Part shown: piece after piece, positions 1 to 64,000 of the stretch
Position numbering within the stretch: position 1 is the stretch's first letter
Layout: each line of letters begins with the position of its first letter
Source: Chryseobacterium sp. 36-9
GTDB lineage: Bacteria > Bacteroidota > Bacteroidia > Flavobacteriales > Weeksellaceae
Direction: 5' to 3'
DNA: 64,000 nt
Assembly: GCA_001898785.1 (NCBI GenBank)
Contig: MKVE01000028.1
Location: 1,017 to 65,016, forward strand
Made by a program: the position numbers and the translations under genes
The notes under the pieces: generated by a model
Told to the model about the DNA's origin: nothing
What the model saw: only the letters and a program-made list of their open reading frames with translations
Databases searched by the model: none

Positions 1-628
1 TGCCAAATACATGACCTAATAATTCAAATTCAAAGAAAGAATCCTCTTCGATGAGGTATTTAAATTTCTCATTATCATTAAGAAATAATTCAGGGGTCTT
101 TAGCCACTCGTCTGCCATCGGAAAAATTCCAAATCTTCTTCTAAAATAGATTAAGGGATAATCACCTAAGTCATAACGGGCAAACTCTCTTATGAAATCA
201 TACCGCGGAAGATGTCCAGAATTTCTTTGTCTTTCAATTTCTTCTAAGTATATTTTATACAATCCTTTTTTTAATTGTCTTGAGATTTTTTCTTGAAATC
301 CAAAATGATACTTATAGGCAGATTTTAAACTCAATTTATTATTTCTGAAATCTACTTTATAATAAATTGATGAAAATTTTGGAAGAGTTTTATTTTTTCC
401 AATTTCATTATTTGCTTGTAAAAATCTTGCTCTTGAAATATTAAAAGTTTCTTTTAATACCGTTTCAATTGGGGGAAGACCATTATTATAATTTCCAAAA
501 TATGAATTGCATTTATCACATACATTTTCACATACATTCTTTCCTCCCATATTTTGAGGAATTGTATGAGCGATTCTATCAAATGATGTGTTCACTTCGG
601 TCTTAGAACACCAAATACATTTTTTCAA
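1..628 (-). CDS. HNH endonuclease family protein, C-terminus beyond window
   Basis: The open frame runs from a TTG at 626-628 to the window edge (209 codons, no stop). The TTG is forced, because a stop lies two codons upstream and no ATG is nearby. Residues 1-45 form a zinc-ribbon HNH module: C4-x2-C7, H21 within HTIP, a GGK turn, then C37-x2-C40-N41. This is the layout of HNH families in which four Cys hold a structural zinc and the His/Asn sit in the beta-beta-alpha metal finger. The remainder (about residues 60-209) is Lys/Arg-rich and I do not recognise it. It lies 68 bp downstream of the DUF3800 gene on the same strand and may be the third gene of one transcript. A nuclease acting on DNA is the likely role, and a defence role is inferred only from the context. 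Confidence 0.75.
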   Translation of the reverse strand, partial: MKKCIWCSKTEVNTSFDRIAHTIPQNMGGKNVCENVCDKCNSYFGNYNNGLPPIETVLKETFNISRARFLQANNEIGKNKTLPKFSSIYYKVDFRNNKLSLKSAYKYHFGFQEKISRQLKKGLYKIYLEEIERQRNSGHLPRYDFIREFARYDLGDYPLIYFRRRFGIFPMADEWLKTPELFLNDNEKFKYLIEEDSFFEFELLGHVFG

Positions 629-696
629 GTGTTAAATTATAGTTAATGACGAAATTAAAAAAATTACATTTGTAAACTGCTGTTTTTATTTAAAGA

Positions 697-1842
697 TTAA
701 AAAAAATCTTTTATTACAAGTTTAAGTTTCTCAAATTTAACATCTTCCAGAATATCACATTCATTACTTGTAGAAAGTAAAATTGCATTTCTGCATTCTG
801 TTATACGCCGTATAATAGGGAAAATTATATTGTTGCCATGTTCTATAAATTTTTTAATATCCAAAAGTGAGTTTGGTATTTTATATCCGTCCCTACTTGT
901 TGCAATCAAAACTCCCTTATCTCGTAAACTTCCAATGATTTTAGTTGCAAAATATTCTTTACTCATTTCCCTGTCACGATTCACATTTAAGTGTTTCATA
1001 AACTCTTTTGATGTAGTATATTTATTGGGATGATTAGAATGATTGTAAAGTAATAAGAGTTTTAAAAAATTTATTCTATCAATATTATCTTGACTTGTTG
1101 GTTTTAAATTTTCAATTGCATCATAAATTCTTGTTAGACTAAGTGTTGAAATATTACTATCATATTCACTAAAAAATTGATTTTCTTGTTTCTCCTCTTC
1201 CAAATTAAACTGCTTAGGGAAAAGGTTTAAACTAGTAATTTTTCTTTGTATTTTTTCATATAATTCTTGTGAATTATTATTTTTTTTATTTTCGTCGAAT
1301 ACATAACCCAGACTTCCCGCATAAAAATCAGCCAATTGAATTCCTAATTCATTATGGCTTTCACTTATAGTGAATTCTGCTCCCTCAAATAGATTCGAAA
1401 TATGATTCTTATGCACATATTTTTTGAAACTTTTCATAAAATCATTCTTTCCATGTTCGTCAACTTTTAATTCGAGTTCAGGGAATGTTCTGTACAATTC
1501 TTTATATAAAACTCCATTTAAAAATTTGTAAAATGATTGCTTGTATTTAAAACCTTCTCCGTAAAGCTGTCTTTTATCAACAATAACAGCATAAACTGAA
1601 AATTTTAAATCTTCTAAATCTCTTAGAATCAAAAGTCGTCTCTTATGGTTAGATCCTATTTTATTTGATTTTATTTCACCTGTTTGAAAATACTTTTTTC
1701 TAATTTTTTCGATTGATTCCTCAAAACTTTTTAATTCACCCATATTTACCATTACACTAGAAATGATAAAGTGTGTCCCTTGAGAATTAAAATTAAATGA
1801 ATTATTTCCAAATTCATCGGCAAATGCAACTATATTTTTCAT
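697..1842 (-). CDS. DUF3800 domain protein with C-terminal winged-helix-like region
   Basis: This 381-aa protein has the hallmarks of DUF3800: an N-terminal FADEFGN (acidic pair D9/E10), a central KVDEHGKNDF (D128), and GIQLADFYAG at 167-176 with D172. In this family the spaced acidic residues fit an RNase H-like fold, but no reaction is established to my knowledge. Residues about 255-345 read like a winged helix (basic helix, then short strands), an unusual addition to the DUF3800 core. The gene starts 20 bp after the 2-TM gene and is followed 68 bp later by an HNH gene, so the three may be co-transcribed. DUF3800 genes are frequent in mobile and defence islands. The family call is good; the biological role is unknown. 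Confidence 0.75.
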   Translation of the reverse strand: MKNIVAFADEFGNNSFNFNSQGTHFIISSVMVNMGELKSFEESIEKIRKKYFQTGEIKSNKIGSNHKRRLLILRDLEDLKFSVYAVIVDKRQLYGEGFKYKQSFYKFLNGVLYKELYRTFPELELKVDEHGKNDFMKSFKKYVHKNHISNLFEGAEFTISESHNELGIQLADFYAGSLGYVFDENKKNNNSQELYEKIQRKITSLNLFPKQFNLEEEKQENQFFSEYDSNISTLSLTRIYDAIENLKPTSQDNIDRINFLKLLLLYNHSNHPNKYTTSKEFMKHLNVNRDREMSKEYFATKIIGSLRDKGVLIATSRDGYKIPNSLLDIKKFIEHGNNIIFPIIRRITECRNAILLSTSNECDILEDVKFEKLKLVIKDFF

Positions 1843-1862
1843 GGTATTTTTACAGTTAATAT

Positions 1863-2630
1863 TTATATGTTAATATCTTCAGCTCCATAATCTTTCAACC
1901 AATTTGTTATTGATTTTCTTAATTGTTTGCAATCTTCTGAAAATTTTGAGGGTTCTTCATAGAACACATATACCCAATCTCTTGAAAAATCCTCCTTTTG
2001 AATTAAATTAGAATATAAAAACACATAATTTTTAGGAAATTTTTTTTCATCAAAGGCAAAAGTATATTGTAGGGGTCTATATAATTTTTCCAATTGTTTT
2101 GCAATATTAATAGGCAGTAGTGGATTTCTCCTAAACCTTAAAAAAGGAAAACAGTTCTCAATATTATTACTCTTAACATAAATTATATCAAATTTTTTAT
2201 AATCAAAACCTAATGAAATTTCATAAAAACTAAGTGTAAAACCTGTACATATTATACGATCATTTCCATAAGGATCAATCTTTGTTTCATATAACATATT
2301 TGAAAGAACAGTATTACTCATTTCAGTAACAAGTTCAGTAACAACAGATAACTGTTTTTGATGATATTGTTCTTTTATTCCTAAATTTTTAAATGCATTA
2401 TAAGCTATAATAACTAAAATAAAATTGAAAACTAGTCCCCAGAAAGATACTATAAAAGACAAAAATGTACCGTATTCAGCAAGATTTTGACTGTCGATTT
2501 TATCTTTAAAACTTGTGAAAAAATTATTATACCATATTAAAGTTGGAACTGCAAGACTAAACAACATTAAAGTAGAAACTAAATATATGTAGAAATTTTT
2601 ATTCTGTAGAAGTTTCATTAGATATATCAT
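1863..2630 (-). CDS. Two-TM membrane protein of unknown function
   Basis: This 255-aa protein has two hydrophobic segments at about residues 13-34 and 56-79, then a soluble domain of about 175 residues, rich in aromatic residues and probably cytoplasmic. I recognise no family. The start at 2630 (MIYLM) could instead be the ATG at 2618. Two tandem copies of the minus-strand -7 box TATATTTG lie at 2639-2654, and the nearer one would leave almost no leader for the first ATG, so the inner start is plausible. It leads a minus-strand series with DUF3800 and HNH genes. A small membrane protein beside a nuclease-like protein resembles the effector/sensor layout of some abortive-infection systems, but this is inference. 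Confidence 0.6.
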   Translation of the reverse strand: MIYLMKLLQNKNFYIYLVSTLMLFSLAVPTLIWYNNFFTSFKDKIDSQNLAEYGTFLSFIVSFWGLVFNFILVIIAYNAFKNLGIKEQYHQKQLSVVTELVTEMSNTVLSNMLYETKIDPYGNDRIICTGFTLSFYEISLGFDYKKFDIIYVKSNNIENCFPFLRFRRNPLLPINIAKQLEKLYRPLQYTFAFDEKKFPKNYVFLYSNLIQKEDFSRDWVYVFYEEPSKFSEDCKQLRKSITNWLKDYGAEDINI

Positions 2631-2638
2631 ATAACTAT

Positions 2639-2654
2639 CAAATATACAAATATA
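2639..2654 (-). promoter_or_regulatory. Tandem Bacteroidota -7 boxes upstream of the 2-TM gene
   Basis: On the minus strand TATATTTG occurs twice back to back, both matching the TAnnTTTG consensus of the primary Bacteroidota sigma factor. No clear TTG -33 element lies 19 nt upstream, so strength and exact start are uncertain. Confidence 0.4.
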
Positions 2655-2778
2655 TAACTCGAAAATATTATTCCGTAAAATTTAGTTTATATGCAATAAT
2701 TTTCGATAAGAATTTTACTAAAATCATTATTTTTATAAAGGTTTAAATTCATTAAAAATTAGTATATAACCAATAAAA

Positions 2779-3600
2779 ATGTTAACACCAATACCTCGAC
2801 AGGAAATAGATGATAGAATAAAAGAAATTGAAAATGATAAAAAAGCACCATTAACAATTTCAAAAAGACTTAATTCGCCACATTCTATTACAATAAATAC
2901 TAAAAATTGGTTTGAATCTTCTGATAAAATTTGGAATCGAAAAATAAAAAAGGAAAAGTATTTTCACTTATTGATTGATAAAATACATTTATCTCGAACT
3001 TTATTAATTCTCGATTTTATTGTTAATCTATTAGAGTACAGAGGACATATTTTTAAAATTCCCGATGAAAAAAGTACCGTAATAATAATGTCAGGTAGAG
3101 AAATTAAGATGAGTATTAGAACTGTAGGGAAATATAAAGAAAAGGTCGACCTTTATAGATCAAGAAAATCTATTTCAACTGATATATTATGTCTGCAAAT
3201 GTATGAAGATACATGGAACAGAAAGGAGTGGAAAGATACACCCCAGGTTCCATTAGAAGACAAATTAATAAGAGTAATAGCATATACGGAACTGTATGCT
3301 GAATATTCGCATCAATATCACTTGGATATTAAAGAACATTGGCGTCAACATGATTTACTGAAAGAAAAAGAAATTGAAAAACAGAGGAAATTTGAAGAAG
3401 AACAAAAAGCCGTTGATGAACTCGTAATTACTGCGGAGAATTTTGATAAGTCCAAAAAGATAGAAAACTATCTAAACGAAAGGAAAAATTATCTTATCAG
3501 GAATAATATTTTTACAGATGAAGAAGAGATATATTTTGAATGGGGGATGAAACAGTGCCAAAATTTAAACCCCATTGATAAACCTAAAAATATAACTTAA
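2779..3600 (+). CDS. Unrecognised charged protein with coiled-coil segment
   Basis: This 273-aa soluble protein has no signal peptide or TM segment. Residues 70-180 contain a pattern (paired aliphatic helix, then LLEYRGH, beta strands, a GREIKMSIR strand) that I loosely recall from uncharacterised proteins in proteobacterial and Bacteroidota islands. Residues about 185-215 are a Glu/Lys/Gln-rich helix, probably a coiled coil. It is divergent from the 2-TM/DUF3800/HNH series across a 148-bp AT-rich spacer, so the two units could share a regulatory region. No function can be assigned. Confidence 0.55.
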   Translation: MLTPIPRQEIDDRIKEIENDKKAPLTISKRLNSPHSITINTKNWFESSDKIWNRKIKKEKYFHLLIDKIHLSRTLLILDFIVNLLEYRGHIFKIPDEKSTVIIMSGREIKMSIRTVGKYKEKVDLYRSRKSISTDILCLQMYEDTWNRKEWKDTPQVPLEDKLIRVIAYTELYAEYSHQYHLDIKEHWRQHDLLKEKEIEKQRKFEEEQKAVDELVITAENFDKSKKIENYLNERKNYLIRNNIFTDEEEIYFEWGMKQCQNLNPIDKPKNIT

Positions 3601-3820
3601 AATTTATGCAGATTAAAAAATCACCTTTCTTCAGTTATCTGCAGGCATGTTGCAAATTAATATGCGCCACTCCACCAGAGAACACTCCTGTCCTCCCTCC
3701 TCCAATCCCCCCTTGCCCCGGGCAATTAAATCTGTAAAAAAAAGTAGGGGTCAGAGTTCCGTTCAAATTTTTTTTTATTTTTTTTGCCAAATTTTTGACT
3801 TTTTTTTGAACTCTTAATCT
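3601..3820. other. Non-coding spacer with pyrimidine-rich, GC-rich patch
   Basis: No gene seen. Within it, about 3660-3725 is a strongly pyrimidine-biased, C-rich patch (clusters of cctcc and a run of C) unlike the AT-rich surroundings. It is followed by A and T homopolymers to about 3810. It may be a remnant of an inserted sequence. I see no paired ends. Confidence 0.3.
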
Positions 3821-4446
3821 CTAACTGGTTTTTATTTTCGAAATGTCATTTTTCAAACTACTGAACATCTCTCTTATTTCTGACATCGGTGTATGTTCAA
3901 AACTCAATTCTTTGGTGTTGACACTTCCCGCAAATTCCCATATTTCAAGAACATCAGTCCATTCTATTTCATATGGTTTATAAAAAACATTATCGGATAT
4001 TACCGATGTTCCTTTTTATTCTGTTTTTCAAAACGTTTGTAAACAATTCCTTCCTTAGTAATGAAAATGTATGTTTTGCCTATCTTCAATTGTTCTTTAC
4101 TTTCTACATATTTCCCCAAAATAAATGAACCATCATTATAAGGAGGCATCGAGTCTTCTTCAACAGGGAATGCACGGTATTTTCCATTTCTCAAAAACGG
4201 TAAAGACATATATTGCAAACTGTCAATAAATTCCACATGACTGTAACCGCTGATGTATCCCATTTTGCTTTTTGGGGAACAAACTCAATTTTGTTTTCTC
4301 CTATACTATCAACTTTAATCGGAAGGACAATTCTGTTATCTGGTAAGTTTATAATATCCTCAATTAGATATTTCCTTAATATCCACAAGAACAGAAAATT
4401 GGGTTGCCAAGAAATAAAATGCAATGATAATAACTTTGAAAGTCAT
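3821..4446 (-). pseudogene. Decayed XRE/S24 (LexA-like) transcriptional regulator
   Basis: Joining three reading frames recovers most of an S24/LexA-type regulator of the flavobacterial XRE class. The linker NLPDNRIVLPIKVDS is followed by FVPQKA, then MGYISGYSHVEFIDS, then the catalytic-fold segment RAFPVEEDSMPPYNDG (with the conserved DSM), VYKRFEKQNK, and a C-terminal tail ending at 3821. Frame changes fall near 4395, at about 4262 and at about 4014. The last two lie in or next to A-rich runs and are each restored by one added base. The N-terminal helix-turn-helix is missing: the recognisable part starts around 4420 and the next gene begins at 4454. In this family the HTH binds operators and the S24 domain senses or dimerises. 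As it stands it cannot make the full regulator. Confidence 0.75.
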
Positions 4447-4453
4447 ATTTATT

Positions 4454-5707
4454 TTACCATTTAATTCTTGGGATTATTTTCTTAACCTCTCTCTCAATAT
4501 TACCCCCTAAGTTTTTAATTTCATTTCCAGTATTACGTATAATTTTTACAGCATCATTATTGTATCCTGGTCCTCGGGTAATATCATTAACTGCATTATT
4601 AAAATTTTTCACAATATCGTTTGTCGGTCCAAAATGTTGCCCTAATTCATTACCTAGGGAGTTTAGAGTTTTTACAATTGTATTATTTGGACCAAAGCAA
4701 CCATCCTGACCACCGACTCCGTGGGTAAGACATTTATTTAATTCTCTAGCTGTTAGTTGTCCACCAGCACAACCAGCAAATACGTAAGGCTGTCCTCCCG
4801 ATGTTGCCGCACACTGCACAGCTATTGTCGCCTCGGTATTGAGATTAAATTTACTAGCCCCATAACACATTGCAGTATTGAAGAAATTTACTTGTCCTGT
4901 TTGAGCCTGCTGTTTTACACATAAAACTAATTGTTGCAATTCCGGATTTGAAACTTCCCCAGCTAGACATAATGGGTATTTTGTATAATCTAAACCAAAC
5001 TCTTTATAACAGTTCATTAATTTTTGTGAATATTGTTTTTCATTAGAACCTCCCATTACACCAACCATACAAAAAGTTTGCTCTTCTACTGTCGAAGAAT
5101 TTTTCACACATTGATAAACCGCGTTTTCCTTTTCTCCTACCATACTTCTAATCATACAATCTCCAAACTTATTTTGATCCAACTGGTTATTAAACATCAC
5201 CGATTGGTTATAGCAATCAACAGCGACTTGTTCTGAGGTCATCATAATATCACCGTAAGGTCTATTTTGATTTATTAAGATTGGGGGAATAGGATTAATG
5301 TTCTCACTAGCAGTAACAACACCTATATTTGGATTTATCTGAAGAGGTTGAAAATTAATCATTGGTGGTGGTGGTGGTAAGAAATCATACCTTCCAATAA
5401 TTCTACCACCAATGGTATAATCTATTTCAATAAGATTACCTGAATAATCTAAAAAATAAGCATTCCTATAAGGATTAACCGCTGGTAATCTTAAGAACAT
5501 TATACCAGAAGGATCTCGTTGAACAACTCCTCGATTCATTGGGTTACCTTCCTGAAAAGATATACTATTATCGAGTAACACAAAGGTCTGACCTCTCATT
5601 TGATCAAAGATTCGTCCTACAATATTTTGTGAAAAAAAAGAATTTGAAGTTAAAAATACGATTAAGACTCCAAAACAAAGGCAAAATTTTTTAGTTTTCG
5701 TTTTCAT
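4454..5707 (-). CDS. Cys-rich secreted protein with FGPNN-IVK repeats
   Basis: This 417-aa protein has an N-terminal signal peptide (about residues 1-26, cleaved near FFSQN). Residues 30-110 are followed by a proline run (FLPPPPPM). Residues about 160-335 hold many regularly spaced cysteines in helical units (patterns such as GDCMIRSM, YQCVK, MNCYKEFG, PLCLAGE), suggesting repeated disulfide-bonded helical hairpins. The C-terminal 85 residues hold three imperfect repeats built on FGPNNTIVK, FGPTNDIVK and YNNDAVK. No T9SS sorting domain is seen. The function is unknown. An even number of Cys, periplasmic or surface location and island context fit an adhesin- or effector-like protein, but that is inference. 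Confidence 0.6.
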   Translation of the reverse strand: MKTKTKKFCLCFGVLIVFLTSNSFFSQNIVGRIFDQMRGQTFVLLDNSISFQEGNPMNRGVVQRDPSGIMFLRLPAVNPYRNAYFLDYSGNLIEIDYTIGGRIIGRYDFLPPPPPMINFQPLQINPNIGVVTASENINPIPPILINQNRPYGDIMMTSEQVAVDCYNQSVMFNNQLDQNKFGDCMIRSMVGEKENAVYQCVKNSSTVEEQTFCMVGVMGGSNEKQYSQKLMNCYKEFGLDYTKYPLCLAGEVSNPELQQLVLCVKQQAQTGQVNFFNTAMCYGASKFNLNTEATIAVQCAATSGGQPYVFAGCAGGQLTARELNKCLTHGVGGQDGCFGPNNTIVKTLNSLGNELGQHFGPTNDIVKNFNNAVNDITRGPGYNNDAVKIIRNTGNEIKNLGGNIEREVKKIIPRIKW

Positions 5708-5925
5708 AATTAGTTGATTTTTAGTTTAATAAAATTAATATTATTTCTATTATAATCAACTTAACTAGTATTAACTTTTTTAAAATTCATAATTATTAAA
5801 AAAATTAATATTATAAAATCGATTCCTATTGCTATATATTTTTTTGTAAAAAATACTGGAATTATTATCGATACATTCACAACCAGCCTCATAGAAAAGA
5901 TATAATTTATTTTTAACTTTTTGCA

Positions 5926-5933
5926 TATATTTG
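5926..5933 (+). promoter_or_regulatory. Candidate -7 box upstream of the palindromic element
   Basis: TATATTTG matches TAnnTTTG exactly. Transcription would begin close to 5940, about 18 nt before the palindrome. No TTG is found at the usual -33 spacing, which lowers confidence. Confidence 0.35.
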
Positions 5934-5957
5934 CTTTAGAAAAATATAAAATAACGT

Positions 5958-6123
5958 AAAGCGTAAGCTATCGTATTGGTACAAGAAAACCGCTAATCTT
6001 CTTAGATAACCAAATTCGATAGGCTTGCGCCCATGTCGTATATCGGCGTGGGCTGTAAGTTCTATCTGGTTATCGGGTTCTTAGCGGTACCTCTTGTACG
6101 GATAGTCTTCAGTTCCACGCTTT
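5958..6123 (+). ncRNA. 166-bp nested palindrome: candidate structured RNA or recombination site
   Basis: Nearly the whole element folds on itself. From outside in, 5958-5964 pairs with 6117-6123, 5968-5972 with 6101-6105, 5979-5986 with 6092-6099, 5989-5996 with 6081-6088, 6005-6012 with 6067-6074, 6018-6022 with 6062-6066 and 6029-6035 with 6047-6053 (one G-T), then a small loop. All arms are nested and separated by short asymmetric bulges. A T-rich tract follows at 6121-6132 and a perfect -7 box precedes it. A competing 7-bp pairing links 6110-6116 with 6147-6153. This could be an ncRNA or long 5' leader, or a folded DNA site like those of integron cassettes, although consensus attC end boxes were not found. 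Confidence 0.5.
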
Positions 6124-6190
6124 CTCTTTTTTAACCTTCACTATTTGGAACTGAGGTGTATTATAAACTGATACCAGCATCGTGAGAACA

Positions 6191-6586
6191 ATGAAATCTA
6201 TTTCCCGGTTTTCAATGGTTCTAATTCTTCTTTTATCCTGTTGTTCTTCAACAGTGATAAGAACTTATGACCATTACAAACATTTACCTTGTGATAAACA
6301 AGGTTTTGAAAATAATCTAATAGTTTCTACACCAACAAAAATCGAGATAGATTCGAGATTAAAGATAGCTGTCATTAATTCTGGTAGTGATTTAATTGAC
6401 ACTCTTCTTATTAAATCTTCTTTTAGAAATATTCAATTTAAAAATAAACCAAAGACCTATCAATCTTTTTTGGTTTACAGTATATCTCAAAAGGTTAGTG
6501 GGACGTTAGAACTGAATGATCAAGAATGTCTTATTATTCTTAAAGATTCTAAATGGTATTTGAACCAGTCGATTCAATCAAAATAA
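6191..6586 (+). CDS. Small lipoprotein of unknown function
   Basis: This 131-aa protein starts at ATG 6191 (a GTG at 6182 would add three residues). It has a short charged N-terminus, a hydrophobic core and the lipobox LLSC, so it is probably an outer-membrane or periplasmic lipoprotein. The mature part is about 110 residues and beta-rich, with no family I recognise. It is the first gene after the palindromic element and lies 55 bp before the repeat-containing surface protein on the same strand, so they may be expressed together. Confidence 0.55.
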   Translation: MKSISRFSMVLILLLSCCSSTVIRTYDHYKHLPCDKQGFENNLIVSTPTKIEIDSRLKIAVINSGSDLIDTLLIKSSFRNIQFKNKPKTYQSFLVYSISQKVSGTLELNDQECLIILKDSKWYLNQSIQSK

Positions 6587-6641
6587 TTCAACCTAATCAA
6601 CTGAACCTTAAATAAATCATTTAATAAAAATTCTAAAAACT

Positions 6642-8153
6642 ATGAAAAAACTAAAAATCATTATGAAAACTAAATCAGTAGTATTCTCAATTATCCTATT
6701 GTTCTCATCCTTCTCAGTTCTATCTGCGCAACTCTCTTTCGCCACGGTATGGAACACCAATATCAATAATGATAACTCAAAACAAATAAAGTTCTTGACC
6801 CAAGGGTCTTTTCAATATTTTTATGTTGATATGACCAACTCAAATACATCTCAAATATTTCAAAGTACCGGTGGCGATGTTGTAATTGACTTTCCAAAAT
6901 CGGGATTATATAAATTGAATATTGTTACTAATTCTCAATTCAAATTCAATTCAAAAGTGACTGTTCCAAATGATCCTGAAGCAAAGAAACTCATATCCGT
7001 TACCCAATGGGGAGATGTGAATTGGAGTCCAGATTTAAGTCAGATGTTTTGGTATTGTTCTAATTTAAATATTGGGGCAACGGATATTCCAAATTTTCAA
7101 AACGTAACCAATATGTCTTCAATGTTTGCAGAGTGTTCCAATCTTAAAACCATTCCTTACATTAATAATTGGAATGTCGGAAATGTAACCAATATGTCCT
7201 ATATGTTCTTTAAGAACTCTTTATTTGATGAGTCTCTGAGTAATTGGAACGTTGGTAATGTGACCAATATGGAAGCAATGTTATCCTTTGCATCAGCATT
7301 CAATCAGAATTTGGGAAATTGGAATGTAAGTAAGGTTACTACAATGAGAGGGATGTTTCGTGACGCATCTTCTTTTAACCAACCGTTAGAAAATTGGAAT
7401 GTTGAAAATGTTGTTGATATGTACGTTATGTTTTACAATGCAAAATCATTTAATCAACCACTAAACAATTGGGACGTCAGTAAGGTCACCAATATGGGAG
7501 GTATGTTTGTCAACGCCAATAAATTCAATCAACCGATCGGAAATTGGAATGTCGGAAATGTTACATCGATGGAACATCTATTTTCGGGAGCAACTTTATT
7601 TAATCAGAATATTGGAAACTGGAATTTAAAAAGTATAAATCTTATCAGTAATTATGATGGTTTTAATTCCCTTCATAATTTTTTAGATTCATCGGGAATG
7701 GACTGTCAGAATTATATGAAGACTTTAAAAGGATGGTCGGAGAACACAAACACTCCAAATAACCTCAATTTAGGTGCTGGTAGCGTTAGATATGGTCTCG
7801 ATGGTAAAACGTACCGAGATTTATTAGTAAACACAAAAGGTTGGAATATCACAGGAGATTCTTATTCTACAAATTGTAATTCGTCTCTTGCGGTTTCAAA
7901 TGTTTCAAAAGATGAAGTTCAAATTTATCCAAATCCTTTTAGAGATAAATTATATATTGATCTTGGATGGTTGGATAACAAGACTTCCAAGATCAAGATT
8001 TATAACTCTATTGGTTCTCTAGTTTTTTACAGAAATATCAACTCTAGGAATGTTTCTGAAATCAATCTCAATCATAATTTTCCTGTTGGTGTTTACAATG
8101 TTATAGTTAGTTCAGAAAAACGTTCCAGATCTTTCAAGGTGATTAAAAAGTAA
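6642..8153 (+). CDS. BspA/DUF285-type repeat surface protein with T9SS sorting domain
   Basis: This 503-aa secreted protein has a signal peptide (cleaved around LSAQ; the ATG at 6663 is an alternative start). Residues about 125-325 hold tandem 25-residue repeats of the form NW-NV-xx-VTNM-xx-MF-xx-A-xx-FNQ-x-L, in about seven copies. This is the DUF285 / Mycoplasma-type lipoprotein repeat, a solenoid related to BspA leucine-rich repeats. The C-terminus (about 425-503) is a type A T9SS sorting domain with the IYPNPF motif and a final KVIKK, so the protein is probably exported by the gliding/T9SS machinery and anchored at the surface. Such repeats usually mediate adhesion. It is the only clear surface cargo inside the island. 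Confidence 0.85.
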   Translation: MKKLKIIMKTKSVVFSIILLFSSFSVLSAQLSFATVWNTNINNDNSKQIKFLTQGSFQYFYVDMTNSNTSQIFQSTGGDVVIDFPKSGLYKLNIVTNSQFKFNSKVTVPNDPEAKKLISVTQWGDVNWSPDLSQMFWYCSNLNIGATDIPNFQNVTNMSSMFAECSNLKTIPYINNWNVGNVTNMSYMFFKNSLFDESLSNWNVGNVTNMEAMLSFASAFNQNLGNWNVSKVTTMRGMFRDASSFNQPLENWNVENVVDMYVMFYNAKSFNQPLNNWDVSKVTNMGGMFVNANKFNQPIGNWNVGNVTSMEHLFSGATLFNQNIGNWNLKSINLISNYDGFNSLHNFLDSSGMDCQNYMKTLKGWSENTNTPNNLNLGAGSVRYGLDGKTYRDLLVNTKGWNITGDSYSTNCNSSLAVSNVSKDEVQIYPNPFRDKLYIDLGWLDNKTSKIKIYNSIGSLVFYRNINSRNVSEINLNHNFPVGVYNVIVSSEKRSRSFKVIKK

Positions 8154-8194
8154 TTCTCATTTATCATATTATTGAAATTTAAAAATAAAAAGTG

Positions 8195-9016
8195 ATGGAA
8201 TATTTCAAGTATATATCTGAAATCGATTTAGCAAAAACTAATTGGAGAGATTTCGCATTGACGATCATTGGAGGTCTTGTTCTGTTAAAATTGGTGGGTA
8301 TGTTACTGATTTATTGGGCAACCTACGAATATGAACGGAGTGAATTAAAATATACCATTTTTGGAGGGGTGTTTACAAATCTGTTTATTGTAATGGTATT
8401 TCTCACCATCGTTGATTACAACAAGAACTATGAATTTAACAATTTCTGGTTCTCAAATTATCATACTGAAAACAGTAATATTTCAATTAAATGGGACAAA
8501 GACAATTTACAGAATTCCCCCTATAAAACTTCTGAAACAACTGATAACGGAAAGAAACCATTTAATGATTTCAATTGGGATAATATTCAGATTAATCCGG
8601 AAATAGACGAAGGGGTTAACAATTCTGAAATTATCCAAGCCATGAAATTTTCGAATGATGAATTGATTAAAATAAAAAAGGTTCTTAGTGATCCCAACCC
8701 TGACTCTGAAAATGCTGATGGAAAAGACTGTGGGAGAACTACAAAACAATGCAAATGGTGTGGAAAAGAAATGAGTGAAAATAAATTAACAACAACACAG
8801 TCATTAATAAATACATTAACTAATCCTTTCATCTTAATTGGGAGTACAGCCAAAGCATATTATGGTAAAGAAGTCGATTTGAATAAAGATATAAATGATA
8901 TGAAGATGATAATACTTAAAGGTATCAATTCATACGATGTTATTAAGTACACATGCGTACCAAATCTTGATGATTTCTGTTCAACTAAGTGTGAATATCA
9001 GTTTAAAAATAAATAA
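8195..9016 (+). CDS. Two-TM protein with C-terminal zinc-ribbon-like Cys cluster
   Basis: This 273-aa protein starts at ATG 8195, directly after a GTG at 8192 that could also serve. TM segments lie at about 21-43 and 54-73. A Ser/Asn/Asp-rich linker follows, then C186-x2-C189 (CKWCGKEM) and C262-x3-C266 (FCSTKC) near the C-terminus. The two pairs look like a split treble-clef or zinc ribbon with an 72-residue insert. No family recognised. It lies 41 bp after the surface-protein gene on the same strand, probably in one transcript with the small membrane protein downstream. Confidence 0.55.
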   Translation: MEYFKYISEIDLAKTNWRDFALTIIGGLVLLKLVGMLLIYWATYEYERSELKYTIFGGVFTNLFIVMVFLTIVDYNKNYEFNNFWFSNYHTENSNISIKWDKDNLQNSPYKTSETTDNGKKPFNDFNWDNIQINPEIDEGVNNSEIIQAMKFSNDELIKIKKVLSDPNPDSENADGKDCGRTTKQCKWCGKEMSENKLTTTQSLINTLTNPFILIGSTAKAYYGKEVDLNKDINDMKMIILKGINSYDVIKYTCVPNLDDFCSTKCEYQFKNK

Positions 9017-9035
9017 CCCTAAAATCAATTTATAA

Positions 9036-9299
9036 ATGTTTACAAAAATTTTATCCTTAGTTGGAATACTTTTTAGTTTTTCAGGAATCCTGATGAGTCT
9101 TTATATTTATATCCAAATAGAAAATTTCAAGAATGAATTTTGGGATCTGTATAATGAAAAAAATGAGGATATCTTAAATACTTTCAGGGAATTAGATTAC
9201 AATTATCTGATGAGTATTCAAAAGGATATTGTTACACCGTTAAGTATTATATTTCTATTTTTCCTGTTTGTTTCAATCAGACAAATTTTGAAAAAATAA
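9036..9299 (+). CDS. Small two-TM membrane protein
   Basis: This 87-aa protein has hydrophobic helices at about 4-27 and 66-84 around a charged, acidic central helix. It starts 19 bp after the zinc-ribbon membrane protein and is the last gene before the putative attachment site. Two TM helices with a small soluble loop recall phage holins or small partner subunits, but no family motif is visible. The ORF is probably real because of its start spacing and composition. Confidence 0.5.
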   Translation: MFTKILSLVGILFSFSGILMSLYIYIQIENFKNEFWDLYNEKNEDILNTFRELDYNYLMSIQKDIVTPLSIIFLFFLFVSIRQILKK

Positions 9300-9321
9300 G
9301 TTTTCATAAATACTAAAAAGA

Positions 9322-9344
9322 ATTGGTAGCAACATTGGTAGCAA
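9322..9344. repeat. Tandem 11-bp direct repeat near attachment site
   Basis: ATTGGTAGCAA occurs at 9322-9332 and again at 9334-9344. Short direct repeats 50-90 bp inside an att site are typical arm-type sites for tyrosine integrases. The sites also lie in the island side of the junction, as expected. Confidence 0.4.
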
Positions 9345-9393
9345 AACAGAAATATACCTTCTGAAACACCATTATCATTGTATTATTCTATAT

Positions 9394-9408
9394 CCTCCAA
9401 CTCCACCA
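9394..9408 (+). other. Putative att site: 3'-end fragment of a tRNA/tmRNA
   Basis: CCTCCAACTCCACCA reads as an acceptor-stem 3' strand plus encoded CCA, and is immediately followed by a plus-strand terminator. No T-arm or other tRNA part lies upstream, so only the 3' end is here. Tyrosine integrases often recombine within this part of tRNA or tmRNA genes, leaving a duplicate at the far end. The intact gene and the integrase would then lie left of the window. Confidence 0.45.
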
Positions 9409-9411
9409 AAA

Positions 9412-9437
9412 GCACTCTTCAAATGAAGGGTGTTTTT
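9412..9437 (+). terminator. Intrinsic terminator after the tRNA-like 3' end
   Basis: Arms 9412-9421 and 9424-9433 pair over ten positions (two G-T), followed by a T run. It lies three bases after the CCA end, where the terminator of a stable-RNA gene would be. Confidence 0.65.
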
Positions 9438-9605
9438 ATTTTATTAATCGATTCTTGATCTTCCTAATTTTTTACTATTCTATGATAAGACTTCCGAAAG
9501 TAATCACAAAAATCAAGTATTCTAATAAATAATTTTATTTCAAAATCATTTACATAAATCGAATAATAAATTTTATATTCACGGTCTTAAAAAAATTCAT
9601 AAAAA

Positions 9606-10313
9606 ATGAGTGTTCACATTAGTGCTAAAAAAGGTGAAATCGCAAAGACGGTTTTGATGCCCGGCGATCCACTTAGAGCAAAATATATTGCTGATAATTT
9701 TTTGACAGACGCCAAATTGGTCAGTCAAACAAGAAACATCTATTTCTACACAGGAAATTATAAAGGTAAAGAAATTACTGTTGGTGCGAGCGGAATGGGA
9801 TTTCCAAGTATCGGAATTTACTCTTTCGAGTTGTTTACCGAGTATGAAGTTGAAACGATCATTAGAATCGGAACTTGTGGTGCTTATTCTACAGATTTAA
9901 AATTATTCGATATCCTGAATGTAGAAAAGGCAGCGAGTGAAAGTACTTACGCAAAATTTGCCTGGGGAATTGAAGAAGATGCCATTTCTAACCAAGGAAG
10001 TGTTTTTGATAAAATCAATGAGACAGCAAAAGAATTAGGTTTGGAGGCTAAAGCAACCAACATCCACTCCAGCGATATTTTCTACAGAAAAGACCCTGCT
10101 GTTCCGGAAATAGCCGTAAGACACAATTGTCCTGCAGTAGAAATGGAAGCTTTTGCGCTTTTTGCTAATGCACAACATTTGGGTAAAAATGCAGCAACAA
10201 TCTTAACGGTTTCTGACATTATCCCAACTCACGAGCAAATCTCAGCCGACCAAAGAGAAAAAGCATTGAGAACTATGATGGAACTATCACTTGAAACAGC
10301 TATTAAATTTTAA
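9606..10313 (+). CDS. deoD: Purine nucleoside phosphorylase, DeoD type
   Basis: The enzyme cleaves (deoxy)purine nucleosides with phosphate to base and (deoxy)ribose-1-phosphate in nucleoside salvage, as a cytosolic hexamer. The 235-aa length is normal. Active-site residues align with E. coli numbering without gaps: H4, G20-D21-R24 (MPGDPLRAK), R43, M64 (SGMGFPS), R87-G-T90 in RIGTCG, E179-M180-E181 (VEMEAFALFA) and D204 (TVSD). The gene is monocistronic, first in the core region right of the island junction, and ends 20 bp before a bidirectional hairpin. Confidence 0.95.
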   Translation: MSVHISAKKGEIAKTVLMPGDPLRAKYIADNFLTDAKLVSQTRNIYFYTGNYKGKEITVGASGMGFPSIGIYSFELFTEYEVETIIRIGTCGAYSTDLKLFDILNVEKAASESTYAKFAWGIEEDAISNQGSVFDKINETAKELGLEAKATNIHSSDIFYRKDPAVPEIAVRHNCPAVEMEAFALFANAQHLGKNAATILTVSDIIPTHEQISADQREKALRTMMELSLETAIKF

Positions 10314-10333
10314 TCTGCTGCATCTTAAAATAA

Positions 10334-10362
10334 AAAAAGCTTCTGAATTTCAGAAGCTTTTT
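10334..10362. terminator. Bidirectional terminator between deoD and the M4 peptidase gene
   Basis: Perfect arms (AAAGCTTCTGA and its complement) flanked by A and T runs on both sides, lying between two convergent genes. Confidence 0.85.
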
Positions 10363-10382
10363 ATGGTTTTATAGTCAAACGA

Positions 10383-12935
10383 TTATTTCTTGATTACTTT
10401 TACAGTATTACTCTCTGTATCAGAAACGACTTTCAGAACATAAGTTCCATTCACCAATTGGCTCATATCTAATGAAGCATTCTTGGTATTGTTATTCAGG
10501 TTAAATTTCTGAATCAATTGTCCGGCTGAGTTGTAAATTTCTACATTTTTCAGATTTGTATTATTCTTATTCTGAATTGTCACAAATCCTGAAGTCGGAT
10601 TAGGGTACACATTGATTCCATTCTGCTTCTGAACATCTTCAACAGCTAATGTACTACAGTTGTAAACATAAATTTCATCCAGATACCAACCTTCTATTCC
10701 GTTACAGCCATCCGTACCAAATTCGAATCTAAATTTGATTTTAGAACCGGAAGTCACACCGATTTTAGAAAGATCTATCACACTTTGCCCCCAGCTTCCT
10801 CCAAGAGAACCTCCGTCAGTTCCTGTAAAAGCTCTCTGCCCTTTCAGTGGATTATCACTCTGCGTAGTTCCGTCTAATGCACTATTATAAGCATTTTGTG
10901 TGAAAGCTGTTACTGGCAATAATGTCCATGCACCCCCATTTAAGCTGTATTTGATATTTCCACCGTCCCAGGTAGCTTCTGTTGCAATATAGTGATTGAA
11001 AGCCATTTCGTATTTCCCGGTAGTAAAAGCAGGAAACGTAATTGTCGGGCTTTCCAGACGAAGAATTCCATTTTGCAAATCCGTACTGCAATCGCCATTA
11101 ATTGGATCTATTGCAAATATAGCCTTACCGGCTCTAGATTTTGGTAAATTACCTTTAACTGTCCAATCTCTCGCCTCCCAAGTAGCAGGCTTTGTAGGAA
11201 CATTAGAAACTGTCCAGTTTCCTAGACCATTTTCCCAATCTTCCTTGAACAAAGGATTAGAAGTCGCACTTGCACAAAGATCTGGAACAGCTTTTAAAAT
11301 TGGTTGATAATTACATTGAGTTGCAGGAGATGACCTCAGTTGTACCGCCAAAATTCCGTTTTTAATATTCTGAATATCTGCCGAAGTGAAAGACTTCCCG
11401 CTTAATCCTGCTGGATTAGCTGTAGTCGATAATCCTTGTAAATTAATTCCGATCAGGTCATTTGCGGAAGCTTCCAACGCATCAGCAAAGTTTGCAAAAT
11501 CACTAGTAGCCGTAAGATATGTTGTCTGTGCTTTCCACCAAAGGTGAGCCGCTTTTATGAAACCAATTCCTGTAATAGTGTAACCATTGTAAGTTCCTCC
11601 ATCTACAAGCAATGCATATAAATGATTTGTTGGCCCAGAATTAGTGTGAACCCCTCCACTATCCGCTGTTCCACAGTAATAATAACTAGGATCCAATACT
11701 TTTGAAGGTTGACTGTTACAGTTTGGATTCCACATATCACGGATAGCGCCGCCAAAAGCTGTTGCATCCTCGCCCATTTTCCAACGAAGAGAACCCGAGC
11801 ATGAAGCCGTTGTTCTTACACTTAGATTTTCTCCTTCATCCATATAATTGTTTAGTAAATCAATGGTTTCCCCCCAAACATCGGAATAAGATTCGTTAAG
11901 AGCGCCAGACTGATACTGATAAATCAATCCACTTGTATATTCTGTATAAGCATGTCCCCATTCATGAGCAATCACGTCATCTGTTGCAGTTCCGTCACAA
12001 TATCCTGCATATGTTCCATTCCATCTTGCATTTGGGCAAGATATTGTCGGGTCATTGTTAACCGTAATCATTGTATGGTCTGCTGCGTCATAAGATACAT
12101 ATCCGAAAGCATTTTTGAAGAAATTATAAACATGCTCGGATGTTGTTACTTCATTCTGTTGCCAGCTGCTTAAAGTCCCCGGAAAAGCATCACCTTCTTT
12201 CCACTTCAGGTTAGAAGAATTGGTATTGGTTTCATACAGCTTTCTGTCGATTGGATGAATCCCTGTAAATTGCTCTACCAATTCTCCTGTATGAGCATCA
12301 ATAAAAAGAAATTCTCTTACATCTTTTTTATTTGTAACTTCCACTTCATAAGCTAAATAAGAAGTAACAACGCCTCCCTGAGCCAAGTATTTCGGAAAAA
12401 TCAAAAGATTGGTTTTTGCAGCTTCCAGAGCTGTACCAGATTTATTTAGATCTTGTTTTGTGACTAAGTTCTTAGCAATATTACCAGCATCAGACGCAGA
12501 TATATCTGGTGTAGAATTTACTTTGATGTTAGAAATTGTATTCCCGTTAACAGAGGTCAATTGTCCTTTTCCATTAAAATGGAATTTCAAAATGCCGTCA
12601 TAAACAGGAACTCCCTGATATTGTTGCCTGTAAGTAACATTCTTTAATCCATAATTATCTGTTTTTTCTTCTACAAAGACCAGATCATTTACAGATTTCA
12701 GATTAAAAGCTTTGAAATTTCCGGCTAAAAATTCTGTTACTTTCGCTTTTGCACCTGCAGATTTTAGTTGAAGTGCATCAGAGTTTTCAAAACGAATAAA
12801 ATTTGGATTAAGAGTGCTGTTGCTTATCGTAACACTAGCATGCGTTTCTTTTTTAAGCTTGGTCAATTCTTTGGATTCTTGTGCAAATCCACAAGTATAT
12901 GCCAAAACAATTGCCAGAGATAGAGTTTTCTTCAT
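10383..12935 (-). CDS. Secreted M4 (thermolysin-like) metallopeptidase, T9SS cargo
   Basis: This 850-aa protein has a signal peptide (1-18), an FTP/PepSY-type propeptide (about 40-225) and a thermolysin-like catalytic domain (about 230-540). The zinc site is H324-E325-W-G-H328 with E348 in ALNESYSD, the usual M4 arrangement. H430 in GGVHTNSG is the expected transition-state histidine. A jelly-roll-like beta domain follows (about 560-765), and a C-terminal T9SS type A domain has VYPNPTSG and ends in KVIKK. The enzyme should degrade extracellular protein as a zinc endopeptidase after self-removal of the propeptide. The gene is monocistronic, convergent with deoD. Confidence 0.92.
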   Translation of the reverse strand: MKKTLSLAIVLAYTCGFAQESKELTKLKKETHASVTISNSTLNPNFIRFENSDALQLKSAGAKAKVTEFLAGNFKAFNLKSVNDLVFVEEKTDNYGLKNVTYRQQYQGVPVYDGILKFHFNGKGQLTSVNGNTISNIKVNSTPDISASDAGNIAKNLVTKQDLNKSGTALEAAKTNLLIFPKYLAQGGVVTSYLAYEVEVTNKKDVREFLFIDAHTGELVEQFTGIHPIDRKLYETNTNSSNLKWKEGDAFPGTLSSWQQNEVTTSEHVYNFFKNAFGYVSYDAADHTMITVNNDPTISCPNARWNGTYAGYCDGTATDDVIAHEWGHAYTEYTSGLIYQYQSGALNESYSDVWGETIDLLNNYMDEGENLSVRTTASCSGSLRWKMGEDATAFGGAIRDMWNPNCNSQPSKVLDPSYYYCGTADSGGVHTNSGPTNHLYALLVDGGTYNGYTITGIGFIKAAHLWWKAQTTYLTATSDFANFADALEASANDLIGINLQGLSTTANPAGLSGKSFTSADIQNIKNGILAVQLRSSPATQCNYQPILKAVPDLCASATSNPLFKEDWENGLGNWTVSNVPTKPATWEARDWTVKGNLPKSRAGKAIFAIDPINGDCSTDLQNGILRLESPTITFPAFTTGKYEMAFNHYIATEATWDGGNIKYSLNGGAWTLLPVTAFTQNAYNSALDGTTQSDNPLKGQRAFTGTDGGSLGGSWGQSVIDLSKIGVTSGSKIKFRFEFGTDGCNGIEGWYLDEIYVYNCSTLAVEDVQKQNGINVYPNPTSGFVTIQNKNNTNLKNVEIYNSAGQLIQKFNLNNNTKNASLDMSQLVNGTYVLKVVSDTESNTVKVIKK

Positions 12936-12954
12936 TTTTAAATTTAATTGTTAG

Positions 12955-12962
12955 CAAATATA
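12955..12962 (-). promoter_or_regulatory. -7 box of the M4 peptidase gene
   Basis: TATATTTG on the minus strand lies 20 bp before the start codon. A TTG lies about 23 nt further upstream, at the wide end of normal spacing. Confidence 0.5.
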
Positions 12963-13016
12963 AATAATATTACGCTCATTATTATCAACAAAAACAAAGA
13001 AACTAAAGAAACATTA

Positions 13017-14393
13017 TTAAAAACTCAATCCGGAAATATTCATTTGCAATTGTGCTTTTGTATCAATAACGACGGTTATATATTTCTCTGATAATAAAAA
13101 CTGTGTCGGTTTCAGATCAAGAACATTTCCCTTTAGCCTGATGCCTTTTACATATTCTTTATTAAAGTTTTCTGTAAGGCTTTTTTTAGATGCATTTTCG
13201 ATGTCCAGCAATGGGATGCCATAATCTTTTTCAATCATTCTCCTGATCTTACCTTCGAAGAGAACAGTCAAAGCTTTCTGGAAGAAATTTTTGGTTTTGA
13301 GATTAAAATCGTTGACATTCAGCTTTATTTTGTGTTCTTCTGCGCTGTAATAGGGTTGGCCTTTGATGAAAGCTGTCCCATTGACTTCACCGCTTGTATG
13401 CGCTTCTATGACAACATTGTCTTTTTCCTTGTATACCGATATTTCGGTAATTTTCACCTTTTTTTCTTCACTGCTCATCGGGAATTCTTTATCCTGAAAT
13501 TGCTGTCTTGCAAGTCTCGTTGCTTCATCAAAACTGATGTTTGCCGTGGTTTGCAAGTTAAAAACGTTTTGAAGATTTGGGTTTAAAGTAAAATTTGGAA
13601 CTGTATTGACGTCTCTTGTTGCTAAAGGAATCTGCCCAACAAAGGTTTCCGAATATAAGTCAATCCCAATGGTTGTTTTGATTTTGTCCTGGAAAACCTG
13701 AAGCGGCGCCATGTAAGTATTTTGCGGTGTAATCTTCAACCATGTATTGTATTCTTCCGAAACATTGATCGGCTTTGAGAACTGGTTCCAAGCCATTACC
13801 AAATAAGGCTGAAGATTGAATTTCGTTTTAATCTGCTGATCAATAATTGTTGTGAATTTTCCTTGCTGCTCTTTCAAAGTTGATTCTATAAAAGATGCAA
13901 TCGGGATTTTCACTTTACCATAATCCAAAACCGGTTTCTGAGTCCAGACAAATCCTGCGGTTGTTGTTTTTGTATCGAGTTTCCAATCTTGTGTTGCTGT
14001 AAGACTGGTTATGAAATTCATTATCAGATTAAAATTCGTGTCTTTGTACATATAATAGCCCAAAGTCCCATAACCTTTCTCTGCCCATATTTTCAAAGGG
14101 ACCGAGATCATCAGACGATTGTTGGTTAGAGCTTTTATATTGATGTTATTCTGTTTTTCAACTTTTATTTTGAATTGATCATTATTGTTATCCGTGTAAG
14201 ATTGATCCTCATACAAAACACCTTTTATGGATTGATTAACAAGGCTGTTGATCTCCGAAATCGGGAGCGAAACAGGAAGCGTGATGTTGGATTTGATTTT
14301 TGGTAAAGTATAGACCGGATTTTCTATTTGAGAAAAAGCGATGCAACTTACCAGCAAAAAATATATCGATGCGAACTTTCGAATGAGATTCAT
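13017..14393 (-). CDS. DUF4403 family secreted protein
   Basis: This 458-aa protein starts at ATG 14393. A longer open frame reaches 14567, but the signal peptide begins only here (MNLIRKFASIYFLL to CIAFSQ). The mature protein matches the DUF4403 family, predicted to be two related, elongated beta-rich domains (about 30-230 and 240-450) resembling lipid-binding folds. Evidence is the family-like segments LPVSLPISEINSLVN and WNQFSKPINVS and the overall length. The function is unknown and the location periplasmic or outer membrane. It lies on the same strand as the GH97 gene 200 bp upstream, separated by a terminator-like hairpin. Confidence 0.75.
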   Translation of the reverse strand: MNLIRKFASIYFLLVSCIAFSQIENPVYTLPKIKSNITLPVSLPISEINSLVNQSIKGVLYEDQSYTDNNNDQFKIKVEKQNNINIKALTNNRLMISVPLKIWAEKGYGTLGYYMYKDTNFNLIMNFITSLTATQDWKLDTKTTTAGFVWTQKPVLDYGKVKIPIASFIESTLKEQQGKFTTIIDQQIKTKFNLQPYLVMAWNQFSKPINVSEEYNTWLKITPQNTYMAPLQVFQDKIKTTIGIDLYSETFVGQIPLATRDVNTVPNFTLNPNLQNVFNLQTTANISFDEATRLARQQFQDKEFPMSSEEKKVKITEISVYKEKDNVVIEAHTSGEVNGTAFIKGQPYYSAEEHKIKLNVNDFNLKTKNFFQKALTVLFEGKIRRMIEKDYGIPLLDIENASKKSLTENFNKEYVKGIRLKGNVLDLKPTQFLLSEKYITVVIDTKAQLQMNISGLSF

Positions 14394-14450
14394 AAATGTT
14401 TTTAATAAATTCTTAAACGCAAAATTAATGGTTTTATTGATGTTAAAAAT

Positions 14451-14481
14451 AAAAGAGAGTAAGGAAATTCTACTCTCTTTT
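14451..14481. terminator. Hairpin terminator downstream of the GH97 gene
   Basis: Arms AAAAGAGAGTA and TACTCTCTTTT with a 9-nt loop. A T-rich tract follows on the minus strand. It separates GH97 from DUF4403 transcription. Confidence 0.65.
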
Positions 14482-14592
14482 GTTGATTTTCCATTAGTAT
14501 TTAATCCAAAAAAACGGCCTTCTGCAAGCCCGATGAATAGGCCATTTGAAACAATGCCTAAAAACACACGGGAGTTTTTTTTATATTGTAAA

Positions 14593-16599
14593 TTAAAACT
14601 TAGTAAAAATGATTGCTACACCGCCACTTCTAGCCAGATCAACGGAGAGAATAGTTTTGCTGTTCACTTCTTTTTCTTCGATAATTATCGGATAAGGATT
14701 CTTTTCATAATCCGCATCTTTGCCATCTCTGAAAATCTTCGCCTTATATTTCTTCCCAGCATCCAGAAACCTCAAATCCAGTTTTACAGTTCTTGCATCT
14801 TTGTTGGTAATGCTGCCTAAAAACCATTTTTCAGACGCTTTATCTTTTCTTGCAATGGTTACAAACTCCCCGATTTTTGCATCCGGAACAACAGTTTTGC
14901 TCCAGTCTGTCGGACAATTTGTAATGAACTCAAAAGCAGGATTGTTTTCATAATTTTCAATCATATCAGACGCCATCTGCAAAGGGCTGTAAATAACAAC
15001 TGATAAGGCTAATTGTTTTGCCAGAGTTGTATGAACTTTCGTATTCGGCAAAACCGGATTGGTGAAATTGAAAGTTCCCGGCGTGAAATCAGTCGGCCCG
15101 GCTAAACCCCTTGTAAATGGAATAATTGTCGTATGTTCCGGCGGATTTCCACCATCTTTTGACCAAGCATCCCATTCCTGTCCGCGAACGCCTTCCTGTG
15201 TCATAAGATTCGGTAACGTTCTTTGTAAACCGGTTGGCATTACAGGTTCGTGATTATCAATCATGATTTTGTGTTTAGCTGCTTCTTCAATTACTTTCCT
15301 GTAATGACGAACACCATACTGACTGCTGTGGAGCTGTTTGCCGTCTAATTTTCCACCAACGTAACCTGTTTTCACAATATCAACACCATATTTTTTGTAA
15401 TAAGCAAATGCATCACTCATTTGATTTTCATAATTAATAGTATTACCAGCCGTTTCGTGATGACCTATCAAAGTAACATTTTTGGACTTAGCATAATCCG
15501 TGATTTTTTTGATATCAAAATCCGGGTAAGGTTCAGAGAATTGGAAATCTTTCCAGTCTTCCCAACCTTTGTTCCAGCCTTCTACAAGAACTCCTGAGAA
15601 ATTATGTTTAGCAGCAAAGTCAATATATCGCAATACATTTTCGGTTTTCGCACCGTGATTTGGTCCAGCTTTCCATGTGTATTTTTCCATATGGATTGCC
15701 CACCAAATCCCTATGTATCTTCCCGGCTTGATCCAAGAAACATCACCCAATTTGTTCGGTTCATTAAGATTCAGCATCAATCTTGAAAGCATTAGATCTC
15801 CGGCAGATTTCGCAATGATCACTGTTCGCCAAGGTGTTGTTGATGGTACTTTTGTAAAGACTTTTTCGCCGGTTGCCCAAGGTGTAAGATAAGCCTTTAG
15901 TTTTGTTGATTTCTTATCTCTGGCAAGATTCATTGATGCATAATCTGTTAGATTAGCCTGATGAACAGTGAGGAATAATCCATTCTTAGTTTCCATTGTC
16001 AAAGGTGTTGCAACTGTATCGAGTTTCGAGATCGGATTCGATTTATACAAACCTTCATAGAATGCTGTATTATAAGGGATCGACCAGGTTTTGTGGCCAT
16101 CAGCAAAATTGAATTCCGTCAGTTCATCCATAATGATAAATTCTTTCAGATTCTTTTGCTCAGGAAATTCGTATCTGAAACCAAACCCATCATCAAAAAC
16201 TCTGAAATTAATTACAAGCTCTCTTGTCAATTTTGAGTTTTCTTTGACCGAAACTTTCATTTCATTATAATGATTTCTCACATTGATTTCTTCGCCCCAA
16301 GTTTGCTGCCAGGTTTCATCAAACTTAGAGTGTGAAATATTTTTGATTGAAAAGTTATCTTTGAAGGAATTCCCTTTCAGTTCAAATCCGAGATAAGATT
16401 CATTAAGAATAGATTTTTTGTCTTTAGAAACTTTGTAAAACACTTTGCCTTGATTGGTCCCAACTTCTAACGTAATGGTTCCATCAGGAGATTTGACAAT
16501 GTTCTTTTTAAGATTTTGTGCAACAATTGTTGGCGATAGACCAAACAATATGATGAAGAAAGTTAAGATTTTTAGAAGATCTCTGCACTTTATTTTCAT
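14593..16599 (-). CDS. Glycoside hydrolase family 97 alpha-glucosidase (SusB-like, inverting)
   Basis: This 668-aa protein has a signal peptide (1-27), an N-terminal beta-sandwich (about 30-290), a (beta/alpha)8 catalytic barrel (about 295-560) and a C-terminal beta domain. Acidic residues fit the inverting SusB-type enzymes: E340 (VEGWN), E382 (HHETAG), E451 (HEPVMPTG), E469 (TQEGVRG) and E475. The E451/E469/E475 spacing of 18 and 6 equals that of Bacteroides SusB Glu508/526/532. Retaining GH97 members instead use an aspartate nucleophile. It should release glucose from alpha-linked oligosaccharides in the periplasm. No SusC/SusD pair lies beside it, so it is not in a standard utilisation locus. 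Confidence 0.92.
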   Translation of the reverse strand: MKIKCRDLLKILTFFIILFGLSPTIVAQNLKKNIVKSPDGTITLEVGTNQGKVFYKVSKDKKSILNESYLGFELKGNSFKDNFSIKNISHSKFDETWQQTWGEEINVRNHYNEMKVSVKENSKLTRELVINFRVFDDGFGFRYEFPEQKNLKEFIIMDELTEFNFADGHKTWSIPYNTAFYEGLYKSNPISKLDTVATPLTMETKNGLFLTVHQANLTDYASMNLARDKKSTKLKAYLTPWATGEKVFTKVPSTTPWRTVIIAKSAGDLMLSRLMLNLNEPNKLGDVSWIKPGRYIGIWWAIHMEKYTWKAGPNHGAKTENVLRYIDFAAKHNFSGVLVEGWNKGWEDWKDFQFSEPYPDFDIKKITDYAKSKNVTLIGHHETAGNTINYENQMSDAFAYYKKYGVDIVKTGYVGGKLDGKQLHSSQYGVRHYRKVIEEAAKHKIMIDNHEPVMPTGLQRTLPNLMTQEGVRGQEWDAWSKDGGNPPEHTTIIPFTRGLAGPTDFTPGTFNFTNPVLPNTKVHTTLAKQLALSVVIYSPLQMASDMIENYENNPAFEFITNCPTDWSKTVVPDAKIGEFVTIARKDKASEKWFLGSITNKDARTVKLDLRFLDAGKKYKAKIFRDGKDADYEKNPYPIIIEEKEVNSKTILSVDLARSGGVAIIFTKF

Positions 16600-16626
16600 T
16601 GATACTATTTTAAGGTTATATATCTA

Positions 16627-16657
16627 CAAAAGTAAGCTATTGAAATTGTCTCAACAA
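16627..16657 (-). promoter_or_regulatory. Promoter of the GH97 gene
   Basis: On the minus strand the -7 box TACTTTTG is at 16627-16634, with TTG at 16652-16654 (17-nt spacer) and a second TTG at 16655-16657 (20-nt spacer). It lies 27 bp before the start codon. Confidence 0.6.
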
Positions 16658-16824
16658 AAAAACCCGATGTCGCGGATTTGTAAGTCGTGATCAATTATAA
16701 TTCACCAACACATCTGGAACACTTGTTATTGTTCTCAATATTTTAGATAGCCTTATTTCTAATTTCTCCTGTTCTGGCTATCTGCAATACTATTTCAAAC
16801 TTTATTTTTCTATATTATTTATAA

Positions 16825-16853
16825 AAAATAGTATTGAAATTCAATACTATTTT
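16825..16853. terminator. Long AT-rich hairpin left of the ribosomal operon terminator
   Basis: Fourteen-base arms (AAAATAGTATTGAA and its complement) with almost no loop, flanked by A and T runs. It lies in the intergenic region between the GH97 promoter and the rplQ terminator and may be a back-up terminator. Confidence 0.55.
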
Positions 16854-16889
16854 TATTTACCAACTTGTTTGGAACATTACCATACAAAC

Positions 16890-16919
16890 AAAAAAACCAC
16901 CTCGATTGAGGTGGTTTTA
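16890..16919 (-). terminator. Terminator of the S10-spc-alpha ribosomal operon
   Basis: AAACCACCTC pairs with GAGGTGGTTT around a 4-nt loop, with a seven-T tract on the minus strand. It lies 21 bp after the rplQ stop codon. Confidence 0.9.
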
Positions 16920-16939
16920 TATTTAAAAACTTAGAATTC

Positions 16940-17461
16940 TTATTCTTCAGTTTTTTCTTCTGTAGCAGTTTCTGCAGCCGGAGTTTCTTCCACTTTAGCT
17001 TCAGTAGCTTCAACAACAGGAGCAGCTTCTTTTTTAGGAGCAGCAGTAGATCTTCTACTTCTTCTGGTTGTTTTCTTCTCAGCTTCGTTTGGATTGTAGA
17101 TATCGTTGAAATCTACCAACTCGATAAGCGCAGTATCAGCAGCATCACCAGGTCTGAAACCAGTTTTGATGATTCTTGTGTAACCACCGTTTCTTTCAGC
17201 GATTTTAGGAGCTACAGTTCTGAACAATTCAGTAACCGCTTCTTTACTTTGTAGGTAAGAGAAAACGATTCTTCTATTGTGAGTTGTATCTTCTTTAGCC
17301 TTCGTCAGGATTGGTTCCACGTAAACTCTTAAAGCTTTCGCTTTAGCAACAGTAGTGTTGATTCTTTTATGTTCAATCAGGGAACAAGCCATATTAGAAA
17401 GCATTGCTTTTCTGTGTGGTGCAGTTCTACCTAAGTGATTTATCTTTTTTCCGTGTCTCAT
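16940..17461 (-). CDS. rplQ: 50S ribosomal protein L17 with acidic Ala/Glu tail
   Basis: Residues 1-115 are a typical bL17 ([12 protein letters not shown], then the [11 protein letters not shown] helix), which lines the exit side of the large subunit. Residues about 120-173 are an extension, first Arg/Lys-rich (TTRRSRR) then Ala/Glu/Thr-rich, giving 173 aa against 127 in E. coli. Such tails are common in flavobacteria. It is the last gene of the superoperon, 8 bp after rpoA. Confidence 0.95.
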
Positions 17462-17469
17462 TTTGAGGA

Positions 17470-18465
17470 TTATTTATCAGCGTCTAACTTATATTTTGCA
17501 ACATCAAACCCGAAATTTAGTCCTTTTGAATGAACCAATTCTTCAAGTTCTGTTAAAGATTTTTTACCAAAATTTCTGAATTTCATCAAATCAGACTTAC
17601 TAAAAGAAACCAATTCTCCAAGCGTTTCTACTTCAGCCGCTTTCAGACAGTTAAGGGCTCTTACAGAAAGATCCATATCTGCCAATTTTGACTTAAGTAA
17701 TTGTCTTGTATGAAGTGTTTCCTCGTCGTATTGGATGGATGCCTTTACAGCCTCTGTTTCAAGAGTGATTCTTTCATCAGAGAACAACATAAAGTGGTAG
17801 ATCAAGATCTTAGAAGCTTCTGTTAAAGCATTCTGAGGTGTGATTGATCCATCAGTTTCGATATCCAATACTAGTTTTTCGTAGTCTGTTTTTTGCTCTA
17901 CACGGTAATTTTCTATACTGTACTGAACTTTCTTGATAGGTGTGAAGATAGAGTCAATAGCAATAGTCCCGACAGGAGCATTGTTTGATTTGTTCTGATC
18001 GCTCGGAACATATCCTCTTCCTTTTTCAATGTTGAAAGTAATTTCAAACGTTACATCTTTAGCCAAAGTAGCGATTACCAATTCTGGGTTAAGAACTTCG
18101 AAGTTCACGATAGAACCTCCAAGATCTCCAGCAGTTACCACATCCTTTCCGGATACTTTTGCAGTTACCTGCTCGTTTCCTGGATTTTCAGTTTTAGCTT
18201 TAAGACGAAGCTGTTTAAGATTAAGAATGATTTCAGTTACATCTTCAATCACTCCCGGTATAGTTGAAAATTCGTGCTCTACGCCTTCTATTTTGATAGA
18301 TGAAATAGCATATCCTTCCAGAGAAGATAATAAAACTCTTCTCAATGCATTACCGATTGTAAGCCCGAAACCTGGTTCCAAAGGTCTGAATTCGAATTGT
18401 CCTTTAAAATCTGTAGAGTTTAACAGGATTACTTTATCGGGTTTTATAAATGTTAAAATTGCCAT
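17470..18465 (-). CDS. rpoA: RNA polymerase alpha subunit
   Basis: This 331-aa protein starts at [11 protein letters not shown] (18465); an in-frame upstream ATG at 18480 would only add five residues. The N-terminal domain (about 1-235) has the assembly motif [15 protein letters not shown]. The C-terminal domain (about 255-325) has the helix-hairpin-helix [16 protein letters not shown], which binds UP elements and regulators. It lies between rpsD and rplQ, the standard alpha-operon order. Confidence 0.97.
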
Positions 18466-18496
18466 AGTCTGGTTGAGCAAAAATTTGAAAAAATTA

Positions 18497-19105
18497 TTAT
18501 TTAGAGTATAATTCGACGATTAACTGTTCTTTGATGTCCTCAGGAATTTGGATTCTCTCAGGAGCACTTACAAAAGTACCAGTTTTTTTCTCGTCATTGA
18601 ATTGTAACCACTCATAATTTGCTTTAGAAGCCAAAGCGTTAGAGATTACTTCAAGAGATTTTGATTTCTCTCTCACAGCAATTTCGTCACCAGCTTTTAA
18701 CAAATAAGAAGGGATGTTTACCAGTTCTCCGTTCACAGTGATGTGTCTGTGAGAAACAAGTTGTCTAGCTGCAGATCTGGTTTTAGCAAAACCTAATCTG
18801 TAAACTACGTTATCCAATCTTGATTCGCAAAGTTGCAATAGAACTTCCCCTGTTACACCTTTGCTTCTGTGAGCTTTGTCGAAAAGGTTAGCAAATTGTC
18901 TTTCAAGGATACCATAAGTGTACTTAGCCTTTTGCTTTTCAGCCAGCTGAGTAGCGTATTCTGATTTCTTCGCACCTCTTCTTTTGTTAGGACCGTGTTG
19001 TCCTGGTGGTTGATTTTTTCTTTTTTCGAAGTTTTTATCGTCTCCGTAAATTGCCTGACCAAATTTTCTAGCAATTTTAGTTTTAGGTCCAATATATCTT
19101 GCCAT
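18497..19105 (-). CDS. rpsD: 30S ribosomal protein S4
   Basis: This 202-aa protein begins [16 protein letters not shown] and contains the S4 RNA-binding domain (about 90-155, [20 protein letters not shown]). It binds 16S rRNA early in assembly. The N-terminal CxxC zinc motif found in some S4 proteins is absent, so this is the zinc-free form. It lies 27 bp after rpsK. Confidence 0.96.
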
Positions 19106-19132
19106 TGTAATTAAGATTTGAGGATTAAAAGA

Positions 19133-19522
19133 TTAAACTCTTCTTCTTTTTGGAGGTCTGCATCCGTTGTGTGGCATAGGTGTCACGTCAACGATTTCGC
19201 TTACTTCAATCCCAGAATTGTGAATAGATCTGATCGCAGATTCTCTACCTGCACCAGGACCTTTTACAAATACTTTTACTCTTCTAAGACCTGCTTCGTG
19301 AGCTACAGCTGAACAGTTTTCAGCAGCCATTTGAGCAGCAAAAGGAGTGTTCTTTTTAGAACCTCTGAATCCCATTTTACCGGCAGATGCCCAAGAGATA
19401 ACCTCTCCGTTTTTATTTGTTAAAGAAATGATGATGTTATTGAAAGAAGCCTGAATATGTGCTTCACCAATAGCTTCAACTTTTACTTTTCTTTTTTTAA
19501 CAACTTTAGTTTGTTTTGCCAT
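19133..19522 (-). CDS. rpsK: 30S ribosomal protein S11
   Basis: This 129-aa protein carries the uS11 core: [17 protein letters not shown], the [15 protein letters not shown] segment and the basic end [11 protein letters not shown]. It lies in the platform of the small subunit near the E site. Normal length; it lies 15 bp downstream of rpsM. Confidence 0.96.
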
Positions 19523-19537
19523 AATTAATTCTAACGA

Positions 19538-19915
19538 TTATTTACTTGCCTTTTTCTTGTTAGCAACAGTTTTTCTCTTTCCTTTACGGGTTCTAGAATT
19601 GTTTTTCGTTCTTTGGCCTCTTAAAGGTAATCCCAGTCTGTGACGTATTCCTCGTTGGCATCCTATGTCCATCAATCGCTTGATGTTCAATTGCACTTCA
19701 GATCTAAGCTCTCCTTCAACTTTTACGTTTTCGGTGATGTAAGTTCTGATTGCTGCCAATTCATCGTCATTCCATTCGTTGACTTTCTTGTCTTCGCTGA
19801 TTCCAGCGCTTTTCAAAATTTCTGAAGCTGTGCTCTTACCGATACCGTAGATATAAGTAAGTCCTATAACGCCTCTTTTGTTCTTTGGTAAATCAATACC
19901 TGAAATTCTCGCCAT
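19538..19915 (-). CDS. rpsM: 30S ribosomal protein S13
   Basis: This 125-aa protein has the helix-two-turn-helix [16 protein letters not shown] and the C-terminal basic motif [19 protein letters not shown] (written [13 protein letters not shown] in the gene). It contacts the large subunit (bridges B1a/B1b) and the P-site tRNA through its tail. The tail ends in a lysine-rich KKKASK. Confidence 0.95.
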
Positions 19916-19929
19916 AATTTAATCGGTTC

Positions 19930-20046
19930 TTAACCTTGTCTTTGTTTAAATTTAGGGTTTTTCTTGTTAATTACGAACAGAACGCCTTTTCGTCTAACGA
20001 TCTTGCAGTCTGCACTTCTTTTTTTGATAGATGCTCTAACCTTCAT
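19930..20046 (-). CDS. rpmJ: 50S ribosomal protein L36, zinc-free form
   Basis: This 38-aa protein begins [15 protein letters not shown] and ends KFKQRQG. The zinc-binding set of the common form (Cys, Cys, Cys, His) is lost: position 11 is Ser, Cys14 remains, position 27 is Asn and position 32 is Phe. It therefore cannot hold zinc in the usual way. It lies between infA and rpsM, as in most bacteria. Confidence 0.93.
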
Positions 20047-20056
20047 TTTGTTATTT

Positions 20057-20272
20057 TTAATATCTAAAAGTTATTCTCCCTTTAGTCAAGTCATAAGGAG
20101 AGAGTTCGAGTCTTACCTTGTCTCCGGGTAAGAGTTTTATATAATGCATTCTCATTTTACCAGAAATATGGGCAATCAATACGTGCCCATTTTCTAGCTC
20201 TACACGGAATTGTGCGTTGGAAAGTGCTTCCGTAATCACTCCGTCTTGTTCTATATGTTTCTGTTTTGCCAT
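20057..20272 (-). CDS. infA: Translation initiation factor IF-1
   Basis: This 71-aa single OB-fold (S1-type) protein has family motifs [34 protein letters not shown] and a final GRITFRY. It occupies the ribosomal A site during initiation. It lies 8 bp after secY without an intervening map or adk gene. Confidence 0.96.
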
Positions 20273-20280
20273 TTATATTA

Positions 20281-21660
20281 TTAATAGTTTGATGATCTTG
20301 ATAATTTAGATTGCATCAACCCGTCATAATGATGGTTCAGCAGATACGTATTAATTTGCTGAACAGTATCTAAGATAACGCCCACCATAATTAATAACGA
20401 TGTACCCCCAAAAAACAGGGCAAATCTATCTGTCTGAACAAATGCTCCGTGCACTATTGCCGGAAGGACTGCAAAGATAGATAAAAAAATTGCACCCGGC
20501 AAGGTTATTTTGGATAAAATATCATCCAGATAATCTGCCGTTTCTTTTCCAGGTCTTACTTTCGGGATCAATCCACCATTACGCTTCAAATCATCAGCCA
20601 TCTGATTAACCGGAATAGTAATTGCCGTATAGAAAAATGAGAAAATTATAATTAATAATGCAAACAATACATTGTACTGCCAGCTAAAAACATTTTTGAA
20701 TCCTGCCAAAAATGTATTAGATTCATCAACTTTGGTTAGTAATCCGGGTACAAACATCAATGCCTGAGCAAAGATGATCGGCATAACTCCTGCTGCATTT
20801 ACTTTCAATGGAATCCATTGTCTAGCGCCTTCCATCAGGTTTCTGCTTACACCACCTCTTGCCTGAGCTCTACTCACATATTGGATTGGAATTTTTCTAA
20901 CAGCTACGGATAGAATAATTGCCAATAAAACAACTAATAACCAAAATACAACTTCAACCAAAATCATAATGCTTCCTAAACCACCTTTACCATTCTGTGT
21001 AATAACTTCTTGATAAAAAGCTGTTGGAAGATCCGCAAGGATACCCACCATAATTAAGATTGAAATACCATTACCAATACCTTTGTCAGTAATCTTTTCT
21101 CCTAACCACATTGCAAATACAGAACCTGCAACGAGGATCACAATACTTGGTAACCAGAACATCACAGATGCCGGATCTATATAGTAAGCTGACTGGAACT
21201 GGCCGTACGGTAAGAAAAATTGTGTTACTGATGTTAAGTACGAAGGTGCCTGTACAAGACAAACCCCAATAGTTAACCATCTGGTAATTTGGTTTAATGT
21301 ATTCCTTCCACTTTCTCCATCTTTCTGTAATTTCTGAAGATAAGGAATAGCCATTCCCATCAGCTGAACAATAATGGACGCGGAGATATAAGGCATAATT
21401 CCTAGTGCCATTATAGAAGCACGGCTAAACGCTCCTCCGGTGAAAGATGACAATAAACCCAAAAGGCCGGCCCCTTGTTGGTTCCCGCCTTGGTTTTTGT
21501 AATGTTGTAATAAGTTTCCAACTTCTGCCATGTTAATAGCCGGAAGAGAAACATACGATGCGAATCTATACACAAGGACCAATGAAAGTGTCAAGATAAT
21601 TTTATCTCTAAGCTCTTTTAGACTCCAAATGTTTTTTAGTGTTTGTATAAATTCTTTCAT
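20281..21660 (-). CDS. secY: Preprotein translocase subunit SecY
   Basis: This 459-aa inner-membrane channel subunit has ten predicted TM helices. Recognisable parts are the N-terminal LKELRDKIILTLSLVLVYR, the TM2 plug region (GLLSSFTGGAFSRASIMALG), ITDKGIGNGISILI before TM5, and NGGLIPKVRPGKETADYL in the cytoplasmic C5 loop that contacts ribosome and SecA. It exports the signal-peptide proteins seen elsewhere in the window into the periplasm, before T9SS takes its cargo further. It lies between rplO and infA. Confidence 0.97.
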   Translation of the reverse strand: MKEFIQTLKNIWSLKELRDKIILTLSLVLVYRFASYVSLPAINMAEVGNLLQHYKNQGGNQQGAGLLGLLSSFTGGAFSRASIMALGIMPYISASIIVQLMGMAIPYLQKLQKDGESGRNTLNQITRWLTIGVCLVQAPSYLTSVTQFFLPYGQFQSAYYIDPASVMFWLPSIVILVAGSVFAMWLGEKITDKGIGNGISILIMVGILADLPTAFYQEVITQNGKGGLGSIMILVEVVFWLLVVLLAIILSVAVRKIPIQYVSRAQARGGVSRNLMEGARQWIPLKVNAAGVMPIIFAQALMFVPGLLTKVDESNTFLAGFKNVFSWQYNVLFALLIIIFSFFYTAITIPVNQMADDLKRNGGLIPKVRPGKETADYLDDILSKITLPGAIFLSIFAVLPAIVHGAFVQTDRFALFFGGTSLLIMVGVILDTVQQINTYLLNHHYDGLMQSKLSRSSNY

Positions 21661-21670
21661 TGGTTATTAA

Positions 21671-22120
21671 TTAAAGAGTAATTGCTTTACCTCCAGCCTT
21701 GTTGATTGCTTCTTCAGCAGATTTAGTAAATTTGTCAGCAGAGATTGAAACACCTGATTTCAAATCACCTCTACCTAGGATTTTTACTAATTCATTTTTA
21801 GAAGCAAGACCGTTTTCTACTAATACGTCTCTAGTGATATCACCAGTAATGTTCTTAGTATCGATCAAAGTTTGGATTGTATCAAGATTGATAGCTCTAA
21901 ACTCTTTTCTATTAATATTTTTGAAACCAAATTTTGGTAATCTTCTCTGCAAAGGCATCTGTCCACCTTCGAAACCGATTTTCTGAGAATAACCAGCTCT
22001 TGCTTTTTGACCTTTATGCCCTTTTGTTGAAGTACCACCTTTTCCGCTTCCCTGACCTCTACCAATTCTTTTTGAATTGTGAGTAGAACCTGCTGCTGGT
22101 TGTATGTTATTTAAATTCAT
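21671..22120 (-). CDS. rplO: 50S ribosomal protein L15
   Basis: This 149-aa protein has the uL15 glycine-rich N-terminal segment (KRIGRGQGSGKGGTSTKGHKG over residues 17-37, read in two parts) and the QMPLQRRLPKFGFKN motif. It is a late assembly protein connecting 23S rRNA domains. It lies 10 bp before secY. Confidence 0.95.
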   Translation of the reverse strand: MNLNNIQPAAGSTHNSKRIGRGQGSGKGGTSTKGHKGQKARAGYSQKIGFEGGQMPLQRRLPKFGFKNINRKEFRAINLDTIQTLIDTKNITGDITRDVLVENGLASKNELVKILGRGDLKSGVSISADKFTKSAEEAINKAGGKAITL

Positions 22121-22151
22121 TTTGTAATTGAGATTTTAAATGATAAAGTAT

Positions 22152-22179
22152 TGAGAAAAGAGAAAGATCCCTTTTCTCA
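22152..22179. other. Perfect 9-bp inverted repeat between rpmD and rplO
   Basis: TGAGAAAAG at 22152-22160 and CTTTTCTCA at 22171-22179 with a 10-nt loop, in a 71-bp intergenic gap. No T run follows on the minus strand, so it is not a standard terminator. It may be an mRNA processing or stability element. Confidence 0.45.
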
Positions 22180-22191
22180 TTATCTTTTGTC

Positions 22192-22368
22192 TTATTTTTG
22201 AACTTCCAGTAAGTGACTTACAGAAGCAATCATTCCTAAAATAGAAGGTGTTGCTTCGTGTTCTACAACTTGTTGAAGTCTCTTAAATCCTAGTGCTTCA
22301 AGTGTTCTTTTTTGAGTTTTAGAACGATTAATAGCACTTCTAACTAATTTTACTTTGATTGTTGCCAT
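22192..22368 (-). CDS. rpmD: 50S ribosomal protein L30
   Basis: This 58-aa protein starts MATIKVKLVRSAINRSKTQK and contains RTLEALGLKRLQQVVEHEAT, the uL30 fold. It is small, with strands packed on one face of two helices, and located on 23S rRNA near 5S. It lies 11 bp after rpsE. Confidence 0.94.
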   Translation of the reverse strand: MATIKVKLVRSAINRSKTQKRTLEALGFKRLQQVVEHEATPSILGMIASVSHLLEVQK

Positions 22369-22379
22369 TGCTATATTGA

Positions 22380-22898
22380 TTAACCGTTAAACACTTTACT
22401 TAAAGAAACTCCTCTCATTCTTGCAATTTCTTCTGGTCTTCTGATATCCAACAATGCGTTGAAAGTAGCTTTTACCACGTTGTGTGGGTTAGAAGAACCT
22501 TTAGATTTTGACAATACATCGTGTACACCTGCAGATTCTAGTACCGCTCTTACCGCACCACCGGCGATAAGTCCTGTACCGTGAGAAGCTGGTCTTAAGA
22601 AGATATCAGCACCACCATATCTAGCAGAAGTCTGGTGAGGAATTGTATGATTGATTACAGGAACTTTCACCAAGTTTTTCTTAGCATCTTCTACAGCTTT
22701 CGCAATAGCAGAAGCAACTTCCTTAGATTTTCCAAGTCCGTAACCGATAACACCATCTTCGTTTCCTACAACAACAATTGCAGAAAATCCGAATGCTCTA
22801 CCACCTTTCGTTACTTTAGTTACTCTATTAACAGCAACCAGACGATCTTTTAATTCTAATCCTCCAGGTTTAACTCTTTCTATATTACTATCTAACAT
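22380..22898 (-). CDS. rpsE: 30S ribosomal protein S5
   Basis: This 172-aa protein has the N-terminal double-stranded RNA-binding domain ([19 protein letters not shown], with the fidelity loop) and the C-terminal domain with [19 protein letters not shown]. It shapes the mRNA entry site and affects decoding accuracy. Standard order between rplR and rpmD. Confidence 0.96.
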
Positions 22899-22916
22899 AT
22901 TTTCTGAATTTTAAAA

Positions 22917-23270
22917 TTAGAATTTAAGACCTGCTTCTCTAGCACCGTCAGCAAGAGCTTTCACTCTACCGTGGTATACAAAACCATTTCTATCAAATAC
23001 AACACTTTCGATACCAGCTGCTTTAGCTTTAGCTGCAATAGCTTTGCCTACCGCTGCAGATACTTCAGTTTTAGTTCCTTTAGCGTCTACCCCTTTCTCT
23101 CTAGAAGAAGCTGATACTAATGTTTTACCGTCTTTATCATCTACTAATTGTGCGTAGATCTCTTTATTACTTTTGAATACAGACAATCTTGGTAATTCTG
23201 CAGATCCTGAGATCTTCCCTCTTACTCTTCTTTTGATTCTGATTCGTTTTTCAACTTTTGTTAATGCCAT
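22917..23270 (-). CDS. rplR: 50S ribosomal protein L18
   Basis: This 117-aa uL18 has the basic N-terminus ([14 protein letters not shown]), [16 protein letters not shown] and the C-terminal [19 protein letters not shown]. It binds 5S rRNA together with L5. Confidence 0.96.
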
Positions 23271-23281
23271 TTTCTTAAATT

Positions 23282-23827
23282 TTATGCAGATTTACCGGCT
23301 TTTCTTCTGATGTTTTCACCCACGAATCTCACACCTTTTCCTTTGTAAGGTTCAGGTTTTCTGAAAGATCTGATCTTTGCAGCCACCATTCCAAGAAGTT
23401 GTTTATCGTAAGAAGATAATGTAATGATCGGGTTTTTCCCTTTTTCAGTCAAAGTATCCAATGTTACTTCTTTTGGAAGTTCCAATAGAATACCGTGAGA
23501 AAATCCAAGTGCCAATTCTAATTTTTGACCATTGTGAGATGCTCTGTAACCAACTCCTACAAGCTCTAATTGCTTTGTGAAACCTGTAGACGTCCCAACA
23601 ATCATATTGTTGATAAGCGCTCTGTACAAACCGTGAAGCGCTTTGTGTTCTTTTGAATCAGAAGGACGGTTAAATGTTAATTTACCATCTTCCTGTGTGA
23701 AGCTGATTCCTGATGTAAGCTCCTGAGATAATTCTCCTTTAGGACCTTTTACCGTTACTACACCGTTGTTTTCAGTGATAGTAACACCAGCAGGAACTTC
23801 TATAATTGCTTTACCAATTCTTGACAT
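23282..23827 (-). CDS. rplF: 50S ribosomal protein L6
   Basis: This 181-aa uL6 has two related domains and the signature [12 protein letters not shown] near the C-terminus. It lies by the GTPase-associated region and sarcin-ricin loop. Normal length, 18 bp after rpsH. Confidence 0.96.
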
Positions 23828-23845
23828 TTTCCTTGTTTTAAAAAA

Positions 23846-24244
23846 TTAATATACGTAGCAAATTACTTCACCTCCAACTTTCTCCTGTCTAGCTTTTTTA
23901 TCAGTCATTACCCCTTTAGAAGTAGAGATGATAGCCACACCTAGTCCGTTAAGTACTCTTGGAAGTTCCTCAGAACCTTTGTACTGACGTAGACCTGGTC
24001 TAGAAGCTCTTTGTATAGACTTGATCGCAGGCTTGTTAGTTTGCTTATCATACTTCAAAGCGATCTTGATAGCTCCTTGAACAGCATTATCCTCGAACTT
24101 GTAGTTCAAGATATAACCTTGATCAAAAAGAATCTTAGTGATCTCTTTTTTGATTTTCGATGCAGGAATTTCCACCACTTTGTGGCCTGCGCTTTGTGCG
24201 TTCCTTACTCTTGTTAGGAAATCTGAAATTGGATCTGTTACCAT
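23846..24244 (-). CDS. rpsH: 30S ribosomal protein S8
   Basis: This 132-aa uS8 begins MVTDPISDFLTRVRNAQ and ends with GLGVAIISTSKGVMTDKKAR and a final EVICYVY. In E. coli it binds helix 21 of 16S rRNA and also represses the spc operon. Here a terminator-like hairpin lies just upstream, after rpsN. Confidence 0.96.
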   Translation of the reverse strand: MVTDPISDFLTRVRNAQSAGHKVVEIPASKIKKEITKILFDQGYILNYKFEDNAVQGAIKIALKYDKQTNKPAIKSIQRASRPGLRQYKGSEELPRVLNGLGVAIISTSKGVMTDKKARQEKVGGEVICYVY

Positions 24245-24300
24245 TTCTTTGTTTTAAATTATTGGTTAATGACAACCAGTATTGAAAAGACTTGAAGATT

Positions 24301-24334
24301 AAAAAAATCAGACCTCAGAAAACTTCAGTCTGAT
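24301..24334 (-). terminator. Terminator-like hairpin inside the ribosomal operon (rpsN-rpsH)
   Basis: On the minus strand ATCAGAC (24334-24328) pairs with GTCTGAT (24313-24307). Two further pairs close a TTTT loop, and seven T follow. The rpsN-rpsH gap of 145 bp is by far the largest in the operon. It may attenuate expression or divide the transcript. Confidence 0.6.
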
Positions 24335-24389
24335 ATTTTTTATGCTTTAGTATCTCAACAACTTAATTGCCTCGATTGTTTTTAATTGC

Positions 24390-24659
24390 TTACCAACTAG
24401 CTTTTTTAACTCCCGGGATAAGACCATTGTTAGCCATTTCACGGAACGTTACTCTGGAAATACCGAATGTTCTCATATATCCTCTTGGTCTTCCTGTCAA
24501 TTTACATCTGTTGTGTAATCTTACAGGAGAAGCATTTTTAGGCAATTTTTGTAATGCTTCATAATCTCCAGCTTCTTTCAAAGCTTTTCTTTTTTCAGCA
24601 TATTTAGCTACAGTAGCTTCTCTTTTGCGCTCACGCGCTTTCATTGATTCTTTAGCCAT
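24390..24659 (-). CDS. rpsN: 30S ribosomal protein S14, zinc-free form
   Basis: This 89-aa uS14 begins [20 protein letters not shown] and has [20 protein letters not shown]. The C-terminal zinc CxxC pairs of the short S14 form are absent (a single Cys remains), so this is the long zinc-independent type. It lies near the A site at the 3' domain of 16S rRNA. Confidence 0.95.
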
Positions 24660-24662
24660 TTC

Positions 24663-25214
24663 TTAGTTCTTTTTGAAAGGTAAACCGAAGTGAGTTAATA
24701 ATGATTTTGCTTCTTTATCAGTTTTCGCAGTTGTTACGAAAGTGATGTCCATCCCCTGGATTTTTTTCACTTTGTCAATTACGATCTCCGGGAAGATAAT
24801 CTGCTCAGTAATACCTAAGTTATAATTACCTCTACCGTCAAAACCGTCAGCTTTGATTCCAGAAAAATCTCTAATTCTTGGAAGTGCAGAAGAAGTTAAT
24901 CTATCTAGGAACTCATACATCTTATCAGCTCTAAGCGTTACTCTTGCTCCTACAGGCATTCCTTTTCTTAATTTGAAGGCTGCTTCATCTTTTTTAGAAA
25001 GAGTCCCAACTGCTTTTTGTCCTGTGATTGCAGTCAATTCTTCTACTGCATAGTCCACAATTTTCTTGTCAGCTGTAGCAGCTCCCAAACCTTGTGACAC
25101 AACGATCTTCTCCAACTTAGGCACTTGCATTACTGACTTGTACCCAAATTCTTCCATCATTGCAGGAACAATTTTCTCTTTATATTGTTGTTTTGGTCTT
25201 ACTATATATTCCAT
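24663..25214 (-). CDS. rplE: 50S ribosomal protein L5
   Basis: This 183-aa uL5 has segments [16 protein letters not shown], the [15 protein letters not shown] loop and the [18 protein letters not shown] motif. It binds 5S rRNA and contacts P-site tRNA. Only 3 bp separate it from rpsN, so the two are probably translationally coupled. Confidence 0.96.
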
Positions 25215-25226
25215 TGTAATTCTAAA

Positions 25227-25547
25227 TTATAAAGTTTCACCTGTTGTTTTAGCAACTCTTACTTTTTTATCCCCTTCTACTTTGTATCCAACTTTAGTAG
25301 CTTTTCCGCTTTTATCAGTTAATGATACGTTTGAAATATGTAGTGAAGCTTCCTTTTCAACGATTCCACCTTGAGGATTTTGTGCAGACGGCTTAGTATG
25401 TTTTTTAACGATATTAATTCCTGCAACAATAACTCTAGGATCTTTACCTTCTTTCTTGATTACTTCAAGAACTTCACCTTTACTCCCTTTATTTTTTCCG
25501 GTCGTAACGATAACGTTGTCTCCTCTTTTTATTTTAACTTTTGACAT
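25227..25547 (-). CDS. rplX: 50S ribosomal protein L24
   Basis: This 106-aa uL24 has the KOW motif near the N-terminus ([20 protein letters not shown]) and [15 protein letters not shown]. It is an assembly initiator at the exit side of the large subunit. Confidence 0.95.
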
Positions 25548-25565
25548 TTTCTTAAAATTTTAAAA

Positions 25566-25934
25566 TTAAAGTACTTCAGGAGCTAATGAAATAACCTTCA
25601 TATATTCTTTGTCTCTCAACTCACGGGCAACCGGTCCGAAAACACGAGTTCCTCTCATTTCTCCAGCAGCGTTTAGCAATACGCAAGCGTTGTCTTCGAA
25701 TTTGATGTATGAACCATCTTTTCTTCTAACCGCTTTTTTAGTTCTTACAACTACCGCTTTAGATACCTGACCTTTTTTTGCGTTTCCTGATGGTGTAGAA
25801 TCTTTGATAGTAACAACGATTTTATCACCAACTGAAGCATATCTTCTTCTAGTTCCTCCTAGAACTCTGATAACTAGTACTTCTTTTGCACCTGTGTTAT
25901 CAGCAACTTTTAATCTTGATTCTGTTTGTAACAT
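25566..25934 (-). CDS. rplN: 50S ribosomal protein L14
   Basis: This 122-aa uL14 begins [19 protein letters not shown] and contains [15 protein letters not shown]. It lies at the subunit interface (bridges B5/B8). It starts 2 bp after the rpsQ stop, a coupled arrangement. Confidence 0.96.
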
Positions 25935-25936
25935 TA

Positions 25937-26191
25937 TTACTTAGCTTTTTCAATGATTCTTACTAATCTCCATCTTTTGCTCTTACTCAAAGGTCTAGTT
26001 TCTGTAATCAAAACTGTATCTCCTTCGTTGCACTCGTTATTCTCATCGTGTGCGGTATATTTTTTCGTTTTCAAAACGAATTTCCCGTACATTGGATGTT
26101 TTACTCTTGTAGTTTCACTAACAACAATAGTTTTTTCCATTTTATTGCTGGAAACTACTCCAATACGTTCTTTTCTTAAATTTCTATCCAT
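25937..26191 (-). CDS. rpsQ: 30S ribosomal protein S17
   Basis: This 84-aa uS17 OB-fold protein has [24 protein letters not shown] and a final segment [13 protein letters not shown]. It is a primary 16S rRNA binder in the 5' domain. Confidence 0.95.
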
Positions 26192-26203
26192 TATAAAAAG
26201 GAA

Positions 26204-26389
26204 TTATTGTTTGTTAGTTAATTCTGTATTAAGTCTTGCGATTGTTTTTCTCAAATCTCTGATCTGAATCGGATTTTCAACTGGGCTAATTCTGTGTGCT
26301 AATTTCAGTTTAGAATAGTTAGCTTTAGCGTCAGCCAATTGATTTTTGATATCCTCTACGCTTAAATTTTTGATGTCAGCTTTTTTCAT
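26204..26389 (-). CDS. rpmC: 50S ribosomal protein L29
   Basis: This 61-aa uL29 is a helical hairpin with LSVEDIKNQLADAKANYSKL and NPIQIRDLRKTIARLNT. It lies at the polypeptide exit, near the signal recognition particle docking site. It lies between rplP and rpsQ as usual. Confidence 0.95.
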   Translation of the reverse strand: MKKADIKNLSVEDIKNQLADAKANYSKLKLAHRISPVENPIQIRDLRKTIARLNTELTNKQ

Positions 26390-26400
26390 TGTAATAGAGA

Positions 26401-26826
26401 TTATTGAGGTTTAACAAAATCGTTAGCAACTACGAACTTGGTAACTACCGGCAGTTTCTGCGCAGCCAGTCTAAGAGCTTCTTTCGCTACTTCGTAAGGA
26501 ACTCCACCAACTTCGAACATAATTTTACCCGGTTTAACTACAGCTACCCAATATTCTACAGCACCTTTACCTTTACCCATACGTACTTCCGCTGGTTTTT
26601 TGGTAATAGGCTTATCTGGGAATATTTTGATCCATAGTTGACCTTCTCTTTTCATATATCTTGTTGCAGCGATACGCGCAGCTTCAATCTGTCTTGCAGT
26701 GATCCAAGCACCTTCTATAGCTTTGATCCCGAAAGTTCCGTAAGCAAGTTGATTACCTCTCTGGGCAATCCCCTTCATTTTCATCTTATGAACTCTACGG
26801 AATTTGGTTCTTTTTGGTTGTAACAT
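26401..26826 (-). CDS. rplP: 50S ribosomal protein L16
   Basis: This 141-aa uL16 begins [19 protein letters not shown], with the loop [20 protein letters not shown] and [17 protein letters not shown]. It helps position A-site tRNA and matures late. It is separated from rpsC by 78 bp of AT-rich sequence containing short repeats of a ttagatttt-like unit. Confidence 0.95.
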
Positions 26827-26904
26827 AATTTCTTAAATTTTAGATTTTAGAATTTAGATTTTAAAAAAGTAACGGTCATTTAAAAACTATCCTCTAAAAT
26901 TTTA

Positions 26905-27639
26905 TTAATTATTTCTTCTTGGTTTTCTGTCTCCTCTTTCTCCTCTGTCGTTTCTCTCTCTACCTCCAGCTGGTGCTTTTTTCTGTTGTCCTACTAGCGG
27001 CGTAAGTTCTCTTTTACCGTAAACTTCACCTTTCATAATCCAAACTTTAACACCTAATTTACCATACTGAGTCAATGCTTCACCGATGTGGTAATCGATA
27101 TCTGCTCTGAAAGTTGATAAAGGGATTCTACCTTCTTTGAAAGATTCTGATCTTGCCATCTCTGCACCATTCAATCTTCCGGAGATCATTACTTTGATAC
27201 CTTCTGCACCCATTCTCATTGTGCTTGCCATAGCCATCTTAACAGCTCTTCTGTAAGAGATCCTGTTTTCGATTTGCTTAGCAATGCTGTCTGCAACTAA
27301 TACTGCATCTAGCTCAGGTCTTTTGATTTCGAAGATGTTGATCTGGATATCCTTTCCAGTCAATTTTTTCAACTCTTCTTTCAGTTTATCAACTTCCTGA
27401 CCTCCTTTACCGATGATCAATCCCGGTCTAGCAGTAGTGATTGTAACTGTTACTAATTTAAGTGTTCTTTCAATATAGATTTTTGAAATTCCACCTTTAG
27501 ATAATCTTGCTTCAAGGTATCTTCTGATTTTGTAATCTTCAGCGATTCTGTCGCCGTAGTTTTTACCACCAAACCAGTTAGAATCCCATCCTCTGATGAT
27601 ACCTAATCTGTTACCAATTGGATTTGTCTTCTGTCCCAT
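26905..27639 (-). CDS. rpsC: 30S ribosomal protein S3
   Basis: This 244-aa uS3 has the N-terminal [20 protein letters not shown], the KH domain around [16 protein letters not shown] (the GXXG loop GKGG) and the C-terminal domain with [19 protein letters not shown]. The tail (about 220-244) is Arg/Gly/Asp-rich. It forms part of the mRNA entry helicase. Confidence 0.96.
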
Positions 27640-27647
27640 ACCTTGAA

Positions 27648-28043
27648 TTAATTTTTAGTACCTAAAATTAGTGTAATGTGGTTTGATCTTTTTCTGATTC
27701 TGTAACCTCTACCTTGCGGAGCTGGTCTTAGTCTCTTCAATTGTCTTGCACTGTCTACATAGATTTCTTTAACGATAAGGTTAGCCTCCTCGATGTCAGC
27801 ACCTTCGTTTTTAGCTTGCCAGTTTGCGATAGCAGAAAGCAATACTTTCTCCAATTTGTTAGAAGCATCTTTCTTAGAATATTTAAGGATATACAAAGCT
27901 TTATCAACTTCTACCCCTCTAATGATATCAGCAACTAATCTCATTTTTCTTGGAGAAGACGGACAGTCGTTATGCAACGCTTTTGCCACATCTTGGTTTG
28001 CTATTTTACGTGCTAATGCACTTTCTCTTTTTCTTGATCCCAT
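27648..28043 (-). CDS. rplV: 50S ribosomal protein L22
   Basis: This 131-aa uL22 has [20 protein letters not shown] and the tunnel hairpin [11 protein letters not shown]-type end ([18 protein letters not shown]). The hairpin lines the peptide exit tunnel where macrolides act. It lies 8 bp before rpsC. Confidence 0.95.
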
Positions 28044-28045
28044 GA

Positions 28046-28324
28046 TTATCTACCTCCTTTATTTTTGTTACCACCGTGACCTCTGAAAGATCTTGTCGGA
28101 GAAAATTCGCCTAACTTGTGACCCACCATGTTTTCTGTTACATAAACAGGGATAAAAGATTTCCCGTTGTGAACAGCGATAGTTTGTCCTACAAAGTCTG
28201 GAGAAATCATAGATGCTCTAGACCAAGTTTTGATTACAGTCTTTTTACCAGACTCTACATTTGCCTGAACCTTCTTATCTAAAGTATGATGAATGAATGG
28301 TCCTTTTTTAAGTGATCTTGCCAT
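28046..28324 (-). CDS. rpsS: 30S ribosomal protein S19
   Basis: This 92-aa uS19 begins [19 protein letters not shown] and contains [18 protein letters not shown]. It lies in the head of the small subunit with S13. The 2-bp gaps on both sides suggest coupled translation with rplB and rplV. Confidence 0.96.
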
Positions 28325-28326
28325 AA

Positions 28327-29148
28327 TTATTTTCTTTTAGATACGATGTAACGGTTAGACACTTTGTTTTTCTTTCTGGTTTTGTAACCTTTAGCAGGCT
28401 TACCGTTTCTAGATCTTGGGTGACCTCCAGAAGAACGTCCTTCACCACCTCCCATTGGGTGATCAACTGGGTTCATTACTACTGGTCTTGTTCTTGGTCT
28501 TCTACCTAACCATCTGCTTCTACCAGCCTTACCTGATACTGTTAACTGATGATCTCCGTTAGAAACCGAACCAACCATTGCCATACATTCTGTAAGGATC
28601 ATTCTAGATTCTCCAGAAGGCAACTTAATGATTGCATATTTTCCGTCTCTTGAAGTTAATTGAGCTGAAGAACCAGCACTTCTTGCCAAAATAGCGCCTT
28701 GTCCAGGCTTCATTTCAACACAAGAGATGATAGTACCCAATGGAATGTTTTTCAATTTCATTGCGTTACCTACGTTTGGTTCTACGCTTTCTCCAGAAAC
28801 AATTTTCTGATCTACTTTGATCCCGTTTGGAGCGATGATGTATCTCTTTTCTCCGTCTGCATATTCAACTAATGCGATGAAAGCAGTTCTGTTTGGATCA
28901 TATTCTACAGTTTTTACCGTAGCTTCAACATCAAATTTATTTCTTTTGAAGTCGATAATTCTGTATTTCTTTTTGTGTCCACCGCCGGTGTAACGCATGG
29001 TCATTTTACCAGTTTGGTTACGTCCACCTGACTTTTTAATACCAACTGTCAGAGATTTCTCTGGCTTGTTAGTAGTAATTTCCTCAAAGTTATTAACAAC
29101 TCTGAATCTCTGTCCCGGGGTGATAGGTTTTAATTTTCTAACAGACAT
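28327..29148 (-). CDS. rplB: 50S ribosomal protein L2
   Basis: This 273-aa uL2 has [16 protein letters not shown], a central OB fold/SH3 barrel and the near-active-site motif [17 protein letters not shown], whose histidine lies close to the peptidyl transferase centre. The long basic C-terminus is normal for the family. Confidence 0.97.
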
Positions 29149-29167
29149 TACTATTATTTATAATTAA

Positions 29168-29458
29168 TTAATTTGTTGCGAAAATGTCAATAACTTCTCC
29201 AGCAGCCAATGTTACAACTGCCTTCTTCAATTTGTTAGTTTTCCCAACTTGAAGTCCTTTTTTCGTGTATTTTGAAGAAACTTTAGGTGCATAAATCATC
29301 GTTCTAACGTCCGCTACTTTTACACCGTAAGCTGCTTCAATAGCACCTTTAATCTGGATCTTGTTTGCTTTAGGAGCAACCAAGAAAGAATAAGCACCTC
29401 TTAGATCTGTAAGATAGTTTGCTTTTTCTGAAATAATTGGTTTAATAATAAGTGACAT
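29168..29458 (-). CDS. rplW: 50S ribosomal protein L23
   Basis: This 96-aa uL23 begins MSLIIKPIISEKANYLTD, with KANKIQIKGAIEAAYGVKV. It sits at the tunnel exit and is the docking site of trigger factor and SRP. Confidence 0.95.
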   Translation of the reverse strand: MSLIIKPIISEKANYLTDLRGAYSFLVAPKANKIQIKGAIEAAYGVKVADVRTMIYAPKVSSKYTKKGLQVGKTNKLKKAVVTLAAGEVIDIFATN

Positions 29459-29464
29459 GATGAT

Positions 29465-30094
29465 TTATTTCTTTAAATTTTCCTGAAATTTTTCTACTGC
29501 ACCTTCTAAGAAAACAATCTCACCTGCATTGATCAAATCATAAGAAGAAATCTCGTTATAATTTAACACTCTTGTCTTAGGCAAGTTTCTTGAAGATAAA
29601 TATACATTCTTGTTAGCTTCAGGAATGATGAATAAAGACTTTTTACCGTTAAGATCCAAAGCACCCAACAAGTTGATGAATTCTTTAGTCTTAGGAGCGT
29701 CAAAACTCAAGTTCTCCAAAACTTTGATACTGTTATCTCTCAATTTTTGAGACAAAACAGATTTTTTAGCTAATCTCTTAAGAGCCTTGTTCAATTTGAA
29801 TCTGTAGTCTCTTGGTTTTGGACCAAAAACTCTACCTCCACCTTTGAAAGTTGGCGACTTGATATCACCATATCTCGCAGATCCTGAACCTTTTTGCTTC
29901 TTAAGCTTTCTTGTAGAAGCCGTAATTTCGCTTCTTTCTTTTGATTTATGAGTACCTTGTCTTTGTGCAGCAAGATATTGCTTAACCTCTAAGTAAACCG
30001 CGTGCTGATTTGGCTCAATCCCGAATACTGATTCGTCAAGAGTTACTTTTCTTCCGGTTTCTTTTCCTGATGTACTTAATACTACTAGTTCCAT
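29465..30094 (-). CDS. rplD: 50S ribosomal protein L4
   Basis: This 209-aa uL4 has the tunnel loop [20 protein letters not shown] (residues about 62-81) with [17 protein letters not shown]. It contributes to the exit tunnel. In E. coli L4 represses its own operon; whether that holds here is unknown. Its start overlaps the end of rplC by 10 bp. Confidence 0.95.
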
Positions 30095-30711
30095 TTCTTG
30101 ATAATTACATAAGAATTTTTAGCTCCCGGAACAGCACCTTTTACTACTAAAAGATTTTGCTCTCCATCTACTTTTAACACCTGAAGGTTCTGAACAGTTA
30201 CCTGCTTACCTCCCATTCTACCAGCCATTCTCATTCCTTTGAATACTCTTGAAGGATCCGAACCAGCACCGATAGAACCTGGAGCTCTAAGTCTGTTGTG
30301 CTGACCGTGAGTAGCTTGCATTACACCTCCAAATCCGTGTCTTTTAACAACACCTTGGAAACCTTTACCTTTAGAAGTCCCTGTTACATCAACGTATTCA
30401 CCTTCCGCAAACATGTTAACTTCTACTAAATCTCCTGTCTTAACCGCATGTTCGAACTCATTTCTGAATTCTACGATTTTAGCTTTAGGAGTTGAACCAG
30501 CCTTTTTGAAATGACCAGCTAACGCTTTACCAACGTTCTTCTCACTCTTGTCATCGAAACCTAGTTGTACGGCAACATACCCATCAACCTCTTCGGTTCT
30601 GACCTGTAAAACCGAGCATGGACCAGCTTGAATAACTGTACAAGGAATATTCTTCCCGTCCTCGTTAAACAAAGATGTCATACCGATTTTTTTACCAATA
30701 ATACCTGACAT
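30085..30711 (-). CDS. rplC: 50S ribosomal protein L3
   Basis: This 208-aa uL3 has [19 protein letters not shown] and the central extension [20 protein letters not shown], which reaches towards the peptidyl transferase centre. It is the first gene of this operon. In many relatives rpsJ directly precedes it, but here rpsJ is 7 kb away. Confidence 0.96.
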
Positions 30712-30747
30712 TATTTATATATATCTATTATATTTTGTTTCAGCATT

Positions 30748-30786
30748 TTAGCGGTTTTCGTCATATTCTATGTCTGAAATAGGCAT
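30748..30786 (-). CDS. Possible 12-codon leader ORF upstream of rplC
   Basis: The minus-strand leader between the promoter and rplC holds ATG, then PISDIEYDENR and a stop, ending about 37 bp before rplC. A purine-rich GGAAGGAG lies immediately before its ATG, one of few Shine-Dalgarno-like patches here. It may be chance; a leader peptide or attenuation role is speculative. Confidence 0.2.
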   Translation of the reverse strand: MPISDIEYDENR

Positions 30787-30809
30787 ACTCCTTCCCTAAA
30801 ATGAGTGTG

Positions 30810-30840
30810 CAAATTTATGGATAATTTTCAAACTGACAAA
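30810..30840 (-). promoter_or_regulatory. Promoter of the S10-spc-alpha operon
   Basis: On the minus strand -33 TTTG (30837-30840) and -7 TAAATTTG (30810-30817) are separated by exactly 19 nt, a near-ideal Bacteroidota sigma-A promoter. Transcription should begin near 30803, leaving a leader of about 90 nt before rplC. Confidence 0.85.
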
Positions 30841-30930
30841 TATTTATCATAAAATATTTTGATTTTTAATGTTTTAGCTTAAATCAGGAAATTATCACAA
30901 TTTTTACACATCGAATTTTTAAATTTGATT

Positions 30931-31902
30931 ATGAAAAAAATATTTTCAATTTTGATTCTCATATTATTTTTCAGTTGTAATAAACAAGAAAATCATGCCT
31001 ATGGTTTTTATTACTGGAAAACAAAATTATCCTTAAAAGAATCGGAAAAAGATGTACTGGAACAATCAACACTAACCAATTTATATGTCAGATTTTTTGA
31101 TGCTGATAAAGTGGATGGTAAATTCCAACCGGTCAGCGTAATCTCGAAATCAGAAAATTTTCGAAGCTCAAAACACATTGTTCCGGTAATTTTTATCACA
31201 AACAGAACATTTCTTTATATCAAAGATTCTGAAATTGATTTTCTTGCCAAAAGTATTTATAGTCTTATTGATAAAAGAATCAAAGAATTTGGATTTGCAG
31301 ACGCTTCGGAAATACAAATTGACTGCGACTGGACTGCCGGCACAAAAAATGACTATTTTAAATTTTTAAAAAAACTTAAAGCGCTTTCTCATAAAGAAAT
31401 CACTTCCACATTGCGGTTACACCAGGTAAAAGATAAAGTTACAATGGGAATTCCGCCTGTGAGAAAAGTTTACCTGATGTGTTATTCCACTTCCTCTCCT
31501 TTGGAAAACTCGGATAAAAACTCGATCCTGGACATTCAGATTCTGAAAAATTACCTTTCCGAAGTCCAGAATTATCCTATTAAAAAAATAGATGTTGCCT
31601 TGCCTATCTACTCCTGGGGAATCGTCACCAACCATTTCGGAAAACATAAACTGATTAATGCTCTGTCGGAAAAAGATCTTAATAATAAGGATTTAGAAAA
31701 AATTTCGGAAAATGAAGCCGTTGTAAGAAAAGATGGTTTCTTTTTTGGTTATTATCTCAATAAAGGTTTCAGGATAAAAGTGGAACAGATCCCGGAACAA
31801 ACCTTAGATGAAGCGGTGAATTTTCTTGACCGGAAAATTCCTAAATTTAACATCATATATTATCAATTGGACGAAAGGTTTATCAGAAACTTCAACCGTT
31901 AA
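30931..31902 (+). CDS. Lipoprotein, possible TIM-barrel fold, unknown function
   Basis: This 323-aa protein starts at ATG 30931 (a TTG at 30925 is possible). The N-terminus has the lipobox LFFSC (ILILILFFSCNK), so it is a lipoprotein. The rest alternates strands and helices, with EIQIDCDWTAGTKNDYFKFL and KKIDVALPIYSWG resembling barrel strands of glycosidase-like domains, but I cannot identify the catalytic residues. It lies 15 bp before the large TPR-like protein on the same strand, and the two are probably one operon. Confidence 0.6.
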   Translation: MKKIFSILILILFFSCNKQENHAYGFYYWKTKLSLKESEKDVLEQSTLTNLYVRFFDADKVDGKFQPVSVISKSENFRSSKHIVPVIFITNRTFLYIKDSEIDFLAKSIYSLIDKRIKEFGFADASEIQIDCDWTAGTKNDYFKFLKKLKALSHKEITSTLRLHQVKDKVTMGIPPVRKVYLMCYSTSSPLENSDKNSILDIQILKNYLSEVQNYPIKKIDVALPIYSWGIVTNHFGKHKLINALSEKDLNNKDLEKISENEAVVRKDGFFFGYYLNKGFRIKVEQIPEQTLDEAVNFLDRKIPKFNIIYYQLDERFIRNFNR

Positions 31903-31917
31903 TAAAAAACTCAAACT

Positions 31918-34626
31918 ATGAAAAAATTCCTTTTAAGCTTTGTTCTTGCTTCTGCATTTTTCAATCAGTCCAAAGCTTGTGCCTGGTACGATCCGGATTA
32001 TGATTATTTCAATCTTTTTACACAAAATATTATCCGTGATAAATCTTTCACACCATTTTTGCTGACATATTCTTCAAGATTCTACGAAGATGAAAAAGCT
32101 GTAATTCCTAATGAAAATATAGAAAACTGGCAAAAATATTTCGGGAATCAGTTGAATTACCGTGAAACGGAATATTTGGTAAATCATATTCCTTTACAGG
32201 CACTAAACGCAATCAAGGCCGGGAAAGCTGCTTCCGAACCAATATTAGCAAAGCTTGGAAATTCCTTTTACGCCAAATATAAAGAAGGCATTGATTATCT
32301 GATTGAGGCCAAATATCTGGAGCCGTATATGCGAATCAGTTATGTGGAAAGTCCGGATTCTTTCTATTACCGCTCCGAAACGGATAATAAAAATGCTACT
32401 GATCTTGATTACAATAAAACAATTGCCGCTCTCAACTCACTTTATAATTCGGCCAGAAATCCTGAAATCAAATTGCGTTACGGTTATCAGCTTGTGCGAT
32501 TTAATCATTACACCAGGCATTTTGAGGAATCTGCTAATGCTTTTAAAAAATATGTTGAACCGCTAAAAATCAAATCCGCACCTTATTATCTTGCCTTGGA
32601 TCAGTTTGCGGGTGCCGAACGCGGTCTTGGCAAAAACGAAGAAGCCAATTGGCATTTTTTTCAGGTTTTTATGAATTCGAAATCTTTGAAAAGAGATGCT
32701 TTTGTATCGATGAAACTTTCGGATAGCGCTTCTTTCAATAACATTCTGAAACGCGCCGGCAATGATCGGGAAAAAACGATGGCTTATTTCCTTTTGGGCT
32801 ACCAGGATTTTAATGATCCGCTCCCAATGATGAAAAAGATCTATGACATAGATCCGGAATCTGAAATGCTCAAAGTTCTGGGCGCAAGAGCAATTAATGA
32901 ACTGGAAAGAAATTATCTTCCTGTCTATTATTATCAGAATCCTGAAACACAAGATACAACCGATAAAACAACAGAACAGCCTAAGGTTAATGCTAAGGAA
33001 AATTCTGAAAAACAAGAATTATCCATTTGGCAAAGAATCGTGCGATGGTTCAAAAGTATTTTTAGTTCAAAATCTTCCGAAAAAACTGATCGCAGCAATG
33101 ATCTTTCTGATAAGCAATACTTAGAAAATCCTGACAGAATTCCATTTTTCAACAAACCGGAATACAGCTATTATTATAATGACAATGATAAACCGGTCAA
33201 TTATATTTCCGACCTCGAGGAATTCACTGACAAAATAAAAGATGAAAGCAAAGATGAATTCTGGAAAATTGCTGATGCCTATCTAAAATTTCTTCAAAAA
33301 GATTATGAAGACAGTTCAGAGATTCTGAACAGCATCAACACTAATGACAAAAATTATCAATCCCAGATCCGGAGAATGAAAATGCTGAATGATATTGTCT
33401 CTCAACCAAAAATCACATCTGATTTTGAGGAACATCTTTACAAGGATTACCGTGAGTTCTTTGAAGAAAAACCAAAGAAAATAGAAACCGACAGCACTGC
33501 TGAAAATTTCGGATATGAGGAATACACAGCGCCTTCAACACAGGAGTTTCTGAAAGATATTCTTGCCAACCGGTATTTTCTACAAGGTGATGATGCAAAA
33601 TCCTTTCTGATGAATAATCAATTGTCAGATCTACGGTTCAATCCGAATCTCAACCTTGCCAAAAAACTCCAGGCATTTTTTAATAAAAAAGAGAAATCTA
33701 CTTTTGAAAGCCAGATCATTGCTAAAAACATTAACAATGTTGGCGATACCGAAGCGTTCTTCAATCTGATCTATGGCGATTTTGCGATGAGAAATGCCGA
33801 CTTCGCCAATGCAAAAAAACATTATGAGAAAGCCGTTCGGTTTTCAGGTATTCCTTTGCCGGAAGGTTATTATGATTACAATACCGGAAATTATGTAAAA
33901 TATCAAAACACTTCCGATCTATATAATGGATTCAGTAATATTTCCGGATTAATTTTCGGGCATAATGTGTGGGAAAGTTACCAAAGCCCTGATAATGTTA
34001 GCATGAAAGCTGAAGATTTTATAAATGATTTTCCATTCATCAAACAAAAGATGAATAAGCTGGAACTTGCAGACGCTGTTATGCGACTTCAACAAACCGG
34101 TAAAAGCAAAGGCGAATTATCTTCAAAAGCGAATCAGCTGATCGGGAATTTGCTTTATAACACTTCGGTTTTAGGTTATTACCGAGAAGTTTTTGTGATG
34201 GATATTGACAATTCCAATGGTGGAAAATATTATTTTGGAAATGATGAAAGTCCTTTCAGGTATTATTATAAAAATTATATTTCCAATGTCTTTATAAAAC
34301 CGGACAATTTTGACCTATCCATTCAATTTTATACTAAAGCTTTGCAAAATTCCGGAGACAAAGAACAAAAGGCTAGAATACTTTTCCAGATGGCCAGTGC
34401 AGAACAGGGTAAATATTACCAATGGGAGGCCAGACAGCCAAATGTGTCTTACGATGATAAAAACTGGGAACAAAAATCCAATCAACGAGAGATTGATTTT
34501 GCCAAAACGAAAAATGAGAAGTACAGAACTTATTTCACACAGCTGAAACAAAACTTCAGTGATACTGAAGCTGTAAAAAGTTTAACCGGAAGCTGTTCTT
34601 ACTTTGATTATTTTCTAAGGAAATAA
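31918..34626 (+). CDS. Large secreted TPR-like protein
   Basis: This 902-aa protein has a signal peptide (about 1-20, ending KACAWYD). The mature part is almost all helical with TPR-type pairs (for example AMRNADFANAKKHYEKA near the middle and LSIQFYTKALQNSGD near the end). A low-complexity Lys/Ser/Glu linker (about 345-400, containing SIFSSKSSEK) splits two helical halves. It ends LTGSCSYFDYFLRK, without a T9SS domain. The cytoplasm is excluded by the signal peptide; a periplasmic scaffold is likely. The lipoprotein just upstream is a likely partner. I know of no function. Confidence 0.6.
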   Translation: MKKFLLSFVLASAFFNQSKACAWYDPDYDYFNLFTQNIIRDKSFTPFLLTYSSRFYEDEKAVIPNENIENWQKYFGNQLNYRETEYLVNHIPLQALNAIKAGKAASEPILAKLGNSFYAKYKEGIDYLIEAKYLEPYMRISYVESPDSFYYRSETDNKNATDLDYNKTIAALNSLYNSARNPEIKLRYGYQLVRFNHYTRHFEESANAFKKYVEPLKIKSAPYYLALDQFAGAERGLGKNEEANWHFFQVFMNSKSLKRDAFVSMKLSDSASFNNILKRAGNDREKTMAYFLLGYQDFNDPLPMMKKIYDIDPESEMLKVLGARAINELERNYLPVYYYQNPETQDTTDKTTEQPKVNAKENSEKQELSIWQRIVRWFKSIFSSKSSEKTDRSNDLSDKQYLENPDRIPFFNKPEYSYYYNDNDKPVNYISDLEEFTDKIKDESKDEFWKIADAYLKFLQKDYEDSSEILNSINTNDKNYQSQIRRMKMLNDIVSQPKITSDFEEHLYKDYREFFEEKPKKIETDSTAENFGYEEYTAPSTQEFLKDILANRYFLQGDDAKSFLMNNQLSDLRFNPNLNLAKKLQAFFNKKEKSTFESQIIAKNINNVGDTEAFFNLIYGDFAMRNADFANAKKHYEKAVRFSGIPLPEGYYDYNTGNYVKYQNTSDLYNGFSNISGLIFGHNVWESYQSPDNVSMKAEDFINDFPFIKQKMNKLELADAVMRLQQTGKSKGELSSKANQLIGNLLYNTSVLGYYREVFVMDIDNSNGGKYYFGNDESPFRYYYKNYISNVFIKPDNFDLSIQFYTKALQNSGDKEQKARILFQMASAEQGKYYQWEARQPNVSYDDKNWEQKSNQREIDFAKTKNEKYRTYFTQLKQNFSDTEAVKSLTGSCSYFDYFLRK

Positions 34627-34629
34627 ATA

Positions 34630-34657
34630 AAAAAGGAATCATTGAGATTCCTTTTTT
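34630..34657. terminator. Bidirectional terminator between convergent genes
   Basis: AAAAAGGAATC pairs with GATTCCTTTTT around a 5-nt loop. It lies after the TPR-like gene and overlaps the last codons of the minus-strand iron permease gene. Confidence 0.75.
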
Positions 34658-35133
34658 TGATTTTGTTTAGAGAGCCATTCTTCGTGGCGCTTCTGAAAGG
34701 CTTCGTATTTATGATCCTGGTTTTTCTTCGCCGCATCAATAGAATGTGATTGATGGATATCTTCATCCTTCTCAGCATAGTCAGACAGCATTTCATAGTA
34801 GCAATGCAACTGATCCAGTTCTTTTTCAGTAAGATCTTCGATATCTACGATTCTATTGCTTGCTTTTTCATTGGATGCAATAAGCTCATTCAATTTAATC
34901 TGGATAGCTTTCGAGTCTTTATTCTGAGCTTTCTGAATAAGAAACACCATTAGAAAAGTAATAATTGTTGTTCCGGTATTGATCACCAATTGCCAGGTCT
35001 CCGAATAATTAAAAACAGGACCTGTGACCGCCCAGATTATTACAATCAATGTTGCTGAAATGAAAGCTGCAGAACTACCGGTAAATTTGGTGGCCCAGTT
35101 TGCGAATCTCTCGAAAAAATTTTTGCTTTTCAT
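34639..35133 (-). CDS. Low-affinity iron permease family membrane protein
   Basis: This 164-aa protein has the family-specific block FANWATKFTGSSAAFISATL, WAVTGPVFNYSETWQLVINT and GTTIITFLMVFLIQKAQNKD, with two TM helices at about 20-42 and 50-70. A Glu/Lys/Gln-rich C-terminal coil (about 75-164) is probably cytoplasmic. The family was named after fungal FET4-like permeases, but this short bacterial form lacks the rest of the transporter, so iron transport is not established. Its coding end overlaps the terminator. Confidence 0.8.
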   Translation of the reverse strand: MKSKNFFERFANWATKFTGSSAAFISATLIVIIWAVTGPVFNYSETWQLVINTGTTIITFLMVFLIQKAQNKDSKAIQIKLNELIASNEKASNRIVDIEDLTEKELDQLHCYYEMLSDYAEKDEDIHQSHSIDAAKKNQDHKYEAFQKRHEEWLSKQNQKKESQ

Positions 35134-35156
35134 GTTTTCTGAATCAAATTGATAAA

Positions 35157-35186
35157 AAAATAAAGACCTCCAAAATAGAGGTCTTA
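35157..35186 (-). terminator. Terminator of the metzincin gene
   Basis: AAGACCTC at 35163-35170 pairs with GAGGTCTT at 35178-35185, followed on the minus strand by T-rich sequence. It lies about 20 bp after the stop codon. Confidence 0.7.
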
Positions 35187-35206
35187 AAGTTATTAAAATT
35201 CAGCTA

Positions 35207-37462
35207 CTAATCTTTTACAAACTTAGTTTTGATTGTTGTGCCTGCATTTTCTATATTGATAAAGTAAACACCTTTTACCAATTTGTTGACAGTTGCTCTG
35301 CCGCTATCCAAAGTTCCTCTGGAAACAATCTGTCCTGCTGAGTTGAAGATTTCGTATGAAGCATTAGCTGCAACATTGGAAACATTAAGAATATCTTTTA
35401 CAGGATTTGGATAAACCTGTACAGATTTTGTGTTATTAGTATCTGACACAGCTAAATTACTTCTTGTAATTGTAAAATTAGCATCAGAAACATCAAAGAA
35501 AATATTACCATTAGCCTTTACCATAATTCTTGCCGTTGTTGTATCCACATTTGGGAGAATAACAGATTCTGAGCCATCATTAGGCACCGATGTAGCCAAA
35601 GCAGACCAAGTAGTACCGCCATCCGTAGAAATCAAGATGTCAACGTTGGCACAATTTACCGGAGGAGTAGTAGTAGATGCTACATCCCAAGTTACTGTTT
35701 GTGTGCTTGCACCAACATAACTAACTGCAGTATTAGGAACGGTCACTTTGAATGGACCAGATGCCGCATTGACCGTCACTTTCATATCATCATAACCATT
35801 AGCTCCGCCTCCTGTCTTATTATCTCTTACAGTCAATCTGAAATTAAGTGTTCTTGCAACATTTGGAAGGTATTCTACATTCCAAGTTGTAGGTGTATTA
35901 GAGGTTGCTATTGATTTTGTATACAGAAGTCCACTAAGCACACTTGCCATAGTTGGAAAATATCTCACAGGCGAAGTTGTTGGATTATAAGATCTGAAAT
36001 TAACTCCTGCTGTCTTAGTAGCACTAGGAGCGGCTGTAGAACCATTCTGAAGGTCAAATTGCTCCCAATCGTAAGTAAGATTGTCTCCATTTGCATCGGT
36101 ACCAGACCCCGTCAGCATAAAAGGAGTACTTTTAGGAATTGTGTAATCTTCGCCAGCATTTGCAACAGGAGCAGTATTTCCGTTAGATGTATTTACAGAG
36201 CAATTTCCTAATGTAGTTTTCATATAATTAGTAATATCTCTGATTGACGCTGCATGAAAATAAGCATCTGAATGAGGCTGAACATCTTTTGACGTAATTC
36301 CTGCATAACCCATAATCGTTGAACCTGAACCAGGCTCCATTTGCGAAGGATTACCTTCAGCTCCATGAGTAAAAGTATGCCATCCACCAAACTGATGTCC
36401 CATCTCGTGCGCAACATAATCTATATCAAAATTATCTCCTACTGGAGTACCTGAACCAGGAGAGGTAAATCCTTGACCTTTATGCTCATACCATCCATAA
36501 GTTGAATTATAAGTATTGCTACTATTACAAACACAGCCTATACATCCCGCAGAACCACCTCCACCAGTACGACCGAACAAATGCCCAATATCATATTTAG
36601 CATCTCCAATACCATAAGTTGTACCCATCAGAACCGCTTTAAGTTCATCATTCCAAGCCCCTTGAGCTCCTGTAGATGCAGCTGAATAAGGATCTGTATT
36701 AGCATTAGTAAATATGATATTTTCTTCCTCAGCAATTAAGCTCAAATGAATAGAAAACTCATTCTCGAATACTCCATTTACACGCGTCATGGTTGTATTC
36801 ATTCTAGCCAAAGCATTCGCTACTGATCCTGCCCAAGCACCATATTCTCCTGTACAAGAAAGGGCAAGTCTGTATGTTCTTAGTAATCCATCATCAGCAC
36901 TTTTTCCATCAACATTTTCTGAATTATTTTTTGTAACATTGGGAATTTTACATTCAAATTCTTTTGCAATACCTTTATCGTCTGTTCTTTTAAAAACAAT
37001 ATATGAAGACTGATCTGATGTGTATGGTTCTATAATATCAATAGTCTTATCACTATGCATTTCCATTGTGGATAAGCCAAATTGAGAAACACTAAAATAA
37101 ATTTTCGAATTGCCAAATACACTTTCCCCAACATAAGAACGGATGTCAGTATATTTCTCCTGCAAAACTGGTTCAAAATTTGATTTTTCATAAATTCTGA
37201 AATCTTCAAAATTTCCTTCAGAATCCGGGAAGCTCACAAAAGTTTTGGATCTTATCTGATCAGAAACTTTTGGTGCATTTTGCAATTCATTCTTCAATTC
37301 CTCGAAATTTAAAGAATATAATTTGGGGTTCTTAAATAATCTCTTATTCTCCTCAACAACAGATTTGTTATTGACAAGAGTAGTCTTCTTCCATAACCCT
37401 CCTGTTTGCGCTATTGCAGTCATTGAGACTGAAATTAACGCTAATGATAAAACTCTCTTCAT
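35207..37462 (-). CDS. Secreted reprolysin-like metzincin protease, T9SS cargo
   Basis: This 751-aa protein has a signal peptide (1-19, cut near IAQTG), a propeptide-like region (about 20-185) and a metzincin catalytic domain (about 190-415). The zinc signature is H352-E-M-G-H356-Q-F-G-G-W-H362, and the Met-turn M384 is in TIMGYAG, as in M12B-like (reprolysin) proteases. An Ig/cadherin-like segment follows (about 430-560), then an Ig-like domain (about 565-665) and a T9SS type A domain (VYPNPVKD, ending KFVKD). It should be an extracellular zinc endopeptidase. The Cys-rich loop GCIGCVC near 307-312 is unusual and could stabilise the domain. Confidence 0.9.
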   Translation of the reverse strand: MKRVLSLALISVSMTAIAQTGGLWKKTTLVNNKSVVEENKRLFKNPKLYSLNFEELKNELQNAPKVSDQIRSKTFVSFPDSEGNFEDFRIYEKSNFEPVLQEKYTDIRSYVGESVFGNSKIYFSVSQFGLSTMEMHSDKTIDIIEPYTSDQSSYIVFKRTDDKGIAKEFECKIPNVTKNNSENVDGKSADDGLLRTYRLALSCTGEYGAWAGSVANALARMNTTMTRVNGVFENEFSIHLSLIAEEENIIFTNANTDPYSAASTGAQGAWNDELKAVLMGTTYGIGDAKYDIGHLFGRTGGGGSAGCIGCVCNSSNTYNSTYGWYEHKGQGFTSPGSGTPVGDNFDIDYVAHEMGHQFGGWHTFTHGAEGNPSQMEPGSGSTIMGYAGITSKDVQPHSDAYFHAASIRDITNYMKTTLGNCSVNTSNGNTAPVANAGEDYTIPKSTPFMLTGSGTDANGDNLTYDWEQFDLQNGSTAAPSATKTAGVNFRSYNPTTSPVRYFPTMASVLSGLLYTKSIATSNTPTTWNVEYLPNVARTLNFRLTVRDNKTGGGANGYDDMKVTVNAASGPFKVTVPNTAVSYVGASTQTVTWDVASTTTPPVNCANVDILISTDGGTTWSALATSVPNDGSESVILPNVDTTTARIMVKANGNIFFDVSDANFTITRSNLAVSDTNNTKSVQVYPNPVKDILNVSNVAANASYEIFNSAGQIVSRGTLDSGRATVNKLVKGVYFINIENAGTTIKTKFVKD

Positions 37463-37481
37463 ATTTTTAAAATTAAGGCGA

Positions 37482-37489
37482 CAAATGTA
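37482..37489 (-). promoter_or_regulatory. -7 box of the metzincin gene
   Basis: TACATTTG on the minus strand, 19 bp before the start codon. No TTG at the standard upstream distance was found. Confidence 0.45.
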
Positions 37490-37633
37490 ATATTTTATTA
37501 TGAAAATTCTATTAATTTAAAAAAAATAATAAAAATTTAACAATTTAATTTAATTTATCTATACAAAATAAATATTCTAATAAATTAATTAAATATTATT
37601 TTAAGCTTTTTTTAAGGTCGAAAATTTAGAAAT

Positions 37634-37668
37634 AAAAAAAACCTTCTCAGATTTGAGAAGGTTTTTTT
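37634..37668. terminator. Terminator of the str operon (rpsL-rpsG-fusA-rpsJ)
   Basis: AACCTTCTCA at 37640-37649 pairs with TGAGAAGGTT at 37654-37663, with A and T tracts on both sides. It lies 22 bp downstream of rpsJ and ends the operon, so rpsJ is not continued into rplC. Confidence 0.9.
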
Positions 37669-37690
37669 ATCATAGCAATGTGAAAATTTA

Positions 37691-37996
37691 TCACACTTTA
37701 ATTTCTACATCTACACCTGAAGGAAGTTCTAACTTCATTAGAGCATCCACAGTTTTAGAAGAAGAAGAGTAGATATCCATCAGTCTCTTGTGAGCTGATA
37801 ATTGGAACTGCTCTCTAGCTTTCTTGTTTACGTGTGGAGATCTCAACACTGTGAAGATTCTCTTGTTAGTTGGCAATGGAATTGGTCCGTTTACAACAGC
37901 ACCAGTAGCCTTTACCGTTTTTACGATTTTCTCTGCAGATTTATCTACCAAGTTGTAATCGTAAGATTTAAGTTTTATTCTGATTCTTTGTGACAT
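37691..37996 (-). CDS. rpsJ: 30S ribosomal protein S10
   Basis: This 101-aa uS10 begins [20 protein letters not shown] and has [20 protein letters not shown]. It lies in the head of the small subunit, and in other bacteria it also takes part in antitermination. It is the last gene of the str operon here, 17 bp after fusA, rather than heading the S10 operon. Confidence 0.96.
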
Positions 37997-38013
37997 TTTA
38001 ATCTAATTTAATA

Positions 38014-40131
38014 TTAACCTTTAGCCTTAGCGATTACTTCTTCAGCAACGTTCGTAGGAGCAGCTTCGTATTTCTCGAATTCCATGGAAGATGTTGCTCT
38101 ACCTGAAGATAACGTTCTAAGAGAAGTTACATAACCAAACATTTCAGAAAGCGGAACGAAAGCTTTGATAACTTTAGCGTTGTTTCTGTCGTCCATACCG
38201 TTTACAGTACCTCTTCTTCTGTTAAGGTCACCTACGATATCACCCATGTACTCTTCAGGAGTTACTACTTCAAGCTTCATGATTGGTTCCATGATAACTG
38301 CTTTAGCAGCTCTACCAGATTCTTTGAAACCTAACTTCGCAGCAAGTTCGAAAGATAACTGATCCGAGTCAACCTGGTGATAAGATCCATCTTTCAATGT
38401 AATCTTCATAGATTCTACCTCAAATCCAGCTAAAGGACCATTCTTCATAGCTTCTCTGAATCCTTTTTCAACTGAAGGGATAAATTCTTTAGGAATGTTA
38501 CCACCTTTAATTTCATTGATGAATTCAAGACCTGTTTTACCTTCGTCAGCAGGACCGATTTCGAATACGATATCAGCGAACTTACCTCTACCTCCAGATT
38601 GCTTTTTGTAAACCTCTCTGTGGTTAGCTTTTTGTGTAAGAGCTTCTTTGTATTCTACTTGCGGCTGTCCTTGGTTAACTTCTACTTTGAACTCTCTTCT
38701 CATACGGTCTACGATGATATCCAAGTGAAGCTCACCCATACCAGAGATGATAGTTTGTCCTGAAGCCTCGTCAGTCTTAACCTGGAACGTTGGATCTTCT
38801 TCAGCTAATTTAGCCAAAGCGTTACCCATTTTATCCTGGTCAGCTTTAGTCTTAGGCTCAACAGCGATACCGATTACCGGATCCGGGAAGATCATAGATT
38901 CAAGAACGATTGGGTTCTTTTCATCAGATAATGTATCTCCTGTTTTGATATCTTTAAATCCTACAGCTGCACCGATATCTCCAGCTTCGATATACTCAAC
39001 CGGATTTTGCTTGTTAGCGTGCATCTGATAGATTCTTGAGATTCTTTCTTTGTTACCAGATCTTGTGTTCAGAACATAAGAACCAGCATCCAATCTTCCT
39101 GAATAAGCTCTGAAGAATGCTAATCTACCTACGAAAGGGTCAGTAGCAATTTTGAAAGCTAATGCAGCGAAAGGCTCTTCAACAGATGGTTTTCTTTCGA
39201 TATCAGCATCAGTTCTTGGATCTGTTCCTTTGATATTATCCTTATCTAGTGGAGAAGGAAGATATTTACAAACAGCATCAAGCATGAACTGTACACCTTT
39301 GTTCTTGAAAGAAGAACCACAAGTCATAGGAATAATAGAAAGATCGATAGTAGCTTTTCTTAATGCTTCGTTGATCTCCTCTTCAGAAATTGAATCCGGA
39401 TCTTCGAAGAATTTCTCCATCAAAGTCTCATCATAATCAGCTACAGCTTCTACTAATTTCTCTCTATATTCAAGAACTTCATCTTTCATGTCTTCAGGAA
39501 TTGGAACTACTTCATAAGTAGCACCTTGTCCAGCTTCATCCCAGATGATCGCTCTGTTTTTAATTAAGTCTACAACCCCTTTGAAATCTTCTTCAGCACC
39601 GATTGGTAAAACGATTGGAACTGCATTAGATCCTAACATTTCTTTTACTTGTTTTACAACGTTCAAGAAGTCAGCACCTTGTCTGTCCATTTTGTTTACG
39701 AATCCCATTCTAGCAACTTTGTAGTTGTCAGCAAGTCTCCAGTTTGTTTCAGACTGAGGCTCTACTCCGTCTACTGCAGAGAAAAGGAATACCAAACCGT
39801 CCAATACTCTCAAAGATCTGTTAACTTCTACTGTAAAGTCAACGTGTCCCGGTGTATCGATAATGTTGAAGTGGTAAGGTTTTGTTTCAGGTAATTTCTT
39901 ACCTTGATCTGTTGGGAAATTCCAGTTACAAGTAGTTGCAGCAGAAGTAATAGTAATACCTCTTTCTGCTTCCTGTTCCATCCAGTCCATTGTAGAAGCA
40001 CCATCGTGAACCTCTCCAATTTTGTGGTTTACACCTGTATAGAATAAAATCCTTTCTGTAGTGGTAGTTTTACCTGCATCAATGTGAGCAGCAATACCAA
40101 TATTTCTTGTAAATTTAAGATCTCTTCCCAT
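38014..40131 (-). CDS. fusA: Elongation factor G
   Basis: This 705-aa translocase has G-domain motifs P-loop [13 protein letters not shown] (15-27), DTPGHVDF (92-99, catalytic His96) and NKMD (146-149). Domain II to V follow at normal length, including the tip of domain IV and the [21 protein letters not shown] end (written here as two segments, FGYVTSLRT and [11 protein letters not shown]). It moves tRNA and mRNA after peptide bond formation and helps in ribosome recycling. It lies 6 bp after rpsG. Confidence 0.97.
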
Positions 40132-40137
40132 TTCAGA

Positions 40138-40614
40138 TTAGAATTTGAAGTGTGAGAAAGCCTTGTTAGCTTCCGCCATTTTGTGAGTATCAGTTTTCTT
40201 TTTGAAAGCTGCACCTTCCTCTCTTGAAGCAGCTACAACTTCGTTAGCTAATTTCAAAGCCATAGACTTATCATTTCTAGCTTTAGAATATTTGATTAAC
40301 CATTTCATTGCCATAGAAATTTTTCTATCCGCTCTGATTGGCATAGGGATCTGGAAGTTAGCTCCACCTACTCTTCTAGAACGTACTTCTACGTGAGGCA
40401 TTACATTAGTAAGTGCATCTTTCCAGATTTCTAGTGCAGTTTTTTCGTTATCTCCTTTTTTAGTTTCTACGATATCCAAAGCATCATAGAAAATTTTGAA
40501 TGCGATTGACTTTTTACCGTCAAGCATTAAGTTATTTACGAATCTAGTTACCAATTGATCATTAAATTTTGGATCTGGTAACAACGGTCTTTTTTTCGCT
40601 TTTGTCTTTCTCAT
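40138..40614 (-). CDS. rpsG: 30S ribosomal protein S7
   Basis: This 158-aa uS7 begins [17 protein letters not shown] and has the [18 protein letters not shown] segment. It is the head assembly nucleus and lies in the E-site region. It is 23 bp after rpsL. Confidence 0.96.
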
Positions 40615-40637
40615 TGTTTCTGTACCTTATTTAATGA

Positions 40638-41051
40638 TTACTTTTTCTTTCCTTTTGCAGGTGCAGCAGGTGCTTGTCCTGGTTTAGGTCTCTTAGCTCC
40701 GTACTTAGATCTTCTCTGTGTTCTTCCATTTACACCAGCTGTGTCTAATGCACCTCTAACGATGTGGTAACGTACTCCCGGTAGGTCTTTCACCCTTCCG
40801 CCTCTTACCAATACTATCGAGTGCTCTTGAAGATTATGTCCTTCGCCCGGGATGTAGGCGTTAACTTCTTTACCGTTAGAAAGTCTTACCCTTGCAACTT
40901 TTCTAAGTGCAGAGTTAGGTTTCTTCGGTGTAGTAGTATATACTCTCGTACATACACCACGTCTTTGTGGACAAGAATCAAGGGCAGCCGATTTGCTCTT
41001 CTTGGCAAGCGTGGCTCTTCCTTTTCTTACTAATTGTTGAATAGTAGGCAT
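40638..41051 (-). CDS. rpsL: 30S ribosomal protein S12
   Basis: This 137-aa uS12 begins [20 protein letters not shown]. Positions that matter for streptomycin (Lys43 in [10 protein letters not shown] and Lys88 in RVKDLPGV) are wild type, so no resistance mutation is seen. The C-terminus carries a short Ala/Pro/Lys tail. It is the first gene of the str operon with a strong promoter just upstream. Confidence 0.97.
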
Positions 41052-41075
41052 TTAATTGCTTTTTATTTTAGGGTG

Positions 41076-41105
41076 CAAAAATATGAATAATTTTTTAATC
41101 CACAA
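41076..41105 (-). promoter_or_regulatory. Promoter of the str operon
   Basis: On the minus strand -33 TTG (41103-41105) and -7 TATTTTTG (41076-41083) are separated by 19 nt. Transcription should begin near 41070, giving a leader of about 20 nt before rpsL. Confidence 0.85.
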
Positions 41106-41174
41106 GCAGTTAGAAAAATAATTATCTAAAAAATAATTTTAGACTAATTATCAATAATCAGATTAATGTCGGCG

Positions 41175-42551
41175 TCACTTTTTAAAAGAAAGTTCGGAGG
41201 TATACAACACTTGCGATTTATCTTTTACCGTATCATATTTTAACCATTTAATCTTCGGATTGATACTTCCTGCAATAGATTGCTTAATGTCACCCTTTTG
41301 ATTATTGGTATGTTTATATTGAAAAGTCTTTTTAATAACTGGTATATAATAAGTCGTATAAGCATCTTCGCCGCCTCTTTCATTATTATATAAAAACTTT
41401 TTATTTTTAAATTTTGACATTTGAGGCTCTATTTGTTTTTTATTGTTAAAATAATTCGCCGGGCTTTTCAAACTATATAAAGTAATAAAAGCCAGGAAAA
41501 AGCAGCCAACTCTCCAAATGAGCCTGTGTGAAGTTTCGATTTTAAAATATAAAATCAGGAATGAGAAAAACACGCATACATTGGCAGCAGCCATCATTCT
41601 CACATTCATCTCCTCAATCTGCTGAAACCAACCCGATATGATCAGACAACACGCATAACCAAAAGCAATTATCCATAAAGCTTTGTGGAAATCATATTGG
41701 CCTGTGTCTTTAGCTTTTTTAAAATATCTAAGAAAATAAATAAAAACCAACACATCTATTAATAATATAAAAAACTGGAAAGCCAAACTCGCAATACTGT
41801 TAGAAGAGGGCTTCAGTCCAATATAGGGGTTAACAGCGTTGGCTGTTCCCAATAAATCCCTCAACACATATATAGGAAGTATCTCTTCAGGTTTTCCTCT
41901 TAGATTTTCACCTGTAAAGCTTCCAAATGTTTTTAAATTGAATAATAGATAACCGGCTATTCCTAATCCTGACAAAACAAGAACCATCAATATCTTTTTT
42001 TGTTTAAGCTTATCTTTATTATTAAAAAAGAAAAAGACCGCAAATATCAACAACGATAAATAAACATAGATCCCGGAATAGCGTACTGTAAACATTATCA
42101 ACATTATAAAAGCTGCTGCAAAAACATCTTTATAAGAATGCCTGGCTTCTGCCAAAATCTGATACAAATAATACAAAAGAAAATAAAGCAGGAATACAAA
42201 TAATCCTTCTGAGATTGCGATGGAAAAAACAAACAGAAATGTTTTTCCCGTAAACAGCAAAACAGTTTCTCTAAAATAAAATCTTTTCATATAAGAAAAC
42301 AAAAAGATGATGAGAATCATTGCTGTATTCAAAAATTTTGAAGCCCAGAAATAATCTTTAAATATTTCAAAAAAACCTCTCAATGCAGCAGGATAACCTA
42401 CGGGAAAAAGATTGGTTACAGGATTAGGTAGATCTGATGCGATTTCAAAATACGACAAGCTATCCGCATAGATACCTCCGGAAGGAAGGAAAAAGCTTTG
42501 TATAAAATTGATAATCAATATAATTATTGCGAGGATTATATACTTTGTCAT
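41175..42551 (-). CDS. Polytopic membrane protein, GT-C glycosyltransferase-like
   Basis: This 458-aa protein has about 10-11 hydrophobic helices in residues 1-355, then a soluble C-terminal region (about 360-458). The first periplasmic loop holds GGIYADSLSYFEIA with an acidic residue where GT-C transferases such as the mannosyl/arabinosyl families keep their catalytic Asp. The topology also fits. No signature proves the fold, so a lipid-linked sugar transferase is only a possibility. It is a single gene between the str promoter and the dps gene. Confidence 0.5.
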   Translation of the reverse strand: MTKYIILAIIILIINFIQSFFLPSGGIYADSLSYFEIASDLPNPVTNLFPVGYPAALRGFFEIFKDYFWASKFLNTAMILIIFLFSYMKRFYFRETVLLFTGKTFLFVFSIAISEGLFVFLLYFLLYYLYQILAEARHSYKDVFAAAFIMLIMFTVRYSGIYVYLSLLIFAVFFFFNNKDKLKQKKILMVLVLSGLGIAGYLLFNLKTFGSFTGENLRGKPEEILPIYVLRDLLGTANAVNPYIGLKPSSNSIASLAFQFFILLIDVLVFIYFLRYFKKAKDTGQYDFHKALWIIAFGYACCLIISGWFQQIEEMNVRMMAAANVCVFFSFLILYFKIETSHRLIWRVGCFFLAFITLYSLKSPANYFNNKKQIEPQMSKFKNKKFLYNNERGGEDAYTTYYIPVIKKTFQYKHTNNQKGDIKQSIAGSINPKIKWLKYDTVKDKSQVLYTSELSFKK

Positions 42552-42662
42552 AGCTTGTTTTTATGTGAGAATGAGCAATATTAATGATTTTTTATATTTT
42601 TTTCAAAAAACAACAATAGGCTTTCTCAATATTAGGAAATAATCTTCGGCACAAATTTTTCT

Positions 42663-42670
42663 TAGCTTTG
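42663..42670 (+). promoter_or_regulatory. -7 box of dps
   Basis: TAGCTTTG matches TAnnTTTG, 25 bp before the dps start. A TTG at the usual -33 distance was not found. Confidence 0.45.
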
Positions 42671-42695
42671 TCCCATAACTAATATTAAATAAATT

Positions 42696-43172
42696 ATGAA
42701 AAACGCAGCATTAATAGGTCTTAAAGAGGCTGATTGTAACAAAATTGCAGAAAAACTGAATATACTTTTAGCGAACTATTCGGTATTTTATCAAAACACA
42801 CGGGGTTCCCACTGGAATATCAAAGGTGATCAATTTTTTACACTTCATCCAAAATTCGAAGAGCTCTATAATAGTCTTGTTTTAAAAATTGATGAAATAG
42901 CTGAAAGAATTTTGACATTAGGATCAACTCCTGCTCACAATTATTCGGATTATTTGAAAGTGGCAACCATCAAGGAAAGCAAAGAAGTTAGCGACGGCAA
43001 CAAAAGCGTAGAGATTATTCTGAACTCCTTCAAAGTTGTTATCGATTTGCAAAGAGAACTTCTGGATATTACAGATGAAGCAGGAGACGAGGGAACCAAT
43101 TCACAAATGAGCGATTATATCACAGAACAGGAAAAAGAAGTCTGGATGTATAATTCTTATCTTGGTAAATAA
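42696..43172 (+). CDS. dps: Dps-family ferritin-like DNA protection protein
   Basis: This 158-aa protein forms a four-helix bundle and should assemble into a dodecamer. It oxidises Fe(II) with peroxide and stores iron. The inter-subunit ferroxidase ligands are H39 (SHWNIKG), H51 (LHPKFE), D66 and E70 (DEIAERI), with exactly the spacing 12, 15 and 4 of Listeria Dps. No N-terminal basic DNA-binding tail is apparent beyond a short MKNAALIGLK. Stress control is likely but no operator is seen. It ends before a hairpin. Confidence 0.92.
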   Translation: MKNAALIGLKEADCNKIAEKLNILLANYSVFYQNTRGSHWNIKGDQFFTLHPKFEELYNSLVLKIDEIAERILTLGSTPAHNYSDYLKVATIKESKEVSDGNKSVEIILNSFKVVIDLQRELLDITDEAGDEGTNSQMSDYITEQEKEVWMYNSYLGK

Positions 43173-43193
43173 AAACGGTTATTTAATATTTAA

Positions 43194-43221
43194 AAATCCA
43201 GCTTTTCACTAAGGCTGGATT
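43194..43221 (+). terminator. Hairpin terminator after dps
   Basis: AAATCCAGC at 43194-43202 pairs with GCTGGATTT at 43213-43221. The T run is short. Confidence 0.6.
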
Positions 43222-43283
43222 TATTATTCACATCAAAAATTAGTAATTATAATCAAAAAAGATAAAGTAATTCTATTATCGCT

Positions 43284-43291
43284 TATATTTG
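43284..43291 (+). promoter_or_regulatory. -7 box of the LRR protein gene
   Basis: TATATTTG is a perfect consensus, 20 bp before the TTG start codon. The -33 element is weak. Confidence 0.5.
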
Positions 43292-43311
43292 CGGATTAAT
43301 ATTATACACAA

Positions 43312-44946
43312 TTGAAAAAAATTATATTCTTTTTACTGATTTCTAATTTCGCTTTTGCACAATGGAGTATTTCCAACGCAGAAAGAGGAGCTCTTATCAA
43401 TATATATAATGCTACAAATGGCGAAAACTGGAACAGAACCTGGGATCTTGAAAAGGATCCCAGAACATGGTTTGGCGTTTCGGTAAGAAATGGTGCAGTC
43501 GTAGAACTCAATCTTTCCGGCAATGCGCTTAAGGGAAATTTTCCGGCTTATGTTTCATCACTTACCAAATTAACAAAGCTAGATCTCAGTAATAATCAGC
43601 TTTCCGGTGAAGTTCCAATGGGGATTTCTTCTCTAAGTTCATTAACCAAATTAGACATCAGCAACAACAGACTAACAGATGATCCTACTAATTCTTTGAC
43701 AGGACTTTTCAATCTGGAAGATCTGGCTTTGGGCGGAAACATGTTCATCATTTCCGATATTAATGGAATGCTTCAGAATTTCAACAATATTAAGATTCTT
43801 AATATCGCAGATCTCGGATTACAAAACATTCCGGCAAAAATAACAGCTTTTCCGAATCTGGAAACCCTGATTCTTGACAACAATCCAATTCCGGCAAATG
43901 CTTTTACCAATATTGCCAATCATCCCAAACTGATTGTACTTTCATTATCCGGAATGCAATTGTCACAAATCCCATCACAGGTTTCACAATTAACACAGTT
44001 GACAAGCCTTAATCTGAGCAATAATAATATTACGGAACAAAATACTTCGGGATTATCAACTTTAACCAATCTTGCTTGGCTGTCTTTGGAGAATAATCAA
44101 CTAAGTCAGATTCCTTCTCAGATTCCGCAGCTGAAAAAACTTCAGACACTTAATCTGGGAAGAAACAAAATTTCTGGTGGCATTTCTTTGTTGACCGGAT
44201 TGACAAGTCTTCAGCAACTTTTTCTCAACAACAACTTACTTTCCGGCAATTTACCTTCCGAATTTCTTGCGATGCCAAAATTATTGATGCTGAATCTTAA
44301 CAGCAATCAGCTTTCTGGTGACCTCAATGACAGACTGCCACCCATTACGCATCTCAGCAACAATAGATTCAACAAAGCACAATTATCTAATTATATTGTT
44401 GATTATAATGTCCAAACTGACTTAGATTATTCACCCCAGCGTTACGACGGCTTGAAAGAAGTTCTTGGGATTATCGGACAGCCTGCGAAATTAGATCACT
44501 CATTAACTGGCAGCGAGTATACATTTACCTGGTTCAAAAATCTGGATCAGAAAACCAATACAACAACCGCTGATCTCAGCTTCAACAACGTGCAGGAATC
44601 AGATTACGCTACATACACGGTCGAGGCTTATACTTATTCTGTTTTAGATAATAATGTTGTGTTTGATTTGTCACTTTTCAGAGAACCTATTTCTTTGGTT
44701 AAAGTTCTTGGAACTGCAGAAAGCGCAAAGTATTTCAATATTTACCCTAATCCAACATCAGATTATCTCAATATTGTAAGTACCAAATATGACATCCAGA
44801 AAATTCATATTTATGACCTGAGCGGTAAACAAATGCTGTCAGAATCCAAATCCAGAATCGATGTTTCCAAACTTCCAAGCGGCGTTTATATGCTCATAAT
44901 CAAAACGCAGGAAGGCAACAAAAACTTCAAGTTCATCAAACACTAA
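43312..44946 (+). CDS. Secreted leucine-rich-repeat protein with T9SS sorting domain
   Basis: This 544-aa protein starts at TTG 43312, as no in-frame ATG precedes the signal peptide (KKIIFFLLISNFAFAQ). Residues about 65-360 hold about twelve LRR units (LxxLxLxxNxLxxIP type, e.g. LTKLDLSNNQLSG and LQTLNLGRNKISG). An Ig-like segment follows (about 385-460), and a C-terminal T9SS type A domain has IYPNPTSD and ends KFIKH. It is a probable surface protein for binding polysaccharide or other cells. No operon partner is seen. Confidence 0.85.
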   Translation: MKKIIFFLLISNFAFAQWSISNAERGALINIYNATNGENWNRTWDLEKDPRTWFGVSVRNGAVVELNLSGNALKGNFPAYVSSLTKLTKLDLSNNQLSGEVPMGISSLSSLTKLDISNNRLTDDPTNSLTGLFNLEDLALGGNMFIISDINGMLQNFNNIKILNIADLGLQNIPAKITAFPNLETLILDNNPIPANAFTNIANHPKLIVLSLSGMQLSQIPSQVSQLTQLTSLNLSNNNITEQNTSGLSTLTNLAWLSLENNQLSQIPSQIPQLKKLQTLNLGRNKISGGISLLTGLTSLQQLFLNNNLLSGNLPSEFLAMPKLLMLNLNSNQLSGDLNDRLPPITHLSNNRFNKAQLSNYIVDYNVQTDLDYSPQRYDGLKEVLGIIGQPAKLDHSLTGSEYTFTWFKNLDQKTNTTTADLSFNNVQESDYATYTVEAYTYSVLDNNVVFDLSLFREPISLVKVLGTAESAKYFNIYPNPTSDYLNIVSTKYDIQKIHIYDLSGKQMLSESKSRIDVSKLPSGVYMLIIKTQEGNKNFKFIKH

Positions 44947-44950
44947 TTTT

Positions 44951-45042
44951 TTAGGAGCTTAATCCCGCTTTCCGCTTATACTCCTCGCACACCCGCATCT
45001 TCCAAGGCTTGCTGTGGGGTAACCGCTGCAATCGGGGCTATG
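44951..45042. repeat. Dispersed GC-rich intergenic repeat
   Basis: A ~90-bp segment starts ttaggagcttaatcccgc and ends gcaatcggggcta. Its ends are partly complementary (AATCCCG against ATCGGGG) and its GC content is far higher than the flanks. I recall very similar units between genes of many Chryseobacterium genomes, with a variable middle. Copy number cannot be seen here. Confidence 0.5.
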
Positions 45043-45127
45043 TAAATCCAGCAGATTTAGATTCAGCAAAAATCTGTCATCTATTAGTCTGTCATCTTCT
45101 GTCTATTTCCCATTTCTCAAAAAATAT

Positions 45128-45135
45128 TATCTTTG
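45128..45135 (+). promoter_or_regulatory. -7 box of icmF
   Basis: TATCTTTG matches TAnnTTTG, 21 bp before the start codon. There is only a T-rich stretch at -33. Confidence 0.45.
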
Positions 45136-45155
45136 GGCACTATCGTTTTTAAGAA

Positions 45156-48100
45156 ATGGAAACCCAAAAATATACTCCAAAAAATAAAGTGAGAATCGTA
45201 ACAGCTGCATCGTTATTCGATGGTCATGATGCTGCGATCAATATCATGCGTCGTGTGATCCAGGGAACAGGGTGCGAAGTCATCCACCTTGGACACGACA
45301 AATCTGCAGAGGAAGTTGTAAATACAGCTATTCAGGAAGATGCCAATGCGATTGCCTTAACTTCTTATCAGGGCGGTCACAACGAATATTTCAAATATAT
45401 CTATGATCTTTTAAGAGAAAAAAACTCTCCGCAAATCAAGATTTTTGGTGGCGGTGGCGGTGTAATTTTGCCTGAAGAAATTGAAGATATCATGTCTTAC
45501 GGAATCGACAGAATTTATTCTCCGGACGACGGTCGTGAACTTGGATTACAGGGAATGATTGACGATTTGGTTCAAAAATCTGATTTTGCGACAGGAAAAG
45601 ATGTCGATGTCAAAGATTTGGACTCCATCAGTTTTGAAAATTCTACAAGCATTGCGAAAATCATTTCTGCTGTTGAAAACTTTTCAGAAGAAAAACCGGA
45701 ATTGGTAAAAGCTATTGATGAAAAATCAAAAGATTTAAACATTCCTATCATCGGTATTACAGGTACTGGTGGAGCGGGTAAATCTTCATTAACAGATGAA
45801 TTGGTAAGACGTTTTATCCGTTCAAATCCTGATAAAAAGATTGCGATTATCTCCATCGACCCTTCAAAAAAGAAAACCGGAGGTGCGCTTTTGGGAGACA
45901 GAATCCGTATGAACGCGATCAACGATCCGAGAGTTTATATGCGTTCTATGGCAACAAGAGAAAACAACGTTTCCGTTTCTCCGTTCATTCATTCAGCTTT
46001 GAATGTATTGAAATTGGCTCATCCTGATGTTATCATTCTGGAAACTTCGGGTATCGGACAGTCCGGCTCGGAAGTTTCTGATTTTGCCGATGTTTCAATG
46101 TACGTAATGACTCCTGAATACGGAGCTTCTACACAGTTGGAAAAAATCGATATGTTGGATTATGCAGATTTGGTTGCTTTAAATAAATCTGATAAAAGAG
46201 GTGCTCTTGATGCGCTTCAGGCAGTTAGAAAACAGTTCCAGAGAAACCATTTATTATGGGAACAGCCATTGGATGAAATGCCTGTTTATGCAACAAAGGC
46301 ATCTCAGTTCAACGATCACGGAACTACAGAATTATACAACAGACTAGTTTCTAAAGTCAACGACAAGTTTGCTGGTTTAAATCTACAAGGTTTTGTTGAA
46401 CAGGAAATTACAGACGAAGTAACGATTATTCCTCCCAAAAGAGTTCGTTATCTTTCTGAAATCGTTGAAAACAATAGACAATATGATGCTAACATTGAAA
46501 AACAGGCAGAACTTGCGAGAAAAATGTACCATATTGACGGCGTTAAAAATATCATTTCCAACGAAACTTTAGACGCTGAATATCAAAAAGCCGAAAAAGA
46601 ACTTCAGCAGGAAAATATCGACTTCCTGAAAACCTGGGATGATACGAAAAAGGCTTTCCATGAAGAATTTTACTCATATTTTGTAAGAGGAAAAGAAATT
46701 AAAGTAGAAACCTCAACAGAATCTTTATCTCATTTGAGAATTCCAAAAATTGCATTGCCAAAATACAATGATTGGGGTGATTTAATTAAATGGAAAGGTC
46801 AGGAAAATCTTCCGGGAAGTTTCCCCTACACCGCAGGAATTTATCCATTCAAAAGAACCGGAGAAGACCCAACGAGAATGTTCGCAGGAGAAGGTGGCCC
46901 TGAAAGAACCAACAGAAGATTTCACTACGTTTCTGCGGAAATGCCTGCAAAACGTTTGTCTACAGCTTTCGACTCGGTAACTCTTTATGGTCAAGATCCA
47001 GCTTTACCACCAGATATTTATGGTAAAATCGGGAATGCAGGAGTTTCGATTGCAACTTTAGATGATGCTAAAAAATTATATTCAGGTTTTGATTTGGTCA
47101 ACGCATTGACTTCAGTTTCAATGACCATCAACGGCCCGGCTCCGATGCTATTGGCTTTCTTTATGAATGCAGCAATCGACCAAAATGTAGAAAAATATAT
47201 TGTTGAAAATAAGCTTGAGGCTAAAGTTGAGGAAGTTTTAAAAGCAAAATTCGATGATAAAGGTTTAGCAAGACCAAAATATAACGGGGAATTGCCACCT
47301 TCTAACAATGGCTTAGGACTAAAATTATTGGGAATCACTGGAGATGAAGTTATTCCTGCTGATGTTTACGCTGAGATTAAAGCTAAAACTATTGCGACAG
47401 TTCGCGGAACGGTTCAGGCTGATATTTTAAAAGAAGACCAGGCCCAGAATACTTGTATTTTCTCGACTGAATTTGCTCTAAGATTGATGGGTGACGTTCA
47501 GGAATATTTCATCAAAGAAAAAGTAAGAAACTTCTACTCCGTTTCTATTTCAGGATATCACATTGCGGAAGCGGGAGCCAATCCGGTTTCTCAGTTGGCA
47601 TTTACCTTGGCAAATGGTTTCACCTATGTGGAATATTATCTGTCAAGAGGAATGGACATCAACGATTTTGCACCAAATTTATCTTTTTTCTTTTCCAACG
47701 GTATCGACCCTGAATATTCAGTGATCGGACGTGTGGCAAGAAGAATCTGGGCAAAAGCCATGAAACTGAAATATGGTGCCGATGAAAGAAGCCAAATGTT
47801 GAAATACCACATTCAGACTTCAGGACGCTCTCTTCACGCTCAGGAGATTGATTTTAACGATATCAGAACGACTTTACAGGCACTTTATGCAATTTATGAC
47901 AATTGTAATTCATTACACACGAATGCTTATGATGAAGCCATTACAACGCCTACTGAGCAGTCTGTACGAAGAGCAATGGCAATTCAGTTGATTATCAATA
48001 AAGAATTAGGATTGGCGAAAAATGAAAATCCGCTTCAAGGTTCATTTATTATTGAAGAACTCACGGATTTAGTAGAAGAAGCTGTTTATACAGAATTTGA

Positions 48101-48503
48101 CAGAATTACGGAAAGAGGCGGCGTTTTGGGTGCTATGGAAACGATGTATCAGCGTTCGAAAATTCAGGAAGAATCCATGCATTACGAATGGTTAAAACAC
48201 ACCGGAGAATATCCGATCATCGGAGTAAATACATTCTTAGGAAAAGACGGTTCGCCAACAGTACTTCCAGGAGAGGTTATCCGTTCGACTGAGGAAGAAA
48301 AGCAATTCCAAATTGAGATGCTTCATAATTTCCAGAATTCTAATGAGGATAAATCTGCAGAAGCTTTGAAAACTTTACAACACGCAGCCATCAATCAGCA
48401 AAATTTATTTGAAGTCATGATGGATGCCGTGAAATATTGTTCTCTTGGGCAAATTACGAATGCTTTATTTGAAGTAGGCGGTAAGTACAGAAGGAATATG
48501 TAG
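45156..48503 (+). CDS. icmF: Isobutyryl-CoA mutase fused to its G-protein chaperone (IcmF)
   Basis: This 1115-aa protein interconverts isobutyryl-CoA and butyryl-CoA with adenosylcobalamin. Domains in order: B12-binding Rossmann domain (about 10-145, D22-G-H24-D25 with His as lower ligand), MeaB-like GTPase (about 195-410, P-loop G203-TGGAGKSS211, NKSD 343-346), linker, and the large mutase barrel (about 525-1115). Two active-site residues discriminate it from methylmalonyl-CoA mutase: F576 (TRMFAGEG) for the usual Tyr89 and Q764 (QAQNTCIF) for Arg207. The GTPase gates cofactor loading. It is monocistronic; the function is in branched and short-chain acyl-CoA metabolism in the cytosol. Confidence 0.93.
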
Positions 48504-48531
48504 GCGAAGATCGCCAGCCAATTTTAAAATT

Positions 48532-48562
48532 AAAACCTCAGAGATTTCTTTGAGGTTTTTTC
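48532..48562 (+). terminator. Terminator of icmF
   Basis: AAAACCTCA at 48532-48540 pairs with TGAGGTTTT at 48551-48559, followed by T residues. Confidence 0.8.
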
Positions 48563-48582
48563 TATATTAAATAAAAAATATA

Positions 48583-48702
48583 ATGCAAAAAAAATTCATA
48601 ATCATTTCCTCAATAATTAGTGACGAATTGAAGAAAAGAACTGAAGCAGAAAAAGCTAAAACGGAAATATCTTGGGAAATAATTAGATGCCCCACTTTTT
48701 GA
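48583..48702 (+). CDS. Possible 39-residue protein or gene remnant
   Basis: ATG at 48583, a hydrophobic start (MQKKFIIISSIISDELKK), a Lys/Glu helix and the end WEIIRCPTF, between two terminators. No match recognised. Its size and lack of a clear upstream signal mean it could be a remnant of a longer gene. Confidence 0.2.
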   Translation: MQKKFIIISSIISDELKKRTEAEKAKTEISWEIIRCPTF

Positions 48703-48745
48703 ATTGTCTGAAATGATTGTATGTTACAAGACTTCTTTTTATAAA

Positions 48746-48778
48746 CAAAAAAACTTCACAGGTTAGACCTGTGAAGTT
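48746..48778 (-). terminator. Terminator of the HAF-type secreted protein gene
   Basis: Twelve-base perfect arms (AACTTCACAGGT and complement) with a 3-nt loop and a seven-T tract on the minus strand, 24 bp beyond the stop codon. Confidence 0.85.
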
Positions 48779-48801
48779 CAAATCTCTTCTTTACAATTTA
48801 T

Positions 48802-50178
48802 TTACTTTTTAATTAATTTACTTGTTTTCGTTGCTGAAGCTGTTTTCACAGAAATGATGTAAACACCTTTTGGTAAAGCTGAAACATTATAAGTATCAGC
48901 CGCAGTTTTTGAAACGTTTATCAATTGTCCTGTTTGATCATAAATCTTCACCTCTTGGATATTTTCTTTTGATTCAATTTGGAAAAAATCGACAGCAGGA
49001 TTAGGATATACTTTGATTTGATTTTGTGCTTTCGGCATTTGCGCAGTTGCAAGGAAACTGTCCGGAAGCTCGATTCTGAAAGCTCTGAGCTTATCAGCGG
49101 TATTTGCTGGGAAAGCCCATCCTGTAATATATTTCCCGTTTTGAGAAATCATATTAGGAACATATATCTTATCTCCACCCATATCATAACCGAGCGTATT
49201 ATTTACAAAATCGTTCAGATCTTTCATACCATCTTTTTGTGTCCAGATAAAAGGCCGGTATACCGCAGGATCCCATGGACTGGCTTTTGTAATATGATAA
49301 CCGATCACGATACTTCCGTCATTATTAAGTGCTGTAACCCAAGCATTGGTCCCCACATCAGTTGTTAAAGTGCCAAGATCTTTTACACCGGTTTCTTCAC
49401 TCCATATCCATGCGTTAGGAAATGCGAAATCACTTTTCCCACCTAACCACTTTCCGTCTGCGGATATAGCTCTTACTTCTGCCAATTGGTTCATTTGGTC
49501 ATTTGGATTACCATTAGGATTTATCAACAGCATAATATTTTTATCATAAGTCCCGTCGGCTTTTCTTTTCCAGACAGAAGATTTCCATGGACCACCAATA
49601 TCTTGCCATCCGGCGATAATGGCACCATTACCACTTACAACGTTGGCACGGGCATTTCTATCAACCAACGTTGACTCTAACTCAATCGCACCTTTATTTT
49701 CATTCCAGGCGTAGCCTACCGCTTTTTTATTTCCATTGGAATTGTAAGATAATCCTACAACAGTTTTTCCGTCTCCTGAAATATAATATCCTGAACTTAA
49801 AGATTTCGGGTCAGAGCCAATACCTGAGCTTCCCAAATGTTGCCATTCTTTAGTGATTGTATTATATCTGCCCATTTCGGCAATCGTACCATCACCCGTT
49901 CCATTAGAAACAGTCCCGGAAATATATTTGCCGTCATCAGAAAATACCGAAACACCACCATAACCGTTTCCCGGCGCTATTCCACCAATATTTTCCACAT
50001 TTCCCGTATCCGGATTCCAGGTAAGCCAAGGTCCCGTCTGTGCATCATAGCCCACAACAATACCTTGATTAGAAATCCCCAATGTGTTAGGAAATGCTTC
50101 GGTTTTTAAATATTGTGCGGACATGAGATTTGCTGTTAAGACAAACAAGCCAGATGCAAAAAGTAATTTCATTTTCAT
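48802..50178 (-). CDS. Secreted beta-propeller-like (HAF repeat) protein with T9SS domain
   Basis: This 458-aa protein has a signal peptide (about 1-21, cleaved near LMSAQ). Residues about 30-380 hold repeated blades of the extracellular HAF type: short strands with GISNQGIVVGY, VSGNGAIIAGW, ISADGKWLGG and LNNDGSIVIGY, usually followed by a W-containing strand (AWIWSEETG). It lacks any obvious catalytic residue. The C-terminal T9SS domain has VYPNPAVD and ends KLIKK. Surface display or release is expected. The role is unknown. Confidence 0.8.
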   Translation of the reverse strand: MKMKLLFASGLFVLTANLMSAQYLKTEAFPNTLGISNQGIVVGYDAQTGPWLTWNPDTGNVENIGGIAPGNGYGGVSVFSDDGKYISGTVSNGTGDGTIAEMGRYNTITKEWQHLGSSGIGSDPKSLSSGYYISGDGKTVVGLSYNSNGNKKAVGYAWNENKGAIELESTLVDRNARANVVSGNGAIIAGWQDIGGPWKSSVWKRKADGTYDKNIMLLINPNGNPNDQMNQLAEVRAISADGKWLGGKSDFAFPNAWIWSEETGVKDLGTLTTDVGTNAWVTALNNDGSIVIGYHITKASPWDPAVYRPFIWTQKDGMKDLNDFVNNTLGYDMGGDKIYVPNMISQNGKYITGWAFPANTADKLRAFRIELPDSFLATAQMPKAQNQIKVYPNPAVDFFQIESKENIQEVKIYDQTGQLINVSKTAADTYNVSALPKGVYIISVKTASATKTSKLIKK

Positions 50179-50352
50179 AATAAAAAAATTAGATTATTTG
50201 TGATTTGAATTTTTGTTGAACAAAGTTTTCTCAAATTCATCAAAAAAAACAATTATTTATACCGTACATTATTAATACAGCATTCAAAATTGCTAATACT
50301 TTATTAATACAAAAACAATCAAGCATCTGATTTTCAGCAATTAAAAAAACAT

Positions 50353-52005
50353 TTATAATTCCATAAGAAAATTGGTCAGATTCACATCTTCACCGTGAAT
50401 ATCTAATTTTTTCCTCAATCTTGTTCTGGAAACTAAGATGGAATTTACCGACTGATAAGTTATTGCGGAGATTTCTTTGGTAGAGAGATTAAGTCTTAAA
50501 AATGCACATAACTTTTTTTCATTCGGTGTAAGATCCGAAAATTTCTGACTTAATTTCAAATAAAATTCGGGATGTACTTTTGTAAAATGGGTCTCAAATT
50601 CTTTCCAGGCTTCGTTGTCTTTTTTTTGACGCAACTCAAAAATCATCTCCTGCAATTGTTTTTGATTTTGTGGTGAAGCCGTTTTTTTTATGTCTGCAAG
50701 CTGCTCTGCAACCGAATTGATGAGTTCGTTTTTTTTCAAAATGTACATCACTTTGCTTGCCATTTCCCTGTTCTGAAATTCCAGATCCTCCTTTAGTTTT
50801 TCTTTTTCTAATGACAGGTTTTTACGTTCCAGTTCCAGTTTGTCATTAGAAAGTGTTGCATTCCTCAGTTTTGTTTTTTGCAGATAAAGAAATAGTCCCG
50901 CCAAAGCAAGTAATAAAAGGAGAACACCTCCAGCCGCGAAATAGCCGAATTTTGTTTTTTGCCGTTTGATTTCGTAGTCTTCTTTCTGTTTGTCAAGCGC
51001 GTATTTTAATTCAACTTGCGCCACTTTTTTCACCGTTTCTGTATTGAAAAGACTGTCTTTCAGTTTCGATAATTGGCTCTGGCTATAAAATGCTTTCTGA
51101 AAGTCCTTTATTTTTTCGTATAGGGCAGTCTGGGATTCCAAGGTGTAGATAATAGATTCTATATTTCCGATCTGTTTTCCAAGAACCAAAGCGTCATTAA
51201 AATAAATTCCGGCTTTTTCCATATTGTCCGATAAAGCATATACCTTTCCCAAATTGTTGTAACATTGTGCTATACCACGGCTATCATTAGATTTTTTCCG
51301 AATTTCCAGAGCTTGTTCGAAATAATAAATAGCAAGCGTAAACTCATTTTCTTCGAGATGACAAATCCCGATATTGTTAAGAAGAGAAGCTTCCAGCGAT
51401 GGATCATTTAATTTTTCATTAATTTTCATTGCGGTTTCAAAATAGCCACGCGCTTTACGAAATTGTCTTTGTTTGGAATATCCTGCGGCAATATTATTCA
51501 GAATTTTAACTTTTATAGCATTAACCTGTTGCGCCGGAATTGCTTTTTCTTTTTCCAATAATGTCGAGGCTTTGTTATAGATGGCGTACGCCTCATCAAA
51601 ATTATTCTGATACAAAGAAATATTTCCCAGCTGTGTAATGAGGCGGATCTTGTTCTCTGCTAATTTGGAATTACCCGAGTCGGATTGGTAAAGCTTATCA
51701 TTAATTTTGGTTGCCAAAAGTGTATATTCTGATGCATTTACAAAATTAGCTTTGGCTAGATAGATGCTTCCCAAATTGCGGTAAACCTCAACTTTTTCGA
51801 TATTCTCGGGCATTTTTGCAATAAGAATGTCCGCCTTTTTGCTGTAATAAAGTGCTGAATCGAGATTAGAATTTGCTGCTTCTTCGGATTTTCTTATCAG
51901 CTCTTCGATAGTAACTGCGGAATTGCCAGATTCTGCTAGAATTTGTCCATATAGTATGTTAAATGACAGCACAAAAACCACCGGAAAAAAATACCGCATC
52001 CACAT
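50353..52005 (-). CDS. Membrane-anchored TPR protein with C-terminal LuxR-like HTH
   Basis: This 550-aa protein has a signal peptide (about 1-20), about six TPR units in the periplasm (about 45-330, e.g. NNIGICHLEENEFTLAIYYFEQAL), a TM helix (about 348-371), a coiled coil (about 375-420) and a C-terminal helix-turn-helix (about 490-545, LTPNEKKLCAFLRLNLSTKEI then VNSILVSRTRLRKKL). This architecture is a common one-component regulator in Bacteroidota: the periplasmic TPR part senses, and the cytoplasmic HTH acts on DNA. The target is unknown; the divergent FAD oxidoreductase gene 150 bp away is one candidate. Confidence 0.8.
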   Translation of the reverse strand: MWMRYFFPVVFVLSFNILYGQILAESGNSAVTIEELIRKSEEAANSNLDSALYYSKKADILIAKMPENIEKVEVYRNLGSIYLAKANFVNASEYTLLATKINDKLYQSDSGNSKLAENKIRLITQLGNISLYQNNFDEAYAIYNKASTLLEKEKAIPAQQVNAIKVKILNNIAAGYSKQRQFRKARGYFETAMKINEKLNDPSLEASLLNNIGICHLEENEFTLAIYYFEQALEIRKKSNDSRGIAQCYNNLGKVYALSDNMEKAGIYFNDALVLGKQIGNIESIIYTLESQTALYEKIKDFQKAFYSQSQLSKLKDSLFNTETVKKVAQVELKYALDKQKEDYEIKRQKTKFGYFAAGGVLLLLLALAGLFLYLQKTKLRNATLSNDKLELERKNLSLEKEKLKEDLEFQNREMASKVMYILKKNELINSVAEQLADIKKTASPQNQKQLQEMIFELRQKKDNEAWKEFETHFTKVHPEFYLKLSQKFSDLTPNEKKLCAFLRLNLSTKEISAITYQSVNSILVSRTRLRKKLDIHGEDVNLTNFLMEL

Positions 52006-52154
52006 AAGTTAAAAACAATAGAATTATTCTTTAAATTTAACAATAATTTTTGTTAGAATAAAAAACTATACTAATTTCAAAATATGATAAAAGTCCTCAA
52101 AAATTAGCGGTTTACTTTTTGATTAGAAAAAAATTCAAATCAGAAGTAAACTAT

Positions 52155-53360
52155 ATGAAACTAAAATCTCCCGAACCATTCTGGCTCGTAAAAGACGGAC
52201 TTAAACATTCTTATCCTTCACTCCGAGAAAATATTGAAACTGAAATCCTCATTATCGGAGGCGGAATCACAGGTTCTCTTCTCGCCCACCAAATGATTAA
52301 AGATGGCTATAAAACCGTTTTGGTGGACCGTCGAGAAATTGGGAACGGAAGTACAAGCGCTACAACTTCTATGCTACAATACGAGATTGATGTCGCACTA
52401 TTCAAGCTGTCCGAGATGATTGGACAAGAAGGTGCGGAAAAAGCATATTGGGCTTGTTACGATTCTATTGATGATCTACAGAAAATAGCTAAGGAAGTAA
52501 AGTCTGATTGTGGTTTCAAGAAAAAAAAATCCCTTTATTTCGCAGCTTTGAAAAAAGATGTTCCACTTCTCAAAAAAGAATTCGAAGCAAGAAAAACGGC
52601 TAAGTTTCCGGTAAAATGGCTTTCGGAAGAAGAGATTAAAAAGCAGTTCAAAATAGAGAACACATTTGGCGGAATCCTTTCCGAACAAGGCGGAAGTATT
52701 GATGCGTTTTGCCTGGCTCATGATATTTTACGTTACAATTATAAAAAAGGATTACAGATCTTTGATAAAACCGATATTATCAAATTCGATTATAAGAAAA
52801 ACGGTGTTATGGCAACAACCGACTATGGAAATACTATCAAAGCCAAAAAAGTGATTTTCTGCAACGGCTTCGAAAGTACAGAAATTATCAAAGACAAATT
52901 TGTTAACCTGCTTTCTACATATGCGATTGTTGGCGAACAATACGAGAAAGACCATAAGGAACTGAATGACTTATTGGTATGGAACACTGCAAATCCATAC
53001 ATCTATATGCGGACAACCGATGACAACCGAATCCTGATTGGGGGTGAAGATGAAAAATTTGTGAACGCCAAAAAACGAGATTCTCTACTTCACGAAAAGG
53101 AAAATAAACTCGTGAAAAAGCTCGACAAATATTTACCCGGAAATAATTTTCGAACCGATTTTGTCTGGGCAGGAACATTTGGCGAAACCAAAGACGGATT
53201 ACCTTATATTGGTGAACATCCCAACTTTCCAAGCGCTTATTTCGTATTAGGTTTTGGTGGCAACGGGATTACATTTTCAGTGATTGGAATGGCAATGGCT
53301 TCCGACTTTCTCAAAGGTAAAAAGCACGAACTGACCAAATATTTCAGGTTCCGAAGATAA
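52155..53360 (+). CDS. FAD-dependent oxidoreductase of the DAO family
   Basis: This 401-aa protein starts at ATG 52155. An upstream TTG at 52119 would add 12 residues but the ATG fits the family start (MKLKSPEPFWLVKDG). The dinucleotide motif GGGITGSLLAHQM follows strand ILIIG (about 31-47). The next helix contains REIGNGSTSATTSM, and WAGTFGETKDGLPYIGE and FVLGFGGNGITFS near the C-terminus bind the FAD, as in glycine oxidase / gamma-glutamylputrescine oxidase relatives. It should oxidise an amine or amino acid. The substrate is unknown. Confidence 0.8.
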   Translation: MKLKSPEPFWLVKDGLKHSYPSLRENIETEILIIGGGITGSLLAHQMIKDGYKTVLVDRREIGNGSTSATTSMLQYEIDVALFKLSEMIGQEGAEKAYWACYDSIDDLQKIAKEVKSDCGFKKKKSLYFAALKKDVPLLKKEFEARKTAKFPVKWLSEEEIKKQFKIENTFGGILSEQGGSIDAFCLAHDILRYNYKKGLQIFDKTDIIKFDYKKNGVMATTDYGNTIKAKKVIFCNGFESTEIIKDKFVNLLSTYAIVGEQYEKDHKELNDLLVWNTANPYIYMRTTDDNRILIGGEDEKFVNAKKRDSLLHEKENKLVKKLDKYLPGNNFRTDFVWAGTFGETKDGLPYIGEHPNFPSAYFVLGFGGNGITFSVIGMAMASDFLKGKKHELTKYFRFRR

Positions 53361-53396
53361 TTATATGGTATTAATTTTAGATTTCATTTTTTATTC

Positions 53397-53404
53397 TAAT
53401 TTTG
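53397..53404 (+). promoter_or_regulatory. -7 box of the YCII-domain gene
   Basis: TAATTTTG, 16 bp before the TTG start at 53421. It matches TAnnTTTG, without a clear -33. Confidence 0.4.
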
Positions 53405-53420
53405 AAAGAAACTTAAACAA

Positions 53421-53876
53421 TTGAAATCATTATTTACAATTTTGTCTTTGATTCTATTCTCTTCAGCCATCAGTGCACAAAATAAAGAGTTTGACCAAAA
53501 ATTAGCGGATTCTCTTGGTGCTGACCAATATGGAATGAAACCTTATTACCTCGTGATCCTAAAAAAAGGAAAAGCCGAAATTACCGACAAAGCAAAGAGA
53601 TCAGAGTTGATGAAAGGACATATGAATAACATCAAAAAATTAGCAAAAGACGGTAAACTGATTGTTGCCGGACCAATGCTGGAGGAAAATCAAAATAATT
53701 ACAGCGGTATTTTCATTCTTGATGCAAAAACAAAAGAAGAAGCAGAAAGTTTGGTCTTGACAGATCCGTCTGTAAAATCAGGAATCTTTGATGTCGACAT
53801 TTACAAATGGTATGGTTCAGCGGCACTTCCGCTCTATTTGAAATCTCACGATAAAGTAACCAAAGTTCATTTCTAA
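53421..53876 (+). CDS. Secreted YCII-related protein
   Basis: This 151-aa protein starts at TTG 53421; the signal peptide (KSLFTILSLILFSSAISAQ) follows directly and no ATG is available. Residues about 40-130 are a YCII-like ferredoxin-fold domain: YLVILKKGKAEITDK, MKGHMNNIKKLAKDGKLIVAGPM and GIFILDAKTKEEAESLV. The family includes dimeric alpha-beta barrel enzymes. The His/Asp pair used by YciI catalysis is only partly present (H in GHMNN), so activity is uncertain. Periplasmic location is unusual for the family. Confidence 0.75.
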   Translation: MKSLFTILSLILFSSAISAQNKEFDQKLADSLGADQYGMKPYYLVILKKGKAEITDKAKRSELMKGHMNNIKKLAKDGKLIVAGPMLEENQNNYSGIFILDAKTKEEAESLVLTDPSVKSGIFDVDIYKWYGSAALPLYLKSHDKVTKVHF

Positions 53877-53891
53877 AAAATGAATACGCAC

Positions 53892-53915
53892 AAAAACCAC
53901 TACAAGATAGTGGTT
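53892..53915 (-). terminator. Terminator of the sigma-factor operon
   Basis: AACCACTA pairs with TAGTGGTT around a 5-nt loop, with a five-T tract on the minus strand. It lies 13 bp after the DUF4252 lipoprotein stop codon. Confidence 0.65.
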
Positions 53916-53927
53916 AATTGAAAAAAT

Positions 53928-54452
53928 TTAGTTTCTATGGATTTTGATTTGATTTTTTTCGGTGGCATTGATAATTTTTGAGATATCATCCGGCGAGAAT
54001 TTTCCTTTTACATCTACAAAAATACTCTCGTCATTATCATCATTGACAGTAATTATCATTCGCCTGATCAGGTCTTTCGACTGCTGTGCATTGATGCTGA
54101 TAAGCTGGCCCTGCTGTTTTACAGACATCCATTCTTCGTAGTTATTCTTATTCAGATATTTCTGAAACTCTGCTTTCACAGGCGTTTTGGAACTTTCAAC
54201 AATCAGTACTTTCACATCGCTGATCTTTTTTACCAGATCAATCACTTCCTGGCTTTCGCCGTCTTCTCTCAAAGCCTGTTTCACGTAGGATTTCGCTAAG
54301 AAAGTCGGAACATTGATACTCACAAAAGTTGAGTTGTTCTTGAATCCCGGATTGTCAAAAAAGTCGGTGTGAACTTTATTTTGAGAAACCATACACGATT
54401 GAAGAAAAAACCCCACAATCGTCAAAATAATAATGTATAAGAATCGTAACAT
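53928..54452 (-). CDS. DUF4252 lipoprotein
   Basis: This 174-aa lipoprotein has an N-terminal hydrophobic stretch and lipobox FLQSC (GFFLQSCMVS). The mature part aligns with the DUF4252 region of the neighbouring gene: VSINVPTFLAKSYVKQAL, SDVKVLIVESSKTPVKAEF, KNNYEEWMSVKQQ and FVDVKGKFSPDDISKIIN. It is the last gene of the ECF sigma operon, 11 bp downstream of the DUF4252-DUF2807 gene. No function known; the periplasmic face of a membrane is likely. Confidence 0.8.
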   Translation of the reverse strand: MLRFLYIIILTIVGFFLQSCMVSQNKVHTDFFDNPGFKNNSTFVSINVPTFLAKSYVKQALREDGESQEVIDLVKKISDVKVLIVESSKTPVKAEFQKYLNKNNYEEWMSVKQQGQLISINAQQSKDLIRRMIITVNDDNDESIFVDVKGKFSPDDISKIINATEKNQIKIHRN

Positions 54453-54463
54453 AATTTTAGTTT

Positions 54464-55795
54464 TTAGTTGATTGAAGTAATACTAGCGCCTGTGACTTCC
54501 TGGGCAGATTTGGTAACCTTAGAAGGATTTCCTCTGTATTGGATGGATGATGCCGAACTTGCGCTTGCTGTCAGACTTTCTGTTGTATTGATTTTCACAT
54601 TGGCTCCGGAAGAGGCATCTACAACCGCTGATTTGGTAACAAAATCATTTGCCGAGATAGAACTTCCGCTGCTTGCGCTGTAAACGCCGGAATCTGCTTT
54701 GCCTGCTAATTTGATAGAACTTCCGCTACTTGCTTCCAAAGCCAGAGATTTGGTTTCAAGGTTCATTTTGACATTAACACCGGAAGATACTTCCAAGGCT
54801 GTATTGGTAGAGATTTTAAACTCACCCGAAACCTGCGAACCAGATGTACAGCTTGCAGCAAAAGTTGTTTCGTTAACCGGGGTAACTGCTTTGAAAGTGG
54901 AGCCGGATTTGGTTACCAATTTTGACAATTTCGGCCCGGAAACAATCACTTTAAGACTATTGAAATTCAAGTTTTTAACGCCTTTGTTTCTCACAAAGAT
55001 TTTCAAAACACCATTTTCAACTTCTGTGATAACGTATTGTTGTTTTTCAGGTTCTACTTTTACTACTACACTTTGCTTTGGACTTTGACTAAATTCTACA
55101 TCAACACCAGATGAAGTTTCTATGCCGTTAAAAGCAGGAACATTTCTCTCGCTTCCAACATTTGACGCACCAGAATTATTTGTCGTTGTAAAAGTTGTTG
55201 TTCCTGAACCGTCAGTTATCGAATGAGTGGATGTGCTGGTCTGAGAAAATGTAGATGAATTAATGGTTTTTGCAGGATTAATAGAAGTTACATTTTGGCT
55301 CTCCTCCATCATTTTGCTCACATCATCCATAGAGATTTTTCCGTCTAGCATCATCAGAACAGAACTGTCTTCTGACATAATGTTAAGAATCAAATTATCC
55401 ATAACATTCGCTGTGATATCCTGAGCCATAAATTTGATTTTAGCATCACGGTTGTTCACGGTCACCAGTTCCTCATACTTCATATTTTTAAGAGAATTGG
55501 AAATTTCTTTCTCTATTTTTTTCTCATCTATGAGAGGATTTTTTGATGTTTCCGGTTTTTCCAGAATCAGCATTTTCAGTCCATTAACCTTGGCAAGCAA
55601 AGGCTGTATTTTACCTAATTCTTCGTCATCGATTTTAAGATTATTCAATAACTTGAACATAGGTTTTGCAATCTTGATAGAGGTCACACCTTCTGTGTCC
55701 TGATACTTATCAAAGAGCTTATTGAGTTCTTCTGTTTGTCCGAAAATATTAGTGGACAGAAGAAATAATACGATGAATATTGATATTTTTTTCAT
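54464..55795 (-). CDS. DUF4252-DUF2807 fusion protein
   Basis: This 443-aa secreted protein starts at ATG 55795 (signal MKKISIFIVLFLLSTNIFGQ; longer frames add only non-signal residues). Residues about 25-165 are DUF4252 (KNMKYEELVTVNNRDAKIKF, LMMLDGKISMDDVSKMM). A Ser/Thr-rich linker is followed by a DUF2807 (GIN) right-handed beta-helix-like domain (about 215-430, FNGIETSSGVDVEFSQSP, repeated SSGSS/SSGAN turns) as in putative autotransporter adhesin heads. The fusion joins domains that are usually separate. It is in the sigma operon, probably surface-linked. The start of the gene is 104 bp downstream of the anti-sigma gene. Confidence 0.8.
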   Translation of the reverse strand: MKKISIFIVLFLLSTNIFGQTEELNKLFDKYQDTEGVTSIKIAKPMFKLLNNLKIDDEELGKIQPLLAKVNGLKMLILEKPETSKNPLIDEKKIEKEISNSLKNMKYEELVTVNNRDAKIKFMAQDITANVMDNLILNIMSEDSSVLMMLDGKISMDDVSKMMEESQNVTSINPAKTINSSTFSQTSTSTHSITDGSGTTTFTTTNNSGASNVGSERNVPAFNGIETSSGVDVEFSQSPKQSVVVKVEPEKQQYVITEVENGVLKIFVRNKGVKNLNFNSLKVIVSGPKLSKLVTKSGSTFKAVTPVNETTFAASCTSGSQVSGEFKISTNTALEVSSGVNVKMNLETKSLALEASSGSSIKLAGKADSGVYSASSGSSISANDFVTKSAVVDASSGANVKINTTESLTASASSASSIQYRGNPSKVTKSAQEVTGASITSIN

Positions 55796-55898
55796 AATAA
55801 TTTTTGGTTGTTGTCTAAGGTCGTATGCAATCGCCATTTCGTTAGTACTATTTCAGAAGATTCGTAGATAGCGACTTCATTTTTGATTAATTAATATT

Positions 55899-56621
55899 TT
55901 AAAAATTAAGAATCCTGTAAAAATCCAATGATTGATTTTGGGCAGATTCTGCCTGATTTATGGTTTGGGTAACGTTACTTGCAAAATAATTAAAAGTATC
56001 CTCTGTTATAGCGATGGCTTCCTGCTCGTTATAGATTGGTTTTCCATTGATGATAACATAATTTGGATTATACTCCGAATCTGAGTTTACTTGATTTTGG
56101 GCTTGATTATCAGTTTTAATTGGTTTCGGCTGCTGAGAAGCGAATTGCGCTTTTGGTTGTTGATTTTCCGCTGAATTTTTCTTCTCAATCGTTTGTTTTA
56201 CTGGATGCATATCTTGTTGAGCTAAAACCGGCTGTTTAGTCTGAGTTTCTTCTACCCGAAAAGCTTTTCGCGCTTCAACTTTCTTAGGCGCTACATTATG
56301 ATTAGCAATTTGAGGTGCTATGTTCTCAGGATTGTTGAACATCCAAAGTCCTGTGATCCCCATTAAGATTACCAAACTCGCAGCCATCCAATATTGTGTG
56401 TAAGATTTCCTTTTTACAATCGGAAGCGCAATTATTTTTGGTTCTTCGGTTTTCTTTAAGAAATTGTCGAAGCTTATATCTAATTTATCCTGTTTCTCTT
56501 CATTCAGAAAAGAAAAATAGGGGTTATCACTTTCGTTTTTGAGAAACAGATGTTCTTCCGGCGTCAACTCTTCACCTTCGAAGAATCTAGATTCCCAATC
56601 CTTGTATCTGTCTGTTTTCAT
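55899..56621 (-). CDS. Putative anti-sigma factor, single-pass membrane protein
   Basis: This 240-aa protein starts at ATG 56621 (an upstream ATG at 56627 adds two residues). A short N-terminal cytoplasmic part (about 1-75) has KDWESRFFEGEELTPEE and LDISFDNFLKK, then a TM helix (about 78-96, YWMAASLVILMGITGLWMF), and a Gln/Lys-rich periplasmic part. It overlaps the ECF sigma gene by 35 bp, the classic arrangement for a cognate anti-sigma. It lacks a visible zinc HxxxCxxC motif, so it is not a ZAS-type. The binding site for sigma is inferred from context. Confidence 0.7.
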   Translation of the reverse strand: MKTDRYKDWESRFFEGEELTPEEHLFLKNESDNPYFSFLNEEKQDKLDISFDNFLKKTEEPKIIALPIVKRKSYTQYWMAASLVILMGITGLWMFNNPENIAPQIANHNVAPKKVEARKAFRVEETQTKQPVLAQQDMHPVKQTIEKKNSAENQQPKAQFASQQPKPIKTDNQAQNQVNSDSEYNPNYVIINGKPIYNEQEAIAITEDTFNYFASNVTQTINQAESAQNQSLDFYRILNF

Positions 56622-57105
56622 ATGCATAAAGTTTGTTAATTGATTCTTTCACTTTTTGTCTGGCTCGCATCAGGTTCACGCGGACTGCGTTTTCCTCCAT
56701 CTCCATAATTTCCGAAATCTCCGAAATCTCATATTCCTCGACATCTTTTAAGTGAATGACCATTTTTTGTTTCTCTGGCAGTTGGTTAATAAATCCCAAA
56801 ATCTGCTCTCTCATATTATTGGTTTCTATCTGATAAAGTTCTGACTGATGTCTCGTCTGGCTTGCAAACCCGAGTTTCACTTCGTGATGTTTCAGGCGAT
56901 TCAGACATTCATTTTTTACACTTCGCAGGGCAAAACCTTTCAGATTTTCCACAACCAACAGTTCTTCTTTTTTTTGCCAGAATTTCATCATCAGATCCAT
57001 TACAACATCTTCGGCTTCATCCGCGCTCATCAAAAACTTTTTCGCAAAACGATACATCTCATCCTTGAGAATATATACCGTTTGTTTAAAAATTTCCTGA
57101 GTCAT
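56587..57105 (-). CDS. ECF sigma-70 family factor
   Basis: This 172-aa protein has sigma-2 (about 10-75: YRFAKKFLMSADEAEDVVMD and LMMKFWQKK) and sigma-4 (about 105-160: LPEKQKMVIHLKDVEEYEIS, NAVRVNLMRARQKVKESIN). It heads a four-gene operon with the anti-sigma, DUF4252-DUF2807 and DUF4252 genes, so it likely controls its own operon and other envelope genes. A perfect 13-bp inverted repeat lies just upstream (57123-57155). Confidence 0.92.
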   Translation of the reverse strand: MTQEIFKQTVYILKDEMYRFAKKFLMSADEAEDVVMDLMMKFWQKKEELLVVENLKGFALRSVKNECLNRLKHHEVKLGFASQTRHQSELYQIETNNMREQILGFINQLPEKQKMVIHLKDVEEYEISEISEIMEMEENAVRVNLMRARQKVKESINKLYAYENRQIQGLGI

Positions 57106-57122
57106 AGATTTCAGTTTAATGT

Positions 57123-57155
57123 GTAAGTTTCAAAATGTTAGCTTTTGAAACTTAC
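57123..57155. promoter_or_regulatory. Perfect 13-bp inverted repeat upstream of the ECF sigma gene
   Basis: GTAAGTTTCAAAA (57123-57135) and TTTTGAAACTTAC (57143-57155) flank a 7-nt loop, 18-50 bp before the start codon. It could be an operator for a dimeric regulator or a hairpin in the mRNA leader. It is not followed by a T run on the minus strand. Confidence 0.55.
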
Positions 57156-57364
57156 TATTTCTTGGTTGTTTAAAAGTAAGACATTTTGGAATTACAAATT
57201 ATTACATCAAAAATAAAAAAAGAACCTTAATAATTATTAAAGTTCTGATAATCAAATTATTATTTTATATAATATTTTTAAGTTTTTCTCGTTACCTGTA
57301 TTTTAATTACAATTTTTTTTATGTTGAACAGCTCTTTTTCTGTTATTGAGATTGTGCAAAAGTT

Positions 57365-57440
57365 CTTTAGATTGCTTCATTTCACTCGCAATGACAGAAA
57401 AAAGCGGGAACCCTTCGACAAGCTCAGGATAAACTACAGG
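57365..57440. repeat. Two dispersed repeat signatures in the intergenic gap
   Basis: Within the 358-bp gap, 57370-57401 (agattgcttcatttcactcg, then caatgacag) and 57413-57432 (ccttcgacaagctcaggat) match short, multi-copy intergenic sequences I recall from Bacteroidota and other bacteria. The rest of the gap, about 57160-57360, is AT-rich and holds no gene I can see. Confidence 0.45.
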
Positions 57441-57463
57441 CGGATAAAGGCGCCCAGGTAATT

Positions 57464-58720
57464 CTATAATTCGCCGTTTCCTGCAGACGCTGTGTCTTTT
57501 TCTGCGCCAGCTGGATTCATTGTCTTATTGAATTTTTCCATTTCGAAAGGGAAATTTTCAAACAATCCGGATAATGATAATGCGGAATAAACTCTTTGTG
57601 AGTACTTGTTTCCAATGGCGATTATCGTCACTTTTGATTTCAGAAGATGCGCAAAGACCGAATTGGTGCCGTGCCACCAACCATTGTGATAAGTCAGTTT
57701 TTCACCGTTATCAAATTCCTTCATTCGGAAACCGAGACCATAATTGTTGATTCCTTTTTTCTCGTTGCTGTACGATTCGAAGATTTTGTTGGCCAATTCA
57801 GGCTTTAGGAAATCTTTTGAAAATAACGCAACTGAAAAATTAAGTAAATCTTTTGGCGTTGTGTAAACGTTTTTGTCGCCATAGATCAAATCAAGATTTC
57901 CTAAAGGATATAATCTGAAGCCACTGTAAAATGATTGTGAAGCCGTTGGAATATCTTTCTTCTGGAATATAAAGGTATGATTCATTTTCAAAGGTTTGAA
58001 AACAATTTCCTGCATCGCTTCTGGAAAGGGCGTTGCGGTCACTTTTTCTACAATCAACGCCAGTAAAGCAAAGTTGGTGTTGCAATACATAAAACCCGTG
58101 TTGGAAAGCCTTGCCAGTTCCGGCTTGTATTTAATCAACATGTCCAAAACATCCTGATTGGTTAGGAATTCTTTCTTCAATTCTTCCGGAGCAGGTTTGA
58201 TGCCTTGGTCAAAATGTTCATATTTTGGAAGTCCGCTTCTCTGTGACAACAAACTGAAAACCGTAATATCTTTATATGGAAACTTTGGGAAAAACTTGGT
58301 CAAATCATCTTCCAATTTCAGTTTTCCACCTTCAACCAATTTCAAAACAGCCATTGCTGTCATCGTCTTGCTAACCGAAGCTACGTGAAGCGGCGTATTT
58401 TCATCAATTGGCATTTGCTTATTTTCTCTGCCAAAACCTCTATATTTTTCGAAGATAATCTTATCGCCTTTTGCAACAAGAATTCCGCCGCTTAAGTCAC
58501 CTTGTTCCCAGATTTTCTGATAATAATTATTGATGAGCGGAAGAATTGTGGATTGGTTTTCTAAAGTAGATTCTGCCGGAGTAAATACTTTGGACAGATC
58601 AACATTGCCATAATTAGGAAGTTTGGATTGGTAAATCTCTGCTGTTTCTTCTTTTTCTTTTTTGCAGGAATAAATAGATGCAACTGCTAAACCGACTGTA
58701 ATTATTTTTCTAAAATTCAT
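57464..58720 (-). CDS. Serine hydrolase lipoprotein of the class C beta-lactamase / DD-peptidase family
   Basis: This 418-aa protein has a lipobox (SIYSCKK, Cys19), so it is a lipoprotein. The three motifs of the family are present: S115-V-S-K118 (nucleophile Ser), Y212-C-N214, and HNGWWHG in place of KTG. The core LHVASVSKTMTAMAVLKLVEGG is typical. Absence of a strict KTG suggests an esterase or peptidase rather than a penicillin-hydrolysing enzyme. It lies in the periplasm or outer surface. Its substrate is not known; the C-terminus (AEKDTASAGNGEL) is low-complexity. Confidence 0.85.
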   Translation of the reverse strand: MNFRKIITVGLAVASIYSCKKEKEETAEIYQSKLPNYGNVDLSKVFTPAESTLENQSTILPLINNYYQKIWEQGDLSGGILVAKGDKIIFEKYRGFGRENKQMPIDENTPLHVASVSKTMTAMAVLKLVEGGKLKLEDDLTKFFPKFPYKDITVFSLLSQRSGLPKYEHFDQGIKPAPEELKKEFLTNQDVLDMLIKYKPELARLSNTGFMYCNTNFALLALIVEKVTATPFPEAMQEIVFKPLKMNHTFIFQKKDIPTASQSFYSGFRLYPLGNLDLIYGDKNVYTTPKDLLNFSVALFSKDFLKPELANKIFESYSNEKKGINNYGLGFRMKEFDNGEKLTYHNGWWHGTNSVFAHLLKSKVTIIAIGNKYSQRVYSALSLSGLFENFPFEMEKFNKTMNPAGAEKDTASAGNGEL

Positions 58721-58816
58721 TTACCAACTCTTAAGGAAGCGCAATTTAACATAAAATGATTTTTTATAGATCACTGATTTTCTTAAGAATTGTTAAATGT
58801 GGAGAAAAATATAAAA

Positions 58817-59749
58817 TTAATTTGCGAAATTATCTACAATCTTATCAACAATCACCTGAGCCAATTTCTCCTTACTCTGATGTGTCCAACCTCCAATATG
58901 TGGCGTAATAATCACTTTTTCGGAATCTAATAAATATTTCAGATCCTGATTTTCTGTTTCCAGATTTTCAAAAGATGACTTTTCGTATTCCAAAACATCC
59001 AGACAAGCACCTAAAACTTTACCCGCTTCAATAGCTTGTACTAAGGCTTTAGTTTTTAAATTTTTTCCACGAGCGGTGTTCACAAAATAGAAATTCTTTT
59101 CCATTTTAGAAATGAATTCTTCATCAATCAAATAATTAGTTTCATCTGTCAACGGAATATGAAGACTCAGAATATCAGCTCTTTTCTGAAGTTCTTCCAA
59201 AGAAACCTGCTTTGCAAATTCATCGGAAAGATCAGGCAAAATATCGTAGAAAATAACTTCAACACCAAAACCCGAAAGTCTTTTCGCCGTGGCTTTTCCC
59301 ATATTTCCGTAGCCAATGATTCCGAAGGTTTTTCCTAGCAACTCGTCACCTCGGTTTTCTTCCCGTTTCCAGATTCCGTCCTTGACCTCGTTGGAAGCGA
59401 TAAATAATCGGTTCATCAGAATCAACAACATCCCGACAACGTGTTCTGCAACAGAATCGCGGTTTCCCTCCGGCGAATTAATCAATTTAATTCCTAAACT
59501 TTCGGCTGTTTCAATATCGATATTTTCCATTCCTGCGCCTACTCTTGCAATGAACTTAAGATGAGAAGCTTTGGTCAAAAAATTCTTATCCAATGGAATT
59601 CGGCTCCGGATGATGATTCCTTCGTAATTCCGGATTTTTTCCAAAACTTCATCATAGCTGGAAGTATAATCTGCATCGAAAACAAAACCTTTTCCGGAAA
59701 GCTGTTGCTCTATCAATGGATGATTGGTGTCTAATAATAAGATTCGCAT
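58817..59749 (-). CDS. D-2-hydroxyacid dehydrogenase (SerA-like)
   Basis: This 310-aa NAD-dependent enzyme has a catalytic domain split by the cofactor domain. Motifs are ARVGAGMENID in the first part, G146-Y-G-N-M-G151 (cofactor), D169 after the second beta strand (NAD preference), NTARG (substrate Arg), VLEYEKS (catalytic Glu near DVLE) and PHIGGWTHQS (catalytic His). It resembles 3-phosphoglycerate dehydrogenase without the ACT domain. Serine biosynthesis is the likely role but substrates vary. It is a single gene. Confidence 0.85.
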   Translation of the reverse strand: MRILLLDTNHPLIEQQLSGKGFVFDADYTSSYDEVLEKIRNYEGIIIRSRIPLDKNFLTKASHLKFIARVGAGMENIDIETAESLGIKLINSPEGNRDSVAEHVVGMLLILMNRLFIASNEVKDGIWKREENRGDELLGKTFGIIGYGNMGKATAKRLSGFGVEVIFYDILPDLSDEFAKQVSLEELQKRADILSLHIPLTDETNYLIDEEFISKMEKNFYFVNTARGKNLKTKALVQAIEAGKVLGACLDVLEYEKSSFENLETENQDLKYLLDSEKVIITPHIGGWTHQSKEKLAQVIVDKIVDNFAN

Positions 59750-59795
59750 TTTGGATTATATGATAATTTATAGTTGATAAGTGATAAAAAAAGAA

Positions 59796-59815
59796 ACGGA
59801 AGAAAAATCTTCCGT
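59796..59815 (-). terminator. Terminator of the thioesterase gene
   Basis: ACGGAAGA pairs with TCTTCCGT, 4-nt loop, and T-rich sequence on the minus strand downstream of the stop at 59822. Confidence 0.6.
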
Positions 59816-59821
59816 CGTAAT

Positions 59822-60349
59822 TTATATTTCGATTTCTCCTGCAAACAATTTTTTCAGTTCTACAGAATCTGCCGGTTTCATTCTTCCGGAAAGAATCAGT
59901 GATAATTCTTTTCTTCTGAGCGCCGCATCAAAACGTTTTACTTCTTCTTCAGTTTCCGGCTCGATCGCAGGAATTGGAATCGGACGATTGAACTCATCCA
60001 CAGCAACAAACGTATAAATACCTTCGTTGGTATGGATTTTTGTCTGATTGATTGGGTCGTCCAGCCACACGTCCACATAAATCTCCATTGATGTCGAAAA
60101 TGCCCTGGAAACCTTGGATTCCAAAACCACAATTCCACCTTCCGGAATCGGATGATTGAAAGAGACATGATTCACAGATGCCGTCACCACTCTTCTTTCG
60201 CAATGTCTTGTTGCCGAGATAGAAGCTGCTCTGTCCATTCTTGACAATAGCTCGCCTCCGAAAAGATTTCTTAATGAATTGGTTTCGTTGGGCAAGACAA
60301 TGTTCGTCATTACCGTAAGGCTATCTATTGGTTTTTTGGATTTTTGCAT
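59822..60349 (-). CDS. Hotdog-fold acyl-CoA thioesterase
   Basis: This 175-aa cytosolic protein matches the YciA/ACOT hotdog group: PNETNSLRNLFGGELLSRMD with the ligand-binding GG, RAASISATRHCERRVVTASV, HPIPEGGIVVLESKV and a final YTFVAVDEFNRP. It hydrolyses acyl-CoA esters to free acid and CoA. It overlaps the next gene upstream by 29 bp, so the two are translationally coupled. Confidence 0.88.
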   Translation of the reverse strand: MQKSKKPIDSLTVMTNIVLPNETNSLRNLFGGELLSRMDRAASISATRHCERRVVTASVNHVSFNHPIPEGGIVVLESKVSRAFSTSMEIYVDVWLDDPINQTKIHTNEGIYTFVAVDEFNRPIPIPAIEPETEEEVKRFDAALRRKELSLILSGRMKPADSVELKKLFAGEIEI

Positions 60350-60998
60350 TCGTTGTCGGTTTTATACTATCTATTTTTATTGAATCTTGTTTGGGAACGA
60401 CCAAAACTTTTGGTTTTTCAACTGTCTTGATAAGCTGTTTTGCCGGGATGTTTGATGATCTTCCAAATATCAATTCCTGGTCTCCAAAGAGAAATAATGC
60501 TGCAGCTCCAATAATAATTATACTTAGAAAAGTCCAAATAACACCTTTATTGAAACTGTAATCTTCTGTGAAACTATTTTTTGACTTTAAAGTTTTGAGA
60601 TGCTGCAAATCCACTTTTTCAAAACCAAAAACATCGTCATCATTATCTGTTACTTTAACAACCTTATTTTCTTCGTTTAATTGATATTGACCAAGATTTT
60701 CTAGATTAAGAACATTCTCTGTCTGTAATTTTTGAATCCAATTTGCCACTTCGTTTTTCAGGTTCATCTGAACTATAAAAAGGTTTGTATTGGTTTCGTC
60801 AGCAATATATTTCGCTAACTGATTGTCATAACCAGACGGTTCATATTCGAAAGTGACAGTTTCCTTCGGAGGAATAATAATAGAATTTTCTGCATCAATT
60901 TTAGCAGATTCTCTGTTAAGCTGGAAAATGCCAAACTCAGGAACTTCTGCCCTATTATGCTTCAGAAGATATTGATATAAAAGATATTCAAAATTCAT
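60321..60998 (-). CDS. Membrane protein with HU-CCDC81-like N-terminal domain
   Basis: This 225-aa protein starts at ATG 60998 (GTG at 61004 possible). Residues about 1-120 resemble the prokaryotic HU-CCDC81 domain: LLYQYLLKHNRAEVPEFGIF and VANWIQKLQTENVLNLENLGQY, present in SPOR-like flavobacterial proteins. A single TM helix (about 149-171) follows, then a basic periplasmic tail of about 50 residues. No SPOR domain is seen, so it may be a truncated relative. The role may be in cell division, but this is inferred from the related family only. Confidence 0.65.
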   Translation of the reverse strand: MNFEYLLYQYLLKHNRAEVPEFGIFQLNRESAKIDAENSIIIPPKETVTFEYEPSGYDNQLAKYIADETNTNLFIVQMNLKNEVANWIQKLQTENVLNLENLGQYQLNEENKVVKVTDNDDDVFGFEKVDLQHLKTLKSKNSFTEDYSFNKGVIWTFLSIIIIGAAALFLFGDQELIFGRSSNIPAKQLIKTVEKPKVLVVPKQDSIKIDSIKPTTNAKIQKTNR

Positions 60999-61038
60999 CG
61001 CCACAAAACTACATAATTTTTGATGTTAAAGAAAATAT

Positions 61039-61066
61039 AAAAGGTTGCTTTTTACAGCAACCTTTT
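61039..61066 (-). terminator. Terminator of the small T9SS cargo gene
   Basis: Eleven-base arms AAAAGGTTGCT and AGCAACCTTTT. It lies 24 bp beyond the stop at 61090. Confidence 0.75.
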
Positions 61067-61089
61067 GATTTGATATGAATTAATTAAAG

Positions 61090-61773
61090 TTAGTAAGAAA
61101 ATTTCACCGCTTCTGAAATAGCATTCCCGGAAATTGTCATCAGATACATTCCTTTTTGAGAAAGACTGAGATCAATAGGGTTTCCGTTGGCGTTCACTTT
61201 CAGGTTTTTTATAACCTTTCCTCCAAAATCATAGACCGTAATATCCAGATTCCCTTTTGCCGAAGTGAATAATTTCCCGGCTGCAACCTGAGATTTGGTT
61301 TTACCATTAACATCCGCTACAGCTAAACTTGAAATAGTGGAAGGTGTAAAACCGTAACTAGTTCCCAACTTATCAGCTGTCTGATGTCCACCGTTACCTG
61401 CAGGAGCTTCTGTAAAAAGAAACCTCAATTCATTCACTTTAGTTCCGGGCGGCAAAACACCTCCTGTATTATTAAAATTATGGGTATTCAGGTTAATTGT
61501 TCCCGAATAATTCGTCCCATCCCAGTTAAGTGTTGTTGTAATATTACTCCAGGCATCATTAAATGTTCCGCTTGGTGTTGTATCCCCGGGATTTATAAAC
61601 AGATAAACACCGATAGGTTGACTAAATGGGTCATAAAATGCCCACCCATTTGCAGAATCATTGTAAGTCATAGTATAAACACCTTCTGATGTTTTTACAA
61701 TTTTTAAAAGTGCTTGTGCAGAAAGCGTCATACCTGCCAATACTGCAAGCATCAGAGAATAGATTTTTTTCAT
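61090..61773 (-). CDS. Small secreted protein with T9SS-type C-terminal domain
   Basis: This 227-aa protein has a signal peptide (about 1-19, cut near LSAQA), a beta-rich middle (about 25-145, LLKIVKTSEGVYTMTYN and GTFNDAWSNITTTLNWDG) and a C-terminal segment (about 150-227, ITVYDFGGKVIKNLKVN ... GMYLMTISG) like the type A sorting fold, though it ends EAVKFSY rather than in lysines. No known enzyme motif. It is likely released or displayed at the surface, function unknown. Confidence 0.75.
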   Translation of the reverse strand: MKKIYSLMLAVLAGMTLSAQALLKIVKTSEGVYTMTYNDSANGWAFYDPFSQPIGVYLFINPGDTTPSGTFNDAWSNITTTLNWDGTNYSGTINLNTHNFNNTGGVLPPGTKVNELRFLFTEAPAGNGGHQTADKLGTSYGFTPSTISSLAVADVNGKTKSQVAAGKLFTSAKGNLDITVYDFGGKVIKNLKVNANGNPIDLSLSQKGMYLMTISGNAISEAVKFSY

Positions 61774-61930
61774 AGATGTAAATTTTTAAGGTCTATATTT
61801 GATTTTAATTAATTTTTTGTCAAACAATTAAAATCCTTGTAAATCTAATATTAATTTTAAGTTAACAAGAAAAAATTTACTCCAAGACCTTAAAAACAAC
61901 ATAACTAATTAATAATCAGTGTGAAAATTT

Positions 61931-64000
61931 TTATTTAAACTTCAAAGAAACACCAAAAAGGAAGTTAATTCCGGCTTGTGAGAAGTAATAAGGTCCACTA
62001 AAACCGTTGTTGACATACTTCGTATCAGTGAAATTATTTAACAAAAATCTAAGAATGACATCCTGTTTCTGAAAAGGCAGCATGTATGACATATTAAAAT
62101 CCGGAACGAAATAGGAGTCCAACTGATTGATTTTATCTCCCGAATTATCCAGATATTGTTTTCCGACATATTGTGCGGTAATGCCAAGGTTGAAGTTTTT
62201 GAACGGCGAATAAGCCACACTCCCATTGGCAATAATATTAGGTGAAAAAGAAATGTCCGTATTCCCGAAATTCTGAACGCCGTCTTCCGTTTCAGAATAA
62301 AAATCTTTGTTTTTGTTATTGCTAAAAGTCGCATTCGCAGAAACCTGCAAATCTTGAGTGATCTTGGCAAGAATCCCTAATTCTAAACCAAGTCTGTAAC
62401 TTTTTCCGCTATTGGTTCTTATAAATTCCCCAACATTATTGATTTGTCCGTTCAGAACCAGCTGATTTCTGTAATACATATAATAGGCATTGGCCGTTAA
62501 AGCTACTCTACCGAATTGCTGTTCCCAACCCGCTTCAAAATCATGCAGTGTTTCTGCTTTTGTTTCCGGGTTTGCAAAAAGATCATCTCTGTTAGGTTCG
62601 CGGTGCGCATTAGCATACGATACAAAAACTTTTCCGTTATCTATATTAAAATTAACTCCTGCTTTCGGATTGAAGAATGTCCACTTTTTATCCAGATCGG
62701 CGCCTTCACCATCGCCTTGTGTAATGATTTTAGTATTATAATCGATATTTCTTAATTGCAGATCTCCAAAGAATTCGAATTGATTCAATTTATAAATCGC
62801 TTTTGCAAATCCTGAAACTTCGTTCTTGACAGAGCGGTTTCTGTAATATTCGAACTCATCTATCTGAGGAATAAAAACGCCTGTTACGTTTCCGAAATGC
62901 CTCCCGTAATACTGATTAGCAACCGCTCCCACATTAACACTCAGATTTCCCAAATTCCCATACAAAGTAGAAATAACACCATAAAAATCATTATCCAGCC
63001 ATTTTTTCCTGATGAAATCCGAAGTTTTGATTTCTGTTCCATTTTCGATGATGTTTGGTAAATTATATTTGGAAAATTTGGCACCTTGTTTATAGTTTTC
63101 ATACCAGCCTTTTCCTTTGGTGTAATGTGCCGTAGTTTCTAATTTCCATTGATCAGAAAGTTTTTGGTTCCATAATAACTGGTAATGATTTTGTCTGTAA
63201 TTATCAGTTTCATTGTCATAAAACCCGATAATATTTTCCCAATTTGCATCATAGATTGCTCCGGAATAATTGAACTTCGGGTTAGTTTCCCAAGTTGCTT
63301 TATCAATGCCATTCCACGCCTGATACGTTTTTTCTTTTCCTCCAAATGCCAAAAACCTCAACTCCGTATTTTTTTCCTGGAACAAAGCAGAAAAATTATA
63401 GGAATGCAGATTGGAAGAAGCTCTGTCAATATAGCCGTCGGAATGGATATTTGTATATCGCCCCATCACAGACAAACGGTTTTTCCAGAACTTTCCGGAA
63501 TTAATTTCTGCAGAATATTTGTAGGTATTGAAAGACCCATAAGAATCATCGGACTTTACAGAAAACTCCTCCGAAGGATCTCTGGAAATCACATTAACAC
63601 TCGCTCCAAAAGCAGAAACACCATTAGATGAAGTTCCTACACCTCTTTGAATGACAATCTGCGAAGCCGAGCTTGTCAAATCCGGAACATCTACAAAAAA
63701 AGTTCCCTGGGATTCTGCATCATTGTAAGGAACGCCATTCATCATGACATTAATACTTGTTCCTGCTGTTCCTCTGATGCGGAATCCTGTATATCCAATT
63801 CCGTTTCCTGCGTCAGAAGTTGAAATAACAGACATTTGGTTTTTCAAAAGAATCGGTAAATCCTGACCTAGATTCTTGTCTGCCAAATCTTTTTCGACAT
63901 TAATGATCGCTTTTGCAACCGGCGTTTTTTTTGTGAATTCGACCGCTGGAATTGATGTAATTTTTGTAGAATCCTGAACAGTCTGCGAAAGATAAAAAGG
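61931..64000 (-). CDS. TonB-dependent outer-membrane receptor, N-terminus beyond window
   Basis: The open frame reaches the window edge (690 codons). A possible first codon at 63886 is inside the plug, so the true start lies further on. The plug domain is visible: PVAKAIINVEKDLADKNLGQ, SVISTSDAGNGIGYTGFRIR, GTAGTSINVMMNGVPYNDAE and VPDLTSSASQIVIQRGVGT. The beta-barrel ends LIFGVSLKFK-type (INFLFGVSLKFK) with a final aromatic/Phe residue as usual. It takes up iron complexes, vitamin B12 or other large nutrients using TonB. The exact ligand cannot be told. Confidence 0.88.
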   Translation of the reverse strand, partial: PFYLSQTVQDSTKITSIPAVEFTKKTPVAKAIINVEKDLADKNLGQDLPILLKNQMSVISTSDAGNGIGYTGFRIRGTAGTSINVMMNGVPYNDAESQGTFFVDVPDLTSSASQIVIQRGVGTSSNGVSAFGASVNVISRDPSEEFSVKSDDSYGSFNTYKYSAEINSGKFWKNRLSVMGRYTNIHSDGYIDRASSNLHSYNFSALFQEKNTELRFLAFGGKEKTYQAWNGIDKATWETNPKFNYSGAIYDANWENIIGFYDNETDNYRQNHYQLLWNQKLSDQWKLETTAHYTKGKGWYENYKQGAKFSKYNLPNIIENGTEIKTSDFIRKKWLDNDFYGVISTLYGNLGNLSVNVGAVANQYYGRHFGNVTGVFIPQIDEFEYYRNRSVKNEVSGFAKAIYKLNQFEFFGDLQLRNIDYNTKIITQGDGEGADLDKKWTFFNPKAGVNFNIDNGKVFVSYANAHREPNRDDLFANPETKAETLHDFEAGWEQQFGRVALTANAYYMYYRNQLVLNGQINNVGEFIRTNSGKSYRLGLELGILAKITQDLQVSANATFSNNKNKDFYSETEDGVQNFGNTDISFSPNIIANGSVAYSPFKNFNLGITAQYVGKQYLDNSGDKINQLDSYFVPDFNMSYMLPFQKQDVILRFLLNNFTDTKYVNNGFSGPYYFSQAGINFLFGVSLKFK

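Follow-up and report, generated by a model that had tools for sequence, protein, structure and literature searches.

A long imperfect palindrome lies directly upstream of a small gene in the window, that is, the whole 64,000-nt stretch of DNA analysed here (G000:C28:1017-65016, from a genome of 3,478,283 bases), and raises the question of whether it acts as a structured RNA or as a DNA site. The original prediction, made from the letters alone, described a long hairpin preceded by a -7 box, followed by a T tract and accompanied by a competing 7-bp pairing. It proposed either a new structured RNA or leader, or a folded-strand recombination site marking a cassette boundary, and suggested looking for homologues with covariation and for recurrence at gene boundaries.

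The predicted RNA fold of window positions 5926-6153 has an energy of -78.7 kcal/mol (z -7.6); 200 dinucleotide shuffles averaged -46.4 (sd 4.2), and none reached the native value. Folding of 5953-6136 gave nested arms running from 5958 to 6123, and the long imperfect hairpin was thus confirmed with its arms as predicted. The flanking signals were also found in place: the -7 box TATATTTG at 5926-5933 on the plus strand, 24 bp 5' of the hairpin, and the T-rich tract TTTCTCTTTTTT at 6121-6132, followed by GGAACTG at 6147-6153. Transcription of this copy would start at about 5938-5942. When the downstream bases were included, the best fold of 5926-6153 lost the outermost helix and gained the pairing AGTTCCA/TGGAACT; since the best fold swaps one for the other, the two truly compete, as had been proposed. 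What the original prediction missed is that each hairpin arm also folds on itself, and that these self-pairings are conserved. The whole structured leader element spans 5953-6126 on the plus strand and scores 203.9 bits with the covariance model R1, which was built from this element itself and six relatives, and 172.9 bits with the model R2.

DNA searches detected a second copy in the same genome, copies in 6 of the 23 genomes of the genus (its own included) and copies in at least 86 of 296 genomes at family rank. R1 was built from seven copies and R2 from 60 copies, and the E-values of both models are rough. R1 matched at least 60 of 395 genomes at order rank (15 of 108 genera) and R2 at least 65 of 395 genomes at phylum rank (34 of 170 genera); these genome counts are lower bounds, because two candidates per genome were scored at family rank and seven at order and phylum ranks. 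The own genome gave six R2 matches when 150 candidates were scored, and in the phylum set, with seven candidates scored per genome, the copies per genome reached at least seven. A pattern scan over contigs of 84,980 bacterial and archaeal species returned at least 119 stretches, and all 119 listed carry, as we read the names, Bacteroidota lineages in their record titles, among them Bacteroides, Prevotella, Flavobacterium and Chryseobacterium. All 119 loci (80/80 and 39/39) match R2, a result that is partly circular since the selecting pattern was made from the family itself. The element belongs to a structured RNA family that many Bacteroidota share.

To place this family among known RNAs, we searched Rfam (4227 models, including 6S-Flavo and Flavo-1). 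The window gave no match at the gathering score; with a relaxed threshold, 401 bases of the site gave nothing beyond a weak minus-strand match to U6 (E 1.3), and 16 loci with relatives gave three tRNA matches only at the gathering score. By this test the element lies outside the Rfam families. 6S-Flavo (RF01685) and Flavo-1 (RF01705), which are named in PMC2864571, are like the element structured RNAs of Bacteroidota, and neither matches the window or the 16 relative loci at the gathering score. The same paper lists the epsC motif (RF01735) and JUMPstart (RF01707), and PMC9723704, which has a section on 5' cis-regulatory RNAs, includes a table of 64 structured leaders. No description of the element was found among the titles and abstract openings covered. 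A blastn search of plasmid and phage collections gave no match. Five viral contigs (L223-L227) contain the pattern and all five match R2; one cassette gene was sought in viral contigs with no match.

Covariation was assessed in two alignments, both fitted to the model. In the first, comprising the 60 copies of set 1 (without L044, where an insertion interrupts the hairpin), 91.7% of the cells pair, compared with 72.0% after shuffling and 35-43% with a slid partner, and changes on both sides were observed in 59 of the 64 long-hairpin pairs. In the phylum-wide alignment (92 rows, 87 of them distinct, at least seven of the 92 repeating copies used for R2), the corresponding values are 86.9% against 67.1%, with changes on both sides in 56 of 61 pairs. 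The pattern-picked loci favour the family, and the alignments lean on the model. Homologues with covariation were thus found. The long hairpin has conserved internal-loop bases, and compensated changes are free to occur in its helices 5 and 8, so there is little fixed sequence beyond the loops L1 and L2 and the apex.

The wobble pairs indicate which strand is under selection. On the plus strand, G-T cells outnumber A-C cells by 429 to 78 in the 60-copy alignment and by 666 to 177 in the phylum-wide alignment, as would be expected of a plus strand that folds as RNA; it also folds lower than the minus strand in 92 of 99 copies. Together with the covariation, this shows an element selected as sense-strand RNA. 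The same pattern bears on the second proposal of the original prediction. A folded-DNA recombination site or small mobile element marking cassette ends, of the integron attC or fold-back MITE type, would agree with the neighbours that differ independently at the element edges in several locus pairs, and with the row of elements and genes in L187 and the tandem copies in L204 described below. The bias that points to the transcribed strand is indirect evidence against it, the promoter box also speaks against it, and loci with a like promoter and gene occur without the element; also, only six copies were found in its own genome (150 candidates scored). We consider such a site very unlikely. The attC sites and the BOX, ERIC and Correia repeats are imperfect palindromes at gene boundaries, some of them transcribed in 5' UTRs; the element differs from them in its sense-strand RNA bias, its few copies in its own genome and its phylum-wide covariation. 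For an attC site the bottom DNA strand should be the functional one, whereas here, on indirect evidence, it is the top strand that carries the bias and folds lower. An origin of transfer or a single-stranded-DNA promoter was dropped for the same sense-strand bias.

The conserved self-pairings of the arms suggest a second set of folds. We cut the copies into strand 1, L1, strand 2, strand 3, L2 and strand 4, which in the window copy, all on the plus strand, correspond to 5961-5979 (strand 1), 5985-6001 (the L1 core, GAAAAC...UCUUC), 6010-6030 (strand 2), 6045-6069 (strand 3), 6075-6093 (the L2 core, GGGU...GUACCUC) and 6099-6120 (strand 4); L1 and L2 are about 33 nt each. For each copy, the energy of pairing between two of its own segments was compared with the energies obtained when one of them was paired with its counterparts in 25 other copies. 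A gap filter kept 124 of the 152 rows in the alignments A6 and A9, rows repeating a locus name being counted once, and these were collapsed to 69 non-redundant copies; at least seven rows of A9 (the window, L123, L143, L146, L228, L229 and L231) had been used in building R2. The own pairing was better than the cross mean for 1·2 in 68/69 copies, for 2·3 in 68/69, for 3·4 in 67/69 and for L1·L2 in 69/69, and the other combinations were not favoured (1·4 in 36/69, 1·3 and 2·4 in 27/69 each). It was the best of the 26 in 18/69 copies for 1·2, 24/69 for 2·3, 20/69 for 3·4 and 69/69 for L1·L2. A coarser cut of 99 copies was concordant, with 97, 97 and 95 for 1·2, 2·3 and 3·4 against 57, 31 and 44 for the other combinations. 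The excess of G-U is strong for 3·4 (331 against 9 A-C) and weaker for 1·2 (181 against 95). Thus strand 2 can pair with strand 1, forming a 5' hairpin, or with strand 3, and strand 3 with strand 2 (predicted antiterminator) or strand 4 (predicted terminator), while L1 pairs with L2 in the long hairpin.

The 3·4 hairpin, of which strand 4 is the 3' side, is followed by at least four T within 8 bases in 99 of the 101 copies examined, and in the window copy the U-tract TTTCTCTTTTTT (6121-6132) begins directly 3' of strand 4. A generic sigma-70 and terminator scan had omitted this hairpin, as it limits loops to 3-8 bases and is ill-suited to the phylum and to long loops. In the 101-copy folding set, from which copies with an off-centre predicted apex were dropped, the two half hairpins have mean energies of -18.6 kcal/mol (z -2.3 against mononucleotide shuffles) and -29.1 kcal/mol (z -4.2), and the long hairpin, at a mean of -61.5 kcal/mol, is below the sum of the halves in all 101 copies. 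Being less stable together than the long hairpin, the half hairpins can matter mainly during RNA synthesis, and halves that fold alone while the long hairpin is lower still are what a kinetic switch requires; because the long hairpin would win at equilibrium, the predicted terminator would depend on kinetics. Taken alone, the U-tract would also suit a plain intrinsic terminator or a repeat that regulates nothing. Such a view is hardly credible for an element of about 170 nt with phylum-wide covariation, placed between a promoter box and a gene, and it is contradicted by the covarying, mutually exclusive pairings.

We examined the surroundings of the copies for signals of a leader. The motif TAnnTTTG, which we take to be the Bacteroidota -7 box consensus, lies within 70 nt upstream of 62 of 99 non-redundant copies compared with 10 of 388 nearby control windows, which adds to the positional case for TATATTTG. 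The distance to the element is 17-30 nt in 32 of the 99, and in 29 the box occurs only at 42-67 nt; the remaining copies, 37 of 99, have no TAnnTTTG within 70 nt, which counts against an attenuator. In the 99-copy sets near-identical copies were collapsed, and the box count, like the GGRACTR count below, also omits copies near contig ends; the partial matches L088, L090 and L092 were excluded from the 99-copy pairing, box and GGRACTR counts and from the 101-copy folding counts.

The first downstream ORF (at least 60 aa) is co-directional with the element in 58 of 60 copies, and the recurrence at gene boundaries that had been proposed as a check was thus observed. For a further 120 copies (set 2), a downstream ORF was found in 102, co-directional in 87 and on the opposite strand in 15, the latter counting against an attenuator. 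Set 2 comprises 120 of 130 R2-matching loci; L123, L143, L146, L228, L229 and L231 were left out as repeating set 1, L178 and L188 as cut by the locus end, L205 as lying near it, and L124 by oversight. The second copies in L187 and L204 were uncounted, and the sets overlap partly: L201 of set 2 apparently coincides with L090 of set 1, their contigs being equal in length. Among the 145 co-directional cases the ORF starts 30-80 nt past the element in 63 and more than 200 nt away in 37, the latter again counting against an attenuator. A short divergent ORF 95-175 nt upstream was found in 58 of the 167 copies having an upstream ORF. In the window copy the cassette gene occupies 6191-6586 on the plus strand and encodes 131 aa from ATG (134 aa from a GTG start at 6182); its product has a lipoprotein-like N-terminus as judged by eye, gave no match in a Pfam search and is also found in another genome (G003) in a different context.

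A promoter box and a terminator-like end would together yield a discrete RNA of about 190 nt, and the main product might then be a short, terminated, trans-acting small RNA with the downstream gene as a passenger. This is quite unlikely in our view, given the co-directional ORF in 58 of 60 copies, the freely variable helices 5 and 8, the scarcity of fixed sequence beyond L1, L2 and the apex, and one gene family that keeps the element in 6/6 genomes.

Taken together, exclusive pairings under selection, a hairpin with a U-tract and a position between a promoter and a co-directional gene were found for the element, and the exclusive pairings 1·2, 2·3 and 3·4 match the set of an attenuator. The best reading of the element is that of a transcription attenuator, a 5' leader RNA acting in cis whatever gene lies behind it, and we assign this reading a probability of roughly 0.6 on the sequence data. 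Besides the points already marked, several results count against it: for 1·2, 2·3 and 3·4 the own pairing is the best of the 26 in a minority of copies, the G-U excess of 1·2 is the weaker one, the terminator would need kinetics in its favour, strand 4 pairs only modestly with the downstream region over all copies, a second gene family mostly does without the element, and the downstream genes have no common pathway. The proposal of a new structured RNA or leader is in this way supported by the covariation, the G-U bias, the promoter box, the U-tract, the co-directional gene and the lack of an Rfam match. Termination or read-through as its outcome, the direction of switching, a signal behind it and the recombination discussed below are our inferences.

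The attenuator would work as follows. In copies like that of the window, polymerase would start about 10-20 nt before the element, and strand 1 would pair first with strand 2, giving the 5' hairpin. As long as this hairpin holds, 1·2 would keep strand 2 away from strand 3, leaving strand 3 free for strand 4, and the 3·4 hairpin with the U-tract would stop transcription before the gene. If strand 3 instead takes the place of strand 1 on strand 2, the RNA would close into the long hairpin (2·3 together with L1·L2), strand 4 would be left without a strong partner and polymerase would enter the gene. A cellular signal, such as a ligand, a protein or the state of the polymerase, would tip the choice between the folds.

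The competing strand downstream may add to this scheme. Of 99 non-redundant copies, 14, the window copy among them, have GGRACTR at +13 to +33, compared with a mean of 0.41 in mononucleotide shuffles, and some of these copies have matching changes in strand 4, with AGTCCC accompanying GGGACT in two. When strand 4 was tested against the downstream 40 nt in all copies, the own pairing was better in 60-61 of 99 and in the control in 40 of 99, a modest difference. The GGAACTG of the window (6147-6153, plus strand), complementary to strand 4, is a possible extra switch in the read-through RNA, as pairing of strand 4 with a downstream GGRACTR could act only after read-through.

Attenuators of the trp type have four strands with exclusive 1·2, 2·3 and 3·4 pairings and a U-tract, with a promoter before and a gene behind, and the element is alike in all of these. 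It differs in that L1 and L2 pair, making the antiterminator one long hairpin, in being optional and bound to no pathway, and in the leader peptide: an ATG frame of at least 8 codons between the inferred start and position 12 of the element was found in only 2 of the 62 boxed copies, in a test that covered ATG starts only. With such a frame ahead of strand 1 in so few copies, ribosome-driven switching appears unlikely, and leader-peptide attenuation was dropped. Terminator riboswitches are likewise 5' leaders with exclusive folds, and the element resembles them in this and in having conserved internal-loop bases in one of its folds; it differs in that the downstream genes suggest no ligand and that no Rfam model matches.

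A leader that acts on the polymerase itself must also be weighed. In this case the long hairpin would bind polymerase in cis as a processive antiterminator or polymerase-binding leader, much as put, EAR or 6S RNA do, letting it read through silencing or termination in acquired genes. The place directly after the promoter and before unrelated genes, the mobile-element and restriction-modification neighbours and the conserved internal-loop bases of the long hairpin would all be in keeping with this. It would need neither the U-tract nor 1·2 and 3·4, two pairings that covary no less strongly than 2·3, and there is no Rfam match; we regard it as unlikely on this analysis, if worth keeping in view. 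The put RNA and EAR are leaders that alter elongation, some of them on accessory or acquired genes. We know of no covarying terminator and anti-antiterminator pairings in them; the element has both, and has no Rfam match.

The genes behind the element were compared in 60 copies. Their proteins are unrelated: a type IX sorting domain is present in seven, a TonB-dependent-receptor plug in six and a receiver domain in three, and the other downstream Pfam families have one to six members each, among the 25 of 27 families listed. The upstream neighbours of the same 60 copies include HTH_3 proteins (7), N6 methylases (4), Eco57I methylases (4), resolvases (4) and phage-type integrases (3), as raw counts among the families listed. 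Since the downstream genes have no common pathway, no ligand can be guessed from them, and since they are unrelated, the signal for the attenuator would probably be a general one. A retron or other RNA linked to reverse transcriptase was dropped, as no reverse transcriptase family is among the Pfam matches listed (25 of 27 downstream and 25 of 53 upstream families), and a defence RNA was dropped because PADLOC matches fell mainly on upstream neighbours (raw counts, first 25 families listed). Among single loci, the element precedes what we take to be a dihydrofolate reductase-like gene at L128 and L134, one from a Bacteroides and one from a Parabacteroides.

The coupling between element and gene differs between gene families. 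One cassette gene has homologues, at identities as low as 27%, in 6 of the 246 genomes searched, and the element lies directly upstream in 6/6. In a second, multi-copy gene family the element was present at only 7 of the 30 loci examined; the gene of this family therefore does not need it, and a constant coupling of gene and element was rejected. Loci with a like operator, promoter and gene exist with the element (L246, L250 and L251) and without it (L247, L248, L268 and L254), and in those without it the gene lies a few tens of nt past the promoter. Judged from such loci, the element behaves as an optional leader between promoter and gene. Two different palindromes precede the promoter, one around CGGACTTAAATCCG in L246, L247, L251 and L254 and one around AACACATATATGTGTT in L248, L250 and L268, each with its own kind of regulator gene; they are probable operators. 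In L246, L250 and L251 the conserved block continues for about 140 nt beyond the U-tract and includes a small hairpin, CAATGGA...TCCATTG.

The DNA shared between loci often stops at the element edges, and left and right neighbours differ independently in several pairs. The stretch common to the window and G003 begins 28 nt ahead of the element and stops close to where the gene ends, and in the pairs L046/L047, L054/L062 and L076/L082 the left flank and element are common and divergence sets in at 0 to +7. The idea of a cassette boundary stands in so far as neighbours do change independently at the edges; it is weakened in that homologous recombination between shared leaders would explain this most simply. 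The shared leader would then be a site of neighbour exchange, preceding many unrelated accessory genes and being exchanged together with its gene.

As a tentative extension, the family might constitute one RNA switch answering to a global signal throughout the phylum, spread by recombination before unrelated accessory genes, with the shared leader providing the homology for cassette swaps. If so, newly acquired cassettes would share one expression condition, and the accessory genes so controlled would include surface receptors, secreted proteins, regulators, and toxin-antitoxin-like and nuclease genes. The attenuator reading would give Bacteroidota a general regulatory part. Its three covarying exclusive pairings, in an RNA unmatched in Rfam, define a concrete switch that is open to test and has no evident leader peptide. 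Standing ahead of unrelated accessory genes, it raises the question of which common signal decides the expression of acquired genes.

Several loci show further features. In L187 (about 355-2520; Bacteroidales), an element, a PDDEXK_2 nuclease gene, a 3'-truncated element, two small genes, presumably a toxin-antitoxin-like pair, and another element follow each other in an array-like row of cassettes. L204:2092-2503 contains tandem elements about 250 nt apart, each with a TAnnTTTG before it as judged by eye, ahead of a gene that we assume to be response-regulator-like. In L044 (about 3897-5555; G192), the loop region of the element is split by about 1.66 kb carrying a transposase, presumably IS110-like, and a small HTH-like gene. 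The loci L094, L095 and L096, all from G170, repeat about 4.4 kb of upstream DNA at 91-94% identity with a methylase gene inside, which we take to be Dam-like; the likeness of L096 to L094 and L095 stops 75-82 nt past the element, and different genes follow. The gene at L164:5010-5555 represents a family of 181-aa proteins, unmatched in Pfam, for which a single genome can give as many as eight matches; the ORF nearest upstream is divergent at 25 of the 30 loci, and several of these ORFs look HTH-like by eye. In the window, the cassette gene is followed at 6642-8153 by a gene whose product combines three DUF285 stretches with a type IX sorting tail.
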